Counted from the first letter of the stretch, positions 1 through 64,000 are shown. The stretch: DNA of 64,000 nucleotides from Desulfofundulus kuznetsovii DSM 6115 (GCF_000214705.1 NC_015573.1:1015001-1079000), one strand, 5' to 3'. A program made the numbers and translations. Notes: a model not told the origin generated them from the sequence alone.

Positions 1-588
1 TGCGGCGTCGATGTGGTATACCCCCGGGAAAATAAGCGGTTAATGGAAGACATTATCGAAGCCGGGGCGGTGATCAGCGAGTTTCCCCCCGGTTCTCCCC
101 CCGAGGCGTGGCACTTTCCGGTGCGCAACCGGATCATCAGCGGTTTATCCCGGGCCACGGTGGTGGTGGAAGCCGCGGAAAAAAGCGGCGCCCTCATTAC
201 GGCCGACCTGGCCCTGGACCAGGGGCGGGATGTCATGGCCGTGCCCGGTCCCGTAACCAGCCCGCAAAGCCGCGGCCCCAACCAGTTAATCAAGCAGGGT
301 GCCCGGCTGGTGGAAAGCGTGGCCGATGTCCTGGAGGAACTGGGTATTACCTGCCTTTTCCCGGGAAAACATCTTCAGTCCCCGGTAATGCCCAGACTTA
401 CTGCTGAAGAGGAAACGGTTTACGGGATGCTGTCTGGTGACCCCGTGCCGGTGGATATAATTATTGAAAATACGGGACTGGCCGCGCAACAGGTGTTGTC
501 CGCCCTGATGTTTCTGGAAGTCAAGGGCCTGGTCAGGCAGTTTCCCGGCCGGCTCTACGCCCGGCGTGAAAAACCCACCCGGTTCTAA
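1..588 (+). CDS. dprA: DNA processing protein DprA, C-terminal part (5' truncated by window)
   Basis: The frame is open from base 1, so the start lies outside the window; 195 residues are visible. The segment with SGALIT and a following VPGP matches the end of the Rossmann-like DprA domain that binds single-stranded DNA and loads RecA during transformation. The last ~70 residues form the winged-helix-like C-terminal domain found in many DprA proteins. The gene lies 85 bp upstream of topA, the common dprA-topA order in Firmicutes. Function is taken from the family; only the C-terminal half is seen here. Confidence 0.9.
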   Translation, partial: CGVDVVYPRENKRLMEDIIEAGAVISEFPPGSPPEAWHFPVRNRIISGLSRATVVVEAAEKSGALITADLALDQGRDVMAVPGPVTSPQSRGPNQLIKQGARLVESVADVLEELGITCLFPGKHLQSPVMPRLTAEEETVYGMLSGDPVPVDIIIENTGLAAQQVLSALMFLEVKGLVRQFPGRLYARREKPTRF

Positions 589-673
589 AGTCTCGGGGTC
601 TTCATACATTTTTAAAAAAGATTCGTGCGGTTAATATAATGGTTAAACCGGAAAAAAAAGAAGGTGGCCTTCT

Positions 674-2917
674 TTGTCCAAAACGCTGGTTATTGTGGAA
701 TCGCCTGCCAAAGCAAAAAGCATCGGCAAGTTATTGGGTAAAAAATATACCATCAAAGCTTCTATGGGGCATGTGCGGGACCTGCCCAAAAGCCAGTTCG
801 GGGTGGACGTGGAGCACGGTTTTACACCCAAGTACATCACCATAAGGGGCAAGGGAGAAATCATCAAAGAGCTTAGAACCGCGGTCAAAAAGGCCGACCG
901 GGTGTTGCTGGCTTCCGACCCCGATCGGGAAGGGGAGGCCATTGCCTGGCATCTGGCCAACGTACTGGAAATTGACGAGAATGCGCCTTGTCGCATTGAG
1001 TTTAATGAAATTACGAAGCAGGCCGTGCAAAATGCCGTGAAGGCACCCCGGCCCATTGACTACAACCGGGTAAATGCCCAGCAGGCCCGCCGGATACTCG
1101 ACAGGCTGGTAGGTTATAAACTGAGCCCCCTGTTGTGGCGCAAGGTCAAAAAAGGTCTTTCAGCCGGCCGGGTACAGTCGGTGGCGGTGCGGTTGATCTG
1201 CGACCGGGAAGAGGAGATTAACGCCTTTGTCCCCGAAGAATACTGGACCTTGACGGCCGTATTTACCCGCCGGGGAAAGGATCCTTTTGAGGCCAAACTG
1301 TACAAGATTGGGGATAAAAAGGCAGAAATAAAAAACCAGGCGCAAATCGAGGAGATCTTAAAGGAGCTGAAGGGGGTCTCCTACCGGGTCGTTAAAATTA
1401 CCCGCAGGGAAAAAACCCGCCAGCCGGCCCCGCCCTTTACCACCAGCAGCCTGCAGCAGGAGGCTTACCGCAAGCTCAATTTCACGGCCCGCAAAACCAT
1501 GATGGTGGCCCAACAATTGTACGAGGGGCTGGAACTGGGTAAGGAGGGCCCCGTAGGTCTGGTTACCTATATACGTACCGACTCCACCCGGGTGGCCGTG
1601 CAGGCCCAAATGGACGCCCGGGCTTACATTCAGGAAAAATTCGGCCCCGGGTATGTTCCGGAAAAACCCCGGCAGGTGGCGGCCAGGGGAAGGGCGCAGG
1701 ATGCCCACGAAGCCATCCGGCCCACCGCGGTGGAACGGGAACCCGAGGCCATTAAGCAGTACCTTACGCCGGATCAGTACAAGCTCTATAAATTAATCTG
1801 GTCTCGTTTTGTGGCCAGCCAGATGAGCCCGGCCATTATTGAAACCACCAGCATTGATATTACCGGGGGCCACTATACTTTCAGAGCTGCCGGGTCAGTG
1901 GTCAAATTCCCCGGGTTTACCCGGGTTTATGTGGAATCCCGGGATGACGAAACTAAAGAGGAGGAAGGGGTTCTGCCCGCCCTTTCCGAGGGGGAGGCCC
2001 TGGAGGTCAAATCCCTTACGCCGAAACAGCATTTCACCCAGCCGCCCCCCCGCTATACCGATGCCACCCTGGTAAAGGCGCTAGAGGAAAAAGGGATCGG
2101 CCGCCCCAGTACCTATGCCCCCATTCTGGAAACAATTATCAAGCGGGGATATGTGGTGCGGGAGAAAAAACAGCTTGTTCCCACCGAGCTGGGGATGGTA
2201 GTGGTAGATCTATTGAAAAAGCATTTTCCCGATATTATTGATGTGGAGTTTACCGCTCAAATGGAGGAAAGCCTGGACCGCATAGAGGAAGGGGAAATGG
2301 ATTGGGTGCGGGTGATCCAGGACTTTTACGGTCCCTTCCAGGAAACTCTTGCCCGGGCGGAAGAAGAAATCGGTCAGGTGACCGTGTCCGATGAAGTCAG
2401 CGAGGAAATCTGCGAACAGTGCGGCCGCAATATGGTGGTCAAAATGGGTCGCTACGGGAAGTTTCTGGCCTGTCCGGGCTTTCCCGAGTGCCGGAACACC
2501 CGGCCCCTGCTGGAGCCTACCGGGGTGCCCTGCCCCCAGTGTAAGGGGGAACTGGTGGTGCGGCGCAGTAAAAAGGGCCGCAAGTTTTACGGTTGCAGCC
2601 GCTACCCCGATTGCGATTTTGTGGTTTGGGATGAGCCGTCCGGCGAAAAATGCCCCCGCTGCGGCGGCATCCTGGTAATTAAAAAGGGGCGGGGTGAACA
2701 GGAGGAATTGGAATGTGTCAATGAGCAGTGCCGGTACCGGGTTGACAGGGAAAAAAAGGCCGGTTCCAACGGTGAGGCCGCCCGGGATGTGGCCGCCGGG
2801 AGTAAACTGGTGGAAGAAAAGCCTTCATTTGACTCCTGGCACAACGATGCTTTGCTGCCCTTGATGAGGGCAAAATCAGGCCGCACTGCAACTCGCGGAA
2901 CTGGAGGAAGAAGTTAA
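674..2917 (+). CDS. topA: DNA topoisomerase I
   Basis: Type IA topoisomerase (747 aa) that relaxes negative supercoils by transient single-strand cleavage. The N-terminal TOPRIM domain is seen as VESPAKAK (8-15) and the acidic DPDREGEA (82-89). The catalytic tyrosine is about Tyr299 in [12 protein letters not shown]. Three C4 zinc ribbons follow at roughly residues 580, 619 and 659 (CEQC, CPQC, CPRC), then a ~50-residue polar tail. The start is TTG, chosen because a GAAGGTGG ribosome site lies just upstream and the protein then begins [10 protein letters not shown] as in relatives. The stop overlaps the trmFO start by one base (TAATG), so the two are probably translationally coupled. Confidence 0.97.
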
Positions 2918-4230
2918 TGGTCGAGGCAGTAACGGTTATAGGTGCCGGGCTGGCCGGCGCGGAAGCGGCCTGGCAGCTGGCCCGGCGGAACATACCCGTT
3001 AAGCTCTACGAGATGCGCCCGCATAAGTTTACCCCGGCCCATCACACTGGCTTCTTTGCCGAGCTGGTATGCAGTAATTCCTTAAGGGCTATAGCCCTGG
3101 AAAATGCCGTAGGCTTGTTAAAAGAGGAAATGCGCCGGCTGGACTCCCTGATCATGGCCTGTGCCAGTAAACATAGGGTGCCGGCCGGGGGTGCCCTGGC
3201 CGTGGACCGGGAAGGTTTTGCCCGGGCAGTTACGGAGATCCTGGAAAACCACTCCCTGGTTGAGATTTGCCGGGAAGAAGCTGCTGACATCCCCCGGGAA
3301 GGCATAGTGGTTCTGGCCACCGGGCCACTAACCTCTGAGGCTATGTCCAGGTCTTTGCGGAATTTAACCGGCGTAGAGTATCTTTATTTTTACGATGCGG
3401 TGGCGCCCATTGTCACCCGGGAGTCCATTAATTTCAACAAGGTCTTTTGTTCCTCCCGTTACGGCAAAGGGGAAGGGGAATACATCAACTGCCCCATGAC
3501 TAAAGAAGAATACGAACGTTTTCAAGAAGCCCTGGCCACCGCCGAAAGGGCGCCCCGCAAGGAGTTTGAAAAGGAAATTAATTTTGAAGGCTGTTTGCCC
3601 ATTGAGGTCCTGGCCCGGCGGGGAAAGGATGCCATGCGCTACGGGCCTTTGAAGCCCGTTGGTTTAATTGACCCCCGCACGGGCCGTCAGCCCTACGCGG
3701 TAGTCCAGCTGCGCCAGGACAACGCCGCCGGTACCCTTTATAACCTGGTGGGGTTTCAAACCCACCTCAAGTGGGACGAACAAAAACGGGTTTTCCGCAT
3801 GATCCCGGGGCTGGAAGAGGCGGAATTCGTCCGGTTCGGCGTGATGCACCGCAACACCTATGTCAATTCGCCAATCCTGCTTTACCCTACCTTTGAGTGC
3901 AAAAAGCGGGCCGGACTTTTCCTGGCCGGGCAGATGACCGGGGTGGAGGGCTACGTGGAGTCGGCGGCTTCCGGGTTGATGGCCGGTGTCAATGCCGCCC
4001 GGCTTTACCGGGGCCAGCGGCCCGTAGTTTTTCCTCCAGAGACGGCCCACGGTTCCCTGGCCCATTATATTACCAGCGCGGACCCGAAGCATTTTCAACC
4101 CATGAATGTTAACTTCGGTTTATTCCCTCCCCTGGACGAAAACATCAGGGACCGGCGCAGGCGCAACCTGGCCCTGGCCCAGCGGGCGCTGGAAACGCTG
4201 GAAGGTTGGAAAAAGGAAGTGGGTATATAA
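2917..4230 (+). CDS. trmFO: Methylenetetrahydrofolate-tRNA-(uracil-5-)-methyltransferase TrmFO
   Basis: Folate- and FAD-dependent enzyme that makes ribothymidine at position 54 of tRNA in many Firmicutes. The protein (437 aa, usual length) begins with the FAD-binding GxGxxG motif in [14 protein letters not shown]. It continues with the family blocks ELVCSNSLR and, near the C-terminus, [19 protein letters not shown] overlaps the topA stop by one base. It sits between topA and xerC as in Bacillus and clostridial genomes (Gid family). Confidence 0.96.
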
Positions 4231-4239
4231 AAAGGGAGA

Positions 4240-5151
4240 GTGAACCGTTTGTACCCGTACATAGACAACTTTATCTACTACCTTCAGCTGGAAAAGAACG
4301 CCTCTCCCCATACGCTGGATAGCTACCAGCGGGATCTCTTCCAGGGCCTGGATTTTTTCGCCCGGGCTCTGGGAAAACCCGACCACCTGGTTTTGCCCGA
4401 AGACATCAATCGCCAATTGCTGCGGTCTTTTTTGGCTCACCTGCAGTCCCAGGGGTTTTCCCGGGCCACCATCGCCCGGAAACTGGCCACCTGGCGTTCT
4501 TTTTTCCGTTATCTAACCCGTGAAGAAGTGTTAACCGCCAACCCTGCCGGCCACCTTTCTTCCCCGAAAATTGAACGGAAGTTGCCCCGGTTTCTCTTTG
4601 CCGATGAGTGCCGGGCCCTGGTTGAGGCGCCCCCGGACGACACTCCCCTGGGCCGGCGGGACCGGGCACTGCTGGAGACCCTTTACGCCGGCGGCATGCG
4701 GGTGGGGGAGTTGGTAGCCTTAAACCTGGATGACATAGACCTGAACCGCGCTACCATACGGGTGGCCGGTAAGGGTGCCCGGGAACGTCTGCTGCCTGTT
4801 GGTGCGTTTGCAGTACGGGCCCTGGAAAAGTATCTTTTGGCCGGCCGGTCGGCACTGGCAACCGCACGCTCCGGGGAAGCCCTCTTTCTCAATTACCGTG
4901 GTAAGAGGCTTTCGGTACGAGGGGTAAGGAAAATAATCGATAAATATGTCCACCAGATATGCCTGGAGCGGAAGGTGAGCCCCCACGTGTTGCGCCATTC
5001 CTTTGCCACCCACTTGCTGGACAACGGGGCCGATTTACGGGCCGTGCAGGAATTGCTGGGACACGTGCGCCTGTCTACCACCCAGATTTATACCCATGTC
5101 ACCAGGGAACGATTAAAGGAAGTTTACCGCCGTGCCCACCCCAGGGCCTGA
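4240..5151 (+). CDS. xerC: Tyrosine recombinase XerC (CodV-like)
   Basis: Site-specific recombinase (303 aa) that resolves chromosome dimers at dif. An N-terminal SAM-like DNA-binding domain is followed by the catalytic domain. Visible catalytic residues are Arg154 (GGMRVGEL), His249 and Arg252 (HVLRHS), His275 (LLGHV) and the nucleophile Tyr284 (IYTHV). The start is GTG behind AAGGGAGA. Its place ahead of hslVU-codY is the codV-clpQ-clpY-codY order known from Bacillus. Confidence 0.94.
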
Positions 5152-5218
5152 AGTTGCATTTTGGAACCGGGAAGTATACAATAATGTGTTGATGCCTGAT
5201 GATGAAGGGAAGGTATAT

Positions 5219-5749
5219 ATGTTTCATGCCACAACTATTGTTGCGGTTCATAAGGATGGCCGGGTGGCCATGGCTGGGGATGGCCAGGTGACTTTCGGCC
5301 AGCATACTATATTGAAACACCAGGCGAAGAAGATTCGCCGCCTGCACAATGATCGTGTCATTGCCGGTTTTGCCGGTTCCGTAGCCGATGCCTTCACCCT
5401 TTTTGAAAAGTTTGAAGGAAAGCTGGAAACCTATTCCGGCCAGCTCCAGCGGGCTGCCGTGGAATTGGCCAAGGAATGGCGCATGGATAAGTTCTTGCGC
5501 CGCCTGGAAGCCCTGCTGGTGGTAGCCGACCGGCGGCATCTGCTCGTCCTTTCCGGGGGTGGGGAGGTTATTGAGCCGGATGATGGGATTGCAGCCATTG
5601 GTTCGGGAGGTCCCTACGCCCTGGCCGCCGCCCGGGCCCTGGCCAAACATACGGATCTTTCCGCCGGGGAAATCGCCCGGGAAGCCCTGTTGATTGCCGC
5701 GGGTATTTGCGTTTACACCAACGACAATATCACCGTGGAGGAGCTATAA
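5219..5749 (+). CDS. hslV: ATP-dependent protease subunit HslV (ClpQ)
   Basis: Threonine-type peptidase ring of the HslUV complex (176 aa from this start). The ATG at 5219 is chosen over the longer frame from 5132 because it follows GAAGGGAAGG, avoids a long overlap with xerC, and gives [10 protein letters not shown]. The catalytic Thr of the TTIVAV motif would be exposed by removal of a short N-terminal peptide. The GDGQVTFGQ block and the Ala/Gly-rich IGSGGPYAL region are typical. Its partner ATPase hslU follows after 25 bp. Confidence 0.95.
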
Positions 5750-5774
5750 TTTTTATTTTAAGGAGAGAGCAGGG

Positions 5775-7184
5775 ATGGAAAACCTTACCCCACGCCAGAT
5801 CGTAGCCGAGCTGGATAAATACGTGATCGGGCAAAAAGAGGCCAAAAGGGCGGTGGCCATTGCCCTGCGCAACCGCTACCGCCGCAGCCGCCTGCCCGAG
5901 GAACTGCGGGACGAGGTGGTGCCCAAGAACATCCTGATGATTGGCCCTACGGGAGTGGGTAAAACGGAAATTGCCCGCCGCCTGGCCAAACTGGTGAAGG
6001 CCCCCTTTATCAAGGTGGAGGCCACCAAGTTTACGGAAGTGGGTTATGTGGGCCGGGATGTGGAGAGCATGGTCCGGGATCTCGTGGAGACATCGATCCG
6101 CATGGTGCGCCAGGAAAAGATGGAAAAGGTCATGGACAAGGCGAGTAAAATGGCTGAAGAGCGGATCATCGAGCTGCTCGCCCCCCTGCCCCGCCAGGAA
6201 ACACCCCGCAATCCCCTCGAGGCCATTTTAGGAAGCGCCTTTGGCGGCGTGACCCGGCAAGGTGGGGAAACCGATTCCATGCAGGAAAGCCGGATCAAGC
6301 GGGTGCAGTTCGAACGGGAGACCCTGCGCCAGAAGCTGGCCCGGGGCGAGCTGGAAAACGAATACCTGGAAATCGAAGTGGAAGATACCACCGTACCTAC
6401 CCTGGAGGTGTTCACCGGTTCCGGGGTGGAAGAATTGGGCATCAATATCCAGGACGTGCTGGGGGGCATTTTCCCCAAAAAGAAGCGTAAACGCAAGGTA
6501 ACGGTGGCCGAGGCCCGGAAAATACTCACCCAGCAGGAGGCACAAAAGCTGATCGATATGGACGAAGTGACTACTGATGCCGTGCGCCGGGCGGAGGAGC
6601 ACGGGATTATCTTCCTGGACGAGATCGACAAAATTGCCAGCCGGGAAGGGGGGGCCGGACCCGACGTTTCCCGGGGCGGGGTGCAACGGGACATCCTGCC
6701 CATTGTAGAAGGTTCAACGGTGATGACCAAGTACGGGCCGGTGAAAACCGACCACATCCTTTTTATTGCTGCCGGGGCGTTTCATATGGCCAAACCTTCG
6801 GATCTCATTCCCGAACTGCAGGGGCGTTTCCCCATTCGCGTCGAGTTATCGAGCCTTTCAGAAGAGGATTTTCTGCAAATTCTGACCGAGCCGGAAAACG
6901 CCTTAATTAAACAGTATACCGCCCTTTTAGCTACTGAGGGTGTCAACGTGAAATTTTCACAAGATTCTCTTGTCGAAATCGCAAAAATCGCTTATACTGT
7001 AAATGAGCAAACCGAAAACATAGGTGCCCGGCGGTTGCATACTATTATGGAAAAGCTGCTGGAAGATCTGTCCTTTGATGCACCGGAATTGCAGGGACAA
7101 ACAATTACCATCGACCGGGATTACGTCCAGCAAAAACTAGGCGACATAGTAAAGAACGAAGACTTGAGTCGCTACATCTTATAA
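5775..7184 (+). CDS. hslU: ATP-dependent protease ATPase subunit HslU (ClpY)
   Basis: AAA+ unfoldase of the HslUV protease (469 aa). Walker A is GPTGVGKT (57-64), Walker B is IIFLDEIDK, and the sensor/arginine region near [11 protein letters not shown] is present. The variable I domain lies between Walker A and B, and the C-terminus ends in LSRYIL, the type of tail that docks into HslV. The start at 5775 follows AGGAGAGAG; an upstream in-frame extension overlapping hslV has no ribosome site. It lies 15 bp before codY. Confidence 0.96.
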
Positions 7185-7199
7185 GAAAGGAGTGCAGGC

Positions 7200-7985
7200 A
7201 TGCGCAATCTTCTGGAAAAAACCCGTGCATTGAACAAACTGCTGCAAAAATCCGCCGGTTATCCGGTAGATTATAAAGAGATGGCTGCTACCTTAAGTGA
7301 AAATATAGGTTGCAGTGTTTACATTATCGACCGGCGGGGTAAGGCTCTGGGTTATGCCTTTATGAAAGGTTTCAGCTGTGAGATCATGCGTGAAATGGTG
7401 GAGTCCCCCGAGGGTTTCCCCGAAGAATATAATGAATACCTGTTGCGTATTAACGAAACACAGGCCAACTTTTGCCAGACTGTAAATGCATGCGTGTTCA
7501 ATCACAACCAGCGCTGTAAGTTCAACAACAAGGTAACCACGGTAGTTCCCATCGTGGGAGCCGGTTCCCGCCTGGGAACCCTTATCCTGGCGAGGTTTGG
7601 CAGCAACTTTACTGACGAGGACTTAATCCTGGCCGAGTACGGGGCCACCGTAGTAGGAATGGAAATTCTGAGGGCCCGGGCCGACCGCATGGAAGAAGAG
7701 GCCCGCAAGCGGGCTGCGGTGCAGATTGCCCTGGGCACCCTGTCCTACTCCGAGCTGGATGCCGTGCAGCATATTTTCGAGGAACTGGATGGGGACGAGG
7801 GGCTGCTGGTGGCCAGCAAAATTGCCGACCGGGTAGGCATCACCAGATCGGTAATTGTCAACGCCCTGCGTAAGTTTGAAAGCGCCGGGGTGATTGAATC
7901 CAAGTCCCTGGGTATGAAGGGCACCTACATTCGGGTGTTAAACGACAGGCTGCTGGAGGAGCTGGAAAGACTCAAGCAGCATTAA
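7200..7985 (+). CDS. codY: GTP-sensing global transcriptional repressor CodY
   Basis: Pleiotropic regulator that binds GTP and branched-chain amino acids and represses stationary-phase genes in Firmicutes. The protein (261 aa, usual length) starts [15 protein letters not shown], has an N-terminal GAF-type domain, and ends in a winged helix with the conserved [20 protein letters not shown] recognition helix. An AAGGAG site precedes the ATG. It is the last gene of the cluster; a clear hairpin terminator follows. Confidence 0.97.
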
Positions 7986-8007
7986 CAAGATGAGTAGTTG
8001 GGGAATG

Positions 8008-8041
8008 AAAACCACAGCTTTCTCCGGCTGTGGTTTTTTTC
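8008..8041 (+). terminator. Rho-independent terminator after codY
   Basis: Perfect 8-bp stem AACCACAG / CTGTGGTT (8010-8017 with 8028-8035) and a T-rich run. It lies between codY and the convergent Crp-like gene and may serve both, as an A-run precedes the stem. Confidence 0.9.
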
Positions 8042-8050
8042 TTGGTCAAA

Positions 8051-8731
8051 TTAAAGCCAGCTTTTTAAACGTTCCTTAAATACCACAATTCCCTGACGGG
8101 TTACGGCAACGGCCTTGTCCCGGCGAAGTTCACCTAGAATGCGATTGGCTGTTTCCCGGGAGGTGCCTACCAGATTGGCCAGTTCCTGGTTGGTCAGGGG
8201 CATGGTTATGCGGATACCGTTTCCTTCCGGTTCACCGTGTTCCCGGGCCAGTTCCAGGAGCACGCTGGTCAGGCGGCGGGTGGTATCCTTCAAGGCCAGC
8301 TCCATGATTTGCCGCTGGGATACCCTTAAACGCCGGGCCATAATCTTCAGCAGGGCCAGGGCGATGGAAGGGTTTTTTAAGATAAGGGCGTCCATGTCCC
8401 GGTTGCGGATCAGCCCCACGTGGGCATCTTCCACCACTTCGGCGCAGGCCGGGTATTCCCCGCCATCAAAGAGGACCACTTCGGCAAAAACCTCGCCCGG
8501 GTTGATATAGTGCAGGATATGTTCCCGCCCTTCCTCATCCTGTTTGTAGATTTTGACCCGTCCGGATTTTAGAAGGTAAACCGCTTCCCCGGGCTCCCCC
8601 TCCATAAAAATAATGTGTCCTTTGCGGTATTTTCTGTCCAAGATTAAGCGGGCAATTTCCGCCAGTTGCTCATCGGAAAGCCCGGCAAAAAGGGGGATGT
8701 GTCTTAACTGCTCTATTTCTCCCCGCAACAT
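8051..8731 (-). CDS. Crp/Fnr-family transcriptional regulator
   Basis: The protein (226 aa) has an N-terminal cyclic-nucleotide-binding beta barrel (IIFMEGEPGEAVYLL, residues ~38-52) and a C-terminal helix-turn-helix around TNQELANLVGTSRETANR. There is no N-terminal cysteine cluster, so it is not an iron-sulfur FNR. The effector is not predictable from sequence. It starts 56 bp downstream of the GH15 gene on the same strand. An AGGTGAG site precedes ATG. Confidence 0.9.
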   Translation of the reverse strand: MLRGEIEQLRHIPLFAGLSDEQLAEIARLILDRKYRKGHIIFMEGEPGEAVYLLKSGRVKIYKQDEEGREHILHYINPGEVFAEVVLFDGGEYPACAEVVEDAHVGLIRNRDMDALILKNPSIALALLKIMARRLRVSQRQIMELALKDTTRRLTSVLLELAREHGEPEGNGIRITMPLTNQELANLVGTSRETANRILGELRRDKAVAVTRQGIVVFKERLKSWL

Positions 8732-8786
8732 AGCTCACCTCTTTTGTAAACACCCCAAAATGCTTCGTGCAAAACGGCAGCCGCTT

Positions 8787-10802
8787 TCATCCCCTGTTGG
8801 TGTCGATGAAAGCGTCATCTACTTTATCTTTCGCAAACGAAAGTTTTCCCTGCAGGGCGAGGTGGAGGAGGATAAACATGGCGTGGGACCAGCCCAGAGG
8901 TATTACCCAGGCCGGCCCGCCCCGTTCTTTGTCCACTTGTTCGGGCAACAGACCGGTGGGGCTGGCATTATCCAGTGCCCAGCGGTAGAGGGCGCGGGCA
9001 GTATCCTGCTCACCCCGCAGGGCATGGATGATTCCCAACCAGAGGGTAGTTAATATCCAGGGGTTTCCGCCGCGGTAACCGTCCCATTCATAGCGATGAA
9101 TGCCCCCTACCCGGTTGTTGCCCAGTACCCGGGCTATACTTTTTATGGTTTCATCCATTAAGGGATGTTCGGGTTCGAGGACCCCAAAGGGGAACACCAG
9201 GCCCAGAACGGCGGCGTCAACGCGGGTGTCCTTTTCCACCCAGTAAATTTCATACAATCCCGAGGGTTCCCTGTCTTTCCAGGCCTGTTCGCCCCGGTCC
9301 AGGGCGCACTGGTAATCGTAGCAGCTAACCCGGCGGTTGATCCCCCGCAGGAAGCACTGCCGGTCGGGATTCCAGAGGTGGGTGAGAATGGATTTCCGTA
9401 CAGTTTCCGCTGCCTCGCTCCATTTTTTTGCCTTTTCGGGTGCGCCTATGCTTCCGGCCAGGGCCGCGGCGCCTCTCAGTCCCCCGTAAATTGCCGCCGC
9501 TGCGTAGGTACTCTGGATAAAGTTGTCTTCCCACAGATCCAGTCCCGGTTCGGGCAACCCGTTTGGGGAAAGGTGTTCCACCAGGTAAGCGGCACCTAAA
9601 AAAGTTGAAGGCCATATTTTTTGCAAGAATTCCCTGTCCCGGGTCAGTTTGAAGTGGTGGTGGTAGCCCCATAAAACCGCTCCTACCTGGTCGATTTGTT
9701 TTCCCCAGGTGGGGGCCCAAAAGCCATTGGTAAAGTAGCGCTGCTGCCAGCTTCCATCGGGATCCTGCACCCGGGCGGCGAAAAGGTAAAAATCCCGGGC
9801 CTCCCGGTGATAGCCGGCTTCGTCCAGGGCCAGGGCGGTGTACATGCCGTCCCGGGGCCAGCAATAGCCGTATCCGCCGCAACCGGTATAAAACGGATCA
9901 AATTCAGGGGCAGCAATGCTGCCGCCCGTTTCCCGGTTGGTGAGGAGTTTTAAAACCATCAGGGACCGGCGAAAGGCACCGTTTTCTTCCCCCTTACCCT
10001 CTGCCAGGGGCTGGTGTTCCAGCCAGTGTTCCCAAAAACCGGCAGCTTCTTCCAGCCACTGTTGACCCGATTTACCGGAAACCCTGGAAAGCAGCTCAAG
10101 AACGGCAGCTTCACTGGACGCGGCGGCCAGGTAAAGGGTCAATTCACGGGTTTCCCCGGGCAAAATCTCCCCCATTTCCCAGGCCAGGGCTCCCGCGCCG
10201 GCGCGCAGGGTGGAAGAGTCGCCGTAAAACTCACCCCGGCTGGCCGCCGCCAGGGGATCGCCGGGGGTATCGCGGCGGCCGGTATGATACCCCACCAGGG
10301 GGTAACCCGGCGCCTTTAAGGCCAGAAAAATGTTGCGACGGAATTGGATTAGCGTCTGGTGGGTTAACTCGAGGTACATGGTATCATAAAGAGCTGATTC
10401 GTCAATGAGAAAGGTGCAGTAGACCACTAAATTCAAGGTGCGTGCCCGGTCGGACAGATTGGTCACCCGGTACTGGCGAGCAAGTACATCTTCTTCGGGC
10501 AGAATAAAGTCGGCCTGTTCCACCAGGAGGCCCACGTCATCCCGGCGCCTGCAGGTAAGAACCACGGGGGTTTCGTTCAGGTAATGCTGTTCGCCGTGCC
10601 ATGGGGACTCATGCAGCCACCAGACCCCTTCCGGGGCGGGGGCGGTTTGGCGGATACCTACGATAAACTGGCCGAGATGCTGTGCCTGGTCAATGTGCGG
10701 CCAGAACAGACGGTAAAGCTCCCCGGTATTTTTAATGGTAGCCAGCATGCGGCCGTTGCCAATGACGGCGCCGGGGAGGAGGGGTAGCAGTTTGCGACGC
10801 AT
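8787..10802 (-). CDS. Glycoside hydrolase family 15 protein (glucoamylase / glucodextranase type)
   Basis: The protein (671 aa) has an N-terminal beta-sandwich-like region (~1-270) followed by an (alpha/alpha)6 barrel. The barrel shows the GH15 signatures WPRDGMYTALALDEAG, the first acid region in LDLWEDN and the second in RYEWDGYRGGNPW. Such enzymes release glucose from the non-reducing ends of alpha-glucans or trehalose; the substrate is not predictable here. No signal peptide is seen, so it is probably cytoplasmic and acts on storage glucan or trehalose. It is preceded by GGAGGTAATTCC before ATG. Confidence 0.88.
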   Translation of the reverse strand: MRRKLLPLLPGAVIGNGRMLATIKNTGELYRLFWPHIDQAQHLGQFIVGIRQTAPAPEGVWWLHESPWHGEQHYLNETPVVLTCRRRDDVGLLVEQADFILPEEDVLARQYRVTNLSDRARTLNLVVYCTFLIDESALYDTMYLELTHQTLIQFRRNIFLALKAPGYPLVGYHTGRRDTPGDPLAAASRGEFYGDSSTLRAGAGALAWEMGEILPGETRELTLYLAAASSEAAVLELLSRVSGKSGQQWLEEAAGFWEHWLEHQPLAEGKGEENGAFRRSLMVLKLLTNRETGGSIAAPEFDPFYTGCGGYGYCWPRDGMYTALALDEAGYHREARDFYLFAARVQDPDGSWQQRYFTNGFWAPTWGKQIDQVGAVLWGYHHHFKLTRDREFLQKIWPSTFLGAAYLVEHLSPNGLPEPGLDLWEDNFIQSTYAAAAIYGGLRGAAALAGSIGAPEKAKKWSEAAETVRKSILTHLWNPDRQCFLRGINRRVSCYDYQCALDRGEQAWKDREPSGLYEIYWVEKDTRVDAAVLGLVFPFGVLEPEHPLMDETIKSIARVLGNNRVGGIHRYEWDGYRGGNPWILTTLWLGIIHALRGEQDTARALYRWALDNASPTGLLPEQVDKERGGPAWVIPLGWSHAMFILLHLALQGKLSFAKDKVDDAFIDTNRG

Positions 10803-10933
10803 GGAATTACCTCCGGCAAAATTTTTATTGGCGCTGGACCCGATATTTATAGTTTACCGGTCCGTCCTGCGCCTGACAACGAAAAATCCCGGTATTTTAG
10901 CCGGGTGTTATGGAAGTCAGGTTTAATGACTCT

Positions 10934-12760
10934 CTAATGCAACAGGCGGTGATTGGTTCTTCCCCGGGGAGTATAACGGGTGTGCAGAATCTCTTTGGCT
11001 TTTTCGCTCAATGGGTGACCGAGAAACTCCCGGTAAATTTGCTGTACCGCCGGGTTTTCGTGGGCGCGGCGAAGCTTTTTGTTTAAATCTATTTTATACA
11101 AAGCCTGGGCCCTTTGCATACGGCGTTCCACCATTTTTGCTTCCCGCCGGTTCAGGCGTCCCAAAATGGGTTGGCCGCCTCCGCCCACACATCCTCCCGG
11201 GCAGGCCATGATCTCGATAAAATGAAATTTTTCTCCCCTCTTGATCCGCTCCAGCAGGCGGCGGGCGTTCCTGGTGCCATGGGCCACGGCCAGGCGCAGG
11301 GTCTGGTTCTTTAGTTTTAGCCGTGCTTCCTTAATGCCACGCAGGCCGCGGAATTCCCGGAATTCCAGCCGGGTGGGTAAATCCCTGCCTTCCACCAGGG
11401 CATAAGCGGTGCGTATGGCTGCTTCCATGACTCCCCCGGTGGCGGCAAAAATAACGCCGGCTCCGGTGGACAACCCCAGGGGTTGGTCGAATTCTTCGTC
11501 TGCCAGTTCATCAAACCGGATACCCGCCTGGCGGATCATCCGGGCCAATTCCCGGGTGGTCAAAACGTAATCCACATCCCTTAAGCCCCGGGTAACCAGT
11601 TCGGGCCGGGCGGCTTCAAATTTTTTAGCCGTACAGGGCATTACCCCCACGACCACCATTTTCTTGGGATCCAGGCCTTCTTTTTCCGCATAATAGGTCT
11701 TGGCCAGGGCGCCAAACATTTCCATGGGGGATTTACAGGTGCTCAGGTTGTCCAGGAATTCGGGATAGAAATGTTCGCAGAATTTCACCCATCCCGGGCT
11801 GCAGGAAGAGATCAGGGGCAGTTTGCCGTGCCCTTTCAGCCGCTCCAGCAGTTCGTGGGCTTCTTCCACAATGGTCAGGTCTGCGGCCAGTTCGGTGGTG
11901 AAGACCCGGTCAAAACCCAGGCGCCGCAGGGCGGCGGCCAATTTACCCCGCACTACCGTTCCCGCTCCCAGGCCAAAGGCTTCTCCCAGAGTGACCTGGA
12001 TGGCCGGGGCGGCCTGTACCACCACAAATTTATCCGGGTCCTCAATGGCCCGCCACACCTCATCAATATATTCCCTTTCGGTGAGGGCGCCGGTGGGGCA
12101 AACCATTACACACTGACCGCAGCTAATACAGTCTACCTCGCCCAAATCCTTATTGAAGGGTGGGCCGATAACCAGGTCAAAACCCCGGTTGCGCGGGCCC
12201 AGGACGCCAACACCCTGTATCTCCCGGCAGACCGCCTCGCAGCGGCGGCATCTGATACATTTGTTGTAGTCCCTGATGATAAAGGGATTTTTATTGGCTA
12301 TGGGATAACGGCGCCGTTCTCCGGTAACCCTTACCCTGCGGATACCCATTTCATCGGCCAGACGCTGCAGCTCGCAGTTGAGATTGCGTACACAGGTGGG
12401 GCATTCTCCTCCGTGTTCTGAGAGCAACAGCTCGACAACCCTTTTCCGGGCCCGCCTGGCCCGGGGGCTGTGGGTGTATACCTTAATGCCTTCGCTGGCC
12501 GGGTAAACGCAGGAAGCCTGTAAAGCCCTTCTGCCGTTAGCTTCCACTTCCACCAGGCAGACCCGGCATATGCCTGCTTCATGGACACCCGGCAGGTAGC
12601 AAAGGCTGGGGATATCGATACCTTCGGAGCGGCAGATCTCCAGCAAATTCATCCCCTTGGGTACTTCCACCGGCCGGTCGTTGATCCAGATTCTGACCTT
12701 TTCCTCCTCCGGCTGGGGGACGGGTTCGCAATGACCGGCGGGTATTGGGGCTGTTTCCAC
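10934..12760 (-). CDS. hydA: [FeFe] hydrogenase, group A (HydA / HndD-like catalytic subunit)
   Basis: The protein (608 aa) has a full modular set: an N-terminal plant-type [2Fe-2S] domain (CRVC with an upstream Cys), a HxxxCxxCxxxxxC cluster motif (HGGECPTCVRNLNC), and two [4Fe-4S] ferredoxin motifs (CIRCRRCEAVC, CISCGQCVMVC). The H-cluster motifs follow: L1 SSCSPGW, L2 MPCTAKKFE, L3 MACPGGCVGGGGQP. A small-subunit-like tail forms the C-terminus. It catalyses reversible H2 formation. No NuoE/NuoF-type partner genes are adjacent, so whether it is part of a bifurcating complex cannot be decided. No Tat signal, so it is cytoplasmic. Confidence 0.95.
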   Translation of the reverse strand: METAPIPAGHCEPVPQPEEEKVRIWINDRPVEVPKGMNLLEICRSEGIDIPSLCYLPGVHEAGICRVCLVEVEANGRRALQASCVYPASEGIKVYTHSPRARRARKRVVELLLSEHGGECPTCVRNLNCELQRLADEMGIRRVRVTGERRRYPIANKNPFIIRDYNKCIRCRRCEAVCREIQGVGVLGPRNRGFDLVIGPPFNKDLGEVDCISCGQCVMVCPTGALTEREYIDEVWRAIEDPDKFVVVQAAPAIQVTLGEAFGLGAGTVVRGKLAAALRRLGFDRVFTTELAADLTIVEEAHELLERLKGHGKLPLISSCSPGWVKFCEHFYPEFLDNLSTCKSPMEMFGALAKTYYAEKEGLDPKKMVVVGVMPCTAKKFEAARPELVTRGLRDVDYVLTTRELARMIRQAGIRFDELADEEFDQPLGLSTGAGVIFAATGGVMEAAIRTAYALVEGRDLPTRLEFREFRGLRGIKEARLKLKNQTLRLAVAHGTRNARRLLERIKRGEKFHFIEIMACPGGCVGGGGQPILGRLNRREAKMVERRMQRAQALYKIDLNKKLRRAHENPAVQQIYREFLGHPLSEKAKEILHTRYTPRGRTNHRLLH

Positions 12761-12887
12761 GCATCTTCCCCTCCTTGGTGGTTATGCGGCGATTTCAATT
12801 AACCTTAGTGTTTAACCGGGGCTGTTTTTTAATGCGTTTCGCATAGTTTGTTTTCCCGGCGTGCAAGCTAAAGGCGAGGTGAATAGC

Positions 12888-13172
12888 ATGCGGCTAAAAC
12901 AAAACGTAGGTCCCACGGACCGGCTGGCCCGCATAGTCGGGGGTGCAGCGGTGGCTCTGCTGGCCCGGCCGCCCTTGTTAAAGGTACTAGGTATTTACTG
13001 GGCTTTGGAGGGATTACTGGGTTACTGCTTATGGTATGATCTCATGAACATAAGTTCCTTGCCGGAAAAGCAACGCAAGCCGGGAGAGGAAGATTTTTCC
13101 ATTGCCGGGGGAGCTACGGACAATCGTGCGGATATTTTATCGTTTTCCCGGGATATGGCGGAATCAGCTTAA
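12888..13172 (+). CDS. DUF2892 small membrane protein
   Basis: The protein (94 aa) begins RLKQNVGPTDRLARIVGG, the typical opening of the DUF2892 (YgaP-type inner membrane) family. It has two hydrophobic stretches (~18-32 and ~38-55) separated by a short loop, then a polar tail. The ATG at 12888 is preferred to an earlier in-frame start because an AAGGCGAGGTG site lies just upstream. Function is unknown. Confidence 0.75.
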   Translation: MRLKQNVGPTDRLARIVGGAAVALLARPPLLKVLGIYWALEGLLGYCLWYDLMNISSLPEKQRKPGEEDFSIAGGATDNRADILSFSRDMAESA

Positions 13173-13235
13173 TTACCCCTTGTCTGGAAGGACATTTAGT
13201 GTTATACTGATTCTGGATAAGGAGGTCTTTTGTAC

Positions 13236-13337
13236 ATGTTGCTGGCGAGCATGATCAACGGCATGACTACCATGACCCGGTCGGGCATGCAAATGCGCGG
13301 CCTATTTGTCATTGCCTTTTTCTCGCCTGCAACCTGA
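13236..13337 (+). CDS. Small ORF, 33 aa, methionine-rich
   Basis: A strong AAGGAGGTC ribosome site lies 9 bases upstream of the ATG. The peptide contains six methionines (MINGMTTMTRSGMQMRG) and ends in a hydrophobic FVIAFFSPAT. A hairpin with a T-run follows at 13373. The promoter/RBS/ORF/terminator arrangement suggests a real micro-gene, but no family is recognised and the size makes chance possible. Confidence 0.4.
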   Translation: MLLASMINGMTTMTRSGMQMRGLFVIAFFSPAT

Positions 13338-13372
13338 TGGTTTGTCCCAAGTTTAGTTTAGCTGACAGGACA

Positions 13373-13406
13373 AGGCCACCCGGTTGGGGTGGCCTAAAAT
13401 TTTTTA
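13373..13406 (+). terminator. Hairpin terminator after the 33-aa ORF
   Basis: Stem GGCCACC / GGTGGCC (13374-13380 with 13388-13394) followed by AAAATTTTTT. It closes the small transcription unit at 13236. Confidence 0.75.
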
Positions 13407-13425
13407 TCCGGGAGGAGGTGCGGGT

Positions 13426-13548
13426 ATGGCGGCCGAGGGGATTATTCTGGTGCAGTGCCAGGGCCAGTGGCTGGCCTTCGTGGATGGTGTTGTGGTGGCC
13501 ATAGGAAATAATTTCGATGATGTTTGGAACCGGGCGCTGGTTTCTTGA
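13426..13548 (+). CDS. Small ORF, 40 aa (resembles DUF5678-type peptide)
   Basis: A strong GGAGGAGGTG site precedes ATG. The peptide pattern QGQWLAFVDGVVVA-IGNN resembles the short domain in which a Trp-aliphatic strand is followed by a DG turn and a second strand (DUF5678-like). The similarity is by eye only. It lies between two terminator hairpins. Function is unknown. Confidence 0.5.
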   Translation: MAAEGIILVQCQGQWLAFVDGVVVAIGNNFDDVWNRALVS

Positions 13549-13627
13549 AACCGGTTTATCGTGTCTTTTCCGTTGTTTCCGTTCCCAGTAACCCACCGTT
13601 ATACAAAAGGTTGGTTAAAATAAATTT

Positions 13628-13658
13628 GGTCCCCGCCGGGGGACCGTTGTTTTTTTTA
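13628..13658 (+). terminator. Hairpin terminator downstream of the 40-aa ORF
   Basis: Stem GGTCCCC / GGGGACC (13628-13634 with 13639-13645) with a T-rich run GTTGTTTTTTTT. It also abuts the end of the convergent membrane protein gene. Confidence 0.85.
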
Positions 13659-13955
13659 CATGCCTTTGATGTAACTTTCTTGCCCGCAGTTGGAGCAACG
13701 GTAGGAACCGAAATCTTTTATGGTGCGCTTGACATTCCCACAATGGGAACAACGATAGGTGATCACCTCAAAAAGGCCGCTTGACAGCAGGATATAGGCG
13801 GTAATACCGGCCACAACGCCGGTGACTACGGCGGGTGCCTGGAGAACAACGCCTATCCCGGCTACCAGCAACATGGCGCCGACAAAATAAAGCAAGCGCA
13901 GGAAAACCAGGAGCAGTTCCAGTCCGGGTGTTTTTATTTCTCCCGGGTGGTACAT
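13656..13955 (-). CDS. Two-TM membrane protein with C-terminal zinc ribbon
   Basis: The protein (99 aa) has two hydrophobic helices (~16-36 and ~42-62) followed by a Cys4 zinc ribbon with CSHC and CSNC at about residues 69 and 86. The family is not recognised. The GGGGG site lies close upstream of ATG. The ribbon would face the cytoplasm if the hydrophobic pair forms a hairpin. Function is unknown. Confidence 0.65.
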   Translation of the reverse strand: MYHPGEIKTPGLELLLVFLRLLYFVGAMLLVAGIGVVLQAPAVVTGVVAGITAYILLSSGLFEVITYRCSHCGNVKRTIKDFGSYRCSNCGQESYIKGM

Positions 13956-14229
13956 CTTTCCCCCCCCCTTAAGAACAGGCCTTTAACTTGATTTATTTCG
14001 AGTGGGAAGAAAAAATTCCTGCCCCAGGGGACAAAAATTTGCTCAACTCCTCAGTTTGTATTGCCGTTTGGAATTAAGCGGTGTGTCTGGCAGGAAATCC
14101 TCGAAGAGAAGCGAAGTTTACTTTTAATGAATGAAGGAAAGTTACTTGCCCTCCTTATTTTTCATCACGACGTTCCGAAAGATATATTAAATAAATTATG
14201 TTGTGTAGCGGCATTGGGGGGAGGGAATA

Positions 14230-15717
14230 ATGGTCGATGAGTACCTGAAAGTAGCCATTAGCGAGGATAAAATGAAAGCTTATGTTTCTGCTCCGGGGGA
14301 AGTTGCCGTTCTGGATCCGGAATCGGTTTATAAGGCGCTGCAGGCGGCAGGAGTGGTCTTCGGAATCAAAGAAGATGCGGTAATCTCGTTTGCCGCGAGC
14401 CCCCAATCAGAGCCGCTGCTGGTGGCGGAAGGGGAGCCGCCGCAACCGGGTGTGGATGAGCGGCTGGAGGTGCTTTTTGACGATGGAACGCTTTTCGAAA
14501 GGGCTGTGGACGAGGGAAAGCGCGTTGATTTCCGGGAAACCAGTACCATTGTCTCTGTGGAATCCGGGGCCTTGCTGGCGGTAAAGCACCCCCCACAGCC
14601 CGGATTGCCCGGCAGGGCCGTGACCGGTGAGGATCTCCCTCCCCCGCCGCCACGGCTGTTGGAGCTGCGGGCGGGGAAAGGGGTGGAACTAAAGGAAAAT
14701 GGTACCCGGGTGGTGGCCCTGGTTAACGGGCGGCCCTGGTATAAACAGGCCGGGAACACTTATGTTTTTAATGTTGACCCCCTGCTGGTTCACAAAGGGG
14801 ATGTATGCATTAAAAGCGGTAACATCAGGTTTAAAGGGGACTTGAAAATTCTGGGCAATGTCTGCGAGGCCATGGAAGTTCAGGCTACCGGCTGTGTAGA
14901 AATCACCGGACTGGTGACCCGGGCCACGGTGATCAGCGGAGGCAAGTTGCAGGTGCACCGGGGGGTGATCGGCAGTAAACTGCGAGCCGGCAGCGGTTTT
15001 CCCGGGGCCAAAAAGCTTTCCTTCATGCTCCGGGACATTCAATCCAACCTGGACCTTCTCAAGCAGGCCCTGGAGCAGTTAAAGCGGCACCAGGGAAACA
15101 TAGACCGGGTAGACTTCGGGCGGGTCCTTATGACCCTGATGGATACAAAATTCAAAAACCTGCGTTCCCTGGTGAAAAACACCCTGCGGGAAATTGCCGC
15201 CATCAGGGCAGAGGTGCCCGGTGAAGTGGCCAGATGCGGCCGTTCCTTAAACTGCCTGGTTGGGCTGAATCCCCTGACGGTAAAAAGTTTTGGCGATGTA
15301 ATCAAGGATGTGGAATCTGCCGCTGCCCTGCTGCAGGAGACTGCTGAAAACCCGGCCGATGTGGTGGTCCCTTCGGCCATGAGTTCCACCATCCAGAGTT
15401 CCGGCAGCGTTTATGTGACCCAGCGGGGGTGTGTCAATACCACCATTAATGCCGGGCAGGATGTGGTGGTTAAAGGTTCTTTCAAGGGCGGGGAGATCTT
15501 TTGTGAGGGTAATGCCGAGGTAGAGGAACTGGGCAGCGCCCTGGGGGCACCTCCGGTGGTCCGGGTAGGGGTGGCCGGCGTAATCAGAGTAAAGCGGGCC
15601 TTCCCGGGGTCCGTGGTGCAGGTGGGGCAGCGCCGCCTGGTTCTTACGCAGGAAATGGGCTCCTTTAAAGCCCGTCTCAATAAAGAGGGAGAACTGGATA
15701 TTGTCCCCGGAAATTAA
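14230..15717 (+). CDS. FapA family protein (DUF342, polymer-forming beta-helix)
   Basis: The protein (495 aa) matches the DUF342/FapA (flagellar assembly protein A) pattern: an N-terminal ~90-residue domain, a proline/glycine-rich linker (PGLPGRAVTGEDLPPPPP), and a repetitive right-handed beta-helix region rich in VxxGxVxxGxxV (~residues 190-260 and 390-450) interrupted by a helical coiled-coil segment (~265-380). In Vibrio, FapA affects polar flagellation; in Firmicutes the role is uncertain. Start ATG follows GGGGGGAGGGAATA. The preceding ~270 bp contain no gene. Confidence 0.8.
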   Translation: MVDEYLKVAISEDKMKAYVSAPGEVAVLDPESVYKALQAAGVVFGIKEDAVISFAASPQSEPLLVAEGEPPQPGVDERLEVLFDDGTLFERAVDEGKRVDFRETSTIVSVESGALLAVKHPPQPGLPGRAVTGEDLPPPPPRLLELRAGKGVELKENGTRVVALVNGRPWYKQAGNTYVFNVDPLLVHKGDVCIKSGNIRFKGDLKILGNVCEAMEVQATGCVEITGLVTRATVISGGKLQVHRGVIGSKLRAGSGFPGAKKLSFMLRDIQSNLDLLKQALEQLKRHQGNIDRVDFGRVLMTLMDTKFKNLRSLVKNTLREIAAIRAEVPGEVARCGRSLNCLVGLNPLTVKSFGDVIKDVESAAALLQETAENPADVVVPSAMSSTIQSSGSVYVTQRGCVNTTINAGQDVVVKGSFKGGEIFCEGNAEVEELGSALGAPPVVRVGVAGVIRVKRAFPGSVVQVGQRRLVLTQEMGSFKARLNKEGELDIVPGN

Positions 15718-15740
15718 TACAATCATGGAAGGTGATGGGT

Positions 15741-16265
15741 TTGCGCGAGGCTATGCTAATGGTCGCTCAATTGATGGCCCTGTCGGCCCGGACCGCCCCC
15801 AAGGGGTTGGGCCAGGATTATGTGGGTACCCGGGTGCTGTCGGGAGAAGAGCTCTCCCGGCTGGCTGATGAAATGGAACGCTTTGGAAGGGAGCGGGGCA
15901 AGGTTAATTTCGACCGCGATGCCGATAATGTACGCCGCTCCGATGCAGTATTGCTCATTTCCCTGACGGAAAACAAGCCTTTAGGCTTAAATTGCGGGGC
16001 CTGCGGTTACAGCCGGTGTGAGGATTTACAAAGCCACGAAGGACCGGAGTTTCCTGGACCTCTGTGCGCCTGGCGTCTTTTAGATGTGGGTATTGCCCTG
16101 GGATCGGCGGTCAAAACGGCCAGCCTCTTTAACGCCGACAACCGGATCATGTACCGGGTGGGTACGGTGGCCCGCCAGATGGGTTTGCTCCAGGGTCCCA
16201 TTGTGGTGGGTATTCCCATTTCCGCTACGGGCAAGAACATTTATTTTGATCGCCCGGTAAAGTAA
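15741..16265 (+). CDS. DUF2148 ferredoxin-domain protein
   Basis: The protein (174 aa) carries the DUF2148 pattern: TAPKGLG near residue 20, then a Cys-rich motif CGACGYSRCEDL followed by Cys-Ala-Trp (GPLCAWRLLDVGIALGSA). These residues probably bind an iron-sulfur cluster. The end is VGIPISATGKNIYFDR. The TTG at 15741 is preferred because GGAAGGTG lies six bases upstream; an in-frame ATG at 15735 would have no spacing. The physiological role is unknown. Confidence 0.82.
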   Translation: MREAMLMVAQLMALSARTAPKGLGQDYVGTRVLSGEELSRLADEMERFGRERGKVNFDRDADNVRRSDAVLLISLTENKPLGLNCGACGYSRCEDLQSHEGPEFPGPLCAWRLLDVGIALGSAVKTASLFNADNRIMYRVGTVARQMGLLQGPIVVGIPISATGKNIYFDRPVK

Positions 16266-16354
16266 TACCGGTAAATTTTAATTTCAGATTCATGGCAGGA
16301 AAAATATTCGGGCACGTAGAACTAACAACTACATAAACAGGCAAATATTAAACA

Positions 16355-16612
16355 TCAGCAGGTGCCCCCGTTTTTAACCGGGGGAGAATAGGGAATCAGG
16401 TGAAAATCCTGAGCGGTCCCGCCACTGTGATCGGGGAGCAACCTCCAATGTTATAAGCCACTGGCACGGCACTCACTGATGAGCTGATACATGCAATGGC
16501 ACTTGTTTTAGCAATGGAAATGTAACAACATGGTTTAACCATATCACTGGTGAGTGCTGGCTGGGAAGGCGGCTGGTTGTGAGGATCCGGAGCCAGGAGA
16601 CCTGCCTGCTGG
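16355..16612 (+). promoter_or_regulatory. Cobalamin (B12) riboswitch
   Basis: The conserved B12 box AGCCAGGAGACCTGCC is at 16591-16606. Upstream are GCAGGTGCCCCCG, GGGAATCAGGTGAAAATCCTG and GCGGTCCCGCCACTGTGA, which are the standard aptamer blocks. A large peripheral arm lies at ~16450-16555. It precedes cobT, so B12 should repress cobT by termination at the following hairpin. Confidence 0.95.
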
Positions 16613-16634
16613 TTCTTTCACCGCTGGATGATGG

Positions 16635-16672
16635 TAAAGTCCACGGCCTTGATCGGGCTGTGGACTTTTTTA
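16635..16672 (+). terminator. Riboswitch expression-platform terminator
   Basis: Long stem AAGTCCACGG(CC) / (GG)CTGTGGACTT followed by a T-run, between the B12 aptamer and cobT. It is the likely OFF state. Confidence 0.9.
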
Positions 16673-16709
16673 ATTTAACCAAACTTTAATACGTGGGAGG
16701 TTGATCGTT

Positions 16710-17777
16710 TTGCTGCTGGAAAAGACCATTGCCGAAGTGGGAACGTTATACCCCGAGCCCATGGCTGAAGCCCAAAAACGGCTGGACAGCCTGATCAAGC
16801 CACCCGGCAGCCTGGGCCGGCTGGAAGAGCTGGCCGTCCAACTGGCCGGTATTACCGGCAACCCCCGCCCCGTGGTTGGCGACCGGGTGATTATCATTAT
16901 GGCCGGGGACCACGGGGTGGTGGCCGAGGGAGTGAGTGTGGCGCCCCAGGAGATCACCCACCAGCAGATTCCAGCCTTCCTCACGGGGGTGGCCGGTATC
17001 GGCGTGCTGGGGCGGCTGGCCGGCGCCCGCCTGGTAGTGGTGGACGTGGGGGTAGCGGTGCCGGTAGATTACCCCGGCGTGCTGAACCGGAAAGTGCGTC
17101 CCGGGGCGGGGAACATTGCCCGCGGCCCGGCCATGACCCGGGAGGAAGCGGTACGATCGGTGGAAGTGGGTATCGAGGTGGTCCAGGGGGAGATCGACCG
17201 GGGAGCCACTTTGATTGGCCTTGGCGATATGGGCATCGGAAACACCACTCCCAGCAGTGCCATTGCCGCGGTGCTGGGTGGTTATACCCCCGAGGAGGTT
17301 ACCGGGCGGGGCACCCTGGTCAACGACCAGGTTCTGCGCCAGAAGATAAATGTGGTAGCCAGGGCGCTGGAAGTGAACCGGCCCGATCCCGCAGATGCTC
17401 TGGACGTGCTGGCCAAAGTAGGTGGGCTGGAGATTGGCGGCCTGGCCGGGGTTATTCTGGGGGCGGCCGCCCGGCGGGTGCCGGTGGTCATCGACGGCTT
17501 TATTACCACTGCCGCTGCCATGGTGGCGGTTGCCCTGCAGCCCCGGGTGAAGGAATTTATGATTGCTTCTCATCTTTCCGGTGAGCAGGGCCATCGTTTG
17601 ATGCTGGAGCACCTGGGGTTGGTACCCATGCTTTACCTGAATATGCGTTTGGGTGAAGGAACCGGTGCGGCCCTGGCCATGCACCTGGTGGAGGCGGCCT
17701 GCCGGGTGATTAACCAGATGGCCAGCTTCAGCGAGGCGGGCATCGCCAATCTTGATGAAGATAAGATATTGAAGTAA
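16710..17777 (+). CDS. cobT: Nicotinate-nucleotide-dimethylbenzimidazole phosphoribosyltransferase CobT
   Basis: The enzyme (355 aa) makes alpha-ribazole phosphate for the lower ligand of cobalamin. Family motifs are PPGSLGRLEELA near residue 30, the GDHGVVAEGVS loop, GDMGIGNTTPSSA, and the C-terminal RLGEGTGAALA with the catalytic Glu. TTG at 16710 lies nine bases after GGGAGG; an earlier in-frame TTG at 16701 abuts the ribosome site and is less likely. Controlled by the B12 riboswitch upstream. Confidence 0.95.
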   Translation: MLLEKTIAEVGTLYPEPMAEAQKRLDSLIKPPGSLGRLEELAVQLAGITGNPRPVVGDRVIIIMAGDHGVVAEGVSVAPQEITHQQIPAFLTGVAGIGVLGRLAGARLVVVDVGVAVPVDYPGVLNRKVRPGAGNIARGPAMTREEAVRSVEVGIEVVQGEIDRGATLIGLGDMGIGNTTPSSAIAAVLGGYTPEEVTGRGTLVNDQVLRQKINVVARALEVNRPDPADALDVLAKVGGLEIGGLAGVILGAAARRVPVVIDGFITTAAAMVAVALQPRVKEFMIASHLSGEQGHRLMLEHLGLVPMLYLNMRLGEGTGAALAMHLVEAACRVINQMASFSEAGIANLDEDKILK

Positions 17778-17790
17778 ACAAAAGAATGAA

Positions 17791-17830
17791 CAGGGCCCTG
17801 AACACCGCCTACAGGCGGGCTCAGGGCCTG
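17791..17830 (+). terminator. Long inverted repeat after cobT
   Basis: Arms CAGGGCCCTGA (17791-17801) and TCAGGGCCTG (17821-17830) with an inner CCGCC/GGCGG stem. No clear T-run follows, so it may be a terminator remnant or the target stem beside the intron fragment that follows. Confidence 0.5.
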
Positions 17831-17837
17831 CTCAGTC

Positions 17838-17950
17838 TAACCAGATGCTACGAGGCAACCCTTCAAGCTTGGCGAACTGCCGGATGCGGACCTCCACGTC
17901 CGGTGGGTGAGAGGTCAGAAGTCAGGGGTTAGCAGCCTCTATCTACCCGA
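17838..17950 (+). mobile_element. 3'-end remnant of a group II intron (domains V-VI)
   Basis: The stretch GAACTGCCGGATGCGG ... CCACGTCCGGTGGGTGAGAGG followed by a stem and CTCTATCTACCCGAT matches the domain V hairpin and branch-point domain VI seen at the 3' ends of bacterial group II introns. No reverse transcriptase frame or 5' domains are present, so this is a dead fragment. A second related fragment is at ~57955. Confidence 0.6.
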
Positions 17951-17959
17951 TTCAATGGT

Positions 17960-19054
17960 TTACCGGAGCTTTTCAAAACGATCTTTTAACTTTTTCAATA
18001 CCTGGGGCATAGTGGTGTATTCCATTTCGTCCAGGTGCAGCCGGTGGGGTTCAAAGGGTCCCAGACTGCGCATGTAGCTGGCAATTTCGTTGGCCATTTG
18101 CCGGGCCTGATCAAAGGCCGGGTCGGCAAAGAAGTCCTGGGGACCAATGAGCTTGCCTTCGGCTAACTGGAAGCCAAGGGCGACCACCCGGGGCGGGCCG
18201 TCAAAACGGGATGGGGTGGCCTGCTGCATGCTAACCGGCATCAGCGGGCCGCTGTGGGAGCCGCGCATCCAGCCGCTGACCAGGTGGGGTTTCGTGAAGG
18301 GTTCCAGCACCTCCCCCACTGCCGGCATGCCGCTCTGGCAGCGTACGATGCAAACCGGGTCGTCCTTGCCCACGTAGCGACCGGCCATCAGATTTAACCG
18401 CTGGGTGCTGGACACGGCGGCAATTTCCCCCGTTTTCTTGTGGAAGACGCGCTTGATGCAGTAGCGGCCGGGAGCGCCAATGAATACCAGCATATCGTAT
18501 ATTTCCTCGGGGGCTGAGAAGTTAACCCGCGTGTTTTCAATCAGGTCCCGTACCTCGAAAATGAACCCGTCGTGCATGCTGGGATCGATGACCAGCCCGG
18601 CGGTGTTAAAGGGATCGGCAAAAATTTTGTACAGGGGCAGGTTCCAGGCTCCCGGTTCGGTCTTGTCGGCCATAAAGATTATTATGGGTTCGCTCTTGCG
18701 CTCTTCAAACTCCATCTCCGCTACTCCAGGGCCCAGGCCCTTGATGTTGCCGGAAAAGGCGTCAGCCAGCAGGTCCTGTCCCGCGCCGTAAAGCTTCAGT
18801 TTCTTGGCTATTTCAGTACAGGCTACAAAAGTATCCCAGGCCAGCTGGTGGATTTCACCGTTATTCCGGCCCAGTTCGTGGGTCATAATCAGGTTAATAT
18901 CGTCGCCTACATGGGCTACATATGAGTCTATCAGGAGGGAACTACCCTTAAGCATGCCCTGGGCCTTTTCAATCAGGGCGGAGTGGACGCTTGAATGTCC
19001 CACACAGCCTCCAACGTCCGCTTTGATGACCGTAACGGTAATTTTCTTGCCCAT
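17960..19054 (-). CDS. fbp: Class V fructose-1,6-bisphosphatase/aldolase (FBPA/P type)
   Basis: The protein (364 aa) opens with KITVTVIKADVGGCVGHSSVH, the signature of the bifunctional gluconeogenic FBP aldolase/phosphatase of archaea and deep-branching thermophiles. Conserved acidic metal ligands (HVGDDINLIMTH, FADPFNTAGLVIDP) and the Tyr/Lys region are present. The ATG at 19054 is used because GGGGAGGA lies just upstream; the longer frame has no ribosome site. Such enzymes suggest autotrophic or gluconeogenic, usually thermophilic, metabolism (inference). Confidence 0.93.
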   Translation of the reverse strand: MGKKITVTVIKADVGGCVGHSSVHSALIEKAQGMLKGSSLLIDSYVAHVGDDINLIMTHELGRNNGEIHQLAWDTFVACTEIAKKLKLYGAGQDLLADAFSGNIKGLGPGVAEMEFEERKSEPIIIFMADKTEPGAWNLPLYKIFADPFNTAGLVIDPSMHDGFIFEVRDLIENTRVNFSAPEEIYDMLVFIGAPGRYCIKRVFHKKTGEIAAVSSTQRLNLMAGRYVGKDDPVCIVRCQSGMPAVGEVLEPFTKPHLVSGWMRGSHSGPLMPVSMQQATPSRFDGPPRVVALGFQLAEGKLIGPQDFFADPAFDQARQMANEIASYMRSLGPFEPHRLHLDEMEYTTMPQVLKKLKDRFEKLR

Positions 19055-19233
19055 GAAAATCCTCCCCGTACAAAAAAATGATATATTTACATTTATTATT
19101 CTTGAAGCCTGGGCTTTTTCCTGCCGCACAAAAAAATTTTTTAGTCTAAACCCATATATATTATGACACAATTCTTTTGTTAAGGCTTATTATGTTATCT
19201 TATTTTGGCCAATAAGCGAGTAACAAGCTGGCG

Positions 19234-19779
19234 CTAGAATTCCCTGGGCTTGCAAATGATTTCCTTAACCTTGGTGTCAAAGAAATGGTTGGCATGGGCA
19301 GGAAGAATTACCGCGGCGGTATCGGCACCAGTTCCTGTTCCGGCAACGGCCACTACCTCTTTGCCAGCCGGGATCAACCCGGCGTCCAGCGCCATGACGG
19401 CGATTTCCACGCACACCTTTAAACCCTGACCCAGGATGCGCAGGGTTTGGGCAATGATTTCGGCGGGGTAAACGCCGCCGAATTTGTTCCGCACCCCCCG
19501 GTCCAGCCCGCCCATGAGGTGGGTGGTGGTAAGCAGGCGTACTCCCTTGGCCGTCAGTTCTTCCCGCACGCCGGGGGGCATTTCATCTTCTCCCGGAGCG
19601 GTGAAACCCACGTGGTGGGTTACGCAGACCACATAGGGCACCTTGCCGATGAGCTTTTTGGCCGTTTCCCCGCTGCAGGAGGCCACTACGATGTGGTCAA
19701 TGGATAATTCCCGCGCCCTCTTTACCGCCAGGGCAATAGTCTCGTCGGTATTAACAGGACCTTTTTGGGACCAGTACAT
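19234..19779 (-). CDS. Stand-alone pyruvate kinase C-terminal (alpha/beta) domain protein
   Basis: The protein (181 aa) resembles the C-terminal regulatory domain of pyruvate kinase: TDETIALAVKRARELSIDHIVVASCSGETA matches the domain start, and HHVGFTAPGEDEM follows. No catalytic barrel is present. Such orphan PK_C proteins are known in clostridia and archaea with no assigned reaction. It lies upstream of fbp on the same strand, which hints at a gluconeogenic regulatory role (inference). RBS AAGGAGGTAAGAG precedes ATG. Confidence 0.8.
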   Translation of the reverse strand: MYWSQKGPVNTDETIALAVKRARELSIDHIVVASCSGETAKKLIGKVPYVVCVTHHVGFTAPGEDEMPPGVREELTAKGVRLLTTTHLMGGLDRGVRNKFGGVYPAEIIAQTLRILGQGLKVCVEIAVMALDAGLIPAGKEVVAVAGTGTGADTAAVILPAHANHFFDTKVKEIICKPREF

Positions 19780-19947
19780 TCTCTTACCTCCTTAAGTATA
19801 TGCTTGACTACCTTCCCTATTTTAGCCCAATGGACCTGCTTTTGACAAGTAAAGGGTTGGAGTATAATCATTTATATGTACTTTTTGGCCTAGCCATGTT
19901 GGGTAGAGGCAAAAAATTACTTTTAATGTTAAAGGCCAGGTGAACTT

Positions 19948-20169
19948 ATGAGCCGCCTTAGCTTTGTCAAAATCAGGCAGATCTTTCCCCGGCCGGTGGT
20001 ACTGGTCGATAAAATGGACCACAAGACCATTTATCTCAACTACATCACCAGCGGAAACGTGCAGCGGGCCATGCTTCCGATCGTTATGCCCGACGACCGG
20101 TCGGCCATAGAGGCGGCGCTGGCGAGCCTGGTTGCAGGGGAGACCGTGGAGCACTTGCAGGGGCCTTGA
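19948..20169 (+). CDS. Hypothetical protein, 73 aa
   Basis: Starts with ATG behind CCAGGTG. The N-terminus (SFVKIRQIFPRPVV) is followed by an alternating charged region. The family is not recognised. Its stop overlaps the TTG of the next small ORF (TTGA), which suggests coupled translation or one gene split by a frameshift. Confidence 0.55.
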   Translation: MSRLSFVKIRQIFPRPVVLVDKMDHKTIYLNYITSGNVQRAMLPIVMPDDRSAIEAALASLVAGETVEHLQGP

Positions 20170-20315
20170 TCAAAAACAATCTTGAACTGGAGTACCTGTG
20201 GGTTACCGAAAACCTGGCCAGGGAGCTGAGCCAGAGGACGGATATTGAGGTTGTTGGACCGCCGGCTCCCCTGATTTTTCGCGAAGGTAATCTCGTTCTT
20301 GAGGATGATCATTAG
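20166..20315 (+). CDS. Hypothetical protein, 49 aa, overlapping the previous ORF
   Basis: TTG start overlaps the preceding stop by four bases. The product is acidic with a proline turn (DIEVVGPPAPLIFREGN). It has no separate strong ribosome site, so it depends on coupling or is the displaced C-terminus of the 73-aa frame. Function is unknown. Confidence 0.4.
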   Translation: MIKNNLELEYLWVTENLARELSQRTDIEVVGPPAPLIFREGNLVLEDDH

Positions 20316-20464
20316 CCATAACCATTCTGGCCACCATGCTACTCACCAAATAAATAGAAGTACGGCCGCGGGGCCGTGAAATTAATTTGCTGCGGAAAAA
20401 TGATAAAGAATATTTTGCCAGGGACGTTGTATTAGTATAGAATGGTGAAAAGGAGTGGTGAAGC

Positions 20465-20836
20465 TTGAAAGTAACAATTAGATCAGGAAACTTTTCCTGG
20501 CCCGCCTTAATTTACGACACCCCGACGGGACGCTTAATCCAGGAAGCCCTACCCATAAAGGGTAGAGCCAACCGTTGGGGAGAGGAAATTTACTTTTCCA
20601 TTCCGGTAAACGCTCCGCTGGAAGGGGGAGCCTCTGATCTGGTGTCCAGGGGGGATCTTGGCTACTGGCCGGCGGGAAATGCATTTTGTATTTTTTTCGG
20701 ACCGACTCCAATCAGCGAGGGGGAAGAGATCCGGGCAGCTAGCCCGGTGAACGTCTTTGGGCGCATCGAGGGCGACCTTGAGGATTTGCGTCAAGTGAAG
20801 GACGGCGCAGAGGTCATAATTGAAAAAAATAATTAG
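20465..20836 (+). CDS. Cyclophilin-like domain protein (TM1367/DUF369 type)
   Basis: The protein (123 aa) has the pattern of the small cyclophilin-fold family: TAxx DTPTGRLIQEALPIKGRANRWGEEIYFSIP, then GDLGYWPAGNAFCIFFGPTPIS and a C-terminal NVFGRIEG. The biochemical role is unknown. TTG at 20465 follows AAGGAGTGGTGAAGC. It stands alone between the small ORFs and a hydrolase gene. Confidence 0.82.
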   Translation: MKVTIRSGNFSWPALIYDTPTGRLIQEALPIKGRANRWGEEIYFSIPVNAPLEGGASDLVSRGDLGYWPAGNAFCIFFGPTPISEGEEIRAASPVNVFGRIEGDLEDLRQVKDGAEVIIEKNN

Positions 20837-20919
20837 GGTTTCCCCTCGTTTTGGTCAAGCCTCAGGAGGCCGTTTTGTTTTTTTGCAGGTATTTTCGTGT
20901 GTATAGGGAAGTGACCCAT

Positions 20920-21558
20920 ATGAGAAAAATACAAATTGATCTGCCTAGTTCCGGTCTGGTCCTGGAAGCCTGCCTAGACCTGCCGCCTGTTCCTGGTCCC
21001 TTTCCCGGGGTAGTGCTATGTCACCCCCATCCCCTTTACGGTGGCAATATGAATAACAACGTCATCCTCGCCGTTAGCCGGGCTTTGAGCAGTAATGGAA
21101 TAGCCAGCCTGCGTTTCAACTTTCGCGGTGTGGGCCGCAGCCAGGGTTGCTTTGATAACGGAATCGGGGAACGGGAAGACGCGCAGGCGGCCCTTTTATT
21201 GCTCGCAAACCAGGAAGAAATCGACTCGTCCCGGATCGGCATCATGGGTTATTCCTTCGGGGGGATGGTGGCCCTGGCAGTTGGTGACACCAATGATGTA
21301 GTTCGGGCTATCGCGGCCGTTTCCCCAGTTATCCCTGCCAACGTGCTCAAGAAATGCACCAAACCAAAGTTGATTGTTACTGGGGCGGAAGATAATATAA
21401 TTCCCCCTTCCTCGGTCTTAAAGGAAACTGCTGGTATGGCCGAACCAAAGATTATTGAATTGATTCCCGGGGTTGATCACTTCTGGTGGGGATACGAAGC
21501 GAAGGTTGGGAATATAGTAGCCGGCTTTTTCGCCCATGTTTTAGCTTTTGGGCGATAA
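20920..21558 (+). CDS. Alpha/beta hydrolase (dienelactone hydrolase-like)
   Basis: The protein (212 aa) shows the hydrolase fold with HPHPLYGGNMNN near the N-terminus, the FNFRGVGRSQG block, and the nucleophile elbow GYSFGG (Ser). A late Asp (GAEDNIIPP) and His (GVDHFWWG) complete the triad. The ATG at 20920 is preferred to an upstream in-frame start. Substrate is unknown. Confidence 0.85.
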   Translation: MRKIQIDLPSSGLVLEACLDLPPVPGPFPGVVLCHPHPLYGGNMNNNVILAVSRALSSNGIASLRFNFRGVGRSQGCFDNGIGEREDAQAALLLLANQEEIDSSRIGIMGYSFGGMVALAVGDTNDVVRAIAAVSPVIPANVLKKCTKPKLIVTGAEDNIIPPSSVLKETAGMAEPKIIELIPGVDHFWWGYEAKVGNIVAGFFAHVLAFGR

Positions 21559-21608
21559 AGGGTGGTACTACTTTTTAAAAAAATAATTATCTTAAGGAGG
21601 TTCCCAGA

Positions 21609-22166
21609 ATGAAAAAAGTTCAAAAGCCTTCCACAGCTTTGTTTCCCGTACCCAGCGTTTTAGTTACCACCATTTCCGAGGGACGGCCCAACATTATCAC
21701 TCTGGCGTGGGTGGGTACTGTTTGCTCGTCGCCGCCCATGTTAAGCGTAAGTTTGCGTCCGCAAACTTACTCCCACGGTATTTTAACTAAAGCCAGGGAG
21801 TTTGTCCTGAACATTCCCGGAGCTGATCGGGTAAAGGAAATGGACCTGTGCGGGATGGTTTCCGGCCGGGATGAGGACAAATTTGCCCTGACCGGGTTCA
21901 CTCCCCAGCCGGCTGTCAAAGTACAGGCTCCCCTGATTGCCGAGTGCCCGGTTAACATCGAGTGCCGCGTGAATCAAATCATTTCCCTCGGATCACACGA
22001 CATGTTTATAAGCGAAATTCTGGCCGTGCATGTAGACGAGGCGGTGCTGGATGAAAAAGGGCGTATAGATGTGCAGAAAATGGAACCGGTGGCCTTTGTG
22101 GCCGGACAGTACTGGGCAGTGACCAGGCATCTGGCTGATATGGGTTTCGCCAGGCCTAAAAAATGA
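21609..22166 (+). CDS. Flavin reductase-like / flavoredoxin family protein
   Basis: The protein (185 aa) follows the flavin reductase-like FMN-binding fold: PVPSVLVTTISEGRPNIITLAWVGTVCSSPPMLSVSLRPQTYSHG near the N-terminus and the EFVLNIPGADRVKEMDLCG block. It binds FMN and may carry electrons in sulfate reducers (flavoredoxin). A strong AAGGAGG site precedes ATG. Its stop overlaps the start of a small ORF by four bases. Confidence 0.87.
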   Translation: MKKVQKPSTALFPVPSVLVTTISEGRPNIITLAWVGTVCSSPPMLSVSLRPQTYSHGILTKAREFVLNIPGADRVKEMDLCGMVSGRDEDKFALTGFTPQPAVKVQAPLIAECPVNIECRVNQIISLGSHDMFISEILAVHVDEAVLDEKGRIDVQKMEPVAFVAGQYWAVTRHLADMGFARPKK

Positions 22167-22339
22167 AAGTGTCCATGGAGCAGAACACTAAGGAATTGCT
22201 GGCAAAGTTAAAGGAAATAGCGCAAATGGCGGCGCCGGTTATTTCGGGGTGGCAGATCTCGGTTCTGCAACCGGGTTTATTCGCGAGCAGGGAGGAGGTA
22301 GAAAACAGCTTCTTCCCTTGTAATAATTATCCCAAATAG
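22163..22339 (+). CDS. Hypothetical protein, 58 aa, coupled to the flavoredoxin gene
   Basis: ATGA overlap with the preceding stop. The peptide is helical at first (EQNTKELLAKLKEIAQMA) with a hydrophobic centre. No family is recognised. It ends about 50 bp before the IS607-type resolvase gene, so its 3' end may be altered by the insertion. Confidence 0.4.
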   Translation: MKVSMEQNTKELLAKLKEIAQMAAPVISGWQISVLQPGLFASREEVENSFFPCNNYPK

Positions 22340-22389
22340 GCATTGCCAACCAACACCATCTGATATAAATTAATATCAGGCGGTGTTTT

Positions 22390-23046
22390 ATGAAACTTTA
22401 CACAATAAGCGAGTTTGCCGAAAAACTTGGCGTCAGCGTATCAACGCTCCGCGCTTGGGATAAAGAGGGCAAGTTGGTTGCTTTACGTACACCAACCAAC
22501 AAGCGAAGGTATACTGAAGAGATGCTCTACCGGGCACTGGGCATAAAGAACCGCCAGGAGCCAAAGAAAATCGTTTTATACGCCCGGGTGTCATCAGCCG
22601 GCCGGAAACCGGACCTGGAAAACCAGCTTAAGTATCTGAAGGATTTTGCCGCCGGCAAGGGGCTGACCGTGGACGAAATACTTGCCGACGTCGGCTCCGC
22701 CCTCAATTATAAGCGCAAGAATTTCCTGAAGCTGTGCGGCATGGTCACCCGGGGAGAAGTCAAAACTGTTATCGTTGCCCACAAGGACCGTCTGGTGCGG
22801 TTCGGCTTTGAATTTTTTGAAGACCTGTTTGCCAAGTTCGGCTGCGAAATACTGGTGGTCAACAAAGCCGAAGACATGTCCCCGGCCCGGGAGCTGACGG
22901 AAGACCTGATCAGCATCGTCCAGCACTTCGCGGCCGGGTTGTACGGCCAGAGGACATATAAGGCGCGAAAGCTCACCAGAACCGTCCGGGAGGCGCTGAA
23001 AGATGCAGCAGACAGTAAGACAGAAGAGCCTGCCGCTGAACAATGA
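22390..23046 (+). CDS. tnpA: IS607-family serine recombinase TnpA
   Basis: The protein (218 aa) has a MerR-like N-terminal helix-turn-helix (YTISEFAEKLGVSVSTLRAWD) followed by a small serine resolvase domain. The catalytic Ser lies in YARVSSAG, with supporting Arg in KDRLVRFGF. It catalyses strand exchange for IS607 elements. The frame is intact, so the enzyme could still act. It overlaps tnpB by 44 bases. Confidence 0.92.
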   Translation: MKLYTISEFAEKLGVSVSTLRAWDKEGKLVALRTPTNKRRYTEEMLYRALGIKNRQEPKKIVLYARVSSAGRKPDLENQLKYLKDFAAGKGLTVDEILADVGSALNYKRKNFLKLCGMVTRGEVKTVIVAHKDRLVRFGFEFFEDLFAKFGCEILVVNKAEDMSPARELTEDLISIVQHFAAGLYGQRTYKARKLTRTVREALKDAADSKTEEPAAEQ

Positions 23047-23485
23047 GAAGTGGGCCAGGATAACTGAAACTGCCGAAGCATATGCCCGGCAGAAGGACGC
23101 CTTCCTGGTGGAGTACGGGCATGTAAAATACCTGCACTATCTGGGCGAAAAGCGCAAGCTGCGGGACGAACTGGTTTCCGCCGGTTTCGTCAGTCCCTTT
23201 GGCCTGCAGGCCCGGCAGTGGAAGCTGGCGCTGGAAGATGCTCTTTACACCCTGGAGAGGCAGTGGGAGGCCGCCGTTGCCGAAGTCAAAGAGTACCTTT
23301 ACCGCCACGAAGGGCTGACCGATGAAGAAAAGCACTACGCCTTCTGGTTGCTCTACAGGCACGTGAAGCACGGTCGCGACTGGAAACGCATCCGGGCGGT
23401 CTTCACCGGTGAAGATATTGTCAGCGAAGAGATCTCCGACGGAACGTGCGCTGGCTGGCAGTGGCGCACGCGAAGCGGGCTTTAA
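23003..23485 (+). pseudogene. tnpB: TnpB (IS607/OrfB type), truncated after the N-terminal region
   Basis: The 160-aa frame carries a TnpB N-terminus (KYLHYLGEKRKLRDELVSAGF, FGLQARQWKLALEDAL, EEKHYAFWLLYR) up to about residue 150 (VSEEIS), then ends in ~12 unrelated residues. The RuvC-like DED nuclease core and zinc finger are absent. A full TnpB is ~400 aa. The deletion joins directly to the noncoding right-end segment. Confidence 0.8.
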
Positions 23486-23494
23486 CAATGAGGT

Positions 23495-23765
23495 TTCCTT
23501 TGGGAGATTGAGCACTGCCGGGTAGCCGTGCACTGGGGTGTACGGGAAACGGCATTCCGGTCGGCCAAACCGTCCCTGTCCTTCAGGTGGGAGCCTTTAG
23601 GCGATAAGACCACCCCGCCGTTTGGAAGCCGTCAGGCTGGATAAAGACGGTGGGCCTGTGAGTCTGCCGGATGACGTACCGGTTTGGCGGTGACTGTTTC
23701 GGGCGGGACTCCAGAAGCCCGTGGTCGCCTGCCCCGTCAGCCGGGCAGGTGGGGGTAGCCGGCCT
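23495..23765 (+). ncRNA. Putative omega (reRNA) scaffold region of the IS607 right end
   Basis: The ~270 bases after the truncated tnpB are GC-rich and hairpin-rich (GCACTGCC / GGTAGCCGTGC, CAGGTGGG, GCCTGCCCCGTCAGCCGGGCAGG). They end in GAAGCCCGTGG-type sequence such as is seen at the 3' ends of TnpB loci, where the guide RNA scaffold is encoded. The assignment is by context and general appearance. An RNA fold and comparison with intact relatives would decide. Confidence 0.4.
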
Positions 23766-23810
23766 CTCGGAGAGCGTGAACTGCTTTTGCTGTCACTTTT
23801 ATCGCTACTT

Positions 23811-24021
23811 GATAGAAGTTGATAGCAAAAATGAAACAGATATACCAGCTTCCTTTCCCACGGCCGTATCGGTGGGCATAGCGATGCCCGCGGGCTTGGT
23901 GGAGATGTTGGCCGTGGCCAGTACTGTTCCCGGCGTTCTGGTAACCTACGACCGCTGCGTGTACCATGTATGCAACTTGATGCTGGATCAGCTATCTGGT
24001 GTGGCTTTAGAGAACATTTGA
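23811..24021 (+). pseudogene. Possible C-terminal remnant of a RidA-like protein
   Basis: The frame reads FPTAVSVGIAMPAGLVEMLAVAS, resembling the RidA pattern P-T-x-V-G-V-x-x-L-P-x-G-x-x-VE-x-x-A near its C-terminus. No start or N-terminal half is visible, and 25 unrelated residues follow. This is a weak by-eye match. Confidence 0.25.
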
Positions 24022-24045
24022 CTTTTAAGTTAAATTGTTATTCTG

Positions 24046-24107
<62 letters not shown>

Positions 24108-24310
24108 AGGAAAACAAGGAAATATGTCGAATAAGCTCAAATCAAACGTTTTAAAGAACAAAATTTTCCTGGGGCACCCCCTGTGATTGAGAAATGACCC
24201 TTGGGGCAAGGAATAAAAGAGAAAAGCATCAATTAACGTTTGCAATAATAAAATCAAAATTTGTCCTGACAGGGTTCAATGTAACCGGACCCCCCCTTGT
24301 GTGCGTGCTA

Positions 24311-24331
24311 GGGGGGGGGGGGGGGGGGGGG
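24311..24331 (+). repeat. Homopolymer run: 21 G
   Basis: A second uninterrupted G tract only ~200 bp after the T/G tract, in the same gene-free segment. Length as printed could differ from the true sequence. Confidence 0.9.
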
Positions 24332-24437
24332 TAGAGTCACCTCCTAACCTAATAACAATCCATACACCTGCGACGAAGGGTTTTCTCTTTATTTTCTCTT
24401 CGCTCCTTAATGTTTTCTGTGCCCCGCAAAAAGTTTT

Positions 24438-24487
24438 AGCAGGTACAGGTGGTATCTTCTGATTACCACCTGTACCTGCTTTTTTCT
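24438..24487 (+). terminator. Strong hairpin terminator in the gene-free stretch
   Basis: Near-perfect 17-bp arms (AGCAGGTACAGGTGGTA / TACCACCTGTACCTGCT) and a T6 run. No gene is recognised upstream, so it may be a relic or end a noncoding transcript. From 24022 to 24898 I see no credible protein gene beyond this hairpin and the two homopolymer tracts. Confidence 0.85.
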
Positions 24488-24898
24488 TGGCAGGAAGCAA
24501 ATAACAATAAACCCACAAGCATACAGGGACATAAGAAAAAATACGTACCTTGACAACTCCATATCGTTGATTTATGGGTGGCAACCGGGACGTTGATTGC
24601 CCCCAAGGAAGCTGCCACAAAATCCTTCTATTACTTCGGGCTCTGGTTTTTCTAGCTGAGAGTCAATAAACCGATGGACAGGGTGGCTGAAGAAGCAAAA
24701 AGGTTATAAAACGGCAGCGGTGGATTATGGCGGTGATTTTATGTTTTGGGAGAGGAGGTGGGGGATATGTTTGCCGGGTGAAATGGGGGTGTTGTTAATC
24801 CGGTCAAACCTGGTCGAGCTCTGGAGATCAAAGAGCATTAAAAAAGTTTTGCGTGTGTAAAAGGTATATGAAGAAAAAATTTAAGGAGGTATTGTTTA

Positions 24899-26836
24899 AT
24901 GGTTGAGGAGAGAAAGTTGGCACCGATGCCCGTAAGGCCAGAGGAGCAGAAAACCGAGAGCAAAGCAGATTTTGACGCAAAGAAGGTTGAGCAAAAGAAA
25001 CTGGAAGCTCAGCGCAGGCAGGCCAGAACCTTCGCCAAACAGCAGCAGATAGCCGAGCGCATTGCCGCAGCCACCGAAGAGCTTTCCTCCGGAGTGGAAG
25101 AAGCTACTGGAGCGGTGGAGGAGCTGCGCTCGGCCATGGAGCAGATAGCCAGCAGGGCCGAGGAGGCCGGCAGCGCCACTCAAGAGTCACTTGCCGCTAT
25201 CAATCAGATTGAAAAAAGCGCAAGAAAGGCAGCGGAAAATGCCGCCGCGGCTTTAGACCGGGGAAAAGCCATCCAGCTGCTGGTAAAAGAAGTCAGCTCC
25301 GATATTGAGAAGCTTGCGGAAGGCGTTAATCTGGCTGCCGCCAAAAATGAGGAATCGGCCAGGCTGGTGGCCGAACTGGAAAAGCTGGCGGAAAACATTG
25401 GCAGTATTGTCCGCACCGTGGTTAAAATTGCCGACCAGACCAACCTGCTGGCCCTTAATGCGGCCATTGAAGCGGCCCGGGCCGGAGATCACGGCAAGGG
25501 GTTTGCCGTGGTGGCGGACGAGGTGAGAACTCTGGCGGAAACCTCGGAGAAGGCGGCCAACGACATCCGCGAACTGATCGCGGCCATCCAGCAGGATGTG
25601 AAAGTGGTGGCCGATGCCATTAACCAGGCCGCCACCAGCGCCCGGCAGGAGGCAGAAAAGGGTAGAGCGATTACTGATGGCCTGGCAAATATTAGAGACG
25701 CTATGGAGGAAGTGGTGACGGCAGCAGGGCAGATTAACAATCTTTCCCAGGAGTCCATGCGCAGCATTCAGCTCTTCCAGCAAGGGGCGAGTGAAATAGC
25801 CAAGACGGCAGAGGAGCAGTCCGGCGGGGCAGAGGAAGCCTTAAAAGCTGTAGAACAACAGGCCAAAGCTTTAAGTGATATCAGCACCTCAGCAAGCGAG
25901 CTGGCCGAAATGGCCGAAGGCATCAAGAGGTCCACCGACGTTTCCAAATCGGCAGAAGGCCTGGCCGCTGCAGCAGAGGAGCTTTCGGCGGCTATTGAGG
26001 AATCTACCCGGTCTGCCCAGGAAATCATGGCGGCCCTGGACCAGATTTCCAAGGGAGCGCAAGCCCAGGCCAGGGCGGCGGAAGAGTCTGCCGGCGCCGC
26101 CGCCCAGATAGAAAGCGGGACCAGATTCATCAGTGAACAGGCCGGTGCTTCCCTCCAGAAGGTTGAGGCTCTGTCTGAAATCCTGGCCCGCAACAAAGTT
26201 AACGTGGACGAATTGATCAGGGGGATTTCCCTTGCCCTGGAGGCTAACATAGAAAATGTCAAGAAAGTCAAAGCTCTGGAAGAGAGGGCAAGGCAGATTG
26301 ACAAGATAGTAGATACAATTGTTACTGTAGGCATCCAGACCAATATGCTGGCGGTCAGCGGGGCCATTGAGGCGGCACGGGCCGGCGAATACGGCAAAGG
26401 GTTCGCCGTGGTCGCTTCCGACATCCGCAACCTGGCTCAGGAAAGCGCCCGTAACGCCGATCAGATCAAGGACCAGGTGAAGGGCATCCAGGGCCAGGTA
26501 AACGTGGTGTTAAAGGACATTGAAGAGATAGGGGAAGCGACGAGGCAGGAGGTAGAAAAAGCGAAAAAGACCACCGAAGATCTGGTACGCATCGAAGAGG
26601 ACATGAAAGCTGTTTTAGGTGGCACCAGGGAAATCAATGAGAATGCGGCCCAGATTGCCGCAGCCGTTGAGCAGGCCAGAAAAGCGGTAGATCAGATTGC
26701 CCAGGCGGCCCAGGAAGCAGCTTCGGCTTCCGAACAGGCTGCGACCGCCAGCAGGCAGCAGGCCCAGGGAATGCAGGAACTGTCCAGGGCCATCGAAGAG
26801 ATAGCCGCGCTGGCAGACGAACTGCAGCAGCTGTAA
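24899..26836 (+). CDS. Soluble chemoreceptor with two tandem MCP signalling domains
   Basis: The protein (645 aa) has no transmembrane helix or sensor domain. It is almost entirely coiled coil and contains two hairpin tips: [20 protein letters not shown] at ~180 and a diverged [20 protein letters not shown] at ~480, each followed by GKGFAVVA. Receptors normally have one tip that contacts CheA and CheW. The protein is cytoplasmic and first in the chemosensory operon, with TAAGGAGG before ATG. The N-terminal 60 residues are charged and may bind a partner. The second tip has Ser-Gly replacing Asn-Ala, so it may be a weaker CheA/CheW contact (inference). Confidence 0.93.
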
Positions 26837-26855
26837 CGGCAGGGAGGGATGGTTC

Positions 26856-28361
26856 GTGCAGTACGTTGTCTTTTCCGTGGGCAGTGAAGCTTACGGCGTA
26901 GAAATCGAGTACGTCCAGGAAATAATCCGGGTCCCGGGGATGGTGAAGGTTCCCCGGACCCCGCCCTATCTGGAAGGGCTGGCCAACCTGCGGGGGAATA
27001 TCCTCACCGTAGTGAACACAAGCGTCAGGTTTGGTTTGGAGAAGCAGCCCTTAAGCGATGCCAGCAGAGTTATCGTCCTGGACGACGGCCGCAAGCGGCT
27101 GGGCTTCATCGTGGACAAGGTATCCGAGGTGGTAAACATAGCCGCCGACGAAATAGAAGAAGTCAAAAAAGAGGAAACCAGGGCAGAGTTTCTCAAGGGC
27201 ATAGCCAGGCTGGCGGCGGGTGAACGCCTGGTGATGGTATTAGATCCGGCCCATCTTATGAAGACCGAGGAAACCCGGGACCGGGTCACGGGTGCCGTTG
27301 AATCTCTGGGGCTTGCCCGAGCGGAGGAGAAAAAGAAAGAAGAGAAAGAAGAAAAAGTTCAGCTCGTCAGCTTCCGGGTCGGGGAGGAAGAATACGGGGT
27401 TGACATCGGGATGGTGCAGGAAATCGTTCGCCTGCCGGAGACAATTAACCGGGTGCCCGACGCTCCCGCGTACCTTCTCGGAATTATAACCCTGCGGAAC
27501 CACGTCCTGCCGGTGGTCAGCCTGCGCTCCCTTTTTCAACTAAAAGATAAGGAAATGGATGACCGGGCGCGCATAGTAGTAGTGAACCTTTGCGACCAGC
27601 AAAAGAGGAATTTCTCCGTGGGCCTGGTGGTCGACGCGGTAACGGAGGTGCTCCGCATTTCCAGGGCGCTTATTGACCCCGTACCGGTCCTGTTGCGCAC
27701 CGGGGGCGGAGAAGGAATAAGCGGGGTGTGCAAGATAGCGGAAGGAAAACGGCTGGTATACGTGCTGGACCCGGCTGGTTCCCTCGCCTTGGGCGACCTC
27801 CTGAAAGTGGGCGGAGCAGTAGACAGTGAAGAAGAAGAGGAGGAGGTGGTCAGCATGGATGAACAGGAAGAACAGCTGGTGACTTTTAAGCTGGGTAAGG
27901 AAGAATTTGCCGCGGGCATCTCCGAGGTTCGGGAGATCATCAGGGTTCCGGATATAGTGGCCGTACCCAAAGCTCCGCATTTTGTAGAGGGAGTGATTAA
28001 CCTCCGCGGAACCATCATCCCCATCATCGACCTTCGGAAAAGATTTGGGATGGAAGAAAGCGCCAGGGACGAGCATACGAGGGTCGTGGTGGTGGAGATA
28101 GATGGGCTTTTGACCGGCCTTGTCGTTGATTCGGCGCGGGAAGTGCTGAAGGTTTCCCGGCTGGCCATCGAAGCGACGCCGGATCTCTTGACCGGTTCGG
28201 TGGACACCCGTTTTATCAGGGGGATAGCGAAAGCCGGGGAAGGTGAGCGGCTGATTATCGTGTTGGACATGAAGGAAGTCCTCTCCTTTAAAGAAAAGGA
28301 GGAGCTGGTGGACTTTGGGCGGAGCGTGGAAATCGCAGAGGATCCGGGTATTGATAGCTGA
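26856..28361 (+). CDS. cheW: Triple-domain CheW coupling protein
   Basis: The 501-aa protein holds three CheW/SH3-like domains in a row (~1-145, ~165-310, ~340-490). Each carries the strand-rich pattern (F)xxGxExYGVxIxxVQEI and a hydrophobic NLRGxIxP-type motif. The first and second linkers are highly charged (EEKKKEEKEE; SEEEEEEE). CheW bridges receptors to CheA; three fused domains could organise hexagonal CheA-free rings. GTG start behind AGGGAGG. Its end overlaps cheB by 47 bases. Confidence 0.93.
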   Translation: MQYVVFSVGSEAYGVEIEYVQEIIRVPGMVKVPRTPPYLEGLANLRGNILTVVNTSVRFGLEKQPLSDASRVIVLDDGRKRLGFIVDKVSEVVNIAADEIEEVKKEETRAEFLKGIARLAAGERLVMVLDPAHLMKTEETRDRVTGAVESLGLARAEEKKKEEKEEKVQLVSFRVGEEEYGVDIGMVQEIVRLPETINRVPDAPAYLLGIITLRNHVLPVVSLRSLFQLKDKEMDDRARIVVVNLCDQQKRNFSVGLVVDAVTEVLRISRALIDPVPVLLRTGGGEGISGVCKIAEGKRLVYVLDPAGSLALGDLLKVGGAVDSEEEEEEVVSMDEQEEQLVTFKLGKEEFAAGISEVREIIRVPDIVAVPKAPHFVEGVINLRGTIIPIIDLRKRFGMEESARDEHTRVVVVEIDGLLTGLVVDSAREVLKVSRLAIEATPDLLTGSVDTRFIRGIAKAGEGERLIIVLDMKEVLSFKEKEELVDFGRSVEIAEDPGIDS

Positions 28362-29400
28362 CGATTCTGCTCTCATGAGAAGAATCCTTAAGGAGATGCT
28401 TTCTTCCGATCCCCAGATAGAAGTGGTGGATACCGCCCGCGACGGTGAGGAAGCGGTGGTAAAGTCTTTGGAACAAAGGCCTGACGTTGTCACGATGGAC
28501 GTAAATATGCCAAAAATGGACGGCCTCACTGCCCTCCAGCACATCCTCTTGAAGGCGCCCTGCGCGGTGGTCATGGTTTCCTCCCTCACTCAGGAAGGGG
28601 CCCTCACCACGCTGGAAGCTTTGGAGTTAGGCGCGGTGGACTTCGTGGCCAAGCCCGACGGGACTGTTTCTCTCGGCATAAGACACCTGAGAGAAGAAAT
28701 CATCGCGAAGGTAAAAGCAGCGGCGCGGGCCAGGGTAAGGCTGCGCCGGCCGGAGAAGGCGCGCGTTTTAGGTCCGCGTCTGCCTGGCCCGCGCCTTAAG
28801 CCAGACCCCGGGCAACATTCACTAAAAGTGGTGGTCATCGGAGTATCAACCGGTGGCCCTAGAACTCTCATGGATATTCTGCCCTACCTGCCGCAAGATC
28901 TTCCCGCCGCGGTGCTCGTAGTGCAGCACATGCCGCAAAACTTTACGGCGCCCTTTGCCCAGCGTCTTAACCAGAGCTGCCGGGTGGCTGTCAAAGAGGC
29001 GGCCGACGGCGACGAACTGGCGCCGGGCAAGGTTTTGGTAGCTAAAGGAGGTTATCATTTAAAAGTAGAGAGAAAGCCCGGCGGCGTCCTGGTGGCCAGG
29101 CTTAGCCGGCAACCGGCCGACGTTTTGTACATGCCTTCGGTTAATGTAACCATGCAATCTGTCCTGGAAAAGGTGCCGCCCCGGAATGTTGTAGGGGTGC
29201 TTCTTACCGGGATGGGCGATGACGGAGCAGACATGATGGTGGAAATAAGGAGGCAGGGCGGCTACACCATTGCTGAAGCGGAAGAAACCGCGGTAGTCTG
29301 GGGCATGCCCAGAGAAGCTTACCTCAGGGGCGGTGCCGAAGTGGTGGCTCCTTCCTATCTCATTGCCGAGCAGATCATTAAAGGAGTGAAGAGGGATTGA
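28315..29400 (+). CDS. cheB: Chemotaxis response regulator / protein-glutamate methylesterase CheB
   Basis: The protein (361 aa) has an N-terminal receiver (phosphoacceptor Asp62 in MDVNMP, Lys in AKPDG) and a C-terminal methylesterase with Ser178 (GVSTGGP), His205 (QHMP) and Asp302 (GMGDDGA) as the catalytic triad. It demethylates receptors to reset sensitivity. The start is uncertain: TTG 28315 follows AAAGGAGG with a 12-base gap and overlaps the cheW gene; no better start lies nearby. The HEAT gene overlaps its stop (TTGA). Confidence 0.94.
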   Translation: MGGAWKSQRIRVLIADDSALMRRILKEMLSSDPQIEVVDTARDGEEAVVKSLEQRPDVVTMDVNMPKMDGLTALQHILLKAPCAVVMVSSLTQEGALTTLEALELGAVDFVAKPDGTVSLGIRHLREEIIAKVKAAARARVRLRRPEKARVLGPRLPGPRLKPDPGQHSLKVVVIGVSTGGPRTLMDILPYLPQDLPAAVLVVQHMPQNFTAPFAQRLNQSCRVAVKEAADGDELAPGKVLVAKGGYHLKVERKPGGVLVARLSRQPADVLYMPSVNVTMQSVLEKVPPRNVVGVLLTGMGDDGADMMVEIRRQGGYTIAEAEETAVVWGMPREAYLRGGAEVVAPSYLIAEQIIKGVKRD

Positions 29401-29975
29401 AGGACAACCAGGTCAAAAAGCTCATGGACACTTTATCCTTTCACCCGGAAGAAAGGGAAAGATACTATGCGGCCTTTGACCTTTCTGGCTTTCCCCAGGA
29501 TGACGTTGTGGAGTACCTGGTAAAAAGACTGGGAGAAGAGAAAAGCCGCCCGGTACAGGAGGCCATTGTAACCACCTTGATTACCATTGGTACGGAGGCT
29601 GTGGTAAAAGGATGCGCTGAGCTCTTGCGCAGTGAAGACGCCTACGTAAGAAATGCGGCAGTGGAAATAATGCGGTTGTTGCAACGCACATCGCTGGGGG
29701 TGGCCAGGAAACTCTTGCGGGATCCTGACCCGGACGTCCGGCTGTTTGCCGTGAACGTTCTGGGGGAACTTAAGGTAAAGGAGGCGGTGGAACTTCTGCG
29801 CCGGGTTGTGGAAGAAGATGAAAATATCAACGTGGTAGCCGCGGCGGTGGAATACGTGGGCGAAATGGGGTTGCGCAGCGAGGACCGGGAAGCAGTACGA
29901 AAAGTAAGAAAACGCTTTTCCGATCCGTTTTTGGAATATGCAGTTGAGGAAGCCTTGAGGAAAATGGAGGTATAG
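29397..29975 (+). CDS. HEAT-repeat protein in the chemosensory operon
   Basis: The protein (192 aa) is built from about five alpha-helical repeats of ~30 residues (for example VVEYLVKRLGEEKSRPVQEAIVTTL, and DPDPDVRLFAVNVLGEL with the HEAT DxDxxVR motif). HEAT repeats mediate protein contacts, so it is probably a scaffold or adaptor of this array (inference). TTG overlaps the cheB stop, showing tight coupling. HEAT proteins are not standard Che components. Confidence 0.8.
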   Translation: MKDNQVKKLMDTLSFHPEERERYYAAFDLSGFPQDDVVEYLVKRLGEEKSRPVQEAIVTTLITIGTEAVVKGCAELLRSEDAYVRNAAVEIMRLLQRTSLGVARKLLRDPDPDVRLFAVNVLGELKVKEAVELLRRVVEEDENINVVAAAVEYVGEMGLRSEDREAVRKVRKRFSDPFLEYAVEEALRKMEV

Positions 29976-29980
29976 AGGGG

Positions 29981-30046
29981 ATGGAGCGGAAACCTGTTTT
30001 CCCGGTGCCGCAAGCCTTCTATGCGGCGCTGGCGGGGGAGGATTAG
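29981..30046 (+). CDS. Possible 21-aa mini-ORF between HEAT gene and cheR
   Basis: ATG follows GGAGGTATAGAGGGG and the frame reads through 21 codons to a stop three bases before the cheR TTG. It could be a leader that couples translation into cheR, whose own ribosome site (GGGGGAGGATT) lies inside it. No family is recognised. Confidence 0.3.
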   Translation: MERKPVFPVPQAFYAALAGED

Positions 30047-30048
30047 GA

Positions 30049-30864
30049 TTGACTATCGAGGAATTCGTTAAACTTCGGGATTACATCTACCGGAAGACCG
30101 GCATTTACTTTGAAGAAAAGAAGCTTTACTACGTGGAAAAGCGTGTAAAAGCGCGCATGCGCGCCGTTAACCTGGACAGCTTCCGCACATATTTTGCCTG
30201 GATGCGGTTTGATCTCTCCGGACGTGAACTGCAAGAACTCCTCAACGCCCTGACCGTCAACGAGACCTACTTTTTCCGTGAGTATCCGCAATTGCGCTGC
30301 TTTGCCGAAGAAGTACTCCCCGAGATCCTGCAGAGCAAAAACGGCCAGCACCCCAAAAGGGTGCGCCTCTGGTCCGCCGGCTGCTCCACGGGGGAAGAAG
30401 CTTATACTTTAGCCATCATTATGAGGGAAATGACTAAGGGACTACCTGTCACCTGGGAAATTCACGCCACGGATTTGAATACGGACGTGCTGGAGCAAGC
30501 GAAAAAAGGCCTTTACGGCGGGCGCGCCGTCAAAGACGTTCCGGATGTCTACCTTGCCCGGTATTTCTGCCGGGTGGGGGAACAGTTCGAGGTGCATCCA
30601 GAGCTACGCCACCAGATACTCTTTTACCGGCTTAACCTTCTTGACCGGGAAAACATGCGGAAAATGGCGGACTTCGATGCCATCTTCTGCCGCAACGTCC
30701 TCATCTACTTTGACGATGCTTCCCGCAGGGAGGTGGCCCTTTACTTTTACGATGCCTTGAGGAAAGGCGGCTTCATCTTCCTCGGGCACTCGGAATCCAT
30801 GAGCCGCATTACCCCTATTTTCAGGCTTAGAAAATTCAAGGAGGCAATTATATATCAGAAATGA
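30049..30864 (+). CDS. cheR: Chemotaxis protein methyltransferase CheR
   Basis: The protein (271 aa) has the N-terminal CheR helical domain (LTVNETYFFREYPQL) and the SAM-binding domain (LWSAGCSTGEEAYTLAI, ATDLNTDVL, FDAIFCRNVLIYF). It methylates receptor glutamates using SAM, opposing CheB. TTG start behind GGGGGAGGATTAGGA. Full length for the family; no TPR extension. Confidence 0.95.
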   Translation: MTIEEFVKLRDYIYRKTGIYFEEKKLYYVEKRVKARMRAVNLDSFRTYFAWMRFDLSGRELQELLNALTVNETYFFREYPQLRCFAEEVLPEILQSKNGQHPKRVRLWSAGCSTGEEAYTLAIIMREMTKGLPVTWEIHATDLNTDVLEQAKKGLYGGRAVKDVPDVYLARYFCRVGEQFEVHPELRHQILFYRLNLLDRENMRKMADFDAIFCRNVLIYFDDASRREVALYFYDALRKGGFIFLGHSESMSRITPIFRLRKFKEAIIYQK

Positions 30865-30876
30865 GGTGAAGGGGAG

Positions 30877-31248
30877 ATGACCGCGCGGGTGTTGGTGGTG
30901 GACGACTCGTCTACGGTGCGTGGTTACTACACTTCTATCTTGAGCAAAGCCGGTTTTACTGTGGACCAGGCGGCCAACGGTTACGAAGCCCTGGAAAAGT
31001 CGGTGGAGTTTGATTACGACCTCTTTATTGTGGACATAAACATGCCCAAGATGTCAGGTTACGAGCTGGTGCGGCAGCTAAGGGAGGATGAGAGAGGGGT
31101 CAGGGTGCCGGTGGTGATCATCTCGACGGAAGCAAAGGACAGCGACCGCCTGGAAGGCTACCGGGCCGGGGCCAACCTCTTCCTGGTAAAGCCGGTAAGA
31201 CCGGAAAGGCTTCTTTTTCTGACCAAGATTATCTCTGGAGTGAGGTAG
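30877..31248 (+). CDS. cheY: CheY-like response regulator
   Basis: Single receiver domain (123 aa). Acidic pocket VVDDS, phosphoacceptor Asp53 (IVDINMP), Thr/Ser at IISTEA and Lys at LVKPVRP. It is the likely output or phosphate sink of the CheA kinase. GAGGTGAAGGGGAG precedes ATG. Confidence 0.93.
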   Translation: MTARVLVVDDSSTVRGYYTSILSKAGFTVDQAANGYEALEKSVEFDYDLFIVDINMPKMSGYELVRQLREDERGVRVPVVIISTEAKDSDRLEGYRAGANLFLVKPVRPERLLFLTKIISGVR

Positions 31249-31258
31249 CGGGCGAAAA

Positions 31259-33604
31259 ATGAATTTGGAAAAGATTAAAGGAGTTCTTGACAAAACCGGG
31301 TTTTTAGCCTTTTCCCTGGCCCAAGAGCCTGGCGGTGAGGCATTAAATCAGCTCCTGGAAAAAGTAAAAGGTTTGGTTGAGGTTACGAAAGAGTGCGGGC
31401 TAGAATCCTGGCACGGGCTGGCGATTTATTTGCTGAGGGTTCTCAACCGGTTGAAAGCGGGTGAAGCTGCCGTTTCGGAGCAATTAACTGAGCTCCTCGG
31501 CGGCATCTTTGAGTTTTTGCTGGAGGCCGTGGAGAACGCAGAAAAAGAAGGGGATCTGCAAGTGGACGAGGAAGCGTGCCGGGAAAGGATTGACCGGTTG
31601 AACCAACTGCTGAGCGGTGCTGAATCAGCCGGCATTTCTCAAAAAACAGAAGAAAGCCTTGATATATTGGCCGGTCAGGTAGAAGTGAATAAGTGTCTTT
31701 ATGAAGTGAGCCTGGAGGTGCAGGCTGCGGATGAATCACTCGATTTGCTGGCTGTTTACGGTAAGCTGGCCTCCTGCGGAGAGGTGCTCCGCGTTTCGGT
31801 AAGCGGAACAGAAGGCCTGGACACCAGCCAGGCAAAGGATTTGTCTTCCTGCTTGTCCTTGCATTTTTACCTTAGTTCTGATTTCGGTGCCCATGCTTTG
31901 GAAAATGCTCTTCGTACAATACTGGGAGACTCACCGGGCGCCCGGTTAGCCGTTTTACCAGTATTTCCCGGAAGCAGCAAGTATAATAATGCAGAGCCAG
32001 AAGAAAAGCCAGTTTTTCTTCCTGACGCCCAGGTGACTAATGAAGAAAAATTTCGACGGGAAAAAAGCGTTTCTTCTTTAGATGATCAATTAACTCAAGA
32101 AGAAACTGAAGCTCTACAGATGATTTTGGCGCAACAGAAAGAACGCTTCATGCAGCTGGGTAGCGAGGAAGATTTTCCGCGTCACATCCTCTCGGCAGCC
32201 AGAATTTTGGCGGGGATAGGTACATATTTTAATAGGCCCGAGATAAGAAAAAAAGCCGAGGAATTCCTGGATAGCCCGTGTTCCGAACGGCGGATAGAGT
32301 TCTTTTCCCTCTTGGACGAAGCTGAGAAAATGGCCAGGAGTTTGACTGCAAAAGAAAGTGCTCCAATTGTTTCAGCTTCCGGGAAATCTGAAGGAACGAA
32401 AGCATATGCCCCTGCTGCCGCGGGCAAGAGCATCCGTGTGGATGAATCCAAGGTGGATTACCTGATGGCGCTGGCAGGCGAACTGGTGGTGACGTGCAAT
32501 GCTCTGCTTTACGTAGCCAGGAAGGTGGAAGGGGAATACGGCCTGGCTGAAGTGGCCGGAGAGCTGAAAGAGCAACATGCGGGGCTGGACAGGTTGGTTC
32601 GGGAGCTGCAAGATGCAGTAATGGACATGAGGCTCCTCCCGGCCAGTTATCTCTTCCGGAAGTTTCCGCGCATGGTACGCGATCTGGCCAGGGAGCTTGG
32701 TAAAGAGGTCGAGTTGCGTTTGGAAGGAGAGGAGACGGAAATCGATAAGGCCGTTATGGAAGCGGTCGGCGAGCCCATGGTCCACCTGGTGCGCAATGCG
32801 ATAGACCACGGACTTGAGCCTGTTGAGGAAAGGTTGGCCCAGGGAAAAGAAGCCAGGGGTACAATAACTCTCCGGGCCCTCAGGGAGGGGAGCAAAATGC
32901 TGCTGGAGGTGGAGGATGATGGTCGGGGCATCGACGTAGAGCGCGTGCGGGAGAAAGCTGTTTCGGTCGGGCTCGTGTCAGCGGAGGAGGCCACAACCTT
33001 GACCGAGGAACAGCTGATCGAGTTTCTCTTTGCCCCCGGTTTCAGCACGACGGAAGAAGTGACAGAAGTTTCGGGAAGAGGAGTGGGCATGGATGCGGTC
33101 AGGGCGGTCGTGCACAGCCTGGGAGGGAGCGTAAAAATCAAAACAACTCCCGGTTCCGGCACCAGGGTGAGAATGGAGCTTCCGCTGACTTTAGCTACCT
33201 CGCGTGTCCTGCTGGTGGTGCAGGACGGCAGGAAGTACGGGTTACCAATCGCAGATGTGAGGGAAATGGTTAAAGTCCGCCCTGATGATCTGGCCAGCAT
33301 GCAAGGAAAAAGGATTGCCGTGATCCGCGGTGAGTTAATGCCCGTGCTTTTCCTGGGTGAGTTTTTCGGGGAGGACAAAAAAGAGACCGGTGACGAAGAG
33401 CTGTGCCTGGTGATCCTGACGAGCGGCTTTGCGCTGGTCGTGGATGATTTCCTGGGTCAAGAGGATGTTGTGCTTAAGTCTCTTCCAGCAGGTTTTGGTT
33501 CCGGTTCCTGTTTTGCCGGGGCGGCCATTCTGGGGGACGGGAGTATCTTGCTGGTTCTGGACCCGCATCGTATGTGGGGGCAGTTCCAGCAGACAGATCA
33601 TTAA
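31259..33604 (+). CDS. cheA: CheA kinase core without a functional N-terminal HPt (split CheA)
   Basis: The protein (781 aa) ends with the complete CheA core: dimerisation helices from ~388 (VDESKVDYLMALAGELV), ATP-binding domain with HLVRNAIDHGLEP, DDGRGID and GRGVGMD, and a CheW-like P5 domain. The first ~385 residues lack the phosphoacceptor motif (AHxLKG) of a P1 domain. They hold helical bundles that resemble a degenerate HPt and P2 region (GLAIYLLRVLNRLKAGE; LLAVYGKLASCGEVL). The true HPt is encoded by the next gene, so phosphotransfer must act in trans. ATG lies behind GTGAGGTAGCGGG. Confidence 0.9.
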   Translation: MNLEKIKGVLDKTGFLAFSLAQEPGGEALNQLLEKVKGLVEVTKECGLESWHGLAIYLLRVLNRLKAGEAAVSEQLTELLGGIFEFLLEAVENAEKEGDLQVDEEACRERIDRLNQLLSGAESAGISQKTEESLDILAGQVEVNKCLYEVSLEVQAADESLDLLAVYGKLASCGEVLRVSVSGTEGLDTSQAKDLSSCLSLHFYLSSDFGAHALENALRTILGDSPGARLAVLPVFPGSSKYNNAEPEEKPVFLPDAQVTNEEKFRREKSVSSLDDQLTQEETEALQMILAQQKERFMQLGSEEDFPRHILSAARILAGIGTYFNRPEIRKKAEEFLDSPCSERRIEFFSLLDEAEKMARSLTAKESAPIVSASGKSEGTKAYAPAAAGKSIRVDESKVDYLMALAGELVVTCNALLYVARKVEGEYGLAEVAGELKEQHAGLDRLVRELQDAVMDMRLLPASYLFRKFPRMVRDLARELGKEVELRLEGEETEIDKAVMEAVGEPMVHLVRNAIDHGLEPVEERLAQGKEARGTITLRALREGSKMLLEVEDDGRGIDVERVREKAVSVGLVSAEEATTLTEEQLIEFLFAPGFSTTEEVTEVSGRGVGMDAVRAVVHSLGGSVKIKTTPGSGTRVRMELPLTLATSRVLLVVQDGRKYGLPIADVREMVKVRPDDLASMQGKRIAVIRGELMPVLFLGEFFGEDKKETGDEELCLVILTSGFALVVDDFLGQEDVVLKSLPAGFGSGSCFAGAAILGDGSILLVLDPHRMWGQFQQTDH

Positions 33605-33622
33605 GCGGAGGTGTTAGGAACA

Positions 33623-34564
33623 ATGTATAGCGAAGAATCCCTTCCCTACGTGGAGGCCTTTCTGGAAGAAACCGCTGAACAGCTCCAGGAATTGGAAAGC
33701 AAGCTGGTGTTCCTGGAAAAGAACCCCACCGACCGCACCTGTATAGACGATATTTTCAGGATTGCCCACAACCTCAAGGGCAATGCGGCAACGGTGGGTT
33801 TTGAGGAAATGGCTTCTCTGGCCCACCGCATGGAAGACCTGCTGGACGGCATGAGGAAAGGGAAGATTTCTTCTTCCGGGGAAATTATCGACACGTTACT
33901 AAATTCTCTTGACGCTCTAAAAGGGCTTGCCGACAAATTCTGCGGGAAGGACGAGGGCATCCTTGAGCTGAGTAACCTGGTGAATAAACTGGAGCATCTG
34001 GCTCACGGTGGGCATGATGCTGGCGCTCATACAGGCCCGAAAAAGATATTAATCAAACTTGAGGATGGCTGCGATATGAAGGCAGTTCGCGCTTGCGTGG
34101 TGATAAGGGCCCTGGAGGAACTGGTGGAAATTGTTGAGGTTAAGCCCTCGTTTGATGAGATTAAGGAGCATGGTTTTGAAGGTACGGAAATAAAAGCGAG
34201 GTTTTTCGCCAGGGAGAGCCTGGATACTGTAAAAGAGGCTCTCCAGGCTATTCCTGACGTCAAGGCGGTAGAGTTGTCTGGAGAAGAAAAAACGCTAAAT
34301 ATTAGGGCAGGCGCGCGCCTGGACCCGCGGATACCGGAGGAACGCTTAAGAAATGCCGATAGGGCGGTTGTAGATTTAACCGACCTGCGGGAACTCAGCC
34401 CGGCCGCCTTGAGCTGGCTCCTCAGGATCAGTAGACTGGCCAAAGTTAAGCTTATATTGCCCCAGCAACCTCTTCCAAAGAAGTTTTTGAAACTTTTGGG
34501 ACTTGGTGAAAGCGACAGCTGCAGCGGCACCATTCCTGGGCCGGCCACGGCGAAAGAAGCGTAG
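33623..34564 (+). CDS. Separate HPt (P1)-P2 protein of the split CheA, with STAS-like C-terminus
   Basis: The 313-aa protein begins with a CheA-type P1 four-helix bundle whose phosphoacceptor is His49 (RIAHNLKGNAATVGF), followed by a P2-like ferredoxin-fold domain (AVRACVVIRALEELVEIVEV). It ends in a domain resembling STAS (AVVDLTDLRELSPAALSWLLRI). No kinase domain is present. It lies 18 bases after the CheA core gene, so the two probably act together. The ATG at 33623 is preferred to GTG 33611 because GGAGGTG lies nine bases upstream. Confidence 0.88.
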   Translation: MYSEESLPYVEAFLEETAEQLQELESKLVFLEKNPTDRTCIDDIFRIAHNLKGNAATVGFEEMASLAHRMEDLLDGMRKGKISSSGEIIDTLLNSLDALKGLADKFCGKDEGILELSNLVNKLEHLAHGGHDAGAHTGPKKILIKLEDGCDMKAVRACVVIRALEELVEIVEVKPSFDEIKEHGFEGTEIKARFFARESLDTVKEALQAIPDVKAVELSGEEKTLNIRAGARLDPRIPEERLRNADRAVVDLTDLRELSPAALSWLLRISRLAKVKLILPQQPLPKKFLKLLGLGESDSCSGTIPGPATAKEA

Positions 34565-34649
34565 CAGAGGGCGTTGAACCGTCAAGACGCCGTCCTCATT
34601 TAGGTAGCCTGGTCCAGGAATTTTCAATCTCTGCGCGGAGGTGCAAACA

Positions 34650-35000
34650 TTGCGGGTGCTGGTGGTAGATGATGCGAAATTTATGAGGTTAACCCTCGGA
34701 AATATTTTAAAAAAGCATGGCCACGAAGTTTTCGAAGCCGAAAATGGCGCGGACGCCGTGGCGAAGTACCACGAAATTCAGCCGGACCTGGTGACAATGG
34801 ACATCACCATGCCGGAGATGGACGGGCTGGAAGCCGTTAAACGGATAAAGGCCGTCGACCCGAAGGCAAAGATCGTCATGGTCAGCGCCATGGCCCAGAA
34901 AGATTATGTAATCGAAGCGATTCAGAGCGGCGCAATAGATTTCATCATTAAGCCTTTCCAGGAGGAGCGCATTCGCGAAGTGTTAAAGAGATTGGGCTAG
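34650..35000 (+). CDS. cheY: CheY-like response regulator (second)
   Basis: Receiver of 116 aa with VVDDAKFMR, Asp51 (TMDITMPEMDG), the VSAMAQKD switch residue and Lys at IIKPFQ. The closeness to Bacillus/Thermotoga-type CheY suggests an output regulator. TTG 34650 sits six bases after GGAGGTG; the earlier GTG 34641 overlaps the ribosome site itself. Confidence 0.93.
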   Translation: MRVLVVDDAKFMRLTLGNILKKHGHEVFEAENGADAVAKYHEIQPDLVTMDITMPEMDGLEAVKRIKAVDPKAKIVMVSAMAQKDYVIEAIQSGAIDFIIKPFQEERIREVLKRLG

Positions 35001-35015
35001 AAAGGGGCGGGTGTT

Positions 35016-35066
35016 TTGGACGCCAACCACGTCAACTCATTTATCCTGACCGCGGAGCCGGGTTAG
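35016..35066 (+). pseudogene. N-terminal remnant of a CheX-like gene
   Basis: The frame from TTG reads DANHVNSFILTAEPG before a stop. This resembles the start of CheX/CheC-type phosphatases (MDxxxxNPFI). CheX usually follows CheY in such operons. Only ~14 residues survive, so the assignment is tentative. Confidence 0.4.
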
Positions 35067-35222
35067 CCCCCTAATTCCGGAGATTATGCAGCAAAAGGTT
35101 CAAAGCTCACATTTGTTCGAGAAAGAACCTGACTTTACGATCTTACGTCAAGAAAGCTAAAATTACGTCGAAATAGAATAGAGGGGTCGAAAAGTTAAAA
35201 AGCTATTTTGTTCAATCCGAAT

Positions 35223-35378
35223 CCTGGAGGGCAAACTCGGCGAAAGCCGGGGGCGCAAAGCCACAGGTCTAAGGTTCCCCAAAAGCGCTCGAAGGCAAAG
35301 CCACAGGTCTAAGGTTCCCCAAAAGGTTGCCACGGGGAACTATGACGGCTAGGTTGCAAGGGAGAAAGATAGCCGCAG
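35223..35378 (+). promoter_or_regulatory. Cyclic-di-GMP-I riboswitch (GEMM) with internal duplication
   Basis: GGAGGGCAAACTCGG, GCGCAAAGCCACAGG(T)CTAAGG and ATGACGGCTAGGTTGC are the conserved blocks of the class I c-di-GMP aptamer. The GCAAAGCC half with its flank (31 bases) occurs twice in tandem, 40 bases apart. A hairpin at 35371-35406 would be the expression platform. The first clear gene downstream is an HD-GYP phosphodiesterase, ~300 bp away. Confidence 0.85.
35255..35325 (+). repeat. 31-bp tandem duplication inside the riboswitch
   Basis: Two identical copies (35255-35285 and 35295-35325) starting GCAAAGCCACAGGTCTAAGG and ending CCCCAAAAG, with a 9-base spacer. The duplicated part contains the ligand-binding GCAAAGCC element. 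Confidence 0.95.
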
Positions 35379-35412
35379 GAAAGCGTATACTTGTCTCTCT
35401 GCGGCTTTCTTA
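35369..35412 (+). terminator. Terminator-like hairpin of the c-di-GMP riboswitch
   Basis: Stem AGCCGCAG / CTGCGGCT (35371-35378 with 35399-35406) followed by TTCTT. The T-run is weak, but the position fits a transcriptional expression platform. Confidence 0.65.
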
Positions 35413-35450
35413 AATTTGGAATAACGTAAAAGGCGGAGGTTTGAGCAAGT

Positions 35451-35666
35451 ATGAAAGAATCCCTTATGGAACGCCAGTTCGGGGGGGGGGGGGTAACCTG
35501 TCTACATCTGGCCTTATTTATTAGCCCTATAAACAACTCTTTTGGGGTTCCCCTTCTCTGGTTCCCTCCTTTTGGGTTCCCCTTTTTACGCTCCCCACCC
35601 TTGTACCCGCCACCATCATTCCTAATAAGAAACTGTCCTTATGAGTTTTTACTACCGTTTCCATGA
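35451..35666 (+). CDS. Possible short ORF with a 13-G tract, after the riboswitch
   Basis: AGGCGGAGGTTTGAGCAAGT precedes ATG and gives MKESLMERQFGGGGV. The frame passes through 13 consecutive G at 35481-35493 and then becomes proline/phenylalanine-rich and unlike a normal protein. The tract may have shifted the frame of an original gene, or the gene may be truncated here. Confidence 0.3.
   Translation: MKESLMERQFGGGGVTCLHLALFISPINNSFGVPLLWFPPFGFPFLRSPPLYPPPSFLIRNCPYEFLLPFP
35481..35493 (+). repeat. Homopolymer run: 13 G within the ORF start
   Basis: A poly-G tract at codons 11-14 of the ORF at 35451. Such tracts slip during replication and can switch frame; they are also prone to sequencing error. 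Confidence 0.85.
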
Positions 35667-35679
35667 TAGAGGTGTTTCC

Positions 35680-36303
35680 ATGAGGTCCACACTTATTTAC
35701 GCTGCTCGGGTACTGGTTCGGGTGCAGGAATCTCGATTTAAGTCGGCCTGCCTGCATTCTCAGCGCGTGGCCTTTTATGCGCTCTTGCTGGCCAGGGAGT
35801 TGGGACTGGACGAAAAATACCAGAAGCGCGTCTACTTAGCTGGCCTTCTGCACGACATAGGCAAAATAGGCATCCCCGACTTTATACTGTTTAAACGGGG
35901 CAAGTTGACTGCCGAGGAATGGGAGGAGATAAAAAGACACCCGGTTTTCAGTTATGAAATTCTCTCTACCATTCCCGGTATGAAGGAAATTAGTCTCATG
36001 GTCCTGCACCACCACGAGAGATACGATGGAACGGGCTATCCCGTTGGACTTACAGCTCAAGATATACCTCTGGGGGCGCGCATTTTAGCCGTGGCCGACA
36101 GCTTCGACGCCATGACCACAGAGAGGATCTACCGACCTTTTCCATTATCCCGGGAAGAGGCCCTGAAGGAAATGCACTGCTGTGCCGGAGGGCAGTTTGA
36201 TCCACTTTTGGTGGAAGTTTTTAGTCGCTTGATAGGACGGGGAGAAACTGATTTGAGCCTCTACGAACAAGAATTTACGACTAATTTTTATTCCAAAATT
36301 TAA
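35680..36303 (+). CDS. HD-GYP domain protein (probable c-di-GMP phosphodiesterase)
   Basis: The protein (207 aa) shows HD metal ligands (LLHDIGKIGIPD, His58/Asp59), the following HHHERYDGTGYP (the GYP motif), and the D-x-x-D pattern AVADSFDAMTTERIYRP. It hydrolyses c-di-GMP to GMP. There is no receiver or PAS domain, so activity would be set by expression; the c-di-GMP riboswitch upstream suggests feedback. ATG at 35680 follows AGAGGTG. C-terminal extension of ~20 residues. Confidence 0.92.
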   Translation: MRSTLIYAARVLVRVQESRFKSACLHSQRVAFYALLLARELGLDEKYQKRVYLAGLLHDIGKIGIPDFILFKRGKLTAEEWEEIKRHPVFSYEILSTIPGMKEISLMVLHHHERYDGTGYPVGLTAQDIPLGARILAVADSFDAMTTERIYRPFPLSREEALKEMHCCAGGQFDPLLVEVFSRLIGRGETDLSLYEQEFTTNFYSKI

Positions 36304-36334
36304 ACGTTCACGAAAAGGAAAGGGTGGGGCTTAG

Positions 36335-37546
36335 TTGCTGTTATTCAGAAAGAAAAGTGAGCCGGGTACATCCAATACCTTCAATTCGGCTGATTTGCTT
36401 TTTGGGCTTAGCGTAGGTCGTTTCATTATGGCACACACAGATCTCCTGGCCCTGTGGAGCCGCTTGAGGGCAAATGAAGCGGCCCGCGAGGCGGAGGTTC
36501 AGGCATCGGGTTCTCAAGAACTCTCTGCCACTATCGAGGAAGTCAATGCTTCCGTGGAAGAATCGGCTGCCGCTCATCACCAAATGAAACAGCTGGCAGA
36601 GGCCAATCGCTCGGCACTGGCGGAGATGGACAGGCTTTTAAAAGCTGTGGCTACCGGTATACAGTATATGAGAGACCAACTGAATGAAGTAAGTCAGCGT
36701 TTTAATCAGGTCAACCAGATTGGCGAAGAAGTTGCGGAGATTGCAGAACAGACCAACCTCCTGGCACTGAACGCTGCTATAGAAGCTGCCCGGGCTGGCG
36801 AACACGGGCGTGGTTTTGCCGTAGTAGCCGAAGAAGTAAGGAAGCTGGCGGGAAAAACGAAGGATGCGGTAGGGACTGTGAAAGAATTAACTGCAGAAGT
36901 GGGTCAATTATCAGAGTCAGCCAACCGTAGCAGCAAAGAGGTAACGGATTCCTTTGAGGTTTATTCCAGGCAGGTTACCTCTGTAGTACAAAGCATAGAC
37001 GAAAGCATGAAGCAGGTGGAACTTGCAGCCAGCGCCCTCGACGAAATAACCCGGGTCATGAATCAGGTTGCCACTACGACAACAGATCTTGCCCAGTCGT
37101 CCCAGCGGCTTGCCCAAATAACAGCCTTCGGTGACTCCTGTACGGCCAATACCAGCCACATCCGTGAAACCACCCTGCCGGTTCTGGAAGAACTCCTGGT
37201 CGAGATAACTGAGGATACGCCGGTTCATACCCTGGCAGCCAGGCTTTTCGACCATGCCCGGTTTATTAACACTGTAGTGGCGAAAGTTGGAACAGGCGAA
37301 AAGATATCTGATCATACCGAATGCGCCTTTGGGCGCTGGTATATAGGTGAGGGCGGCAGGCAGTTCGGCCACTTGCCTGCCTGGCGGGCTATAGACGAGC
37401 CTCACCGCCTGGTTCATACTGTCGGTGCTGCTCTGGTGAGAGAAGCTCGGGCAGAAGCAGCCGAAGAATTGGCCCAGGCATCCCTTGAACTGCTACGTTG
37501 CTTCGTGGCGCTGAAAAAAGAGATTGCCAAAATAGCCAAAAGTTAA
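36335..37546 (+). CDS. Soluble chemoreceptor with C-terminal CZB (zinc) domain
   Basis: The protein (403 aa) has no membrane segment. A coiled-coil MCP signalling domain ([20 protein letters not shown] at ~145, [11 protein letters not shown]) is followed by a chemoreceptor zinc-binding domain with [10 protein letters not shown], the CAFGRWY motif and a late His (DEPHRLVHT). CZB domains bind zinc and sense hypochlorous acid or pH in other bacteria. It is the last gene of the array region; TTG start behind GGGTGGGG. Confidence 0.92.
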
Positions 37547-37749
37547 AAAGAGAAGGACTTAGGTAAAGGAATTGCTTCGGAACCCTATTTCGACCTGGAA
37601 ACACGGCTAAAGATATGGACTTTTGTTATTTCCTGGGTGACGACCTGTACCTGTTTATTGACAGCCGGGTGAATTAAAAAAGATTTCAGCCATCCCAGAA
37701 AGATTAAAAACACCTGGATGGTGCGGGACACGCCCGGCCTTCCAGTTCC

Positions 37750-38085
37750 TTGTGGGGGAGCCTGGTCGTCCTTCAGCCCAAACGCGAAGGTTGTATTTTC
37801 ATTGACGTGGAAAGAATTGTTGACACGGTACGTAGCAACCTGGACAGATTGGACCGGAGATCTTTTGATCGAGAAGTCTACCCATTTGTAAAGCCCCTGC
37901 AAGCGGTAAGCTACCGGCAAGCAAGGACGGATGACAACTTCCTCTCCGGTACGCTGGCCGTTTTCGTGGAAGAGCCTGTAAACTTTTCAAGAAAGGAACT
38001 TAGCTACGAAAAGGAAGCCTGGCCACTAGAGACTACTAGATACAAAAAAGATCGAGTTTTTCCGGCCAAAGACGTTATCATATAG
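37750..38085 (+). CDS. Hypothetical ORF, 111 aa, possibly degraded
   Basis: GTG start. The frame is hydrophilic and rich in Arg/Asp (RSNLDRLDRRSFDREVYPF). It has no recognised motif. A second open stretch in another frame follows directly (38086-38222, ending FKTIVGKTV), which suggests one gene broken by a frameshift. Confidence 0.3.
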   Translation: MWGSLVVLQPKREGCIFIDVERIVDTVRSNLDRLDRRSFDREVYPFVKPLQAVSYRQARTDDNFLSGTLAVFVEEPVNFSRKELSYEKEAWPLETTRYKKDRVFPAKDVII

Positions 38086-38222
38086 TGGTGGAAGCTAAGG
38101 GCACGCCAGATCATCAGGTTAATAATTGAACTAGCTGGGGTCAACAGGCCGGAAGAGGACATGCGTTTCATGGTGAAACCTGCCTATTTGGAATTTAAGA
38201 CCATAGTCGGCAAAACGGTCTG
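38086..38222 (+). pseudogene. Open fragment after the 111-aa ORF
   Basis: No start codon at the border; reads WWKLRARQIIRLIIELAGVNRPEE through FKTIVGKTV and stops. No strong match. It may be the displaced C-terminus of the ORF before it. Confidence 0.25.
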
Positions 38223-38264
38223 AAGTGGCCGGTTTAGTTAGCTAAGAAGGTGGGAGTAATTAGC

Positions 38265-38660
38265 ATGATCAGGCTACGGGGACACCATTTAATTTGCCTG
38301 CACTTCTACCGGGGCGAGGGATATAACCGAGAATTTGTCGAAAACCTGGAAAACGTAATGTGCAGGGCTACGGAGGGCGAGGAAGTAGAGATAGTTCAAG
38401 GCGCGGACGACATCTGCCGGGCTTGCCCAACGCTCCGAGGAGAAAAGTGCGTCGCCAGGCCCGGTGTGGACGCAGAAATCAGGGAAATGGATGCGGAAGC
38501 GGCCGCGTACCTTGGTGTCGAAGTGGGGTCAAAGGTGCTGTGGCATGAAATAAAGGCCAAAGTGATGGAGACGCCCAAAGAGTGGCTGGCGGCTTTCTGC
38601 GAGGGGTGCGACTGGGGAGAAGTATGCGCCGAGAAAAAGAAAGCGTTGGGGCTGGGTTGA
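38265..38660 (+). CDS. DUF1284 domain protein
   Basis: The protein (131 aa) begins MIRLRGHHLICLHFYRGEGY and has paired Cys motifs (CRACPTLRGEKC; CEGCDWGEVC), the pattern of DUF1284. The cysteines suggest a metal or Fe-S site. Role unknown. ATG 38265 follows AAGAAGGTGGGAG; the earlier GTG lies inside the ribosome site. Confidence 0.8.
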   Translation: MIRLRGHHLICLHFYRGEGYNREFVENLENVMCRATEGEEVEIVQGADDICRACPTLRGEKCVARPGVDAEIREMDAEAAAYLGVEVGSKVLWHEIKAKVMETPKEWLAAFCEGCDWGEVCAEKKKALGLG

Positions 38661-38709
38661 ACCGGCTTTTCCCTCTATATAATCATGTTTGCGGTGGGAG
38701 GGATTTATA

Positions 38710-39399
38710 GTGAAGCCGTTTAAAATTTGCGACGGCCTTTACCAGATCGGCGGTCCGGAAATTACCGCCCCGGAGGACTGCTGCGTTTACCTTCTCGACG
38801 GCGGCGGTGAGCTGGCCATAATCGATGCCGGACTGGGCCGCAGTGCCCCCGAACTCATCGGCAACCTAAAGAAGCTTGCCCTTGACCCCGCTTCAGTGAA
38901 ATATCTGGTGGCAACGCACGGCCACATTGACCATACGGGAGGGCTGGCCTATCTTAAGGAAAAATTACAGGCCAAAGTAGTGGCCCACGAGCATGAACTC
39001 CCGGCAGTGGAAGGGAAAAATGTCTCGCTGACCGCGGCAAGTTATTACGGCGTGAAATACAGGCCGGTGGAGGTGGACGTTGTTCTCCGGGGAGATGAAG
39101 AAACCCTGAATCTGGGGGGTCTTAAACTTGTCTTTCTCCATACGCCCGGCCACACCCCCGGAGGAATTTCCCCTTACGTTGACCTCGGAGGGAAAAGGAT
39201 TCTTTTCGGACAGGACATCCACGGTCCTTTTAATCCCGCTTGGGGCTCGGATCTGGCCGCCTGGGAACAATCGATGCGAAGGATTTTGGCTCTCAAGCCT
39301 GATATCCTCTGCGAGGGGCATTTCGGGATTTATCAGCCTTATGAAAAGGTCAAGCGGTACATCGAAAGCTACCTGCAACGCTATCGGGAAAAAGCGTAG
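38710..39399 (+). CDS. MBL-fold metallo-hydrolase
   Basis: The protein (229 aa) carries the metallo-beta-lactamase HxHxDH motif (THGHIDHTGG), the later His in HTPGHTPGG, the Asp in FGQDIHGPF and the final His in CEGHFGIY. It is probably a glyoxalase II or similar hydrolase; substrate unknown. GTG follows GGGAGGGATTTATA. Confidence 0.88.
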   Translation: MKPFKICDGLYQIGGPEITAPEDCCVYLLDGGGELAIIDAGLGRSAPELIGNLKKLALDPASVKYLVATHGHIDHTGGLAYLKEKLQAKVVAHEHELPAVEGKNVSLTAASYYGVKYRPVEVDVVLRGDEETLNLGGLKLVFLHTPGHTPGGISPYVDLGGKRILFGQDIHGPFNPAWGSDLAAWEQSMRRILALKPDILCEGHFGIYQPYEKVKRYIESYLQRYREKA

Positions 39400-39425
39400 T
39401 TTTTGGCCAACGGATTAAATGGAGT

Positions 39426-39788
39426 ATGATGGAAATGTTAGAAGCGCTGATTGCAGCACCCTTGAAAATTCTTCGAAAATATTATAACCCGGGAATTGAA
39501 CTTTACCATCTGCTGGTTGAGCACGGAAAAGCGGTCGTCTGCAAAGCACTGGAAGTGGCGGATAAAGTTAGCTATCTTCACCCGGATCCGAAGTTTCTCG
39601 TCGAAGCCGCCATGCTTCACGATAACCACATGCCCCGTTCGGCTAATTATGAGGATTTGAACAACTGTACAGTACGGCAGTACGGCATTTCTTCTGACAG
39701 GAGACACCGAAGCTCGTCGGAAAAAGAAATGTTGGCCTCGCAGTGTTGTAAAATTTCAGGTATTCTTTGCGTGACAGCATGTAACTGA
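39426..39788 (+). pseudogene. HD-domain phosphohydrolase, 3' truncated
   Basis: Residues 1-65 read as the start of an HD hydrolase (KYYNPGIELYHLLVEHGKAV, then VEAAMLHDN). The HD dyad is in place. After about 39637 the sequence no longer fits the family (a GIGxxG/YxCHG region is expected) and reads into unrelated DNA. The likely full protein was ~190 aa. Confidence 0.65.
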
Positions 39789-39861
39789 GCCGGTTTGTGG
39801 GTAACTGTTCCTGCGGTCGCACGGAGGGGGACAAATAAGTTGTTCGGAGGTCTGTAGCAGG

Positions 39862-40782
39862 ATGACTTTGCCTAAAATCGGCAGAAACGACCCCTGCCCC
39901 TGCGGGAGCGGAAAGAAATATAAGAAATGTTGCCTTGGTCAGAGCAGGAAAAAGCACTGGTCTTTGGATGAGGTCCGCTCTTTTACCACAGAAGAGATCA
40001 TCTTAAAGTTGCGTGACTTCGGAATAAACGTAACCGAAGAAAGCTTTCTTAAAGAAGTCGAAAACTTTTATTCAGCATGCGATTTGGCCGAACATTGGTG
40101 GAAGACCAATAAAGTCACCGCGAAAGGCTACGACCAGGACTTCCCCTGGATGGCCGCCGTTGTCCTGTGGGAAAGATTGGCCCCGTACATTATTAATTCT
40201 GAAAAGCTGGACGACATGATGCAGGAAGGGTACCGTCTCTGCAGCGAAGGAAAAGAGGAAGAAGGCTGCCGGATATGGTTGGAAGTGTGGGAGCACCTGA
40301 AAAAACGTTTTACTCCGGAGATGAAGTCCATCAATGACGCGGAAAAAGTCTTTTCAGGGCTGCAGAGCTTACACAACTGGTGTCAGGACCTGGAGATGGA
40401 ACTGAGTAACGCGGGACTAAAAGGCCCGGTCTTTTATGAGAAGAGGATAGAATACTGCCGGGAGTTTTGCTCTCTGTTTCCGGAAACAAAGAGGCTGATC
40501 ATTGAAAACATGAAGAGGGCGGAAGCGGAATCTTACTTCGCCCTTGGTCTAGTTAAACAAGGAGAAAAAGCTTTTCAGGCTCTGGTGAATGAATTCCCCG
40601 ATTCCGTCTGGGCATATATGGCTGGGGAGACATGTACTGGCTGTTCCGGGACAGCAAGGCCCCGCGCGATTACGACAGGGCGGAGAATATTTTATCGTCT
40701 GGCACTGGAACAAAACGTTGTCGGCAGAGAATATGTCCTGGAGAGGTTGCAGATGCTGGAGGAAGAGAGAACAGGGAGATGA
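39862..40782 (+). CDS. SEC-C motif protein with a scrambled C-terminal segment
   Basis: The frame (306 aa) starts [21 protein letters not shown], a SEC-C zinc motif near the N-terminus. The rest is helical (EEVxx/[14 protein letters not shown]-like). Compared with the duplicate at 55084, this copy lacks one base near 40615 and gains one near 40690, so about 24 residues ([20 protein letters not shown]) are out of frame before the original frame resumes at [15 protein letters not shown]. The protein is probably impaired. ATG follows GGAGGTCTGTAGCAGG. Confidence 0.7.
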
Positions 40783-41099
40783 TATAATGAAACAGCTGTT
40801 TGACGATATCCGGAATGATGGCTTGGTACGGTTGGTGGAGGATGTGCTGAACCAATCCTCGACGCCCAGGTGCTACATAGAAAAACTGCGTAAGGAGGAG
40901 AGCAATGCAGATACCCGCGTAAGTGTACCTAAAACGGGGCAATCTTGTTTACCAGAGGGGATTTACACCAGAATTCATACTTGACCGGTCCCGGCACGCA
41001 ACTGTTTAAAAGTAGAAAGATACAAGGTGTGTTAGTAGCGGCTTTTACTATTGCTGTCAGCGTGGCAACCATAGTAAAATCTTATGGCTGCAACCAATT
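40591..41099 (+). repeat. Duplicated segment, copy 1 (SEC-C tail plus IS256 remnant)
   Basis: Matches 55084-55737 closely over ~190 bases of SEC-C coding sequence and ~280 bases of IS256-like sequence. This copy lacks the ~145 bases present at 55301-55449 in copy 2. Differences are scattered single bases and indels. Confidence 0.85.
40787..40984 (+). pseudogene. IS256-family transposase N-terminal fragment (copy 1)
   Basis: The 65-aa frame starts MKQLFDDIRNDGLVRLVEDVLNQ. From RNDGLVRLVEDVLNQ on it matches the start of mutator-type (IS256) transposases; a frameshift right after VLNQ destroys the rest. The first seven residues come from the gene behind SEC-C, joined by a deletion. Confidence 0.6.
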
Positions 41100-41182
41100 A
41101 ACCAGTTTTTCGGAGGAATTTCCATTTACACAAAATTATTTACACTCCCGCGCCGGAAAGTGGAATTTATCTCTTTATCTCC

Positions 41183-41785
41183 TCAATACTCTAACAACTC
41201 GTCGGCAATTCGTGCCAAAGTTTGCTGATCTTTTATGTTGGTTACGCGCCTGATTTTGAACTGAGCGCCGTTACACCACCAGTTACCTACTGAGGGGTCG
41301 GTTTCAAACACAAGCTCCTCTTCAAAACGATGCGGTGAAGAGCAAGACACTTTTTGCAATATTTCGTCCGGCAGTTCCAGTTTCAATAAATGGTGGGGCC
41401 ATGCACGGCGCAAATCTAAATTTTTAAGAATATCATTCACGTTCCTCGGTCGGTAGATCCCCGTAATGAAAAGGAGAGGGAAACGAAGATCGACCCCTAA
41501 TTCGCTGCAAATTTCCTTATATCCTGGTCCTCTAGTTATTTTATCCTCGATAACCTTTATTAACAGAAAAGCAAATTTATATTTTCCCTTGTGCTCGAAC
41601 ACGAAATTACCCACGTGTTGAGACTTTTCGTGGTTCCAAACGATGTAATTTGCTTCCTGCCATGCAAACGTATTTTCACCTAGCAGTCGCTCTCTAACAT
41701 AAGCGGTAAAGTCATTAAACAACAAGAGGCAGGTCTTATGAAACATGTCGACGTCCTGCAGAGTTCGTAATAGTTGCTCGTTCAA
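41183..41785 (-). CDS. Hypothetical protein, 200 aa
   Basis: The sequence is alpha/beta with a central FAFLLIKVIEDK and Trp/His-rich end (SVGNWWCNGAQFKIRRV). No family is recognised. It lies 70 bp downstream of the interrupted nuclease gene on the same strand and could be its operon partner. ATG follows GAGGGGGATTTA. Confidence 0.55.
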   Translation of the reverse strand: MNEQLLRTLQDVDMFHKTCLLLFNDFTAYVRERLLGENTFAWQEANYIVWNHEKSQHVGNFVFEHKGKYKFAFLLIKVIEDKITRGPGYKEICSELGVDLRFPLLFITGIYRPRNVNDILKNLDLRRAWPHHLLKLELPDEILQKVSCSSPHRFEEELVFETDPSVGNWWCNGAQFKIRRVTNIKDQQTLARIADELLEY

Positions 41786-41855
41786 ATTAAATCCCCCTCA
41801 CATTATTTTTCAAAATAAGCCGCCCAAATTGAATCAACGATGAAACGTCCCAAAA

Positions 41856-42137
41856 CTAATTGTGATAGAAAACCGCCATGTCGCTACCCGCCAACCCCTC
41901 TATCTCCCAAGCGTAAGTTCTTTGGTACCAGAAAAGGTGGCCCTCAGACCTATCTTTAAGCGCTGGGATCTGTGGCCAGCCGGAGAACATTACATACCCT
42001 TTAAATCGCAAATAAGTTTCCAACAATTGCAGGATCTTGTACTCTGAAGATCCTGGCAGATATTTTCCCTCATCAAGAAGACTCAAAACAAAGGAATAAA
42101 GACTGTACCTTTTTAGCCCCCTAACCATATTGGACAA
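41856..42137 (-). pseudogene. C-terminal part of the interrupted PD-(D/E)XK-like nuclease gene
   Basis: The 93-aa frame is helical (LYSFVLSLLDEGKYL, EYKILQLLETYLRFKGYVMFSGW). It fits the C-terminal half of PD-(D/E)XK proteins that end with a LExKGxxxFxGW-type motif. The N-terminal half lies on the far side of the IS3 element at 43671-44210, and the two read in the same direction. Confidence 0.6.
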
Positions 42138-42182
42138 TTCGACCTAAATTCGTAACATTATTGATAAGGGGGTTAATCTCAG

Positions 42183-42509
42183 ATGACTAGAAACAAGTAC
42201 TCGCCAGAACTAAAAATGCAGGTTGTCAAAGAAGCCATGGAAACGGGCAACGCCTCTATTGTAGCCCGCAGGCATGAAATTTGTCCCACCCTCGTTGGTC
42301 GCTGGGTAAGAAACTATAAAAGATATGGGACATTTCACCCGGTAAAAGAACAAAATAACATGCGGGAAACCTCCTATTCTTCCAGAGAATATAAAACAGT
42401 GGTGCAAGAAAATGAAAAGCTTAAAAAATTGTTGGGTGAAAAAGACCTGGAAATTGCCATTCTCCGTGACCTGCTAAAAAAAACCAACCCACACTTGCCG
42501 ATAAAATAG
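42183..42509 (+). CDS. IS3-family transposase OrfA
   Basis: The protein (108 aa) has a helix-turn-helix (YSPELKMQVVKEAMETGNA, SIVARRHEI) and a leucine-rich coiled coil (ENEKLKKLLGEKDLEIAILRDLL). It ends just after an A8 run (42476-42483) where a -1 shift would fuse it to OrfB. Confidence 0.92.
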   Translation: MTRNKYSPELKMQVVKEAMETGNASIVARRHEICPTLVGRWVRNYKRYGTFHPVKEQNNMRETSYSSREYKTVVQENEKLKKLLGEKDLEIAILRDLLKKTNPHLPIK

Positions 42510-43438
42510 AGGTTGCCAGAAAGTGGATTTCTCTGGGCTATAAAGCATCAATTGTATTGAGAATTATTGGGATTAACCGTTCCACCTATTACTACAGCTT
42601 GCACCGGTATTCCCAACCGAAAAACCGGACCTGTACTGGCGGACGCCCCGAATCCCGCTATACTCTGACGAAGGATAACACAATTATTAGCAACGAACAG
42701 GTAAAGGAATGGATTTGTGAGCTTATCGCCGGCGAAGGTCTCACCTACGGGTATTTAAAACTAACCTACTGCTTGCGGAAAAAATTCAACCTGATAATCA
42801 ATAAGAAAAAGGTTTACCGCCTCTGTAAAGAATTGGAGGTTTTACGGCCCCAAAGAAAAATCAAAAGGAAACATGCGAGAAAATTAGCCCGAAACCGGTT
42901 GGTTACTGCTTCCAACCAACTGTGGGAGGTGGACGTAAAATACGGTTATATTGCCGGGGAAGACCGTTTTTTCTTCATCATGCCCATAATTGATGTTTAC
43001 GACCGCTGTATTGTGGATTACCATATTGGGCTCTCCTGTGAAGCTAAGGATGCCGTTATTACCCTCAAAAGGGCACTTTTCAAGCGGCAGTTACTTGCGG
43101 TGGAAGGAAAGCCGGTAATCCGGTCTGATAATGGACCACAGTTCATTAGCAATCTCTTTGAGGAGACATGCCTGGAGCTAAATATTGAACATGAAAGAAT
43201 ACCCTTTAAAACGCCGAATCTAAATGCCCACATCGAGGCCTTTCATTCGATTCTCGAGGAAGAGTGCCTGTCCCGCCACGAATTCTCCAGTTACGCAGAA
43301 GCGTACAAGACGGTGGCCAGGTTTATCCGGTATTATAACACCGTTCGTATTCACTCAGCTACGCACTATTTGGCGCCGGCGGAATGTTACCAGCTTTTGA
43401 AGAAAAATCAACTGCAACTAAAGCCGGTTAAGCTATAA
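42477..43438 (+). CDS. IS3-family transposase OrfB (made by -1 frameshift)
   Basis: The DDE integrase domain has D in WEVDVKYG, D in RSDNGPQF and E in HIEAFHSILEEE. The frame is open from the A8 slip (reading NQPTLADKIEVARKW...) although the first ATG-type start is at 42557 (MRIIGINRSTYYYSL). The OrfAB fusion is the active transposase in this family. Both frames are intact, so the element may be mobile. Confidence 0.9.
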
Positions 43439-43493
43439 AAAGGCATGTTCCCTGGTGAGCCCTTGAGGGTTTTCCGGGCGGCGCCGCAGGGTA

Positions 43494-43626
43494 GCCTTGA
43501 CGGCCGGGGACCCCGCACGTGGTACAATGGATAGCCGACGGGGCGTGGCTTCTTGTCCATAGCATGTTCCCCGGAGCCGCCCCGTCGGTGGTTTCAACGG
43601 ACCACGTGCGGGGTGGCCGTCAAGGC
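43494..43626. repeat. Large nested inverted repeat inside the IS3 right part
   Basis: Outer arms of ~26 bp: GCCTTGACGGCC...CCCGCACGTGGT (43494-43523) and ACCACGTGCGGGGTGGCCGT-CAAGGC (43601-43626). Inner arms GCCGACGGGGCGTGGC (43534-43549) and GCCGCCCCGTCGGTGG (43576-43591). Not needed for transposase coding; could be a structured RNA, cruciform or a nested MITE. Confidence 0.85.
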
Positions 43627-43670
43627 CGCCGCCTGGGAATGAAATTCTTTAAAATCGTAAGATCGAAAGT

Positions 43671-44210
43671 CTAATTGTCCAATCTTAGGGGGTCAGCCCG
43701 GTACCAGCTCAACCAGTATATTTGGGCTTTCCCTCCGGAAGCTTTCCAACTGATCCAAAGATCCTCGCGAGGCATAACCCGGTGGCCGGTCAGGAAAACC
43801 ACTGCCTTTTCTGCCTTGGGATACTGTTCTACCAGGCCATTCCAGTACCTGTTAAGTTGATCAACCTCCTTGTTTCTTATTACGCCATCCTCTATGTACG
43901 CGCTACCGCTCTTGTCTGCACGATGCTTGACCTCGATGACAAGAACACAGGAACTGCCACAGTGTGTGTTCTCTAGCTTCACTAAGACGTCCGGGATGCC
44001 GCCAGCAAACCCTGTTTTCCAAAAATCAATGCTTTTTACCCGTGTGAAATTGCGTATCTGGTTACTCAAAAGTCGTTTCTCAACACTTATTGCCCGGCCC
44101 AAAAAGGAAATTAATTGCTCATCCGGCAATAAGGAAAGCAAGCCAATAGCCGTTGATGTTAAGACATCTTCCTCAACGCTAATTTTTCCGTCAATCTCCG
44201 CGTAAATCAT
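43671..44210 (-). pseudogene. N-terminal part of a PD-(D/E)XK-like nuclease gene, cut by IS3
   Basis: The 179-aa frame holds GIPDVLVKLENT and, after ~15 residues, LVIEVKHRADKSGS: the D...(D/E)xK triad of the PD-(D/E)XK superfamily. A WLSWY motif near its end joins into IS3 sequence at 43682, and the last residues (RLDN) are IS-derived. The rest of the gene is at 41856-42137. Class of nuclease (defence, repair) is unknown. Confidence 0.7.
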
Positions 44211-44388
44211 AGTTATTGATTCTCCTCTTTTGCATCTCTGCGTTTTGAAAAACCAACACTTCGCTTGTAGCTTTCGTTAAAAGTTAAATGGCGGGCTGAT
44301 TCTTATGTTGGAGCCGCGAAAAACGGCATGGCAAACATTGCGGCTATACTAAAGAAAATATTCACCTCCCTATGCCGTTTACTTCACA

Positions 44389-44703
44389 TCAAGCGCTTTT
44401 CGAACCACCTCCTCTTTTGTCAATGCGGCTACCAGATAGGTGTCCGCTGCCATGATCCTGGACCAACCCGGAGTCCAATTTATCCTTTCCGTTTCCCTGC
44501 AAAAACTCCAGAACAAGTTGCACCCCTTCCCGGCGGGTAGCAACCATCCGGGAAGTTAAATCGGCGCTTTCGTTCAAAAGGGCCTGGTGCTCAGCAGTTA
44601 ACTGACCGGGTGCCCGCAAGCTCCCAAGGGCCTTCTGAATGCCGGCAAGCTTTTTATCTAGAACGATGAGGCGGGTTGCTGCCGTTTGATAGTCAATAGT
44701 CAA
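44389..44703 (-). CDS. Hypothetical ORF, 104 aa (3' part of a split gene)
   Basis: Starts with TTG inside a heptamer repeat, with no ribosome site, overlapping the previous stop (TTGA). Sequence is helical (QALLNESADLTSRMVATRREGVQLVLEFL) with a polar Gly-rich end. Removing two heptamers would fuse it in frame to the 72-aa ORF before it (NKTIDY + QTAATRL). Confidence 0.45.
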   Translation of the reverse strand: MTIDYQTAATRLIVLDKKLAGIQKALGSLRAPGQLTAEHQALLNESADLTSRMVATRREGVQLVLEFLQGNGKDKLDSGLVQDHGSGHLSGSRIDKRGGGSKSA

Positions 44704-44715
44704 TAGTCAATAGTC
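44689..44715. repeat. Heptanucleotide tandem repeat (AATAGTC, ~3.9 copies)
   Basis: 27 bases of perfect 7-mer repeat at the exact junction of two ORFs on the minus strand. Seven is not a multiple of three, so copy-number change shifts the frame. Confidence 0.95.
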
Positions 44716-44918
44716 TTATTCACCAGACCAGACATGGTATCTTGCCATAATATTTTCCAAGTGTCGCCTATTTCCTGCAAAATATTTTCGTAAACATCCT
44801 CCCAGGTTTTGTAAGCCTGCCGCTCGATTTCCAAATCCTTCTCATCATCTTGCTTATCGTCAGTATCCCTTTTTTCTGGAGTCTTCTCTGTCGTCCCTTC
44901 TTCCCCGGCACTATTCAT
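44700..44918 (-). CDS. Hypothetical ORF, 72 aa, acidic (middle part of a split gene)
   Basis: The frame starts with a charged, disordered-looking stretch (EEGTTEKTPEKRDTDDKQDDEKD) and ends in a helix with Trp (TWEDVYENILQEIGDTWKILW). It stops within the heptamer repeat. An alternative view is that it continues the membrane ORF upstream through a one-base change at a C5 run (~44955). Confidence 0.45.
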   Translation of the reverse strand: MNSAGEEGTTEKTPEKRDTDDKQDDEKDLEIERQAYKTWEDVYENILQEIGDTWKILWQDTMSGLVNKTIDY

Positions 44919-44941
44919 TTTTGTATCCGCTAATGCCGGCT

Positions 44942-45205
44942 CTACAGACGAGGGGGCGCGAGTTCTGCCTTCGGCCCTGCCTCTAACTTGGAAGCTGCGG
45001 GCGCCAACGGTGTCTCTACAATTGAAGGCCGCTCCGTAACGGGGCCTTTTGACGGCAAGCCCAAAACCAGGCCGAGAACGAAAACCAGCAAGGAGGAGTA
45101 CCAGAAAGAAGCCAGGGCCATCTTCCAGGGCGATGCGGTGCGAAAACCGGGTACGCGCTTCAGAAAAGACCTTTTCCCTTCCTGGGGAACTTGCTGTAAA
45201 GCCAT
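44942..45205 (-). CDS. Single-TM ORF, 87 aa (5' part of a split gene)
   Basis: Basic N-terminus (KRSFLKRVPGFR), one hydrophobic helix (ALASFWYSSLLVFVLGLVLGL, ~32-52) and a proline/alanine-rich tail. The frame ends at CCCCCTCGTCTGTAG; a one-base shift in the C5 run would continue into the acidic ORF at 44918. ATG lies behind GGGAGGGAAAGATAGT. Confidence 0.5.
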   Translation of the reverse strand: MALQQVPQEGKRSFLKRVPGFRTASPWKMALASFWYSSLLVFVLGLVLGLPSKGPVTERPSIVETPLAPAASKLEAGPKAELAPPRL

Positions 45206-45231
45206 ACTATCTTTCCCTCCCGGAACGATCC

Positions 45232-45801
45232 TTAAGCTGCCTGCCGTTTACGAGCGCGACGCGGCAAGCTTTGAAAAAGCATCTTCAAAAAAGATGACCA
45301 ACCCTGGCCGGTCATCCGGTATACCTTTAAGTACGCCTCCATTTTTCGGAACAATAGGTCCCGCGGTTTAAAAGGACCTTCCTTGCTTGGCTCCATAATC
45401 GTGGATGCGCACCGCCCGAACCAGGCAAAGCTAGCCTCTAAGAAGCCGTCTTTTTTCAGGTTCCTTCGGGTAGCTTTCCAGACGCGCAAAGCCCAACCCG
45501 GATCTACGTAGACGGGCTTAAGGGAGGACCACCCGTACCTGCTCAGCTCTTTCAGGCTCCTTTTCCAGGTTGTATAATAGCCCATGGGACAGGCCCAAAA
45601 TGGAGGGTGCCTGAAGGTGTACAGCGAATCCAGGTAGTCCGCGTACAGCTCCGCCGGTGATTTACTGGGGCACAATGGCCGTTTCTCCCGGTAATAGAAA
45701 GGGGAGGGGCGCTTCCCCTTTTCTGCGCAAATCTCCCACAGTCGTACAACTTTATCCTTATAAAACGCCTCAAGGATTGTCTGGACTTTAAAGTACTTCA
45801 C
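45232..45801 (-). CDS. Hypothetical basic protein, 189 aa
   Basis: Rich in aromatic and basic residues (FRHPPFWACPMGYYTTWKRSL; C-terminus LPRRARKRQAA). No motif is recognised. It starts ~40 bp after the RAMP-like gene ends and 27 bp before the TM gene begins, so all are probably one operon. ATG start; the sequence upstream (GGTAAGCCAGGTGAAGT) gives an AGGTGA site. A nucleic-acid-binding role is conceivable from the charge but not shown. Confidence 0.6.
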   Translation of the reverse strand: MKYFKVQTILEAFYKDKVVRLWEICAEKGKRPSPFYYREKRPLCPSKSPAELYADYLDSLYTFRHPPFWACPMGYYTTWKRSLKELSRYGWSSLKPVYVDPGWALRVWKATRRNLKKDGFLEASFAWFGRCASTIMEPSKEGPFKPRDLLFRKMEAYLKVYRMTGQGWSSFLKMLFQSLPRRARKRQAA

Positions 45802-45839
45802 CTGGCTTACCTGTCATTATTCACCCCCTAAATAATTCC

Positions 45840-46748
45840 CTAGATAATTAAGGATATTTCCCTTGCCGTTAACCTGGCAAGTTTTGGTCCCAAGAACAGA
45901 CCTCCTCCGGTACGTCTGCCAAGGCCTGAAAACATCAGGCATTCCTTCCAGGCGCGCTCTTCAGAAAGGTCAAAAAGACCAGTTTCCAGATGGAAAAGAC
46001 TAACTTCAACCATGCTACCCACCGCCAGGAAAGGAAGGCTCAAGGCCGTCCTCCGGAAGATCCTGTCCGGCCGGGGCCGAAAAAGGCAGCGCCCGGGCAA
46101 AGAAAAGCAGGCGGGTAGCTCGCTGAAATCGCCGCGGCAGAAAAGTCGGGAGAATTTTTTCTTCAGCCAGAACAGCTGTGCCGGGTCGGCTAACCGGTCA
46201 AAGGGGACCACGGCGAGCCCGCGCGCCCGCCTCCTGGAAAGCCTTTGAAAGGGCGGGGCGGATTTTTTCCCCGCCGCCAGAAGCCTTCCCGCCAGCTTTT
46301 TAAGGAGATCGACAGGCAGAGGCCTGTTCAAGCCCTGAAAAGCGGCGAAGTCCTCCACTTCCACCGGAAAAACCCACGCCTCCACCTCCACCTGCAGCCG
46401 CTCGTCGGGAGGGATAAAGGGCGGGTAAGGGTGGCGGGAGCGCAAGGAGGAAACCCTCTTCGGCTCTCGCGCCACCTCCAGGGCCCACTGCCCAACTGGA
46501 TCGGCAAGGCTTTTCCGGGAAGGATCGGATTGCAGCCAGGCAGCGTAGTCCTCCCGGTCAAAAGGGACGAATTCGATATCATACCAACCCCTTTTCTCCA
46601 GACGAGCAATTCTTTCTTCCCGGGCCAGGAGAAAGTCCTTGTAGTCGTCTAAGCTGCCGCCCCGGAGCGAAAGAAAGTCCTCCGGGCAAAAAAGGACGTA
46701 AACCATGCGTTCCTTGTCGCGGGCAAACCCCATTTGTTCCAGTTCCAT
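45840..46748 (-). CDS. Protein of 302 aa with RAMP/Cas6-like C-terminal glycine loop
   Basis: The N-terminal ~120 residues look alpha/beta (VYVLFCPEDFLSLRGG, then charged helix). The C-terminal part has beta segments (LPFLAVGSMVEVSLFHLETGLFDL) followed by a helix and FSGLGRRTGGGLFLG. This glycine-rich loop after a helix resembles the C-terminus of Cas6 and other RAMP proteins (GxGxxxxxGxG). No catalytic His is assigned. It is first in the minus-strand operon, with GAGGAGGGG upstream of ATG, divergent from a WYL regulator. Function is unknown; RAMP membership needs a profile search. Confidence 0.55.
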   Translation of the reverse strand: MELEQMGFARDKERMVYVLFCPEDFLSLRGGSLDDYKDFLLAREERIARLEKRGWYDIEFVPFDREDYAAWLQSDPSRKSLADPVGQWALEVAREPKRVSSLRSRHPYPPFIPPDERLQVEVEAWVFPVEVEDFAAFQGLNRPLPVDLLKKLAGRLLAAGKKSAPPFQRLSRRRARGLAVVPFDRLADPAQLFWLKKKFSRLFCRGDFSELPACFSLPGRCLFRPRPDRIFRRTALSLPFLAVGSMVEVSLFHLETGLFDLSEERAWKECLMFSGLGRRTGGGLFLGPKLARLTAREISLII

Positions 46749-46821
46749 CGCGCACCCCTCCTCTGCACAAATTAGACGCAGAACCCGCTCTTATACCGCC
46801 AAGGGAAATTTTTTTATTTGT

Positions 46822-46849
46822 ATAATAAAAGCTATATCTTAATTACCAA
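46822..46849 (-). promoter_or_regulatory. Predicted promoter of the minus-strand operon
   Basis: Read on the minus strand: TTGGTA (46849-46844), 16-base spacer, TATTAT (46827-46822). It lies ~75 bp upstream of the RAMP-like gene start and just downstream of an operator-like palindrome. Confidence 0.5.
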
Positions 46850-46857
46850 ACTCCCTG

Positions 46858-46871
46858 GACATTCATGTGTC
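46858..46871. promoter_or_regulatory. Operator-like palindrome 1 (GACA-N6-TGTC)
   Basis: GACATTCATGTGTC, immediately upstream of the -35 of the minus-strand promoter. Shares TGGACAT...TGTCT with the second copy. Confidence 0.5.
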
Positions 46872-46920
46872 TCTTTAACGTAAAACAGAAAATTTTTAAG
46901 AGTCCTAAACCTTTCAGATG

Positions 46921-46934
46921 GACATAAGTTTGTC
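46921..46934. promoter_or_regulatory. Operator-like palindrome 2 (GACA-N6-TGTC)
   Basis: GACATAAGTTTGTC, 63 bases (about six helical turns) from copy 1, in the gap between the divergent genes. Confidence 0.5.
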
Positions 46935-47080
46935 TTGGACCACCGATTAAATACTGACAAAGGAAGATTAGTTTTTTACGTGGAATGCAGGAGAAGGTGC
47001 CCTGGTAGGCAAAAAACTAACTCTAAATCAACTGTCCGGAAAATGAAGGGAGGAACTCCTGAAAAAAGAGGTGACCGATT

Positions 47081-48196
47081 ATGCCGTATAACCCCAAAAC
47101 CGGCGACCACCCCGAGGCGGTGGTCAAAATACTGCTCACCGTCATCGAAAAAACACCTTCGGGGGGCGCCACCCTCGATGATTTAAAGGCAGCATACAGG
47201 GAAGTAAAAGACCGGGAGCCCAGCAACAAAACTATTTCCCGGATCATCAAAAGGATAAACCTGCTCTTCGACCCCCTGGCCTACGGCGAGAAAAAAGAGG
47301 AGGGAGAGGAAGACGGACACGAAGAAAAAGCCGAGGCCCGTTCCCGGGCAATTTCTGTGCGCAAGAAAAACGGCCGGGTGACCTACATATTCACGGAAAA
47401 CCTGGAAAAGGGCAAAAGCCCCCTGGATCCCGGCCTGGCTTTTCTGATGGCCCTGTGCCTTTACTCCCAGCAGCGCATCATGTTCTCAGAGCAGTTTGAG
47501 GTAATGATGAAAATAATTTTTGAGGACATTTTGAGGAAGGTGGTCAACTGGTACCGGCTGCGGCACGAAATCGAAAGGTACGTCTTCGTCTCCGGATACG
47601 CCCCGGCCAAGCCCGCAGAAAACCTTCGGCACATAGAGGACATCCTGTCGGCATTGCGCAGGAAAAAAAGGGTGAAGATAACGTATTGCCGCGCCTACGA
47701 CGGGGAGGTTACCAGGCGGGAGGTAGAGCCGTACGGGCTGCTCTGCCGGCACAACGTCTGGTACCTGGCGGGCAAGTGCTTTGAAAAAAACGAACAGCGG
47801 GTTTTTCGTCTGGACCACATCAGACGTCTGGAGATAGTAGAGAACAGCGTAGCCTCCGTTCCCTCCGATTTTTCCTTGAAAGAAGCTTACGGCCAAGCGT
47901 GGGGTGTATGGACAGAGTGCCAACCTGGAAAACCGGAAACAGTGAGGCTGAGAGTGGGGAAGGGCCTGGCGGAAAAATTCAGGGTTACCCGCTACCACGA
48001 AAGCCAGGTGAACAAAGAGCTGCCCGGGGGCGAATTAGAGGTCACCTTCACGGTCACTGGAGCGGAAGAAATGGTTCCGTGGCTCATGACATGGGGGCCT
48101 ACGTTGGAGGTTGTCGAGCCGCATTGGTTAAGGGAAGCTTTTGTGGCTAATTTAGTTGAAACGCTGAAAAATTATATTGATTATAAAACGGGATAA
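47081..48196 (+). CDS. WYL-domain transcriptional regulator
   Basis: The protein (371 aa) has an N-terminal winged helix (AVVKILLTVIEKTPSGGATLDDL), a middle helical segment, a WYL domain (KRVKITYCRAYDGEVTRREVEPYGLLCRHNVWYLAG, ~195-260) and a C-terminal WCX region. WYL regulators often control CRISPR-Cas, BREX and other defence loci and sense nucleotides or nucleic acids. Divergent from the operon at 46748; AGAGGTGACCG precedes ATG. Confidence 0.9.
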   Translation: MPYNPKTGDHPEAVVKILLTVIEKTPSGGATLDDLKAAYREVKDREPSNKTISRIIKRINLLFDPLAYGEKKEEGEEDGHEEKAEARSRAISVRKKNGRVTYIFTENLEKGKSPLDPGLAFLMALCLYSQQRIMFSEQFEVMMKIIFEDILRKVVNWYRLRHEIERYVFVSGYAPAKPAENLRHIEDILSALRRKKRVKITYCRAYDGEVTRREVEPYGLLCRHNVWYLAGKCFEKNEQRVFRLDHIRRLEIVENSVASVPSDFSLKEAYGQAWGVWTECQPGKPETVRLRVGKGLAEKFRVTRYHESQVNKELPGGELEVTFTVTGAEEMVPWLMTWGPTLEVVEPHWLREAFVANLVETLKNYIDYKTG

Positions 48197-48338
48197 GGCA
48201 CGCTTCGTGATGCATATTATCATTCGGGATAAGTAAGCCTGCATTTCTCATAGAATATCCGAAGTTGTCAGTAATATGCCCACGGCCCTGGCAAGAAAAG
48301 CATGCTTTCCCGGTAAATCATTCGGGAGGTCATAATCA

Positions 48339-48527
48339 CTAAGCCAGCAAGGCAGCTACTACTCCTCCTGCCAGGAAAATGCCGTCGAACATCCCTGCTC
48401 CCCTTATGCTCAGAGCGTGTGCACCCAGTTTCCTGAGTCGGTGCAGGTTCAACAAATCTAATTCCCCTATTTGCGGCAGGATTTTGATCCCCCAGAAAAG
48501 AAAAAGTACCCAAGAAAAGATTACTCA
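48339..48527 (-). pseudogene. C-terminal remnant of a DUF1614-like membrane protein
   Basis: A minus-strand frame without start codon reads ...[25 protein letters not shown] and stops. The GAGxFDGIFLxG block is typical of the C-terminal end of DUF1614 membrane proteins. Only ~60 residues remain. Confidence 0.4.
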
Positions 48528-48541
48528 AAGGAAACAGGAGA

Positions 48542-48746
48542 ATGTTAATCAGAGATCGATTTAAAGAAGACTGTGCCGTTATCGAATTTGGTCAGAAGAC
48601 CTTCAATATCCCCAAAATCCTGATCCCCTCCCCAAAGCCTGGGAAGGGGACGTTGTCAATATACACATATAACCCTGGACAGAGAAGCCATCGTTGCGAG
48701 GGCTGGAGCTATCAAGCGGCTGGCCAACGAACTTTTCGAGGGCTAG
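48542..48746 (+). pseudogene. DUF3006-like gene broken by frameshifts
   Basis: Reading across three frames gives MLIRDRFKEDCAVIEFG..., PKAWEGDVVNIHI, then TLDREAIVARAGAIKRLANELFEG. This is the DUF3006 layout (short beta domain ending in a D-R-E-A helix). Two frameshifts, near 48635 and 48675, interrupt it. It directly precedes the exported protein gene. Confidence 0.6.
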
Positions 48747-48758
48747 GTGGTGGCCGGG

Positions 48759-50108
48759 ATGAAGCGAAGTGTTGTTCTCGCCTTGATTTTGATGTTACTC
48801 ATTTTTATTTCTACCGCCTGGGCCGGTGAGGAAAATAACGCAGTTTTCACTATAGGGAAAAGCTTTTATTTACTGAACGGCAAAACCGTTGCTATGGATG
48901 TGGCACCGTACATTAAAGAAGGGAGAACATTCCTGCCCCTGCGGTTTGCGGCAAACGCGGTGGGTGTAACTGATGAAAACATTATCTGGGATCCCGACTC
49001 GAAAAAGGTTACCATCATCAAAGGTGACCGTGTTGTTCAGCTTACCGTTGGCAGTAGGGTGCTCATGCTCAACGGCGCAGTTGTTATGATGGATGTTGCT
49101 CCGGAAGAAGTCACGGGCCGGGTTATGTTACCGCTTCGTTGGCTGGCCTCTTCGTTAGGCGTGAGTATAAAGTGGGATCCTGTGTCTCAATCCGTTGTGG
49201 TCGGTACTTTCGATGGAACAGGTGAAAAGAGGCCGCTTCCAGCTGACAACGAACAGGAAAGGAAGCTCGAGGAGCATGCCGCTGGTTATAAGGCGATTGC
49301 AAAGGAGTATAAGTGGCGTGATATGGAAGGCAATGAGTGGACGTGGCGAGTACCCATTCCCGAAGAGATGTACCAGTATTACAGGAGTCAACCCAGGATT
49401 CATGAACGTGTTTTAGAAGAATACTTGGAACAGGTCAACAATCTAAAACGGCAAACAGAGGAACTTCAACGATATATGGACTATTGGTACCAACAGTGCA
49501 GGATTTTGCCGGAGGACTCTTATTATGAAGCTTGGCAAAAGTATCAGATGTACATGGCTGCATATAATAAAGTTCAACGCGAGCTTATCCAAATATTAAC
49601 AGAATATCAAAAGCTACAGTTATTATATAAAGAGGCTGAGTATCGGCAGATGCTTAACGGTTACGTGCCTTATGTGACGGAAGAGGAAAACTACGAATTG
49701 GTAAAAATTCTTGCCGGAATGCTTGCCGAAAAAGCGCCTCAGAACCCCAAGGAAAGAATAGAATTCGCTGCAGCTTTCGTCCAGGGAGCAATACCCTACG
49801 TAAGCGAAAAAGGGGAATACCCAAAGTATCCGGTTGAGACGTTGGTAGAGGGCGGCGACTGCGAAGACAAATCTATTTTGCTTGCCGCGGTTCTCAGGGC
49901 GATGGGTTACAGGACGGCACTCCTGGTTTTTGAAGGAGATCCGGGCCACATGGCAATAGGGGTAGAATGCCCGGATTGTTGGGGTAGCTATTACTTGAAG
50001 GATGGGGTTAAGTACTTTTACCTTGAAACCACTTATCCTGGTTGGTCAGTTGGTGAGATTCCGCCGGAAAATAAAGGTAAAAGTGCGCTGGTTTACGTTA
50101 TTTCGTAA
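48759..50108 (+). CDS. Exported protein: two copper-amine-oxidase-like stalk domains plus transglutaminase-like domain
   Basis: The 449-aa protein has a signal peptide (KRSVVLALILMLLIFISTAWA). Two copies of the stalk domain follow (LNGKTVAMDVAPYIKEGRTFLPLRF and LNGAVVMMDVAPEEVTGRVMLPLRW), then a coiled segment (~190-300), then a transglutaminase-like region with Cys in GGDCEDKSILLAAVLRAMGY and His in GDPGHMAIGV. It probably acts at the cell envelope on peptide bonds or crosslinks. ATG 48759 is preferred (AGGTGG eight bases upstream). Confidence 0.87.
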   Translation: MKRSVVLALILMLLIFISTAWAGEENNAVFTIGKSFYLLNGKTVAMDVAPYIKEGRTFLPLRFAANAVGVTDENIIWDPDSKKVTIIKGDRVVQLTVGSRVLMLNGAVVMMDVAPEEVTGRVMLPLRWLASSLGVSIKWDPVSQSVVVGTFDGTGEKRPLPADNEQERKLEEHAAGYKAIAKEYKWRDMEGNEWTWRVPIPEEMYQYYRSQPRIHERVLEEYLEQVNNLKRQTEELQRYMDYWYQQCRILPEDSYYEAWQKYQMYMAAYNKVQRELIQILTEYQKLQLLYKEAEYRQMLNGYVPYVTEEENYELVKILAGMLAEKAPQNPKERIEFAAAFVQGAIPYVSEKGEYPKYPVETLVEGGDCEDKSILLAAVLRAMGYRTALLVFEGDPGHMAIGVECPDCWGSYYLKDGVKYFYLETTYPGWSVGEIPPENKGKSALVYVIS

Positions 50109-50500
50109 AATTAGATGAATGGGGATGGTGGGTTCACGTTAAGCTCAACCTGGTTATCTGAGAGGAAAATTCCCCGTCCTGTTGCCGCATCTGCCGGTAG
50201 ACAGCTGCGGTGTGACCCGAGCACGTCATGATCGGCACGTTTAGCCAGTGTTCTGGTCTTTTCCGGTTTGCCCTGCATGCCCTCAGGAAGAACCTCCGGG
50301 AAGCGCTCGATGGCCAGATGAGGTATCCTGCGTCCGTGGGATTTGCACGTTTACGGGCGAATTGCGGGATTGCCGGGGTTCCAACCGGCTCTTTGTAAAA
50401 CTCAAGTTTGAAACATTAGCGCCCCATACATTTCCAATGAAGCTGGGAACCCAGTAAAATAACCCAGTAAAATCGAGGGTCGGAATACATAAAAATTGCA
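50109..50500. other. Gene-free stretch before IS1634
   Basis: No ORF with a ribosome site and normal composition was found on either strand. A short direct duplication AACCCAGTAAAAT(A/C)-type occurs at ~50449-50473. Nothing else is seen. Confidence 0.6.
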
Positions 50501-52259
50501 AAAGTGTAGTGCCACGTCTGTAAATATTTAGTTTTTCTAACCTGCCTTAACATGGTATAATATCTATGCCATGTATGCCAGAACAAAAACTTTCACCAAC
50601 AAGGACGGCTCAAAAAGAACCTATGTCCAGATAGTCGAAGCCGTCAGGGAGCACGGCAAAGTGCGCCAGAAAGTGGTGGCCAACCTGGGCCGCATCGACG
50701 AACTTCAGAAAGGCAGCCTTGACTGGCTCATTGCCAGCCTGGCCAAATTCTCAAAAACGAAATGGATACAGGCCGAAGCTGATAAACTGATGGTTCACAG
50801 TGCCAAGGAATGGGGGTTGGATTTAATTTTCCGGCATCTGTGGGAACAACTTGGCCTGGACTTTATCCTGAAACGCCATTTCTCCCAGGCATACACCTGC
50901 AGCCAACTGGCTGAGGCCGTCTACGCCATGGTGCTGAACCGGATCAGCGACCCGCTTTCCAAACGGGGTGTTAATGAATGGCTCAAAGAAGTTTACCGGC
51001 CGTCCTTTGACCAGCTGGAACTGCACCATCTTTACCGTGCCCTTGATTTTCTGGCCGAATATAAAGAGAGGATAGAACTGGACCTTTTTGACAGCACCAG
51101 AAACCTGTTCGACCTGGAAGTGGACATGATTTTCTGGGATACCACATCCACATATTTTGAAGGCAGAGGGCCGGAGGAATTGGGTCGTTACGGCCACTCC
51201 AAAGATCATCGACCGGACAGAATCCAGGTAATGGTCGGCGTGGTAATGACCCGTGCCGGCATACCTATAGCCCATGAGGTTTTTCCCGGCAATACAGCTG
51301 ATGTCAACACATTCAGTCAAATCATTGCCGGCGTCCGCGAACGGTTTCAACTGACCCGGGTCGTCTTTGTAGGCGACCGGGGCATGGTCAGCCAGGATAT
51401 TCTGGAACATTTGGACAAAAATCACATCGAATATATTGTGGGTATGCGCATGCGTAAAGTCAAAGACGTGGGCGAAGTACTCAAAACAGGCGGCAGGTAC
51501 CGGACCGTCAAAGGAAACCTGAAAGTAAAAGAAGTCTGGTACGATGCTGACCGGTACATCGTTTGCCACAATCCCGTCCAGGCCGAACACGACAAAAAGG
51601 CCCGGGAGGAAATGTGCCGGAAGCTGGAAGAACAGCTTAAAAACGGCGGAATCAAATCGCTGGTGGGCAACCGTGGTTACCGCCGGTATCTATTGCTTAA
51701 CAAAGACGCCGTGGTGGGTATAGATCAGGAAGCCCTGAGAGAAGAAGCCCGGTATGATGGCAAGTACGTCCTGCGTACCAACTCTCAACTCAGTACTGAA
51801 GAAATGGCCCTGGCCTATAAAGACCTCTGGCGTGTAGAGCGGGCCTTCCGGGAAATGAAATCCAGTCTGGACCTGCGCCCGGTCTACCACTGGAAAGACA
51901 GCCGTGTCCGGGGACACATCATGGTCTGTTTCCTGGCCCTGGTCCTGGAATCGGCTTTACAGAGAAAACTGGCAGAAAAAGAAGTTGAACTGGAGTACGT
52001 TTACCTGCTCAGGGACCTGCAACAGTTAAAAGCAGTGGAACTCAGTATTGGAGAAGACAAGTACCTATGCCGCACGGAACTGGTGGGCAACGCATATGAA
52101 GCATTCAGAGCACTGGGAATCCGGCCACCCCTAAAGGTAGCTGAAATCAAAAACGACGGTGACGGCACCTGCAAACAAAGTGCTCGGACTTCCGATGATT
52201 ACCACACACCCTCATTATTGTAAAATGAAGGAAAGTGTAGTGGTACGTCTTTAATTATT
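50501..52259 (+). mobile_element. IS1634-type element
   Basis: One 550-aa transposase gene flanked by similar 28-base sequences, AAAGTGTAGTG..ACGTCT.TAA, at 50501-50528 and 52232-52259, in direct orientation. Inverted termini were not recognised, so true borders are uncertain. Confidence 0.75.
50571..52223 (+). CDS. IS1634-family transposase (IS4 superfamily)
   Basis: The protein (550 aa) starts YARTKTFTNKDGSKRTYVQIVEA and LGRIDELQ, usual for this family. DDE residues are seen in WDTTSTYF, VGDRGMVS and the C-terminal ERAFREMKSSLDLRPVYHW (E-R-x-FRxMK: the YREK-like motif). Intact frame. ATG is followed directly by the reading frame; promoter-like TATAATATC lies at 50557-50566. Confidence 0.93.
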   Translation: MYARTKTFTNKDGSKRTYVQIVEAVREHGKVRQKVVANLGRIDELQKGSLDWLIASLAKFSKTKWIQAEADKLMVHSAKEWGLDLIFRHLWEQLGLDFILKRHFSQAYTCSQLAEAVYAMVLNRISDPLSKRGVNEWLKEVYRPSFDQLELHHLYRALDFLAEYKERIELDLFDSTRNLFDLEVDMIFWDTTSTYFEGRGPEELGRYGHSKDHRPDRIQVMVGVVMTRAGIPIAHEVFPGNTADVNTFSQIIAGVRERFQLTRVVFVGDRGMVSQDILEHLDKNHIEYIVGMRMRKVKDVGEVLKTGGRYRTVKGNLKVKEVWYDADRYIVCHNPVQAEHDKKAREEMCRKLEEQLKNGGIKSLVGNRGYRRYLLLNKDAVVGIDQEALREEARYDGKYVLRTNSQLSTEEMALAYKDLWRVERAFREMKSSLDLRPVYHWKDSRVRGHIMVCFLALVLESALQRKLAEKEVELEYVYLLRDLQQLKAVELSIGEDKYLCRTELVGNAYEAFRALGIRPPLKVAEIKNDGDGTCKQSARTSDDYHTPSLL

Positions 52260-52355
52260 GCCCCGGAGCCCTTGATTTCCGGGAGGCCTTGATTTAAAAG
52301 TGTCAAACTTCGATATTGGTCAAAGTGGTTTATTCTGATTCTTAAAAGAGTTTGG

Positions 52356-52511
52356 ATGATATTTGGCGTTCTTGCTTTTCTATGGGTGGTTGTGATTTTT
52401 ATTCATAAGCGACTTAAACATCTACAGGCATTGGATAGTAGCCCTGGAATTGTCATAGCACGTATTCCACAGGTAGAGAACTTCGGCAGTGGCCTTATAT
52501 CTCTCCTTTGA
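52356..52511 (+). CDS. Possible small membrane peptide, 51 aa
   Basis: The frame reads FGVLAFLWVVVIFIHKRLKHLQAL, one hydrophobic helix and a basic segment, then 25 polar residues. No clear ribosome site. From 52512 to 52915 no credible gene is seen; one long frame there has no ribosome site and an abnormal composition. Confidence 0.3.
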   Translation: MIFGVLAFLWVVVIFIHKRLKHLQALDSSPGIVIARIPQVENFGSGLISLL

Positions 52512-52915
52512 AGGGGCCACCTCCGGTCTGGAGAGGCCTCTCCTGTTCCTTTGCCAGCCTTGAATATGTGCCGCCCTTAATCACCACGACCGTTTATACC
52601 GCTGCATGCTCTCGTTTCTACACGACAGATGGTAGGCTTCCCCATATTGAGGCAGAATCGCTGACGGTGACTGTCTTTTCGGGGCCACCTCGGGTTCGCT
52701 TAGGCCTGCGGTCCGCATTCTGTCTTGACCAAAAGGCCTTTTCGGGTAGCCTGAGCCTCAGGTCGCCCTAAAAAGCCTACTAGACCACTTCACGGCGAAC
52801 GAGAAATTATCGTGGAAGGTACTTTATAACCTGCTGGCTGACAAAAGCTTACGGCGCTCTGGCTTAGACATTAAGAAAAACCTGACCGCAAAATATTGAA
52901 ATAGGAGTGAACCAA

Positions 52916-53779
52916 TTGGCAATATCGATCAAGGTAGCAGATGAGGTATGGATTGGTTGTGCTCTGCTCCATTACGAAAATCCGCACTGTGAAGATTTTG
53001 CAACCGAAGAAATTGTGGGTAGGGTAGCCCGGGAAAATATTTTTGGGACCTTACGTCCTGGCGTAAGGGTGCATGTTAATCAACACTGTGTGGCCAACAG
53101 GCCAGCAAATCCTGGTAATTACCGAATGCTTTACGAGACCCGACTAGGTTACAGGAGACTGTGGCGCCTGGGGGATGACTTTCACCCCTCCAGGGAATAT
53201 GGCAAGATCTGTCCAGAAGCTTCGGATATTCCCGTCAAGTACCATTTTTTGCTTGAATGGTACCGGAAGTGGGCTACGGACACGGGATCAAGTTCTATAT
53301 CCAGGGGTGTTTGCCTCCGAGAAAATATAATGACGTTGTCGCGCCACCGGGCTGCACCAGTGGAAGATGAAAGTGGCGTTACTGAGGCTTGTGCTTCCGA
53401 ACTTTCAACAGTTAGCGAAGCTCGAGAATTTGAAGTTCATGCTCGCAGGAGGATGAGCGAATTCTTCGGGGTCGAGTTGAACCCAGGAACGTATTCGAAT
53501 ATACCAAAGAAGTTCGATATGGTGTCGCCAGATAGAAGTATCATTGGCGACGCAAAATATTACACCCTTGTACGCGGTACCCAGATACCACCAGCTAAAT
53601 TTTCTATTATCTCTGAGCATGTATGGCTATTAGAAAAGACAGATAGTAAGATCAAGTTCCTTGTTTTTGGCAATGACAGACGCGTACCTGAGGAATGGTT
53701 GGCGAGATACGGTCACCTGGTGACGAACGTCCAATTTTTCTTTCTAGACCCGCAGAATGGGGTGTTGAAGCTGAAGTAG
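52916..53779 (+). CDS. Predicted PD-(D/E)XK-like nuclease with N-terminal wHTH-like domain
   Basis: The N-terminal ~115 residues (W-ALLHYENPHCEDFATEEIVGRV, HCVANRPANPGNYRMLYETR, GDDFHPSREYGKICPE) look like a winged domain found beside restriction-type nucleases. The C-terminal part has EFEVHARRRMSEFFGVELN, then KKFDMVSPD and IIGDAKYY: a D...DxK triad. Probably a defence or repair nuclease. TTG 52916 lies eight bases after AGGAG; GTG 52907 is adjacent to the site and less likely. Confidence 0.6.
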   Translation: MAISIKVADEVWIGCALLHYENPHCEDFATEEIVGRVARENIFGTLRPGVRVHVNQHCVANRPANPGNYRMLYETRLGYRRLWRLGDDFHPSREYGKICPEASDIPVKYHFLLEWYRKWATDTGSSSISRGVCLRENIMTLSRHRAAPVEDESGVTEACASELSTVSEAREFEVHARRRMSEFFGVELNPGTYSNIPKKFDMVSPDRSIIGDAKYYTLVRGTQIPPAKFSIISEHVWLLEKTDSKIKFLVFGNDRRVPEEWLARYGHLVTNVQFFFLDPQNGVLKLK

Positions 53780-53850
53780 TCTTGCAATCAAGGCGTGGCC
53801 AGCATGTCCTGTAACTGGGTTTACTCGGATGGTCGGGGATTGCAACATAT

Positions 53851-54168
53851 TTGAGTAACCGCCCTTTAGCACACAAGTCTATCGGTTTACAGGTCATAGA
53901 TGAGGGCGTTACGATCGCGGACGAACTGATCACGGTGACTGACGGCCAAAGTACAAGCGGGAGCGGCGGTGTCATTCACGGGATTGACCCTCAGGCTGAG
54001 CCTGAGGGGACCGAAGGCAGGCGAATGCCCGCGAGGGTGATGCGGCAGAACAGCGAGATAAAAGAGGTGCTCAGGGTCCGGATCAGGGAGAAAAGCGTTG
54101 ACCGTTCGTATTATCTGACCGGCATATTCTCTTATTTGTTGGCCGAAAAAAGAAAACCGGCAGCGTGA
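53851..54168 (+). CDS. Hypothetical fragment, 105 aa
   Basis: TTG start. Contains HGIDPQAEPEGTEGRRMPARVMRQNSEIKEVLRVRIREKSVDRSYYLTGIF cut by no stop. The composition looks protein-like but I do not recognise a family. It lacks a clear ribosome site and is likely the C-terminus of a larger lost gene. Confidence 0.35.
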   Translation: MSNRPLAHKSIGLQVIDEGVTIADELITVTDGQSTSGSGGVIHGIDPQAEPEGTEGRRMPARVMRQNSEIKEVLRVRIREKSVDRSYYLTGIFSYLLAEKRKPAA

Positions 54169-54174
54169 AACGGA

Positions 54175-54330
54175 TCACGAGTTAACTTCGAACTCTCCGG
54201 GTGCACGCGTAGCCGCGGCCTCGTCGACGAACGGTTTTTCCAGCAGGAATCCGTTCAGCAGGCAACGACAGGCGGCGGGGATGTTGGTGATCTTGCGGGG
54301 TAAGCCTTCGAGAAGTGGTAGATCACGGCG
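54175..54330 (-). pseudogene. Unassigned minus-strand fragment
   Basis: Open frame without ATG reading LPRKITNIPAACRCLLNGF and ending APGEFEVNS. It looks coding but has no start and no recognised family. It overlaps the RNase J-like remnant on the other strand. Confidence 0.25.
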
Positions 54331-54467
54331 TAGGGGAGATGGTGGAGACGATGAGGCCGGAAATCCTCATTCCCATACATACCGAAAACCGGGAGTTCTT
54401 CCGGCGATTCGAGGGAGTGTGCAAGTTGGTGTTCCCAGAGAAGGGTGAAAGTGTAGTGATAGGGTAA
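54291..54467 (+). pseudogene. C-terminal remnant of an RNase J-like metallo-hydrolase
   Basis: The frame reads VVDHGVGEMVETMRPEIL, IPIHTENREFF and VFPEKGESVVIG before the stop. The IPIHTE and PEKGESV motifs are the C-terminal signature of MBL-fold RNase J-type enzymes. The first ~400 residues are missing. Confidence 0.55.
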
Positions 54468-54496
54468 AACATTTTCGGAAAGGGGAACGAGTATTT

Positions 54497-54607
54497 ATGA
54501 GAGCTCTCTTAGACACAAATGTATTGATCGGTTTGAAAAATCCAGAGAAGCCTGTTTCCGACCGCTTGGCTAAACTCCTCCGAATCCGGAGTACCTATAT
54601 TTTCTAA
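54497..54607 (+). pseudogene. PIN-domain protein, N-terminal remnant
   Basis: MRALLDTNVLIGLKNPEKPVSDRLAKLL is the start of a PIN-domain nuclease (LLDTNVLI holds the first catalytic Asp). The frame ends after 36 codons. A toxin of a VapC-like pair is likely in its original form. Confidence 0.6.
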
Positions 54608-54622
54608 ATTGGAGGCAAAATA

Positions 54623-54910
54623 ATGGTTGAACTAAAGACATGGGGTGCAAGAAAAGTATTTACATATACCGGTTCTGTTGAAACAGGTATATTGATAACA
54701 TATGGAAACAATAGACGAATATATTTCTCAGCTGAGGATTTTAAGAAATTATTACAATATTTTAAGGGGCGTGCAGTAGCGATTGGAACATCGCGGACTA
54801 ATCCTCCTAAAGATAGTGTCGGTGAATGGATAAAAAATAATACATCAAAACCAGCTATAGCTTGTTACCTTGGGCCTATTCTTATTAAAGAAGGCTATGC
54901 TGAAAAATAG
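54623..54910 (+). CDS. Hypothetical protein, 95 aa, AT-rich
   Basis: TTGGAGGCAAAATA precedes ATG. The protein is small and beta-rich (ARKVFTYTGSVETGILITYGNNRRIYFSAEDF) with a C-terminal helix. Base composition is clearly more AT-rich than its neighbours, suggesting recent acquisition. No family recognised. Confidence 0.6.
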   Translation: MVELKTWGARKVFTYTGSVETGILITYGNNRRIYFSAEDFKKLLQYFKGRAVAIGTSRTNPPKDSVGEWIKNNTSKPAIACYLGPILIKEGYAEK

Positions 54911-55083
54911 GAAGATCTAAGATAAAATTCTTTTAGTCTGCATTCACAGAGATTATCTCTTGGGGTTAGCCGAAACTATTAGCTTGGGGGGAAAAATCTG
55001 TGAGCTAAACATATATAAGAGCTGCCGATGTCATTAAAAACGCCAAAGCTAATAGTTATCACTGCCAGAGCCGGCTGATAGAA

Positions 55084-55275
55084 GAATTCCCCGATTCCGT
55101 CTGGGCGTACATCGGCTGGGGAGACATGTACTGGCTGTTTCGGGACAGCAAGGCCCCGCGCGATTACGACAGGGCGGGGAATATTTATCGTCTGGCACTG
55201 GAACAAAACGTTGTCGGCAGAGAATATGTCCTGGAGAGGTTGCAGATGCTGGAGGAAGAGAGAACAGGGAGATGA
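55084..55275 (+). pseudogene. SEC-C gene tail, duplicate without frameshifts
   Basis: Corresponds to the 3' end of the gene at 39862 but reads [19 protein letters not shown] and RDYDRAGNIYRLALEQ without the paired frameshifts. Its 5' part is absent. Confidence 0.75.
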
Positions 55276-55404
55276 TATAATGAAACAGCTGTTTGACGAC
55301 AAAATGATGGTGTAAAATTGGTGGTGGTCTATAACCAGGAGAGCCACCTTCCCTCTGGTTAGGTAAGAAGTAGCAGAAATTTCAACTACCAGGAGAGGCG
55401 AAGG

Positions 55405-55623
55405 ATGCAGGTTACCGTAGACCGTGATCTCTTGCAAGGGTTATTTATCCGGAATGATGGCTTGGCGCGGTTGGTGGAGGATGTGCTGAACCAATCCTCG
55501 ACGCCCAGGTGCTACATAGAAAAACTGCGTAAGGAGGAGAGCAATGCAGATACCCGCGTAAGTGTACCTAAAACGGGGCAATCTTGTTTACCAGAGGGGA
55601 TTTACACCAGAATTCATACTTGA
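55405..55623 (+). pseudogene. IS256-family transposase remnant (copy 2)
   Basis: The 72-aa frame begins MQVTVDRDLLQGLFIRNDG and RLVEDVLNQ, the usual opening of IS256 transposases. One base is lost after VLNQ (ancestral VLDAQV), so the remaining residues are out of frame. The upstream GGTGTAAAATTGG region may be part of the IS left end. GGAGAGGCGAAGG lies before ATG. Confidence 0.7.
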
Positions 55624-55817
55624 CCGGTCCCGGCACGCAACTGTTTAAAAGTAGAAAGATACAAGGTGTGTTAGTAGCGGCTTTTACTATTGCTGTCAGC
55701 GTGGCAACCATAGTGAAATCTTATGGCTGCAACCAATTCATAAGCAGAAGGTGAGTATGTTTTGGTCTTAACTAAAAGCTGATTCACTCCTAACGCTGCA
55801 GTTGGGGCTGGTAGACT

Positions 55818-56567
55818 ATGCGGGTAGGGCTTCTGGAAACAGACGAGACGTTTGTTTGGCAACCACGTCTTGCTCGTCGCGCGGAGTGTCGGTTGCGGTT
55901 GGATATTTCTGGCCTCCGGTGCATGAGTTCACGGGAGACATTGGCTATCGTAGCTGAACGGCTGAAAACTTTCCCGGCAAAACTCGTTTTTATGGGCAGC
56001 GGCACCTTTCATCATCTGGCGCTGCCCCTGATCGCCCGGCAGGCTACAAAAGGACCACTGAATGTGCTCATTTTCGACCGTCACCTGGACTGTTTCTCCG
56101 TTCCCGAAGGGTTTGTGAGTTGCGGTTCCTGGATTCAGGAAGTGGTAAAGCTTCCTGCAGTCCGGCGGGTGGTGGTAATTGGGATTGCCGGAAAGATACT
56201 GAGTTTGCCTGCTAAGGTATTCGCATTAACTGCTCAGTCATGGCGATCCATGTTTACCCGCGCTAAGAACTATTTCGAAGCGCTTCTAAGCCCTGGTAAC
56301 ATCTATCTCAGTATAGACAAAGACGTTTTTAGCACGATAACTACCGACTGGGGGGCGGGTGAAGTGTCGGTAGGAGAGGTATTTGCTTTTTTGCGCTGGT
56401 GTGTAGCACGCCGCCGGCTTGTTGGTGTAGACGTCTGCGGGGAACTCGTGCCGCGCGGTCTGTGGCCGACGGTAGAAGAGCGAAAGTTAATTGCTCGCAA
56501 CGAAAGGATCAACCTTGCCCTCTGCTGGTTTTTCAGGCATCGAAACCGTTTGTTGCTTCAGAGGTAG
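55818..56567 (+). CDS. Arginase/agmatinase-fold protein
   Basis: The protein (249 aa) holds the manganese-ligand blocks of the ureohydrolase fold: GSGTFHH near residue 55, FDRHLDCF (DxHxD variant) and SIDKDVFS, plus GVDVCGEL. It is shorter and more divergent than true arginases (~300 aa), and the second ligand block lacks the usual HxD spacing with SxGN. Substrate unknown; perhaps an orphan member. ATG 55818; no strong ribosome site. Confidence 0.75.
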   Translation: MRVGLLETDETFVWQPRLARRAECRLRLDISGLRCMSSRETLAIVAERLKTFPAKLVFMGSGTFHHLALPLIARQATKGPLNVLIFDRHLDCFSVPEGFVSCGSWIQEVVKLPAVRRVVVIGIAGKILSLPAKVFALTAQSWRSMFTRAKNYFEALLSPGNIYLSIDKDVFSTITTDWGAGEVSVGEVFAFLRWCVARRRLVGVDVCGELVPRGLWPTVEERKLIARNERINLALCWFFRHRNRLLLQR

Positions 56568-56577
56568 AGAGACAAGA

Positions 56578-56769
56578 GTGATAGATGCCCGTGCCCGCCA
56601 GGCCTTATCTGTCGCGCGTTTGCTAGCTGCTCTTCTGGTGGAGGAGACCCGTGTGGCCAGGGTATGGCTCTTTGGTTCCCTGGCCCTCTACCTTAGAATC
56701 CTGCTCTGCGTGGTTGCCACGTGTTCCTGCGAAGCCCGGATATGGTATCCGTTCGGGTCTTGCCCGTGA
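56578..56769 (+). pseudogene. Nucleotidyltransferase domain (MNT-like), N-terminal remnant
   Basis: From GTG: IDARARQALSVARLLAALL, then VARVWLFGSLAL. The GS motif of the minimal nucleotidyltransferase fold is reached, but the following DxD region is replaced by unrelated sequence, joining the DinB remnant. Confidence 0.5.
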
Positions 56770-57039
56770 GCCGTGCAGTCAGGCTGTGTCCCGACGCAGT
56801 TTTCCTCCCGGTTGACATGGCCCGCTACCGCCGGGTATCAGCCCAGGTATTTTTGCCGTCTACGCCCGGTTCGCCGCGCAAATAGAGCCGGTATCCATAG
56901 ATGAGGCATACCTTGCCGTGCCTTCCGGCAGGGGAATGGCAACGGCCAGGAAAATTCGGGAGACGGTGAGGCAGGAATTGAACCTGCCCGTTTTCCTCTT
57001 TTTAGCAGCGGCAAAATCACTATCCACGGAAGGAGTGTT
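56719..57039 (+). pseudogene. DinB (DNA polymerase IV) fragment with frameshifts
   Basis: Across frames it reads SRAVRLCPDAVFLPVDMARY, then AQIEPVSIDEAYLAV and ARKIRETVRQELNLPVF. The SIDEAYL motif carries the catalytic carboxylates of Y-family polymerases. A T-run near 56850 shifts the frame; both ends of the gene are missing. Confidence 0.6.
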
Positions 57040-57043
57040 CGTC

Positions 57044-57240
57044 ATCTGCGGTCGTTTTACCTTAACTGCTACTCCGGAAACAATCAGCAAAACCTTCCAC
57101 GTCCCGTTTGATATCCCGTACTCTCCGCGGTATAACATCGCACCCAGACAGGCCGTCCCTGTAATCGTCGGAGAGGAATCCGGATGGCTTCTCAAGGTTA
57201 TGCGCTGGGGCCTTATCCCTCACTGGGCGAAAGACGCCTC
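57044..57240 (+). pseudogene. SRAP/YedK-like gene: lost start, truncated
   Basis: Reads CGRFTLTATPETISKTF, then YSPRYNIAPRQAVPVIV and RWGLIPHWAKDA, the SRAP domain that crosslinks to abasic DNA through Cys2. The expected ATG is ATC (57044) although a GGAAGGAG site sits eight bases upstream. The 3' end is cut by the DUF1670 gene. Confidence 0.65.
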
Positions 57241-57848
57241 GATGGTGGTGGGGCTTAACCAGAGCCGCTCACGGACTGTAGCAGGTTTTACACCGGCAAA
57301 GAACTGCTCCATAGCGGCCGTGGCGCGGAACACCCGACCCTGGCGGTACTTCTTGGCCACCCCCGCTACCGGCAGCCGGATGCCCTCCTCCCATAGGGAA
57401 ATAAGCCGTTCCCGGATGGACTTCGCCGTAATATTGGTGAGGAAACACAGCATGCTCGTGGACAGGGAGGCATCTTGCCAGTAAGCCTCCTCGATGAGCC
57501 GGGCCAGACGGGCGTTCTGCAGTGCCTTCAGGCCGAATTCGCGGTATACCTCCAAGTCGTCGTGACTCCAGGGTGTGAGTACCACCTCCCGCCGGGGGAG
57601 TTCCTGGGCCGATCGCTTTCGGTGTACTTCTCGCCCAGCCAGTGCGGGGAACACGATCTGTTCCTCGGAGCGCTTGACCAGCGAGCGCGTTAAGAACAGG
57701 TACCCCTTCTGGGCTACAAGCCCTGCTTCGCCAGCCGCTGCCCCAAAGCGTCCCGCGTCTGGTGGAGCAGCCAGGAATACACGGTCTTAACAGCCACGGA
57801 GTCTACATGGCTGATGAGTTTCTGCCGGAAGAATTTGGCTCGACCCAT
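57241..57848 (-). pseudogene. DUF1670-family gene, frameshifted and 3' truncated
   Basis: Starts MGRAKFFRQKLISHVDSVAV..., with a one-base deletion near 57713 (GLV becomes GL-stop). It resumes as VFPALAGREVHRKRSAQELPRREVVLTPWSHDDLEVY and breaks off at RERLWLSP where it joins SRAP DNA. DUF1670 genes are common, often multicopy, in Desulfotomaculum relatives. Confidence 0.6.
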
Positions 57849-57954
57849 GAGAGAACCGCCCCCTCTGTAAACTGGACACAAGCCTAGTATACCGGGGACG
57901 GTTCAAGAAGTCTATATTCTGTAAACGCCTTCTGGGCTCAATTCGGGCTATCTG

Positions 57955-58012
57955 GGTTGATGGCGATGGTGTGAGAGGACGGGGGCTAGCCGCCCCCTCC
58001 TACTCGATTCTC
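57955..58012 (+). mobile_element. Group II intron 3'-end remnant (second copy)
   Basis: GATGGTGTGAGAGGACGG followed by GGGGCTAGCCGCCCCC and CTCCTACTCGATTCT matches the domain VI and 3' end of bacterial group II introns. Only ~60 bases remain; compare with 17838-17950. Confidence 0.6.
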
Positions 58013-58205
58013 TCCTGATTCTCTCTTCGTAAGAGGCAGAATTACGGCAGAGAAAAGGCAGATTTAGCGGCCCGACAACGGCGCGAAAGCGAACCAAAAC
58101 GATCCTTGTCGAAGCCAATGCCATGGCCATCAGGCTTCTGGCCGAAGGGCACATGGTAAAGGTTTACATTCACACCAAGGACCTAAAGGAAAGGTGGGGG
58201 ATGCT

Positions 58206-58841
58206 ATGACTATAGGCCCTGTTCCAATGTGTCTCTCCTGCAAGCATTTTATTGAGACCGAAGAAGGGAATGTGTGCAAAGCATTCCCGCAGGGGATTCC
58301 ACGACAAATTTTCTTTGAGTATTACGATCATAGGAAAGAGTTTCCTGGGGACGGTGGCGTTCGGTTTGAGCTCAAGTACGAAGAGGACCGAGAGCGCATT
58401 GAATTTATTTACGGCACGATACAAAAAGACAATCGTTTTCGGCAAAAAACAAAACGAACCAGGAGGGCGGTGCAAATGGGCGGCCCTGGGTCTGGCCGGT
58501 GGTGGGGTGGAGGACTGCCGGAAGCTGGACATTTCCCTTTTAAGGCAAAAGGGTTTCTTGGACCCGCCAGGTGCGCCAGGAACAGCAAGCTGGGGAGACA
58601 ATGCCAGCGTGAGCATAGAAACCGTCATGGGTGGCCGGCCTTACCTGCGGCCGGTATATTCTATGTACCAGGCATGGGGAACGGGAAGATTTTGAATACC
58701 GGGTGCCACTGGTGCAAGTGGCCCGCTTCAGCGACAAGGCCAGTTGGCTTTTTGCATGCCCCTTTTGCGGGCGGCGGGTGGGCAAGCTATACCTTCCACC
58801 GGGCAGGAAATATTTCAGGTGCAGGCACTGCTATAATTTGA
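58206..58841 (+). CDS. Cys-containing small protein whose frame runs into the next gene
   Basis: The first ~90 residues (MTIGPVPMCLSCKHFIE, EEGNVCKAFPQGIPRQI) form a likely zinc-binding peptide with Cys at 9, 12 and ~24. GGTGGGGGATGCT gives the ribosome site for ATG 58206. The frame does not stop before the MGGPGSG gene and runs on through its first codons and then an out-of-frame part, so the stop was probably lost or the frame shifted. The true gene likely ends near 58475. Confidence 0.5.
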   Translation: MTIGPVPMCLSCKHFIETEEGNVCKAFPQGIPRQIFFEYYDHRKEFPGDGGVRFELKYEEDRERIEFIYGTIQKDNRFRQKTKRTRRAVQMGGPGSGRWWGGGLPEAGHFPFKAKGFLGPARCARNSKLGRQCQREHRNRHGWPALPAAGIFYVPGMGNGKILNTGCHWCKWPASATRPVGFLHAPFAGGGWASYTFHRAGNISGAGTAII

Positions 58842-59020
58842 CTTACCGGAAGAGGCAACAGCACGACAAGACTATGGACAGGTACAAAAACCTGCCCCCT
58901 GGTGCGCTGCTGGCCCTGGCCCAGGAGCTGATGGACGAATTGAAAGGCCCGCACACCACGGGCAAGCTGCTGAAGAACCTTTCCCTGGCCGTGAAGCTTC
59001 AGAAAGCGGTCCAGCGGTGA
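58476..59020 (+). pseudogene. Two-zinc-ribbon protein gene broken by two frameshifts
   Basis: Read across frames: MGGPGSGRWWGG, then VEDCRKLDISLLRQKGFLDP, SVSIETVMGGRPYLRPVYSMYQ, then EREDFEYRVPLVQVARF and zinc motifs CPFCGRR and CRHCYNLTY. The frames fit together as one ~180-aa protein; frameshifts lie near 58513 and 58675. AGGAGGGCGG precedes ATG. Function unknown; the end part is basic and could bind nucleic acid. Confidence 0.65.
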
Positions 59021-59024
59021 AAAT

Positions 59025-59077
59025 AATACTAGTGTCGCACACTAGTATTTCTGTGTGTCCTTCCGGGAGGGCGGCGG
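59025..59077 (+). repeat. Hairpin plus GC-rich element, copy 1
   Basis: Perfect inverted repeat AATACTAGTGT-CGC-ACACTAGTATT followed by GTCCTTCCGGGAGGGCGGCG. A related element is at 61263-61312 with the same 20-plus-base GC block and a weaker CTAGTGT hairpin. The hairpin could terminate the preceding gene. Confidence 0.8.
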
Positions 59078-59185
59078 ATCTGGCGAGTCTCTGGGAGTAA
59101 AAAGAAAGGGAAGGCGGCGTATTTCGTCAAACCGGGCCAGCCAAAGCAAAAGGCCCGGCAATTACCGGACCACAACTTCTTTACC

Positions 59186-59413
59186 TTACCCGGCCACCTG
59201 ACGCGGCGGCAATTCGATATACTCTGCCACCGAAGATGGCAGCGGCAACGGCAGGCCATCCTCTTTAAGCCCCTTCAAATGCAGTTCTAATGCTTCGGCC
59301 AGCAGGCGCAAAGTTTCCTCCACGGTTTTCCCAGTGGCGACGCAACCCGGCACGTCAGGCAGGTAGGCCGAATAATTTTCCGGACCCTGTTCAACCACGG
59401 CAAGGTATTTCAC
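59186..59413 (-). CDS. hicB: HicB-family antitoxin
   Basis: The protein (75 aa) has the HicB fold: KYLAVVEQGPENYSAYLPDVPGCVATGKTVEETL. It should neutralise HicA. There is no C-terminal DNA-binding domain, so it is the short type. It starts one base after hicA ends. Confidence 0.88.
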   Translation of the reverse strand: MKYLAVVEQGPENYSAYLPDVPGCVATGKTVEETLRLLAEALELHLKGLKEDGLPLPLPSSVAEYIELPPRQVAG

Positions 59414-59414
59414 G

Positions 59415-59618
59415 TTACTTATCCCCCTTCCTGGTTTTTAGTTTTGCTTGCTTTAATATACTGCCCAGAGTTTTTGGATGTAACGTTTCACTTGGTTTAC
59501 CTGCCACCGTTACCCGGCCCGGTTTTGTCGGGTGCTTGAACTGACGGTGGCTGCCCTTCTGCTCAATTAAGTACCAACCATCTTCCTGGAGCAGCCGGAG
59601 AATATCCCTCACCTTCAT
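59415..59618 (-). CDS. hicA: HicA-family mRNA interferase toxin
   Basis: The protein (67 aa) shows LLQEDGWYLIEQKGSHRQFKHP with the catalytic His in GSHRQF, a dsRBD-like fold that cleaves mRNA. It precedes hicB with one base spacing, the usual toxin-first order. Confidence 0.9.
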   Translation of the reverse strand: MKVRDILRLLQEDGWYLIEQKGSHRQFKHPTKPGRVTVAGKPSETLHPKTLGSILKQAKLKTRKGDK

Positions 59619-59660
59619 CCCATTGCTTTCAACAACCTTCCTGGATTCAATTTTGAATTC

Positions 59661-59903
59661 TTATCCCTGGTTGGTACCGATATTATTTTCCGCTTTGTTA
59701 TCCGGGACGTACTCAAACAGATCCCCTGGCTGGCAGTTGAGTGCGGCACAGATCTTTTCCATAACCTCAAAGGTTACTCCTTTGGCCCTTTCGTGGTACA
59801 GAGCAAGTACGGTGTTCTTGGCTATACCGGCCTGTTCAGCCAACTCGGTCATTTTTAATCGACGTTCCCCCAAGATACGGCTGAGGTTTGATTTTATAGG
59901 CAA
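59661..59903 (-). CDS. XRE-family helix-turn-helix regulator
   Basis: The protein (80 aa from TTG 59903) has a Cro/CI helix-turn-helix: LKMTELAEQAGIAKNTVLALYH and the CAALNCQPGDLFEY end typical of short XRE proteins. The TTG is eight bases after GGGAGGG. It is divergent from the HIRAN gene, with operator-like repeats between; a repressor of the promoter at 59992 is likely. Confidence 0.88.
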   Translation of the reverse strand: MPIKSNLSRILGERRLKMTELAEQAGIAKNTVLALYHERAKGVTFEVMEKICAALNCQPGDLFEYVPDNKAENNIGTNQG

Positions 59904-59945
59904 CGTCAATCCCTCCCAACAACATATTAACATCAGTAATACAAA

Positions 59946-59960
59946 AGCGCAATAGTCTGA
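59946..59960 (+). promoter_or_regulatory. Operator-like repeat 1
   Basis: AGCGCAATAGTCTGA, upstream of the -35 element. One mismatch to repeat 2. Confidence 0.5.
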
Positions 59961-59991
59961 TAATAACTTTCAGGTTATTTATAAAAAGGTG

Positions 59992-60020
59992 TTGACAGAT
60001 AAACCAGAAGGGTGTACTAT
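59992..60020 (+). promoter_or_regulatory. Strong sigma-A-type promoter
   Basis: TTGACA (59992-59997), 17-base spacer, TACTAT (60015-60020). It drives the HIRAN-domain gene. Confidence 0.8.
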
Positions 60021-60042
60021 TATATCAGAGGATGACGAAAAA

Positions 60043-60057
60043 AGCGCAATAATCTGA
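60043..60057 (+). promoter_or_regulatory. Operator-like repeat 2
   Basis: AGCGCAATAATCTGA, in the early transcribed region. With repeat 1 it brackets the promoter (97 bases apart), fitting repression by the adjacent XRE protein. Confidence 0.5.
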
Positions 60058-60078
60058 GTTAATCGGGAGGAACTTCCA

Positions 60079-60525
60079 ATGAGGAAATCAGCGATTATGA
60101 CCCTGGCGCACGGCTTGCGCAAGGCCCACGGCCTGGACAAAGAGGCCGCCCTCAAACGGGCGTGGGCCATGTCCCGGCAGGAACGGTACTTTACAAAGGT
60201 GCGCGGCGTGTCCCACGGCAAGCGGCAGTTGGCGATAGTACGGCTGGCCCAGTACAATGCCAGCGAAATCCGGATTTGGCTGGTGCGAGAGCCGGGAAAC
60301 CCGGCAGACAGGAACGCCGTAGCGGTGGTGGCCGAGGTAATCGGTAAGGGATGCGCGAAGCTGGGTTACCTGGCCGCCGGTCATGCGGCGGTGGTAGCTC
60401 CAGTGCTGGACAGGCTGGGCGGCAAGCTCCGGGGCAACCTGGAGGCCATCACGGGCGGCAATGGCCGGCGGTACGGCGTAAACATCAGCTTTACCCTGGC
60501 AACTGATACCGGCCGGGCGGCTTAA
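60079..60525 (+). CDS. HIRAN-domain-like protein
   Basis: The protein (148 aa) begins with a short helical segment (TLAHGLRKAHGLDKEAAL) and then a region with VRGVSHGKRQ, LVREPGNPADRNAVAV and KLGYLAAGHAAVVAP. These are the HIRAN pattern, a domain that recognises DNA 3' ends or damage in helicases. GGGAGGAACTTCCA precedes ATG. Likely part of the integrated element. Confidence 0.75.
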   Translation: MRKSAIMTLAHGLRKAHGLDKEAALKRAWAMSRQERYFTKVRGVSHGKRQLAIVRLAQYNASEIRIWLVREPGNPADRNAVAVVAEVIGKGCAKLGYLAAGHAAVVAPVLDRLGGKLRGNLEAITGGNGRRYGVNISFTLATDTGRAA

Positions 60526-60563
60526 CGGCCGCCCCCTTACATAACCCCAAAGGAGGAATCGAC

Positions 60564-60911
60564 ATGAAAAATGCAAAAGAGTTTAGGAGAAACAATGCGC
60601 CGACGGCGATTGGGTGGCCTTACATGGCTGCCGGCGACTTCCTTATGGACATGCAGGACCTCTTCTATGCCCGGCAGGAGAAGTTTTTTCCGGAGCGGGT
60701 ATCAAGGGAGTACGCAAAAGCGGATGATGACGCAGCCTATCACGCGAGGGTGGTTATGAAAAACCTGCCCGAGCAATTTCATTACAACCTTATGAAGTTG
60801 CGGGATAGTTATAACACAAGGGAAGCCATTGTGAAAGATATATCTTACCGACAGGGGTTTTCCGATGGCGTAAGGTTTATCCTGCAGGCACTGGTTGCCG
60901 GCGCACAATGA
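60564..60911 (+). CDS. Hypothetical protein, 115 aa
   Basis: AAAGGAGGAATCGAC precedes ATG. Helical, with Tyr and Asp-rich middle (MDMQDLFYARQEKFF, KADDDAAYHARVV). No family recognised. It is co-directional with the HIRAN gene 38 bp before it. Confidence 0.6.
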   Translation: MKNAKEFRRNNAPTAIGWPYMAAGDFLMDMQDLFYARQEKFFPERVSREYAKADDDAAYHARVVMKNLPEQFHYNLMKLRDSYNTREAIVKDISYRQGFSDGVRFILQALVAGAQ

Positions 60912-60979
60912 CGCGCTGGCAGGCCTCCAAATGGTGAGATAATGGCCAGACAAGTGAAATCTTTTTATGGCCTTCTACG

Positions 60980-61175
60980 CCCATTCTGAAACGCCCAGGG
61001 GTACCCGACTTTTCCAGAGCGGCCGGGTCCGGGACCACCGGCCCGGTTGCTTGCAAGGAAAAGTCCCCAATGAGGTTAAGGGAGGATTTTGCCCTGGTGG
61101 GGAAGTATCCCGCAGCAGTGTGCTAAACTGCGGGTGAGTGCATGTTCCAGGCCCCCGGTACGGGGGTTTTCTTTT
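60980..61175 (+). ncRNA. Structured noncoding stretch ending in a terminator
   Basis: Contains GGTCCGGGACCACCGGCC, then CCCGCAG...CTGCGGG (61109-61134), and a final CCCCC-GGTAC-GGGGG stem (61152-61166) with TTTTCTTTT. The arrangement of several hairpins before a terminator, with no ORF, suggests a small RNA. From 60912 to 61480 no protein gene is seen. Confidence 0.4.
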
Positions 61176-61262
61176 CCCCCGCGGCCTCCGGTAAGGGGAG
61201 GGGTGTTACACCCTCCCCACCAGGCGGCAAAGGGGTATCAGCGTTATAATGGCACCCCGGCA

Positions 61263-61312
61263 CTAGTGTTGAATGCTAGTGTTTTGGCTGGGTCCTTCCG
61301 GGAGGGCGGCGG
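61263..61312 (+). repeat. Hairpin plus GC-rich element, copy 2
   Basis: CACTAGTGTTGAATGCTAGTG then a 21-base block identical to 59057-59077 (begins GTCCTTCCGGGAGGG). Both lie in noncoding DNA. Confidence 0.8.
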
Positions 61313-61480
61313 GTGGAGGGTCCTGCGAGCCCCGGAATCCGGCCAGGTGCGGGCAGTTTTGGCGGCGGTTTTCCCTGCAAGGGCGGCTGTGTGTCGATTT
61401 TGTCGAGAAAAATGTATTGACTACTCCCTGACATGGAGGTATTACTTGCTTAAAAGGTGAAGGTAATACATATATAGGAG

Positions 61481-61876
61481 ATGATTGCCGTGGTAATCAC
61501 ATGGAGTCCCGGAGGGCGGCGGAAAAGGCGCTATGCTTACTTCCGGCATAGTTATCGTGAAGGCAGGCAGGTAAAAACGGTAAACATTCTCCTGGGCAAG
61601 ACCCTGGCCGAAGCGGAACAGCGGCTGGAGGACGAAATGGTTAACGGATTCGGGCGCGGGTGGGTACTCTCGGCTGACGAAAAGGCCAGGCTGATGCGGC
61701 AATTACGGGAGCTGGCCCCGCCGGAGGCCCTCGAGCCAACACCGGACTGGAGGAAGCAGGCGGCGATCCGGGCGGTACGGCGGCTGGTGGAGAGGTACCA
61801 GGCCAGGCCGGACATAGCGGAGCCTCTTCAGAAGGCCCTGGAAGCCATAGAAACGGGCGGGCAAAGGGAATTTTAG
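61481..61876 (+). CDS. Hypothetical basic protein, 131 aa
   Basis: Starts MIAVVITWSPGGRRKRRYAYF, then helices with many Arg/Glu. It resembles the small basic proteins seen just before integrase genes in Firmicute elements. No family recognised. It ends 45 bp before the integrase gene. ATATAGGAGATGATTGCC gives the ribosome site before ATG. Confidence 0.6.
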   Translation: MIAVVITWSPGGRRKRRYAYFRHSYREGRQVKTVNILLGKTLAEAEQRLEDEMVNGFGRGWVLSADEKARLMRQLRELAPPEALEPTPDWRKQAAIRAVRRLVERYQARPDIAEPLQKALEAIETGGQREF

Positions 61877-61921
61877 GCGGAGAATGTCCCGGCCTTGTAA
61901 GGCAAATGCGGAGGTGGAATT

Positions 61922-63076
61922 ATGGCGGGCAAAACGAAACGGCGCGGCAAGGGTGAAGGCAGTATATTCTTCCGAAAGGACAAGGGCCTTTGGGTGGCCA
62001 GATTGAACGTCAACGGCAAGACCCGGCTGTTTTACGGCAAGACCAGGCAGGAAGTCCTGGAAAAGAAGAAGGCCCTGGAAGCCGAGATAGCGAGAGAGAC
62101 GTTTGTAGAACCGTCAAAAGCAACCCTGGGCGATTGGCTTACCCGGTGGCTTAATGTCTACGTCAGGCCTTCTGTTCGCGACACTACATACCAGAACTAT
62201 GAAACCTACATCCGCGTTTACATTATGGGCGATAAACCTATTCAGAAGCTGATGCCTGGGGATTTGCAGGCCTTCTATAATGCGAAGCTGGAAGGCGGCC
62301 GGGCTGACGGCAAAGAGGGCGGCATGTCCACCAGGGCGGTGCGCTACCTGCATTTTCTCCTGAGTGCGGCCCTGAAGCAGGCCGTCAAGGAGGGGCTGGT
62401 TTCCCGGAACGTAGCCGAAGCCACGAACCCGCCGAAGCAGGGGAAGAAAGAGATTCAATACCTCACCACGGGGGAAATCCAGCGATTCCTGCAGGTGGCC
62501 CGCGAAAGCCGGTACTATGTTGCCATGCTCACCGAGCTGGGAACCGGCTTGCGGCGGGGAGAACTGCTGGGGCTGAAGTGGGAGGACGTGGACCTGAAGC
62601 GGGGGGTAATCACCGTCAGGCGGCAACTGGTGCGGGCGAAGGGCGGCCCGGTTTTTCACGAGCCAAAAACTGATGCCGGAGTAAGGACGGTAACCCTGCC
62701 GGCAGAAGTCCTGCGGGAGCTGAAGGCCCACAAGGCCCGCCAGAACGAGGAAAAACTGCTACTCGAAAATGCCTACGAGGATTCCGGCCTGGTGTTCTGT
62801 CAGGCCAACGGGCGGCGGCTGGAGCCCCGGAACTTTACCCGGCATTTCGACAACCTGCTGAAAAAGGCCGGAATACGGCACGTGTCCTTTCACTCATTGC
62901 GGCATACCCACGCCACGGAGCTTTTGCGGTTGGGCGTGAATCTGAAAACCATCCAGGAGCGATTGGGGCACTCAAACTTTAACGTAACGGCTAATTTCTA
63001 CGCACACATAGCGGACGAACTGCAGCAGGAAGCGGCTGAAAAAATCAACGGCGTCCTGAAGATGTCGGCCCGGTAG
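61922..63076 (+). CDS. int: Tyrosine-type site-specific integrase
   Basis: The protein (384 aa) has an N-terminal arm-binding AP2-like domain (GEGSIFFRKDKGLWVARLNVNGK), a SAM-like core-binding domain and the catalytic domain with Arg211 (TGLRRGEL), His324-Arg327 (HSLRHTH), His350 (LGHSN) and Tyr360 (FYAHI). The gene ends 95 bp from the 3' end of tRNA-Ala, a typical attachment target. Related to ICE/phage integrases such as Tn916-type Int. Confidence 0.92.
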   Translation: MAGKTKRRGKGEGSIFFRKDKGLWVARLNVNGKTRLFYGKTRQEVLEKKKALEAEIARETFVEPSKATLGDWLTRWLNVYVRPSVRDTTYQNYETYIRVYIMGDKPIQKLMPGDLQAFYNAKLEGGRADGKEGGMSTRAVRYLHFLLSAALKQAVKEGLVSRNVAEATNPPKQGKKEIQYLTTGEIQRFLQVARESRYYVAMLTELGTGLRRGELLGLKWEDVDLKRGVITVRRQLVRAKGGPVFHEPKTDAGVRTVTLPAEVLRELKAHKARQNEEKLLLENAYEDSGLVFCQANGRRLEPRNFTRHFDNLLKKAGIRHVSFHSLRHTHATELLRLGVNLKTIQERLGHSNFNVTANFYAHIADELQQEAAEKINGVLKMSAR

Positions 63077-63170
63077 CAGGCCGGATTCTTTTTTGATTCG
63101 ATAAGGTGTACATAAGGTGTACCCAGGAGGATTTTTAAAGGCCCCCGATCCCCGGAGGCCTTGATTTTCC

Positions 63171-63246
63171 TGGTGGAGGCAAGGGGACTCGAACCCCCGA
63201 CCTCTAGAGTGCGATTCTAGCGCTCTCCCAGCTGAGCTATGCCCCC
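63171..63246 (-). tRNA. tRNA-Ala (anticodon CGC)
   Basis: 76 nt on the minus strand: acceptor GGGGGCA, D-arm AGCTCAGCTGGGAGAGC, anticodon arm CTAGA-ATCGCAC-TCTAG with CGC, T-arm GGGGGTTCGAGTCCCC and an encoded CCA. Its 3' end faces the integrase gene, so it is the probable att site. Confidence 0.96.
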
Positions 63247-63333
63247 ACGGCAATTTGCATTATACCATGAAAACGCCCTTGTTACAAGGGGTTTAAATTC
63301 TGAGCCGGAGAAATTGTCGTCCCGCGCCTGTGG

Positions 63334-63462
63334 CTAATCTCTAGGCTGGATAAAGCTGTAAATGAAGTAGGCCGCCAAGGACAACCAGCCCACACCCATG
63401 AGTAAACCCACAGGTATGGCCCACCAGGTGGAAGGGTTTCTCTTTGTATCTGCTTTGAACAT
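63334..63462 (-). CDS. Small single-TM protein, 42 aa
   Basis: The peptide reads FKADTKRNPSTWWAIPVG then a hydrophobic LLMGVGWLSLAAYFIYSF and a short polar end. CCTGGAGGTGTGGAA is a strong ribosome site before ATG. Looks like a real small membrane protein; family unknown. Confidence 0.65.
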   Translation of the reverse strand: MFKADTKRNPSTWWAIPVGLLMGVGWLSLAAYFIYSFIQPRD

Positions 63463-63540
63463 TTCCACACCTCCAGGTTTATTATTTCCTGGGCGGGAAG
63501 TTTTGAAACAAAGCCCTACCCGTGAGGGTAGGGTGTGTTT

Positions 63541-63777
63541 TCATGAAACCTTTTGCATAGCTTCTTGTTTTTGCTTTTTATTGTATTGCTCTTCCGCATA
63601 GTCCGTGGATATGAGGTAGAGGTTCACCCACAGTTCGTGTTCGTTATTTTTGCCATCAAGTTCTTTAGCCAGTTCTTTAAACTTCTTCTCTACACGGTCT
63701 TTAAAGGCAGAAAATTCCACCAGCAAGTCCACCACTTCCCGGTGACTGTATGAAGCACCGTCCCGCAGTGTTTTCAC
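63541..63777 (-). CDS. Hypothetical protein, 78 aa
   Basis: Helical and charged (EVVDLLVEFSAFKDRVEKKFKELAKELD). The start is GTG (63777) after GGGGGGGAAATCTTA. No family recognised. Confidence 0.55.
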   Translation of the reverse strand: MKTLRDGASYSHREVVDLLVEFSAFKDRVEKKFKELAKELDGKNNEHELWVNLYLISTDYAEEQYNKKQKQEAMQKVS

Positions 63778-63887
63778 TAAGATTTCCCCCCCAAATCAAT
63801 TCTTATACCTATTATACATATCCAGGAAAATTTGTTAAGAGGTAGACGGTGTCTAAAAGATCCTACTTTTGTAGTAAAAAAATAACA

Positions 63888-63916
63888 ACGGGGCCTTTTA
63901 TTAGGACCCCGTTAAA
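63888..63916 (-). terminator. Terminator of the gene at the right window edge
   Basis: On the minus strand AACGGGGTCC / GGCCCCGTT hairpin followed by GTTATTTTTTT. It lies 10 bases after the stop of the partial CDS. Confidence 0.8.
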
Positions 63917-63925
63917 CCGTCAATT

Positions 63926-64000
63926 TTAGTTGTTTGATATTACCCCGGTGTAGTTTGGCGAGTAATTGCCCTGCTCATAAATGCTACCTTGGAATCCGCC
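63926..64000 (-). CDS. C-terminal end of an unidentified gene (truncated by window)
   Basis: The minus-strand frame from the window edge reads GGFQGSIYEQGNYSPNYTG and ends in SNN with a stop, then a clear terminator. The start is outside the window. The product cannot be named. Confidence 0.4.
   Translation of the reverse strand, partial: GGFQGSIYEQGNYSPNYTGVISNN

Follow-up and report, generated by a model that had tools for sequence, protein, structure and literature searches.

An IS3-disrupted nuclease-like gene near a WYL regulator gene and a gene from an undescribed protein family in Desulfofundulus kuznetsovii DSM 6115, possibly the remains of an anti-phage locus

In the window, i.e. 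the whole stretch of 64,000 nucleotides analysed here from a genome that consists of a single contig of 3,601,386 bases, a WYL regulator gene diverges from a gene of an undescribed protein family, and beyond the latter an insertion element interrupts a gene for a PD-(D/E)XK-like nuclease. This arrangement is best read, tentatively and at somewhat less than an even chance, as a nuclease locus under WYL control, laterally acquired and since broken, plausibly directed against phages and with exchangeable nucleases. The following features were distinguished, with the basis of each given in brackets:

41183 to 41785, minus strand: 200-aa partner protein (relatives in genomes G065 and G140)
41856 to 42109, minus strand: 3′ part of the nuclease gene (similarity to G065)
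42110 to 43700: IS3-type insertion, 1591 bp (target duplication and ORFs)
43701 to 44210, minus strand: 5′ part of the PD-(D/E)XK-like nuclease gene, whose frame runs into the IS to 43671 and encodes 179 aa (similarity to G065)
44389 to 45205, minus strand: ORFs of 87 aa with a TM segment (44942-45205), 72 aa, acidic (44700-44918), and 104 aa, coiled-coil-like (44389-44703) (reading frames)
44689 to 44715: 7-bp tandem repeat in 3.9 copies at a frame change (repeat analysis)
45232 to 45801, minus strand: basic 189-aa ORF (sequence)
45840 to 46748, minus strand: 302-aa protein, clade B of the undescribed family (alignment and tree)
46749 to 47080: divergent intergenic region between the WYL and 302-aa genes, 332 bp (position)
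47081 to 48196, plus strand: WYL-WCX transcriptional regulator, 371 aa (Pfam, PDB and orthologues)

The damage by an IS3 element and frameshifts that the preliminary description had reported was supported by the sequence, in which both an IS3-type insert and probable frame disruptions are present. With the IS3 family the insert shares similar, inverted ends, a short target duplication (the 5-bp GGTAC at 43701-43705 and 42105-42109, flanking the element) and two transposase ORFs on the plus strand (42183-42509 and 42557-43438), which are of OrfA and OrfB size and were named by reading. The 5′ part of the interrupted gene is 60% identical to the first 170 aa of a 270-aa protein of G065 and the 3′ part matches residues 170-242 of this protein with 53% identity over 74 aa; when the flanks were joined without the IS, one 252-aa frame with 59% identity over 243 aa to the intact G065 gene was obtained. 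Judged from these alignments, the 179-aa and 93-aa ORFs are the halves of a single nuclease gene into which the IS has inserted. A nuclease claim made earlier for the 179-aa ORF stands with regard to the PD-(D/E)XK-like pattern (GIPDV ... IEVK), but this ORF is the 5′ half of a gene and not a complete nuclease. As the gene is split, that putative effector cannot be made by the locus here, and the locus is probably dead in this genome.

The PD and E-x-K residues are invariant among the window protein, the G065 protein and a 271-aa homologue in G363, and the D, E-x-K and DQL residues are preserved over 27-60% identity. No curated nuclease family in Pfam or NCBIfam was matched by the window nuclease above the cut-off, and no chain in the PDB was matched. 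Candidate models of PADLOC matched it weakly and partially, the best at 1e-6 (PDC-M15A and PDC-S26), so that the likeness to PD-(D/E)XK restriction-like nucleases, which consists of these partial profiles and the D...E-x-K pattern, lies below a confident assignment. The corresponding locus of G062 contains a protein with the Mrr_cat domain of Mrr-type restriction nucleases, whereas the window nuclease is not Mrr by Pfam.

The identification of a WYL regulator was borne out, since both the WYL (3.2e-19, 69.2 bits, cut-off 21.8) and the WCX (1.6e-13, 51.2 bits, cut-off 23.9) models of Pfam exceeded their curated cut-offs; no HTH model of Pfam matched the protein, and its N-terminus is kept among the orthologues, which were found at 46-63% identity in G062, G483, G218, G363 and G305. 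Its relatives in the PDB are PafBC and other WYL structures, with PafBC as the best match over the WYL-WCX half only. PafBC, which regulates the DNA-damage response of mycobacteria, is a double-unit WYL protein that controls a chromosomal repair regulon. The window protein differs from it in being single-unit and in being encoded divergently from a locus that was probably moved laterally. WYL proteins are also known to regulate BREX and to occur by defence loci (PMC9122589). BrxR of BREX resembles the window protein as a WYL-WCX regulator, presumably of the wHTH type, adjoining a locus with a nuclease (PMC9122589), but no BREX genes are present at the window locus, where the neighbours are the undescribed family, the nuclease and the 200-aa protein. 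The divergent arrangement of the WYL gene (plus strand) and the 302-aa gene (minus strand), 332 bp apart, was likewise confirmed, and the region between them is the likely location of a predicted operator for the WYL regulator. One AT-rich inverted repeat lies within this region; an operator motif common to the window and the other regions upstream of WYL genes was not found.

Profile searches were carried out in 113 genomes of the class and in 398 genomes sampled from the phylum, and relatives of the 302-aa protein were detected in 10 and 16 of them, respectively. The unnamed family has at least 22 members, and the alignment of these 22 showed conserved Y/D motifs, a VPFD motif, a W-A pair and an S-x2-R-x2-G motif; a C-terminal R-[IV]-K tail occurs in most members and is missing in the window and G140 proteins. 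The family tree divides into two clades. In it, the window protein forms a pair with its G140 relative (support 100/99, 45% identity), and all five WYL-adjacent members are contained in a clade of ten that has full support. Hence the nearest relative of the window protein belongs to another family of the phylum rather than to its own genus. The GC content amounts to 46-49% over 40-46 kb compared to 50-58% across most of the window, and IS elements are abundant in the island. These three observations fit lateral movement, and the locus was probably acquired laterally. At a locus of Desulfofundulus australicus an 86% identical paralogue was found, which was the sole return of the scans of genome contigs. 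No relatives of the family were found in Pfam, NCBIfam, PADLOC or the PDB; one member gave one marginal PHROG match, and relatives of the locus proteins were found neither in phages nor in plasmids or viral contigs.

Two clade-A paralogues are encoded in the same genome as the window, one (L018) in a mobile-element-like region and the other (L017) near a CRISPR-repeat-like sequence. Five f46 genomes carry a solitary 302-family gene among chromosomal neighbours, with no adjoining WYL or nuclease gene; it is convergent with a gene reading as uppP and is located near a NurA-HerA-Mre11-Rad50-like operon, the names being given by reading. On account of these stand-alone genes and the two clade-A paralogues, the family may have a general DNA-handling role and may have been borrowed by defence or repair loci. 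A clade-A member in G061 has a methyltransferase and PDDEXK_11 nearby.

The 302-aa protein had been described as RAMP-like owing to a Cas6-like glycine loop, which would make the locus an array-less CRISPR derivative with a Cas6-like, RNA-binding RAMP. A glycine-rich stretch is indeed found close to its C-terminus, WYL proteins are known by CRISPR-Cas loci (PMC9122589), and a CRISPR-repeat-like sequence lies near the L017 paralogue. Nevertheless, the motif GLGRRTGGG is private to the window sequence (0 of the 21 other aligned members), no PADLOC model, whether for Cas proteins or otherwise, was hit by any of the 22 members at E≤0.1, and profile searches of the PDB with the family returned no Cas chain up to E 10. 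Moreover, no Cas genes were seen at the linked loci, and the locus contains neither direct-repeat families nor Rfam matches, in agreement with the earlier remark that it has no CRISPR array. The RAMP reading was rejected on these grounds: the 302-aa protein shows, as far as its sequence can tell, no sign of being a RAMP, and we regard a CRISPR derivative as highly improbable. AlphaFold2 models, computed from an alignment only two sequences deep, reached pLDDT values of 40.8 and 33.5, too low for the models to be used.

Conserved relatives were found for the WYL, 302-aa, nuclease and 200-aa genes alike. The last had been listed as an ORF of 200 aa, and its product has relatives at 59% identity in G065, beside the nuclease, and at 63% identity in G140, beside the 302-family gene. 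WYL orthologues adjoin clade-B 302-family genes in four genomes, namely that of the window, G062, G483 and G140. In G062, the WYL gene (63%) is directly upstream of the 302-family gene on the same strand, followed by a degraded second copy and the Mrr_cat nuclease. In G483, the WYL gene (55%) has a 302-family gene on either side; nearby are several genes that read as nuclease-like, one of them with a PDC-S11 match. G140, a genome from a different family within the phylum, has three pieces next to each other: remnants of the WYL gene (74% over 57 aa), a member of the 302-family and the homologue of the 200-aa gene. On a 5.3-kb contig of G065, the nuclease and 200-aa genes are present with another transposase gene between them. 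The WYL gene of G363 (48%) directly precedes the nuclease homologue (E 7e-14), followed by a 196-aa gene, whose homology to the 200-aa family was not detectable, and by AddB/AddA-like genes; this is the only adjacency of a WYL gene and a nuclease of the window type that was found. The WYL gene of G218 (57%) is located by AddB/AddA-like genes (named by reading), and that of G305 has no such neighbours, its 302-family gene being on a different contig.

With respect to gene order, the pairs WYL-302, 302-200-aa, nuclease-200-aa and WYL-nuclease were thus found as neighbours, but the whole set was intact in none of the genomes examined, the genome samples being partial. The recurring neighbourhoods support the reading as a nuclease-bearing WYL locus hit by an IS3 element and frameshifts. 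Several further genes were noticed at these loci: a UvrD-like large protein is encoded at the G140 locus, a 129-aa neighbour is common to G062, G064 and G140, and genes near relatives include the Mrr_cat nuclease and PADLOC candidate-defence matches.

The same comparisons bear on the possibility that two unrelated pieces, a WYL/302-family pair and a nuclease/200-aa pair, merely share an IS-rich island. The two parts are separated by a 178-bp gap in the window; the G065 contig carries the second pair without a WYL gene, and a 302-family gene was not found in that genome. The first pair is present in G483 and G062, where the 200-aa gene and a nuclease of the window type are lacking. The halves are bridged, however, in G140 by the WYL remnants, 302-family gene and 200-aa gene, and in G363 by WYL and nuclease genes, and a chance association of this kind is considered unlikely.

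The main rival to the broken nuclease locus is a DNA-damage or repair regulon, in which the WYL subfamily would act like the damage-responsive PafBC and its neighbours, an AddAB-like helicase-nuclease, PD-(D/E)XK nucleases and the 302-family, would process DNA ends. The AddB/AddA-like genes by the WYL orthologues of G218 and G363, the PafBC match of the WYL protein and the stand-alone f46 genes near the NurA-HerA-Mre11-Rad50-like operon all point in this direction. On the other hand, the f46 302-family gene is convergent with that operon and lies outside of it, and defence cargo, more typically than a repair regulon, is patchily distributed, damaged by IS elements, present in degraded copies and variable in its nucleases. 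We would give the repair regulon a rather low probability.

Under the preferred reading of a WYL-controlled nuclease locus, the WYL protein would bind the divergent promoter region and hold the locus low, until a signal arising from infection or damage was sensed by its WYL pocket, in the manner proposed for BrxR and PafBC. The ligand could perhaps be a nucleotide or a DNA signal, as proposed for BrxR (PMC9122589). The nuclease, as the effector, would then cut foreign DNA, and the 302-aa and 200-aa proteins might act as recognition, scaffold or control partners. The nuclease would have been swapped between loci, with the 270-aa type in the window, G065 and G363, an Mrr-type in G062 and others in G483. 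A defence role for the locus is plausible, at somewhat less than even odds. The more specific proposal of an undescribed anti-mobile-element system of Bacillota-type bacteria, with a core of WYL regulator and clade-B 302-family protein, exchangeable PD-(D/E)XK nucleases and small partners such as the 200-aa family, is possible and at the same time doubtful. If true, the catalogue of bacterial immunity would gain a system under WYL control whose nucleases are swappable, together with two protein families as yet without a name; even if the locus were a repair regulon, G062, G065, G140, G363 and G483 would be a definite group of genomes in which the function of the unnamed family, with its 22 or more members, could be studied.

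The basic and membrane proteins that the preliminary description had included in the system were found as ORFs, but their membership was not borne out by comparison, and they may, like the coiled-coil ORF, be local cargo. The basic 189-aa ORF has no relatives in the 113 genomes and a weak start, a better ribosome-binding site preceding an out-of-frame ATG just upstream. No convincing relatives of the TM, acidic and 104-aa ORFs were found, the sole outside matches being weak: one of the 104-aa ORF in G065 was discarded, as it sits in an SMC/Rad50-like coiled-coil protein, and one of the 87-aa ORF in G013 was judged to be TM similarity. The TM segment is followed by an acidic segment as had been described, but these are located on two ORFs and probably belong to one broken gene. 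In the acidic ORF, the reading frame stays open ahead of the ATG, past a C run situated before the stop of the TM ORF, and the 7-bp tandem repeat is located at the junction between the end of the acidic ORF and the start of the 104-aa ORF; since an intact relative was not found, we infer from these frames that the 87-, 72- and 104-aa ORFs are probably a single gene with frame disruptions.

The membrane gene of the locus, which is probably one frame-disrupted gene, contains a short tandem repeat within its coding sequence, and a further gene lies downstream of the WYL-nuclease locus:

44689-44715: 7-bp tandem repeat, 3.9 perfect copies, at the frame change
50571-52223: transposase-like gene, 550 aa

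Since a change in the copy number of the repeat would join or split the acidic ORF and the coiled-coil-like ORF, phase variation of these two ORFs by this route is possible. The transposase-like gene is consistent with an IS-rich island.

Relatives of the 302-aa protein (the 302-family) were also observed in other settings. A clade-A gene of genome G061 (L020:10427-12809) is followed by an adenine methyltransferase gene, a PDDEXK_11 nuclease gene and a tyrosine recombinase-like gene, a set resembling a mobile restriction-modification cassette. Two divergent copies occur inside 5.5 kb in one genome of family f2 (L026:10140-15536) and a single copy in a relative of that genome (L024:373-1431), next to mobile-element-like genes. 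In five genomes of family f46 (L082-L085, L087) the gene stands alone, convergent with an uppP-like gene; a NurA-HerA-Mre11-Rad50-like operon lies nearby, as does a dnaE-like gene. The window's own genome carries a paralogue near a cas2-like gene and a CRISPR-repeat-like sequence, the latter translating as FQSLIGRLETE repeats (L017:1662-4789).

AddB/AddA-like helicase-nuclease genes adjoin orthologues of the window's WYL regulator in two genomes (L095:2-6177, L096:9628-18829). Near WYL, 302-family or 200-aa partner protein loci, an uncharacterised 129-aa protein recurs in three genomes with 58-91% identity:

L019:12193-12582: 129-aa protein gene
L023:1768-2157: 129-aa protein gene
L080:8555-8962: gene of the recurring protein
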